The position numbers were made by a program, and so were the translations under genes. 8,468 nt of DNA from Clostridia bacterium (GTDB lineage: Bacteria > UBA6262 > WVXT01 > JAUXBS01): the NCBI GenBank assembly GCA_030618495.1, contig JAUXDE010000077.1:1-8468 (forward strand), read 5' to 3'. The notes under the pieces were generated by a model that ran no database searches, was not told the DNA's origin, and saw only the letters and a list, made by a program, of their open reading frames with translations. Shown piece by piece: positions 1 to 8,468 of the stretch. Positions within the stretch are counted from its first letter, which is position 1, and every line of letters starts with the position of its first letter.

Positions 1-747
1 TGGTCTAAAGCCTTAAAGACAAATCCAAATTCAGGCAGAGCTTTACATGAAATCGGGAAATACAATTATCGAAAAGGACTTTATGATGAAGCGATTGTCA
101 ATTTTAGCAGGGCAATCAAGACAAATCCACAAAGTTCAGATGCATTTAACAGCAGGGGAATTGTTTATGAGAAGAAAAACATTATTGACAGGGCGATATC
201 AGATTACAGTATGGCAATAGAACTAAATTCAGGTTTCACACCGGCATACAATAACCGGGGAGTTGCGTATGGCAAGAAAGAACTTTATAATAAGGCAATA
301 TTAGATTTCAACAGGGCAGTGGAATTAACTCCCGGAAACGTAACAGTATATTTTAACCGTGGTTTGATTTATAAAAACAAAGGGCTTAATGATGAAGCAA
401 TAGCTGATTTCAGCAAGGTAATAGAACTGGCCCCCTCTTCCTTGGAAGCATACGAAAACAGAGGGTTGCTTTATGGGATAAAAGGTTTTTATGATAAGGT
501 AATAGCAGACTTCAGCAGGATAATAGAATTAAATCCTGAGGATGTTAAGGCATACAGCAAACGCGGGATTGCGTATTCATTGAATGGTAATGATAACAAT
601 GCACTGGCTGATTTTACAAAAGCAATAGAATTGAATCCTAATAATGCACAGGCATATAAAAACCGCAGTATTGTTTACAGGAAACTCGGGGAGCATGAGC
701 ATGCAGAAAAAGATGAAGAAAAGGCAGGATTGTTATTGGGTAAGTAA
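1..747 (+). CDS. TPR-repeat protein, 5' end outside the window
   Basis: The frame is open from the first base, so the visible 248 residues are the C-terminal part of a longer protein; the ATG at 211 lies inside a repeat and is not the real start. The protein is almost wholly tetratricopeptide repeats: after a partial first unit there are seven consecutive 34-residue units, each with the TPR pattern (AYxNRG, then a Y/G turn, then ADFxxAIELNP). The last unit is degenerate and ends in a charged tail (about residues 231-248). TPR arrays form a superhelical groove for protein-protein contacts; nothing here shows an enzymatic domain or a particular partner. The stop codon overlaps the ATG of the HD-domain gene (TAATG), so the two are probably translationally coupled. 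The gene is more AT-rich than the next two. Family is certain; function is unknown. Confidence 0.93.
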   Translation, partial: WSKALKTNPNSGRALHEIGKYNYRKGLYDEAIVNFSRAIKTNPQSSDAFNSRGIVYEKKNIIDRAISDYSMAIELNSGFTPAYNNRGVAYGKKELYNKAILDFNRAVELTPGNVTVYFNRGLIYKNKGLNDEAIADFSKVIELAPSSLEAYENRGLLYGIKGFYDKVIADFSRIIELNPEDVKAYSKRGIAYSLNGNDNNALADFTKAIELNPNNAQAYKNRSIVYRKLGEHEHAEKDEEKAGLLLGK

Positions 748-1385
748 TGGATGTTTTTAATAAAATAAAAAGAGAAGTAAAAACCCTTTTTAAAAAAACA
801 AAAGGCTCTCATGACTGGGACCACACGATGAGAGTGCTTAATTTGTGCGCGCATATCGGGAAGAAGGAGGCGGCTGATTTAAAGATACTCAAGTTCGCTG
901 CGCTTCTTCACGACATAGGGCGAAGTTACGAGGATGAATCGAGCGGTAAGGTCTGCCATGCGGCAAAGGGGGCGGAGCTTGCCGGAAGAATGCTTAAGAA
1001 ATACGGGTTAAGCCGGGATGAAACTGACAGGATAATACACTGCATTCAAACTCACAGGTTCAGGGGTAGAAAAAAGCCCCTGACAAGGGAGGCAAAAGTC
1101 CTGTTTGACGCTGATAAATTGGATTCAATCGGCGCAGTCGGTATTGGAAGGGCTTTCCTGTTTGCCGGTGAGGTGGGAGCGAAGCTTCACAACAAGGGCG
1201 TCAACCTGGCGGGGACGAAGCCTTATACGGAGCAGGACACCGCATACAGGGAATGGATGATAAAACTCAGGAAGGTAAGGGACAGGATATTCACAAAGGA
1301 AGCCAAAAGGCTGGCTGAGGAAAGACATGGATTCATGGAGGAGTTTTTCAATAGATTAAACAGGGAAGTCGATGGAAATTTATAA
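747..1385 (+). CDS. HD-domain metal-dependent phosphohydrolase (YedJ/YpgQ-like)
   Basis: The 212-residue product has the full HD-superfamily metal ligand set: H26 in DWDHTMRV, the H55-D56 pair in LLHDIGRS, and an Asp in DADKLD (121 or 123), with further conserved-looking histidines at H71, H98 and H103. The order H...HD...D, the small size and the segment DADKLDSIGAVGIGRAF match the YedJ/YpgQ group of single-domain HD hydrolases. Members of that group hydrolyse nucleotide or other phosphate esters; the substrate here cannot be read from sequence. No signal peptide or membrane segment is seen, so it should be cytosolic. The ATG overlaps the TPR stop by one base and has no good Shine-Dalgarno of its own, suggesting coupled translation. 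The methyltransferase follows after 15 bp. Family call is firm; the exact reaction is open. Confidence 0.9.
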   Translation: MDVFNKIKREVKTLFKKTKGSHDWDHTMRVLNLCAHIGKKEAADLKILKFAALLHDIGRSYEDESSGKVCHAAKGAELAGRMLKKYGLSRDETDRIIHCIQTHRFRGRKKPLTREAKVLFDADKLDSIGAVGIGRAFLFAGEVGAKLHNKGVNLAGTKPYTEQDTAYREWMIKLRKVRDRIFTKEAKRLAEERHGFMEEFFNRLNREVDGNL

Positions 1386-1400
1386 CGGAAGGAGTCGGGA

Positions 1401-2045
1401 ATGTTTATGTTAAAAGCATTTTTATTAACAATCATAGTAATCATTTTCCTTGTGGAAGTAGTTTTCAGGATATTTGCCAAATTGTTTCCGTTTCCCGCCC
1501 CTTCCCTGATAGGCACTTTCCTTGACAGCGGTTTCAGGAGGGTTGTACAGCCGCCTGCAAAGGTCATAGAGCGCAGCGGTATAAAGGAGGGCATGAGGGT
1601 CCTTGAGACGGGCTGCGGGAGCGGGGCATTCGTTGATCACGTCTCAAGAGCCATCGGGCAGAACGGGAAGTTGTATGCCCTTGATATCAGTCCCGGCATG
1701 CTCAGGCGGACTGAAAGGAAACTGGCAAGGCTTGACAATATTGATATTAAAAATGTGGAACTGGTAAGAAGCAATGCCTGTGATCTTCCTTTCGCCGATG
1801 AAACGTTTGACCTCATTTACATGGTAACGGTTCTATGGGAAATACCCGACAGGATGAAAGCGCTGAAGGAGGCAGTCAGGATATTAAAACCCGGGGGGAT
1901 TTTTTCAGTAACGGAACTCCTTATGGACCCGCATTATCCACTGAGGTCCACGGTCGTAAGAACATGTTGTAAGGCGGGTTTTGTTACACTTGAGACCTTC
2001 GGGAATTTCTTCGATTACACGATAAGGTTCAAGAAGAGCGGATAG
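1401..2045 (+). CDS. Membrane-anchored class I SAM-dependent methyltransferase
   Basis: The 214-residue protein begins with one hydrophobic helix (about residues 4-22, FLLTIIVIIFLVEVVF) followed by basic and aromatic residues, consistent with an N-terminal membrane anchor with the catalytic domain in the cytoplasm. The Rossmann methyltransferase fold follows: motif I is ETGCGSG (69-75), the acidic end of strand 2 is LDIS (D95), an Asp-Leu-Pro segment and DETFD lie near 128-137, and LKPGG (162-166) precedes strand 5. This resembles UbiE/Methyltransf_11 proteins acting on lipids, quinones or small molecules; the acceptor is unknown. AAGGAG at 1389-1394, 6 bases before the ATG at 1401, supports this start over the ATG two codons later. 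It is the last gene of the left-hand unit, and its stop is 2 bp from the stop of the convergent exonuclease gene. Confidence 0.88.
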   Translation: MFMLKAFLLTIIVIIFLVEVVFRIFAKLFPFPAPSLIGTFLDSGFRRVVQPPAKVIERSGIKEGMRVLETGCGSGAFVDHVSRAIGQNGKLYALDISPGMLRRTERKLARLDNIDIKNVELVRSNACDLPFADETFDLIYMVTVLWEIPDRMKALKEAVRILKPGGIFSVTELLMDPHYPLRSTVVRTCCKAGFVTLETFGNFFDYTIRFKKSG

Positions 2046-2047
2046 TT

Positions 2048-2827
2048 TTAAAGGTTATCGAGTTCAATTCCCACGGGACAGTGGTCCGAACCCATAATAC
2101 TGTCCAGTATAAAAGCGCTCCTGAGATTTGAAAGAAGGTTTTCGCTTACGAAGAAATAATCGAGACGCCAGCCGATATTCCTTTCCCTTGCCCCCGTCCT
2201 GTAGTCCCACCAGGTATAGTTATCCGGTTTCGTGTTGAATCGCCGGAACGTGTCAGCATAACCGTGTGAAACAAGTTTATCCATCCAGGCGCGTTCAACC
2301 GGAAGAAAGCCGGATACCTTCCTGTTTTCCCCGGGGTGGGAAAGGTCTATTTCCGCGTGGGCCGTGTTGAGGTCACCGCAGACAACGATTTTCCTGCCTG
2401 TTTTTTTTAGTTTATCTATGTGCTTGAGGAACTCATCATAGAATTTAAGTTTGAAATTAAGCCGTTGGCTGTTTTGCCTCCCGTTGGGGAAGTACACGTT
2501 GAAAAGAATGAAGGAGCCGTAATCCGTTGAAATGACTCGCCCCTCTTTATCCAGCGAACTGATATTGAGACCCATCTTGACCTTTGCCGGTTTTAGCCTG
2601 CTGAAGGTTGCCGTGCCGCTGTATCCCTTTTTTTCGGCTGCGTTCCATACGGTATTATAATCTGCGGGATTCGCGAGCTCCGCTGTCAGCTGAGTTGGTT
2701 CCGCTTTTGTTTCCTGTACGCAGAGTATATCGGGAGAATCCTTGGAAAGCCACGGCAGGAACCCCTTCCTGCTTATAGCGCGTATGCCGTTTACGTTCCA
2801 GGACAGTATTTTTACTACTCTTTTCAT
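2048..2827 (-). CDS. xth: Exodeoxyribonuclease III (AP endonuclease)
   Basis: The 259-residue product is a complete ExoIII/APE1-family nuclease, which in base excision repair cuts the DNA backbone 5' of abasic sites and removes 3' blocking groups and nucleotides. All family landmarks are visible: WNVNG (N11, N13), metal-binding E39 in VQETKA, catalytic Y112 in VYFPNG, D152 and N154 in GDLNTAH, WRLDYF (R221, D223), and the terminal D248-H249 pair in SDHCP. Length is normal (bacterial members are about 250-270 residues). The start is fixed because WNVNG begins at residue 10 and the next Met is residue 86. No Shine-Dalgarno precedes the ATG, and a TATAAT hexamer lies only 6 bases upstream of it, so the transcript may be leaderless. 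The gene is convergent with the methyltransferase. Some annotators would call it exoA. Confidence 0.96.
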
Positions 2828-2833
2828 GTTTAA

Positions 2834-2862
2834 ATTATACTATATATATTTATTAAAGTAAA
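2834..2862 (-). promoter_or_regulatory. Promoter of the exonuclease III gene
   Basis: On the minus strand, TTTACT (2862-2857) and TATAAT (2839-2834) are separated by exactly 17 bases, a good sigma70-type promoter with a perfect -10. The expected start point is at about 2827-2828, the first base of the ATG or one base before it. This predicts a leaderless or nearly leaderless mRNA, consistent with the absence of a ribosome binding site. Confidence 0.7.
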
Positions 2863-2883
2863 TGAACCGTTTTCTTTTTATTG

Positions 2884-2912
2884 TTGATTCCTATGGTGAA
2901 ATTTGATATGTT
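2884..2912 (+). promoter_or_regulatory. Possible promoter of the PIN-PhoH gene
   Basis: TTGATT (2884-2889) and TATGTT (2907-2912) have a 17-base spacer, each matching consensus at four of six positions. A start near 2919 would give a leader of about 35 bases carrying the AAAGGAGA ribosome binding site at 2943-2950. It is a weak match, but it is the best seen between the two divergent genes. Confidence 0.35.
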
Positions 2913-2953
2913 AATAACACCGCGTTGGTTGAAAACTTCTCAAAGGAGACCTT

Positions 2954-4252
2954 ATGACAAAAAATTTCATAATTGACACGAATGTCTTGATTCACGATGT
3001 TGATTCCATTTATAGTTTTACGGATAATAACGTTATTATTCCTATTGCGGTTATTGAGGAACTGGATTCACTGAAGAAATCATCGGATGAACGCGGCAGG
3101 AATGCCAGGCTTGTAACGCATAGGCTGGATGCCCTCAGGACAAGGGGAAGGCTCAACGAAGGTGTCAAGCTTGATAACGGCGGTATGCTTAGAATAGATC
3201 TTGACAGAAGTTCCGTTGAACATTTTCAGTTCAAGCTGGACCATGCGGATAACAGGATACTCAGCACTGCCGTGTCTATACAGAAAAAGAATGAAACGGT
3301 TATCCTTGTTACAAAAGATATTAACTTAAGGATAAAAGCCGAGGTTATCGGTTTGACCGCGCAGGATTATGAGAAATCAAAGGTAGACGTGGAGAAACTG
3401 TACTCGGGCTGCCGCGTTATTGAAGCAAAGGGAAGTGTTATCAGCAAGCTGGTTTCGACCGGCAAAATAAGTTCCAAGACGTGGCCTGACCTTTCACCGA
3501 ATGAAATGGTTGTATTAAAAGGCGATAATAAGGAGGTTTCAGGGAAACGTCACAGTACAAAAAATATAGTAGAATTATTGAAACATAAGGATGAATCTCC
3601 ATGGGAGATCAGTCCTTTAAACATTGAACAGAAATTCGCGCTGGAACTGCTTCTGTCCGATGATATAAACCTTGTAACTCTTGTGGGTATAGCAGGGTCC
3701 GGAAAGACACTGCTGTCAATTGCCTGCGGGTTGCAGAAAGCGGTGGAAGAGGAAACCTACAGGCGTCTTGTAGTCTGCAGGCCGATTATACCCATGGGGC
3801 AGGATATAGGATATTTGCCGGGGACCAAGGAAGAGAAATTGCACAGTTGGACGGGCGCGATATTTGACAACCTGGAGTTTCTTTTTGAAAATCGCCAGAC
3901 GAAAGGAAGTACTTCAAAGAAGATTGATTACCTGTTTGATTCGGGGAAAATTTATATTGAGGCCCTTGCCTATTTCCGGGGGAGGACCCTGCCGGGACAG
4001 TTCCTGATTATAGATGATGCGCAGAACCTGACTCCGCATGAGGCCAAGACGGTTATAAGCAGAGCGGGCAAGGGTACCAAGGTTGTATTCACGGGAGACC
4101 CCTACCAGATAGACAATCCCTACCTGGATGCCGAAAGTAACGGGCTGACCTACATTGTTGAGAAGTTTCGCGGGCAGGAATTATACGGTCATATAACCTT
4201 CACCAAGAGCGAACGCAGTAAACTTGCCGCTCTGGCTGCGGAACTACTTTAG
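2954..4252 (+). CDS. PIN-domain/PhoH-type ATPase fusion (YlaK-like)
   Basis: The 432-residue protein joins an N-terminal PIN domain (about 1-140) to a C-terminal PhoH ATPase domain (about 215-432). The PIN acidic residues are D8 (IIDTNVLIHD), E35/E36 (VIEELD), D99 (ADNRIL) and D122 (TKDINLRIKA), so the ribonuclease site looks intact. The ATPase has Walker A GIAGSGKT (245-252), Walker B LIIDDAQN (351-358) and the PhoH signature FTGDPYQID (379-387). Related PIN-PhoH (PhoH2) proteins are RNA-unwinding and RNA-cleaving enzymes; a role in RNA turnover is inferred, not shown. Walker B reads DDAQN where I recall DEAQN as more usual, so Asp would take the place of the catalytic Glu; this may be normal in this subgroup. 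AAAGGAGA upstream of the ATG supports the start. It appears to be a single-gene unit, with a separate promoter following it. Confidence 0.93.
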   Translation: MTKNFIIDTNVLIHDVDSIYSFTDNNVIIPIAVIEELDSLKKSSDERGRNARLVTHRLDALRTRGRLNEGVKLDNGGMLRIDLDRSSVEHFQFKLDHADNRILSTAVSIQKKNETVILVTKDINLRIKAEVIGLTAQDYEKSKVDVEKLYSGCRVIEAKGSVISKLVSTGKISSKTWPDLSPNEMVVLKGDNKEVSGKRHSTKNIVELLKHKDESPWEISPLNIEQKFALELLLSDDINLVTLVGIAGSGKTLLSIACGLQKAVEEETYRRLVVCRPIIPMGQDIGYLPGTKEEKLHSWTGAIFDNLEFLFENRQTKGSTSKKIDYLFDSGKIYIEALAYFRGRTLPGQFLIIDDAQNLTPHEAKTVISRAGKGTKVVFTGDPYQIDNPYLDAESNGLTYIVEKFRGQELYGHITFTKSERSKLAALAAELL

Positions 4253-4283
4253 TCTGCTACAAAATCCGTTACAAATTATTTAC

Positions 4284-4312
4284 TTTACAAATCCGAAAAC
4301 ATGTGATATAAT
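4284..4312 (+). promoter_or_regulatory. Strong extended -10 promoter for the receiver-PilZ unit
   Basis: TTTACA (4284-4289) and a perfect TATAAT (4307-4312) are 17 bases apart, and the -10 is preceded by TGA (4304-4306), the TGn extended element. Transcription should begin near 4319, giving a leader of about 33 bases that ends in an AGGGGG ribosome binding site (4340-4345). No terminator is visible between the PIN-PhoH stop and this promoter. Confidence 0.8.
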
Positions 4313-4351
4313 TAATGTCGATATAGCTTTAGAAACAGCAGGGGGCATTAA

Positions 4352-4729
4352 ATGGCAAGAAACGGCAAAAAGATTATAATTGTTGATGATGAAGACGGGG
4401 TAAGAAATGTTTTCAGTAAGGTTCTTAAGTCAGAGGGATATGATGTGCTGGCTTTTCCAAGCTGCGAGCATCTACTGGGTAAGATTACTGCAAACCCGCC
4501 TGATTTAATAATCCTTGACATTTTACTTCCCTGGGAAAGCGGGGAAATCTTCCTTAAGAAGATAAAGGGTATAAAGAAATACGCCCACATTCCTGTTATT
4601 GTAATTTCCGGGAAGGTTGATAAGGATAAGGATATTCAAAAGATAATGGATTATGGTGCCGGGGTTTTTCTGATGAAACCGATTGATATAGAGGAATTGC
4701 TGGGTAGTGTCAAAAAATTATTGGAGTAG
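4352..4729 (+). CDS. Stand-alone response-regulator receiver protein
   Basis: The 125-residue protein is a single CheY-like receiver domain with no output domain. The acidic pair D12-D13 (IVDDED) binds Mg2+, D56 (LIILDILLP) is the phosphoacceptor, S86 (VIVISG) is the switch Ser/Thr, and K109 (LMKPID) is the conserved lysine, so phosphorylation chemistry should be intact. Such proteins pass a signal by binding a partner or by phosphotransfer. No histidine kinase is encoded in the window, so the partner is elsewhere. AGGGGG six bases before the ATG supports the start. The PilZ gene begins 29 bp after the stop with no promoter between, making a two-gene operon; this hints that phospho-signalling and c-di-GMP-type signalling meet here, but no direct interaction is shown. 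Confidence 0.93.
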   Translation: MARNGKKIIIVDDEDGVRNVFSKVLKSEGYDVLAFPSCEHLLGKITANPPDLIILDILLPWESGEIFLKKIKGIKKYAHIPVIVISGKVDKDKDIQKIMDYGAGVFLMKPIDIEELLGSVKKLLE

Positions 4730-4758
4730 TAGGGGTGAAACAGGCGATGGAGTTATAA

Positions 4759-5148
4759 ATGTTAAAGGAAAGAAGAAAATATCCAAGAGTATTGATGAGG
4801 AAGGTTTCCGTTGAGGTGGAAACGACTCCAAATAACGCCAGGAGCCTGAAGAAAGGAATGATTAAAGGTATAAGCTCGGGAGGGATGGGGATTAGCATTC
4901 AGAGCCCGTATAAGAAGAATGATATGGTTGTACTGAATTTCATACTGGACAGGGGATTTAAGTTTAATAATATAATAGGAAAAATTGTACGGGTGGAAAA
5001 TGGTTTGTTTAATTCCATTATGGGGATAGAGTTTTTAGATTTATCTGAAGAGGACATAGCAAGGTTAAAAAAGTATGTTGATAGTAGACTTAAAGATAAG
5101 GATAAACATGACGTAATAATACAAAAAAACATGGTAATATACAAATAA
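4759..5148 (+). CDS. PilZ-domain protein with a variant c-di-GMP motif
   Basis: The 129-residue product is a single PilZ domain. The N-terminal arginine motif RxxxR is present (R6-K-Y-P-R10, in the typical context ERRKYPRV). The second motif, usually (D/N)xSxxG, reads GISSGG (37-42), so serine and glycine are kept but the Asp/Asn is Gly. MGIEFLDLS (88-96) is the usual closing beta strand, followed by a helix and a charged tail (about 100-129). PilZ domains bind cyclic di-GMP and alter motility, polysaccharide or protein targets; with the altered motif, binding could be weakened or changed. TGGAG (4748-4752) lies six bases before the ATG. It is cotranscribed with the receiver gene, and the terminator at 5170-5207 ends the unit. 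Domain call is firm; ligand binding is uncertain. Confidence 0.87.
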   Translation: MLKERRKYPRVLMRKVSVEVETTPNNARSLKKGMIKGISSGGMGISIQSPYKKNDMVVLNFILDRGFKFNNIIGKIVRVENGLFNSIMGIEFLDLSEEDIARLKKYVDSRLKDKDKHDVIIQKNMVIYK

Positions 5149-5169
5149 GATTGAATGGTTTCCTTTATG

Positions 5170-5207
5170 GAGAAGCCGGGGTTTTGTTCCCGGTTTCTCT
5201 TTTTTTT
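5170..5207 (+). terminator. Intrinsic terminator after the receiver-PilZ operon
   Basis: An 11-bp stem (5170-5180 with 5189-5199, one G-U wobble) closes an 8-base loop and is followed at once by eight T residues (5200-5207). This is a textbook Rho-independent terminator for rightward transcription, 21 bp after the PilZ stop. There is no matching A-tract to make it work on the other strand. Confidence 0.93.
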
Positions 5208-5208
5208 G

Positions 5209-5236
5209 TTTACATTAATGATTATGTTAGTATAAT
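5209..5236 (+). promoter_or_regulatory. Promoter of the acylphosphatase gene
   Basis: TTTACA (5209-5214) and a perfect TATAAT (5231-5236) are separated by 16 bases. The -35 begins two bases after the terminator T-tract. The predicted start is near 5243, so the ATG at 5238 would lie upstream of the transcript and the ATG at 5250 would have only about 7 bases of leader. Confidence 0.65.
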
Positions 5237-5249
5237 TATGAATTGCATC

Positions 5250-5531
5250 ATGAAAGATAATCCTGTTTCATGTCGTATAGTGTTTAAAGGAATGGTTCAG
5301 GGGGTAGGGTTCCGGTTTACGGCAAGCCGTATGGCACGGTCGCTTGCGCTTGGCGGGTTCGTAAAGAATCTTGAAGATGGTAAAGTGGAAGTCCGGCTTG
5401 AAGGGGACAGGAAGGACATTGGTTCATTCATTGAAGGAATCAGGGATAGCATGAGAGGACACATTAAGGATATGGAAATGGAGTGGGATGAGTATGGAAA
5501 TAAATTTTTGGATTTTCAAATTAAATTTTAA
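5250..5531 (+). CDS. acyP: Acylphosphatase
   Basis: The 93-residue product is a full-length acylphosphatase (family usually 90-100 residues), a small cytosolic enzyme that hydrolyses carboxyl-phosphate bonds such as those in acetyl phosphate and 1,3-bisphosphoglycerate. The signature GMVQGVGFR is at 14-22, with the phosphate-binding arginine R22, and the second signature GGFVKNLEDGKVEV contains the catalytic asparagine N40. The frame is open back to a TTG at 5151, but that stretch contains the terminator and promoter and cannot be coding. Two ATGs remain, 5238 and 5250; I chose 5250 because the predicted transcription start is near 5243 and the domain starts soon after. Neither has a Shine-Dalgarno. 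The gene is alone between a terminator and the secE promoter. Confidence 0.93.
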   Translation: MKDNPVSCRIVFKGMVQGVGFRFTASRMARSLALGGFVKNLEDGKVEVRLEGDRKDIGSFIEGIRDSMRGHIKDMEMEWDEYGNKFLDFQIKF

Positions 5532-5538
5532 TAAATAT

Positions 5539-5567
5539 TTGACATTTAATTAAAGATGTTATATACT
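5539..5567 (+). promoter_or_regulatory. Promoter of the secE-nusG-rplK-rplA operon
   Basis: TTGACA (5539-5544, perfect) and TATACT (5562-5567, five of six) have a 17-base spacer. The expected start is near 5574, giving a leader of about 25 bases with GAGGA (5585-5589) as ribosome binding site for secE. The -35 begins 7 bp after the acylphosphatase stop, with no terminator between, so some read-through into secE is possible. Confidence 0.85.
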
Positions 5568-5598
5568 ACTCAGGCTTAAAAAATGAGGATTATAGATA

Positions 5599-5784
5599 AT
5601 GATTAAAAAAGCCATAAATTTTCTAACGGAAGTCATTGCAGAATTAAAAAAAGTTTCGTGGGCCGGCAGAAAGGAAGTAATCGGTTCCACAGTTGTAGTT
5701 ATTATGCTTATTGCGATTGTAGCAGCATTTACCGGTGTTATAGATTTCGTGCTATCAAAAATCCTTGCAGTACTAATCAAATAA
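5599..5784 (+). CDS. secE: Preprotein translocase subunit SecE
   Basis: The 61-residue protein is the short bacterial form of SecE, an essential part of the SecYEG channel that clamps SecY in the inner membrane. It has the amphipathic cytoplasmic helix with the conserved stretch ELKKVSWAGRKEV (15-27), followed by one transmembrane helix (about 28-58, rich in V, I, A and L). Its position directly before nusG is the near-universal arrangement and confirms the call. GAGGA nine bases before the ATG supports the start. The tRNA-Trp and rpmG genes that often sit just upstream of secE in other bacteria are absent; acyP takes that place. Confidence 0.96.
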   Translation: MIKKAINFLTEVIAELKKVSWAGRKEVIGSTVVVIMLIAIVAAFTGVIDFVLSKILAVLIK

Positions 5785-5816
5785 TATTTTATTTTCCGAA
5801 AGGGTGAACGAAACAG

Positions 5817-6359
5817 ATGTCAGATAAAGAGAAGAAATGGTATGTTATACATACTTTTACAGGACATGAAGAAAAGGTGAAGACATCCCTGTTGAAATCT
5901 ATTTCTTCAAATGAAGCGTTGGAAGGTAAGATTGAGGAGATAAAGATTCCTACAGAAGAGGTTATAGAAATTAGGAAAAACAAGAAAAAAGTGTCAAAGA
6001 GGAAGTATTTCCCCGGTTACATTATTGCAAATATGGTCATAGATAATAATACATACTGGACGGTACGCGATACCGCGGGGGTGACAGGTTTTCTTGGAGG
6101 GAAAAGCCCTACACCATTACAGGAAGAAGAAGTAGAGAATATTAAAAATCTTGCCGAGCAAGGGGCAACCGCTAAACCAAAACCTTCGGTTACTTTCAGT
6201 AAAGATGAAAATGTAAGGATTATTGAAGGTCCCTTTGCAAACTTCATCGGAGTGGTTGACGATGTTGATGAAGAAAAAAGTAAGGTGAGGGTGATGGTTA
6301 CGATATTTGGCAGATCAACTCCGGTTGAGCTGGATTTCCTCCAGGTGCAAAAAACGTAG
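5817..6359 (+). CDS. nusG: Transcription termination/antitermination factor NusG
   Basis: The 180-residue protein has the normal length and two-domain structure of NusG. The NGN domain (about 7-112) binds the RNA polymerase clamp and shows KWYVIHTFTGHEEKV at its start and FPGYIIANM in the middle. The KOW domain (about 128-180) contains VRIIEGPFANFIG and ends with VELDFLQV; in other bacteria it contacts Rho or ribosomal protein S10 (NusE), linking transcription to termination or translation. A lysine-rich segment (53-63) lies inside the NGN domain. It begins 32 bp after secE behind AAAGGGTG (5799-5806), a rather distant ribosome binding site. No promoter is seen between the two genes, so they are cotranscribed. 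Confidence 0.97.
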   Translation: MSDKEKKWYVIHTFTGHEEKVKTSLLKSISSNEALEGKIEEIKIPTEEVIEIRKNKKKVSKRKYFPGYIIANMVIDNNTYWTVRDTAGVTGFLGGKSPTPLQEEEVENIKNLAEQGATAKPKPSVTFSKDENVRIIEGPFANFIGVVDDVDEEKSKVRVMVTIFGRSTPVELDFLQVQKT

Positions 6360-6399
6360 CGAAAACAGTCTTAAGTGATAAAAGGAGAGGTGTCATATA

Positions 6400-6825
6400 A
6401 TGGCGAAAAAGGTAAAAGCAGTGATAAAACTGCAGGTTCCGGCAGGAGGAGCGAATCCGGCGCCTCCGGTAGGGACAGCTTTGGGACCGCAGGGCGTGAA
6501 CATAATGGATTTTTGCAAACAGTTTAATGAAAGAACAGCAAAGCAGGAGGCGGGAATGACAATTCCTGTTGAGATGACAATATATGCTGACAGGAGTTTT
6601 ACATTTGCAACTAAAGTTCCACCGGTGGCTGCGTTACTAAAAAAAGCTGCGGGTATAGCAAAAGCATCCGGGCAGCCGAAAACCGAAAAGATTGCAAAGA
6701 TTACAAAAGAACAGGTTGAGGAGATTGCAAAAAAGAAAATGCCTGATTTGAATGCTGTTGATGTCAATGGGGCAATAAAAATGGTTGAGGGAACTGCGAG
6801 AAGTATGGGAATTGAAATAGAATAA
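6400..6825 (+). CDS. rplK: 50S ribosomal protein L11
   Basis: The 141-residue product is full-length L11, which binds the GTPase-associated region of 23S rRNA and helps form the ribosomal stalk base. The N-terminal domain has the proline-rich helix [20 protein letters not shown] (20-39), the site bound by thiostrepton-like compounds and involved in release-factor and RelA signalling. The C-terminal RNA-binding domain ends with the L11 signature [13 protein letters not shown] followed by GTARSMGI (131-138). A strong ribosome binding site, AAAGGAGAGGTG (6381-6392), precedes the ATG. The gene is in its normal place after nusG, and rplA follows 15 bp later. Confidence 0.98.
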
Positions 6826-6840
6826 AAGGGGTAAGTAAGA

Positions 6841-7527
6841 ATGAAGAGAAGCAAAAAGTATAATGAAAAAGAAAAACTTGTTGATAAAGAAACATGCTAT
6901 AAAGTAGATGAAGCAATAAAACTGCTTAAGGAAACCGCCAAGGCCAAGTTTGATGAAACAATTGAATTAACAATAGTTTTAGGTATAGATGTGAAAAAGT
7001 CGGATCAGGCAGTGCGCGGGATAATGATGCTTCCCCACGGAACCGGGAAAACCAAGATTGTTGCGGTGATTGCCAAGGGAGAAAAGGTGACGGAAGCCAA
7101 GGAAGCCGGGGCTGATTTCTATGATTCAGAAGAACTAATTAAGGATATTTCCAAAGGTAAGATTAAATTTGACGTCCTGGTTGCGACTCCTGACAGCATG
7201 CGTGATCTCAGCAAGCTTGCCAAAACATTGGGGCCAAAGGGACTTATGCCAAGCCCAAAAACGGGAACGGTTACGGTTGAAGTGGCTGATGCTGTTAAGA
7301 AGATAAAGACCGGAGAAGTGGCATTTCGCAACGATGAATCCGGTGTTATACACATGAGCGTTGGTAGGATTTCATTTGAAGACATAAAGATTCAACAGAA
7401 TATAGAAAGTTCAATAGGAGCTGTTCTTAAAGCGAAACCTTCTGCGGCAAAAGGGCAGTACCTGAAAAAAATAATCCTGTCATCTACGATGGGGTTAGGC
7501 ATTAAGATGGTATTACCCAGCGCTTGA
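6841..7527 (+). CDS. rplA: 50S ribosomal protein L1
   Basis: The 228-residue product is a complete L1, the protein of the mobile L1 stalk that moves deacylated tRNA out of the ribosome and often represses its own operon by binding mRNA. Domain I is made of residues about 1-67 and 160-228, with domain II between. Signature stretches are IMMLPHGTGKT (61-71), GPKGLMPSPKTGTVT (131-145), FRNDESGVIH (162-171) and LSSTMGLGIK (213-222). It ends at the expected place with a TGA, the only intact gene here that does. AAAGGGG (6825-6831) is the ribosome binding site. Normally rplJ would follow; here a noncoding stretch with repeats comes next, so the operon ends or is broken after this gene. Confidence 0.98.
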   Translation: MKRSKKYNEKEKLVDKETCYKVDEAIKLLKETAKAKFDETIELTIVLGIDVKKSDQAVRGIMMLPHGTGKTKIVAVIAKGEKVTEAKEAGADFYDSEELIKDISKGKIKFDVLVATPDSMRDLSKLAKTLGPKGLMPSPKTGTVTVEVADAVKKIKTGEVAFRNDESGVIHMSVGRISFEDIKIQQNIESSIGAVLKAKPSAAKGQYLKKIILSSTMGLGIKMVLPSA

Positions 7528-7559
7528 TTCTATAGCGCCGCGCTGGTAAGATAAGCGCT
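7517..7559. repeat. GC-rich inverted repeats at the 3' end of rplA
   Basis: CCAGCGC (7517-7523), inside the last rplA codons, is complementary to GCGCTGG (7540-7546). AGCGC-C-GCGCT (7534-7544) and AGCGCT (7554-7559) add overlapping palindromes. The sequence can fold into alternative hairpins after or across the rplA stop. No T-tract follows, so it is not a standard intrinsic terminator; it might stabilise the 3' end of the mRNA or work with a termination factor. Confidence 0.5.
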
Positions 7560-7629
7560 TTAAAGGGTACAACATATCAAACCACACCAGAAAAACGAGT
7601 CAACTTCATATTATGATTCTATGCCGGTT

Positions 7630-7642
7630 AACTGAATTAGTT
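7630..7642. repeat. Upstream palindromic element resembling the operator
   Basis: AACT and AGTT arms flank GAATT. The 10-base core TGAATTAGTT (7633-7642) is repeated exactly at 7762-7771 inside the promoter palindrome. The centres are about 128 bp apart. The arms are only 4 bp, so this could be chance in AT-rich DNA. Confidence 0.3.
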
Positions 7643-7750
7643 GCACGTTTTTACATCTTTTATTATTTTCCTCTATCTTTTTGTATCTATTCATAATAGC
7701 CCGCATAATCTAACTTTTTCTTTCAGTCGACAAAAAAAATAATTTTTTAC

Positions 7751-7779
7751 TTGACAAACTTTGAATTAGTTTGTATAAT
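7751..7779 (+). promoter_or_regulatory. Perfect-consensus promoter of the HTH cassette
   Basis: TTGACA (7751-7756) and TATAAT (7774-7779) are both perfect and separated by 17 bases, the strongest match to a sigma70 consensus in the window. Transcription should start near 7786, leaving a leader of about 46 bases before the ATG at 7832. A promoter this good, without activator sites, is often held down by a repressor, and a palindrome fills its spacer. Confidence 0.92.
7754..7774. promoter_or_regulatory. Candidate operator: 7+7 bp palindrome inside the promoter
   Basis: ACAAACT (7754-7760) and AGTTTGT (7768-7774) are perfect inverted repeats with a 7-base centre. Arm centres are 14 bp apart, which is longer than one helical turn. 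The palindrome spans from the last bases of the -35 to the first base of the -10, so a protein bound here would block RNA polymerase. The product of the next gene is the obvious candidate binder; this is inference. Confidence 0.6.
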
Positions 7780-7831
7780 AAAAAATAAGAGTTAATAATT
7801 TGAGATAGTGGATAGTAATAAAAGGTAAAAC

Positions 7832-8149
7832 ATGGAACGAAGAATAGTAAAAGATGTTATGAGCATTAAAGAGCTCTCAGAATATGTTGGTCTGAGCAAA
7901 TCAAAAATATACCAGTTGATTCGCAACAAGAGAATACCTGCTTCAAAGATTGGCAGGCAATATAAGTTTTCCAAAGAAATAATTGATTCCTGGCTAAAAG
8001 AAAAAATTATAACATGCAGCGGTGATGTCCAGATGAAGTTGCCAATTGGAAAAAAAGAAAAGGATATTACGGCAGTGAAGGCGTCAAAGCCAAAAAAAGA
8101 GGAGGTGAAAGAAAATGGCAGTAAAAAAGAAGAAGAAAAAGGTAGCTAA
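7832..8149 (+). CDS. Excisionase/MerR-type helix-turn-helix protein with charged tail
   Basis: The 105-residue protein has a winged helix-turn-helix domain of the excisionase/AlpA/HTH_17 type at about residues 10-56: MSIKELSEYVGLSKSKIYQL is helix-turn-helix, and IPASKIGRQYKFSKEIIDSWL forms the wing and closing helix. This domain binds DNA, as in transcription regulators, phage excisionases and plasmid proteins. Residues about 73-105 are low-complexity Lys/Glu-rich and probably disordered. AAAGG (7821-7825), six bases before the ATG, supports the start over Met10, which lacks a site. It is the first gene after the consensus promoter and palindrome, so it may regulate itself. No integrase or attachment site is seen, so excision activity is not supported. 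Its last 35 bases overlap the lysine-rich gene in another frame. Confidence 0.85.
   Translation: MERRIVKDVMSIKELSEYVGLSKSKIYQLIRNKRIPASKIGRQYKFSKEIIDSWLKEKIITCSGDVQMKLPIGKKEKDITAVKASKPKKEEVKENGSKKEEEKGS
8099..8108 (+). promoter_or_regulatory. Near-perfect ribosome binding site for the polylysine gene
   Basis: GAGGAGGTGA matches the complement of the 16S rRNA 3' end almost completely. AGGAGG (8100-8105) lies nine bases before the ATG at 8115. It lies within the HTH coding region, where it is read as part of the Lys/Glu tail. It is stronger than the HTH gene's own site and decides the start of the next gene. Confidence 0.8.
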
Positions 8150-8189
8150 GAAAAAGGCCAAGAAAAAGGCTAAAAAGAAAAAAAAGTAA
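8115..8189 (+). CDS. 24-residue polylysine protein, histone H1-tail-like
   Basis: This tiny frame encodes Met-Ala-Val, six lysines, Val, then three AKKK units and a run of lysines to the stop: 17 of 24 residues are Lys, the rest Ala, Val and the initiator Met. It has no domain; the composition resembles histone H1-type tails and bacterial AKKK-repeat DNA compaction tails, so nonspecific nucleic-acid or ribosome binding is a reasonable inference. Reality is supported by the near-perfect ribosome binding site, and by Ala and Val residues falling in a regular pattern instead of random codons. It overlaps the last 35 bases of the HTH gene in the +1 frame and ends 37 bp before the repeat-protein gene. 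Lysine-rich AAA/AAG frames can arise by chance in purine-rich DNA, hence the moderate confidence. Confidence 0.62.
   Translation: MAVKKKKKKVAKKKAKKKAKKKKK
8145..8180 (+). repeat. Three tandem 12-base AKKK repeats
   Basis: Three consecutive 12-base units (8145-8156, 8157-8168, 8169-8180) of the form GCTAAGAAAAAG encode Ala-Lys-Lys-Lys. The first two differ by one base (GCT/GCC); the third shifts AAG and AAA. Such repeats can expand or shrink by slippage. Confidence 0.75.
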
Positions 8190-8226
8190 CTCATTAAAAA
8201 AGTAGCTTAAGGAATGGAGGAAAGGG

Positions 8227-8415
8227 ATGGCTGAAAAAGTATTAAAAGTAGGCCTGAAAAGGGAAAAAGGTTATCTTTATTATATCGATAAGAAAGGCAA
8301 TCTTGCCAGGGCAAAAATGGCAAGGGGCGGCAAAAAAGGCGGAAGCCCAAAAGTGCTTGAGAAGACAGGGATAAAAAGAGCAAAAGGATACTTGTACTTC
8401 ATCGATAAGAATTGA
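8227..8415 (+). CDS. Basic repeat protein of unknown function, interrupted by TGA
   Basis: Sixty-two residues are read before a TGA at 8413-8415. I do not recognise a named family. The protein is a tandem of a 39-residue unit: residues 9-47 are unit 1, with the core KGYLYYIDKKGNLARAKMAR, and unit 2 starts at residue 48 (GIKRAKGYLYFIDKN). The unit has an aromatic beta-strand-like stretch, a turn and a very basic segment ending RGGKKGG. The TGA falls where unit 1 has Gly24 (GGC), and the same frame continues past it with DVSRAKMVRGG. GGAGG (8216-8220), six bases before the ATG, is a good ribosome binding site. It is probably cotranscribed with the HTH and polylysine genes. As translated it is a truncated one-and-a-half-repeat protein; the original likely ran beyond the window edge. 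Confidence 0.8.
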   Translation: MAEKVLKVGLKREKGYLYYIDKKGNLARAKMARGGKKGGSPKVLEKTGIKRAKGYLYFIDKN

Positions 8416-8468
8416 GATGTTTCCCGAGCAAAAATGGTAAGAGGCGGAAAGAGAAAGAAGAAGAAAGC
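8251..8468 (+). repeat. Two 39-codon tandem units in the basic repeat gene
   Basis: Unit 1 is 8251-8367 and unit 2 is 8368-8468, cut by the window edge. Shared positions include K-R-x-K-GYLY-x-IDK at the start and RAKM-x-RGGK at the end, with differences mostly at third bases and a few codons. The units diverge at the DNA level, so the duplication is not recent. Confidence 0.8.
8416..8468 (+). pseudogene. In-frame continuation of repeat unit 2 after the TGA
   Basis: The frame of the preceding gene stays open after its TGA to the window end and encodes DVSRAKMVRGGKRKKKK, clearly the second half of unit 2 (unit 1 has NLARAKMARGGKKGG). Conservation of RAKM-x-RGG shows that it was coding, and perhaps still is. 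A single GGA-to-TGA change, a sequencing error or stop-codon read-through would explain it. No separate start with a ribosome binding site is seen; an in-frame ATG at 8434 lies inside the motif. Confidence 0.6.

What the first reader, a model, noticed from the sequence alone, without database searches (positions are those of the whole stretch)
7832..8468. Candidate new module: HTH regulator, polylysine peptide and basic 39-residue-repeat protein
Three small genes share one consensus promoter, and each has a ribosome binding site. All products are rich in lysine: a DNA-binding HTH with a charged tail, a polylysine peptide, and repeats ending in RGGKKGG. I infer a small autoregulated nucleic-acid-binding or chromatin-like system. 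I know of no described system with this composition, but absence from memory is not proof of novelty.
Basis: inference. Interest (0 to 1): 0.65.

Follow-up and report, generated by a model that had tools for sequence, protein, structure and literature searches.

The report
Conserved regulator, polylysine, basic β-repeat operon
The three small lysine-rich genes at the end of this contig are a real operon, recurring in other bacterial phyla and built around an unnamed basic repeat protein that nearly all Elusimicrobiota and most Omnitrophota carry; it is probably a DNA- or RNA-coating protein with a detachable histone-H1-like lysine tail.

Summary
An HTH gene (7832-8149), a polylysine gene (8115-8189) and a basic repeat gene (8227-8415) follow a perfect sigma-70 promoter (7751-7779). 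The repeat gene is broken by an in-frame TGA (8413-8415) at a conserved glycine; an intact copy lies elsewhere in the genome. The same HTH-polylysine-repeat order recurs in another phylum (6 genomes), and HTH plus repeat in all four sister genomes and in 32 of 51 Elusimicrobiota loci examined. The repeat protein ('REP', my label) occurs in 142/149 Elusimicrobiota and 243/384 Omnitrophota genomes. It matches no curated family above cut-off and no solved fold convincingly; AlphaFold gives a confident all-beta two-unit model. The polylysine peptide is a detached version of the lysine tail fused to REP elsewhere, and the regulator's 'charged tail' is the polylysine gene read in another frame. Best explanation: an abundant, HTH-regulated nucleic-acid-binding (nucleoid-type) protein with an H1-like tail. 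Binding was not testable; RNA or ribosome binding is a serious rival. All genomes tested also have HU, so REP is no HU substitute.

The parts
7751..7779 (+). Promoter of the operon, perfect sigma-70 consensus TTGACA-N17-TATAAT; spacer holds the dyad CAAACT-N7-AGTTTG (candidate operator)
   Evidence: 12/12; 27 other REP-linked HTH genes, most with 11-12 of 12 hexamer matches; commonly 41 nt before the ATG in Elusimicrobiota; dyad exact in the window, weak across relatives
7832..8149 (+). HTH_17 / excisionase-family DNA-binding protein, 105 aa; last ~12 residues are the polylysine gene read in another frame
   Evidence: clade of REP-linked HTHs; overlap analysis
8099..8108 (+). Shine-Dalgarno of the polylysine gene (GAGGAGGTGA), inside the HTH gene
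   Evidence: equivalent in L090, L096, L104, L108, L111, L113
8115..8189 (+). Polylysine peptide MAVKKKKKKVAKKKAKKKAKKKKK, 24 aa: detached version of the lysine tail that relatives carry fused to the repeat protein
8216..8220 (+). Shine-Dalgarno (GGAGG) of the repeat gene
8227..8415 (+). REP gene, copy 1: basic beta-repeat protein, read to an in-frame TGA (62 aa: unit 1 and most of unit 2)
   Evidence: (1 TGA inside)
8233..8346 (+). REP unit 1 (38 aa)
8413..8415 (+). In-frame TGA at the conserved Gly of unit 2 (a glycine codon in the paralogue on C178)
8359..8463 (+). REP unit 2, broken by the TGA but otherwise conserved, running into a lysine tail at the contig end
   Evidence: (E 6.8e-19 across the stop)

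Best explanation
The operon makes a small, probably abundant, nucleic-acid-binding protein (REP) under a dedicated HTH regulator. REP is one or two copies of a ~38-residue all-beta unit, itself strongly basic, usually ending in a lysine- or arginine-rich disordered tail like that of bacterial H1-like proteins. In the window's genome and one other phylum part of the tail is a separate polylysine peptide whose gene overlaps the HTH gene (probably translationally coupled). I infer that the folded units give the protein its shape and oligomeric state, the tail or peptide coats and bridges DNA (nucleoid compaction beside HU), and the HTH keeps the near-consensus promoter in check. Shown: genes, units, tail, order, promoter and its conservation, dedicated HTH clade, predicted fold. 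Inferred: DNA as the ligand, abundance, compaction, autoregulation.
For: REP in 142/149 Elusimicrobiota (118/122 good genomes), 243/384 Omnitrophota, 13/16 of the G460 phylum and 5/6 of the window's phylum, usually one gene per genome: a housekeeping pattern. Basic even without tail (pI 10.1, charge +12.5), +47.5 with tail. Tails H1-like, (KKKVA)n, RRSRSR or TTKRKTTK. HTH upstream in 5/6, 5/13 and 32/51 loci of three phyla, one HTH clade, near-consensus promoter in nearly all. Polylysine selected as protein: 46 of 60 codon differences synonymous in its frame, 0 of 56 in the HTH frame; three tandem copies in L104. H1-like bacterial tails bind DNA (AlgP; PMC9239181).
Against: No binding data. 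No matched family or fold implies DNA binding. All 30 genomes tested keep HU/IHF-family proteins. Lysine tails also bind RNA and polyphosphate. Some Elusimicrobiota lack both tail and linked HTH (L166-L171), so neither is essential. The window's own copy 1 is broken by TGA.
Confidence: 0.42

Rival explanations
1. REP is an RNA- or ribosome-associated protein (RNA chaperone, ribosome-binding or hibernation-type factor), the lysine tail acting like ribosomal-protein extensions.
For: Locus follows secE-nusG-rplK-rplA in the window and in f2 genomes and rplM-rpsI-like genes in L133 (from sequence appearance); aromatic GYLYF strand in a basic all-beta protein; the second polylysine gene of this genome stands before a DUF5679 protein.
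Against: Elsewhere the flanks vary (nadX/uvrA, dnaE, tpiA, pgi); no match to a ribosomal or RNA-binding family above cut-off.
Confidence: 0.27
2. The lysine tail tethers polyphosphate or another polyanionic granule to the nucleoid, as AlgP and PhaF do in Pseudomonas.
For: Tail composition comparable to AlgP, whose tail binds DNA and is needed for polyP granule spacing (PMC9239181).
Against: Many REPs have little or no tail yet the core is conserved; no polyP gene seen next to it.
Confidence: 0.08
3. Mobile-element or phage accessory module: the HTH is an excisionase or phage regulator and REP a phage-derived protein.
For: HTH matches excisionase models; REP-like proteins in seven viral contigs.
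Against: Near-universal, mostly single-copy with conserved synteny (nadX-REP-uvrA in Omnitrophota); HTH tree groups largely by phylum; no integrase in the loci read.
Confidence: 0.05
4. Artefact: lysine-rich ORFs are chance products of A/G-rich DNA and the repeat is noise.
For: Very low complexity of the polylysine stretch; TGA inside the repeat gene.
Against: Repeat conserved across phyla at E around 1e-20; polylysine frame under synonymous constraint; the lysine-repeat pattern has 8 matches in 1.69 Mb against 0 for its reversed control.
Confidence: 0.01

Closest known systems
Bacterial H1-like proteins (AlgP, PhaF of Pseudomonas; Chlamydia Hc1/Hc2)
   Same: Small basic proteins with a lysine-rich disordered tail of short repeats (AlgP: PMC9239181).
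   Different: AlgP has an alpha-helical N-terminal domain and KPAA repeats; REP has an all-beta repeat core, KKKVA repeats, a linked HTH gene and, in some genomes, the tail as a separate peptide. No sequence relation found; the Hc1/Hc2 comparison is from memory.
IHF histones and 'bacterial dimer' histones (PMC11390915)
   Same: Chromatin-type proteins reported from the same phyla (Omnitrophota, Elusimicrobiota).
   Different: Histone fold (helical) against an all-beta model; IHF histones share an operon with an IHF-like gene, REP with HTH_17.
HTH_17 / excisionase-family DNA-binding proteins (PF12728, TIGR01764)
   Same: The regulator is a clear member by score.
   Different: A distinct clade tied to REP; no integrase in the neighbourhood.
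YWTD / DUF5050 beta-propeller blades, WW domain
   Same: Motif GYLYFIDxxGDVSRAKM resembles the blade or hairpin motif; LRP6 blades E 0.006, DUF5050 0.013, WW 0.0072.
   Different: None is a significant match; only one or two units and three strands each, so no closed propeller in one chain.

Membership tests
HTH_17 (PF12728) / excisionase-family HTH (TIGR01764) | Model score above curated cut-off | tested here: met
   55.5 bits against 27; 58.6 against 28.8
Phage excisionase (as a function) | Integrase or att-bearing element next to the gene | tested here: not met
   None among the genes identified in the window or apparent in the related loci read
MADS defence regulator MAD1 | NCBIfam equivalog cut-off and the other mad genes nearby | tested here: not met
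   50.6 bits against a cut-off of 80; no other mad gene seen; PADLOC mad1 only 34.5 bits
HU/IHF (PF00216) | Bac_DNA_binding domain in REP | tested here: not met
   No match of REP in Pfam; HU exists separately in all 30 genomes tested
Prokaryotic histones | Helical histone fold | tested here: not met
   Confident models contain only beta strands
H1-like lysine-rich proteins | Lysine-rich repetitive tail | tested here: met
   Tails; charge +47.5 for G003
H1-like lysine-rich proteins | DNA binding and condensation | not testable with these tools
   No experimental data
YWTD / LDL-receptor class B propeller | Significant sequence match and blade geometry | tested here: inconclusive
   Best E 0.006 summed over repeats, single stretches not significant; LRP6 chains at VIA Z 2.2-2.3, rmsd 3.1-3.5 over 50 residues
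WW domain (PF00397) | Significant Pfam match | tested here: not met
   2 of 52 members at best E 0.0072; not significant

The most novel reading that the evidence does not exclude
REP is a new architectural DNA-binding family with a new or sub-propeller fold: one- or two-blade chains assemble into a ring (for example three two-unit chains giving six blades) whose lysine tails, fused or made as separate peptides, wrap or bridge DNA. It would be a core chromatin component of Elusimicrobiota and Omnitrophota, in several lineages with its own transcriptional regulator.
Probability: 0.13. Interest if true: 0.85.

Novelty: new variant of a known kind. Interest (0 to 1): 0.62.

Why it matters
A gene carried by nearly every genome of one phylum and most of another, apparently including the cultured Endomicrobium proavitum, has no curated family or solved fold that I could find. 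If it is a nucleoid protein, it adds an all-beta architecture and a detachable lysine tail to the short list of bacterial chromatin proteins, in phyla that also hold unusual histones. The conserved promoter, dedicated regulator and tail variation make it directly testable with recombinant proteins.

Tried and rejected
TGA as glycine (code 25), because the stop sits at a conserved Gly: rejected, TGA ends 7 of 28 genes examined, including rplA. HU replacement: rejected, HU in 30/30 genomes. Known family: Pfam, NCBIfam, PHROGs and PADLOC gave nothing above cut-off or significant for REP. Weak hits (FaeA, DotY, the BaiB ligase hairpin, WW, YWTD, phrog_9154) I read as shared hairpin motifs. Fold search: no PDB or BFVD match at E<=0.001; VIA best Z 3.6 (alpha-crystallin domains, mostly 5-7 A rmsd) and 3.1 with the second model, not meaningful; several beta-propeller chains appear among the better-rmsd rows; absence of a match does not prove a new fold. 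Plasmids: no match. HTH against PDB sequences: none at 0.01. Promoter dyad as a conserved operator: exact in the window, only a weak excess elsewhere (3.14 against 2.15, sd 0.23, for one of five centres tried, in related sequences). Literature on a lysine-rich protein of these phyla: none found, in an open-access library only.

Full report
WHAT IS THERE. The window is a whole contig (G000:C110) of a 1.69 Mb, 98% complete genome in 179 contigs. Ordinary genes run up to secE-nusG-rplK-rplA. After rplA, a perfect sigma-70 promoter (7751-7779) is followed by an HTH gene (7832-8149), a polylysine ORF overlapping its 3' end in another frame (8115-8189) and a basic repeat gene, here called REP (from 8227). 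The second REP unit carries a TGA (8413-8415) at a position that is glycine in the relatives and in the paralogue. Downstream of the TGA the frame is still open and unit-like (E 6.8e-19 across the stop) and runs into lysines at the contig end. TGA is an ordinary stop in this genome, so this is a recent nonsense mutation or an assembly error. A second, intact copy (78 aa, two units) lies on contig C178 upstream of a pgi-like gene. C178 starts with a lysine run whose frame and 8-nt overlap would fit as the continuation of the window's REP tail. Among the eight matches of the lysine-repeat pattern in the genome, only those on C178 lie right at a contig end, so the two contigs may be neighbours; this is not proven.

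THE REPEAT FAMILY. A profile of the 38-residue unit (A2) finds REP in 243 of 384 genomes of the phylum of a named Omnitrophota record, 33 of 386 genomes of a broad sample centred on the window, 13 of 16 genomes of the phylum of G460, 142 of 149 genomes of the phylum of G588 and 5 of 6 of the window's own phylum. Nearly all genomes have one gene of one or two units. Consensus of a unit: KVAKVGVKKExGYLYFIDKxGDVSRAKMARGG. Tails differ: none, KKKKR, RRSRSRRR, long (KKKVA)n, or TTKRKTTK. In Omnitrophota the gene lies between an aspartate-dehydrogenase-like gene and, usually, uvrA (neighbours named from sequence appearance, not by a family search). REP-like proteins also occur in seven viral contigs.

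THE MODULE. In four sister genomes (another family of the same order) the order is rplA-HTH-REP-tpiA, with the HTH about 70% identical to the window's and the lysine tail fused to REP. In six genomes of family f73, in another phylum, the order is HTH-polylysine-REP with the same overlap, the same kind of Shine-Dalgarno and a lysine tail also on REP (one REP partly masked). Counting an HTH upstream on the same strand within 2 kb: window phylum 5/6, G460 phylum 5/13, Elusimicrobiota 32/51, Omnitrophota 0/30, other lineages 0/18. The genomes tested hold only one to three such HTHs, so chance adjacency is negligible. REP-linked HTHs form one clade apart from paralogous HTH_17 proteins (0.997) and group largely by phylum, as expected of vertical descent (short alignment, so internal support is low). 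The linked HTH genes have near-consensus promoters, commonly 41 nt before the start codon in Elusimicrobiota.

THE POLYLYSINE PEPTIDE IS A GENE, AND EXPLAINS THE CHARGED TAIL. In the overlap of f73 genomes, codon differences are 46 synonymous to 14 non-synonymous in the polylysine frame and 0 to 56 in the HTH frame. So the polylysine frame is the one selected, and the acidic/basic tail of the HTH is its shadow; sister genomes without a polylysine gene have HTHs without that tail. One genome has three tandem polylysine genes, each behind GGAGG or GGGAGG (L104). The peptide's motif is that of the fused REP tails, so I read it as a detached tail. Another copy in the window's genome follows argB and precedes a DUF5679 protein.

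STRUCTURE. AlphaFold models (23 and 52 sequences) have mean pLDDT 85.9 and 90.5 and consist of six strands, three per unit. Foldseek finds nothing at E<=0.001 in PDB or BFVD. The second look gives Z up to 3.6, mostly alpha-crystallin domains at 5-7 A, with several beta-propeller chains at lower rmsd. The family profile also touches LRP6 YWTD blades (E 0.006) and two members touch DUF5050, none significant. A chain of one or two blade-like units that closes a ring by oligomerising is a possible but untested reading.

HOW IT PROBABLY WORKS. Basic core, H1-like tail, near-universal mostly single-copy presence, strong promoter and a dedicated HTH fit an abundant nucleic-acid-coating protein under its own regulator. 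DNA is favoured because lysine-rich H1-like tails of bacteria are known DNA binders (AlgP, PMC9239181). RNA or ribosome binding is nearly as plausible. HU is present in all 30 genomes tested, so REP would act beside HU. In several Elusimicrobiota a KamA-type aminomutase gene stands between HTH and REP (two tested, one above the lysine 2,3-aminomutase cut-off), which may hint at a link to lysine metabolism or osmotic stress.

COMPARISON AND NOVELTY. The regulator is an ordinary HTH_17 protein. REP belongs to no curated family found, is not HU, not a histone and not a known defence component. It works, on inference, like an H1-like nucleoid protein but is not a member of any such family by sequence or fold. 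The paper found on chromatin in these phyla (PMC11390915) describes histone-fold proteins. I rate it a new variant of a known kind; if binding and a ring structure were shown it would be more than that.

Noticed in passing
L006:4020-3933 (minus), genome contig C108: Another polylysine gene (MACKAKKKTVKKKPVKKKKKAAKKKKK, GTG start) directly after argB and before a 48-aa DUF5679 protein (PF18930, E 1.1e-10).
   Followed up: partly
L104:1138-1375: Three tandem polylysine genes between HTH and REP; the HTH frame runs through all three.
   Followed up: partly
L144, L145, L148, L152, L179, L182, L184, L185: A KamA-type radical SAM gene stands between HTH and REP in several Elusimicrobiota families; L184's passes the lysine 2,3-aminomutase cut-off and L185's is KamA family, the others were judged by sequence appearance only.
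   Followed up: partly
L017:7398-7473: Sister genomes have an in-frame ATG behind AGGAGG inside the REP tail, so a polylysine peptide might also arise from an internal start.
   Followed up: no
L130:1294-1419 and L135:1284-1442 (reverse-strand coordinates): In two small f58 (Endomicrobium-like) genomes the HTH next to REP is decayed while REP is intact, so the regulator seems more dispensable than REP.
   Followed up: no
L019-L025 (viral contigs): Contigs classed as viral encode one- or two-unit REP-like proteins without long lysine tails; hosts unknown.
   Followed up: no
L014 (SBAZ01000015.1): The record is titled Planctomycetales, but its genome fell in the same phylum set as the Omnitrophota record; the title looks outdated.
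   Followed up: no
L029-L056 (Omnitrophota): One-unit REPs mostly have arginine/serine-rich tails and two-unit REPs lysine-rich ones, at the same nadX-uvrA locus: a switch of tail chemistry.
   Followed up: no
window 7528-7750: rplA is not followed by rplJ-rplL-rpoB here, nor in the f2 genomes, where HTH-REP-tpiA follows.
   Followed up: no
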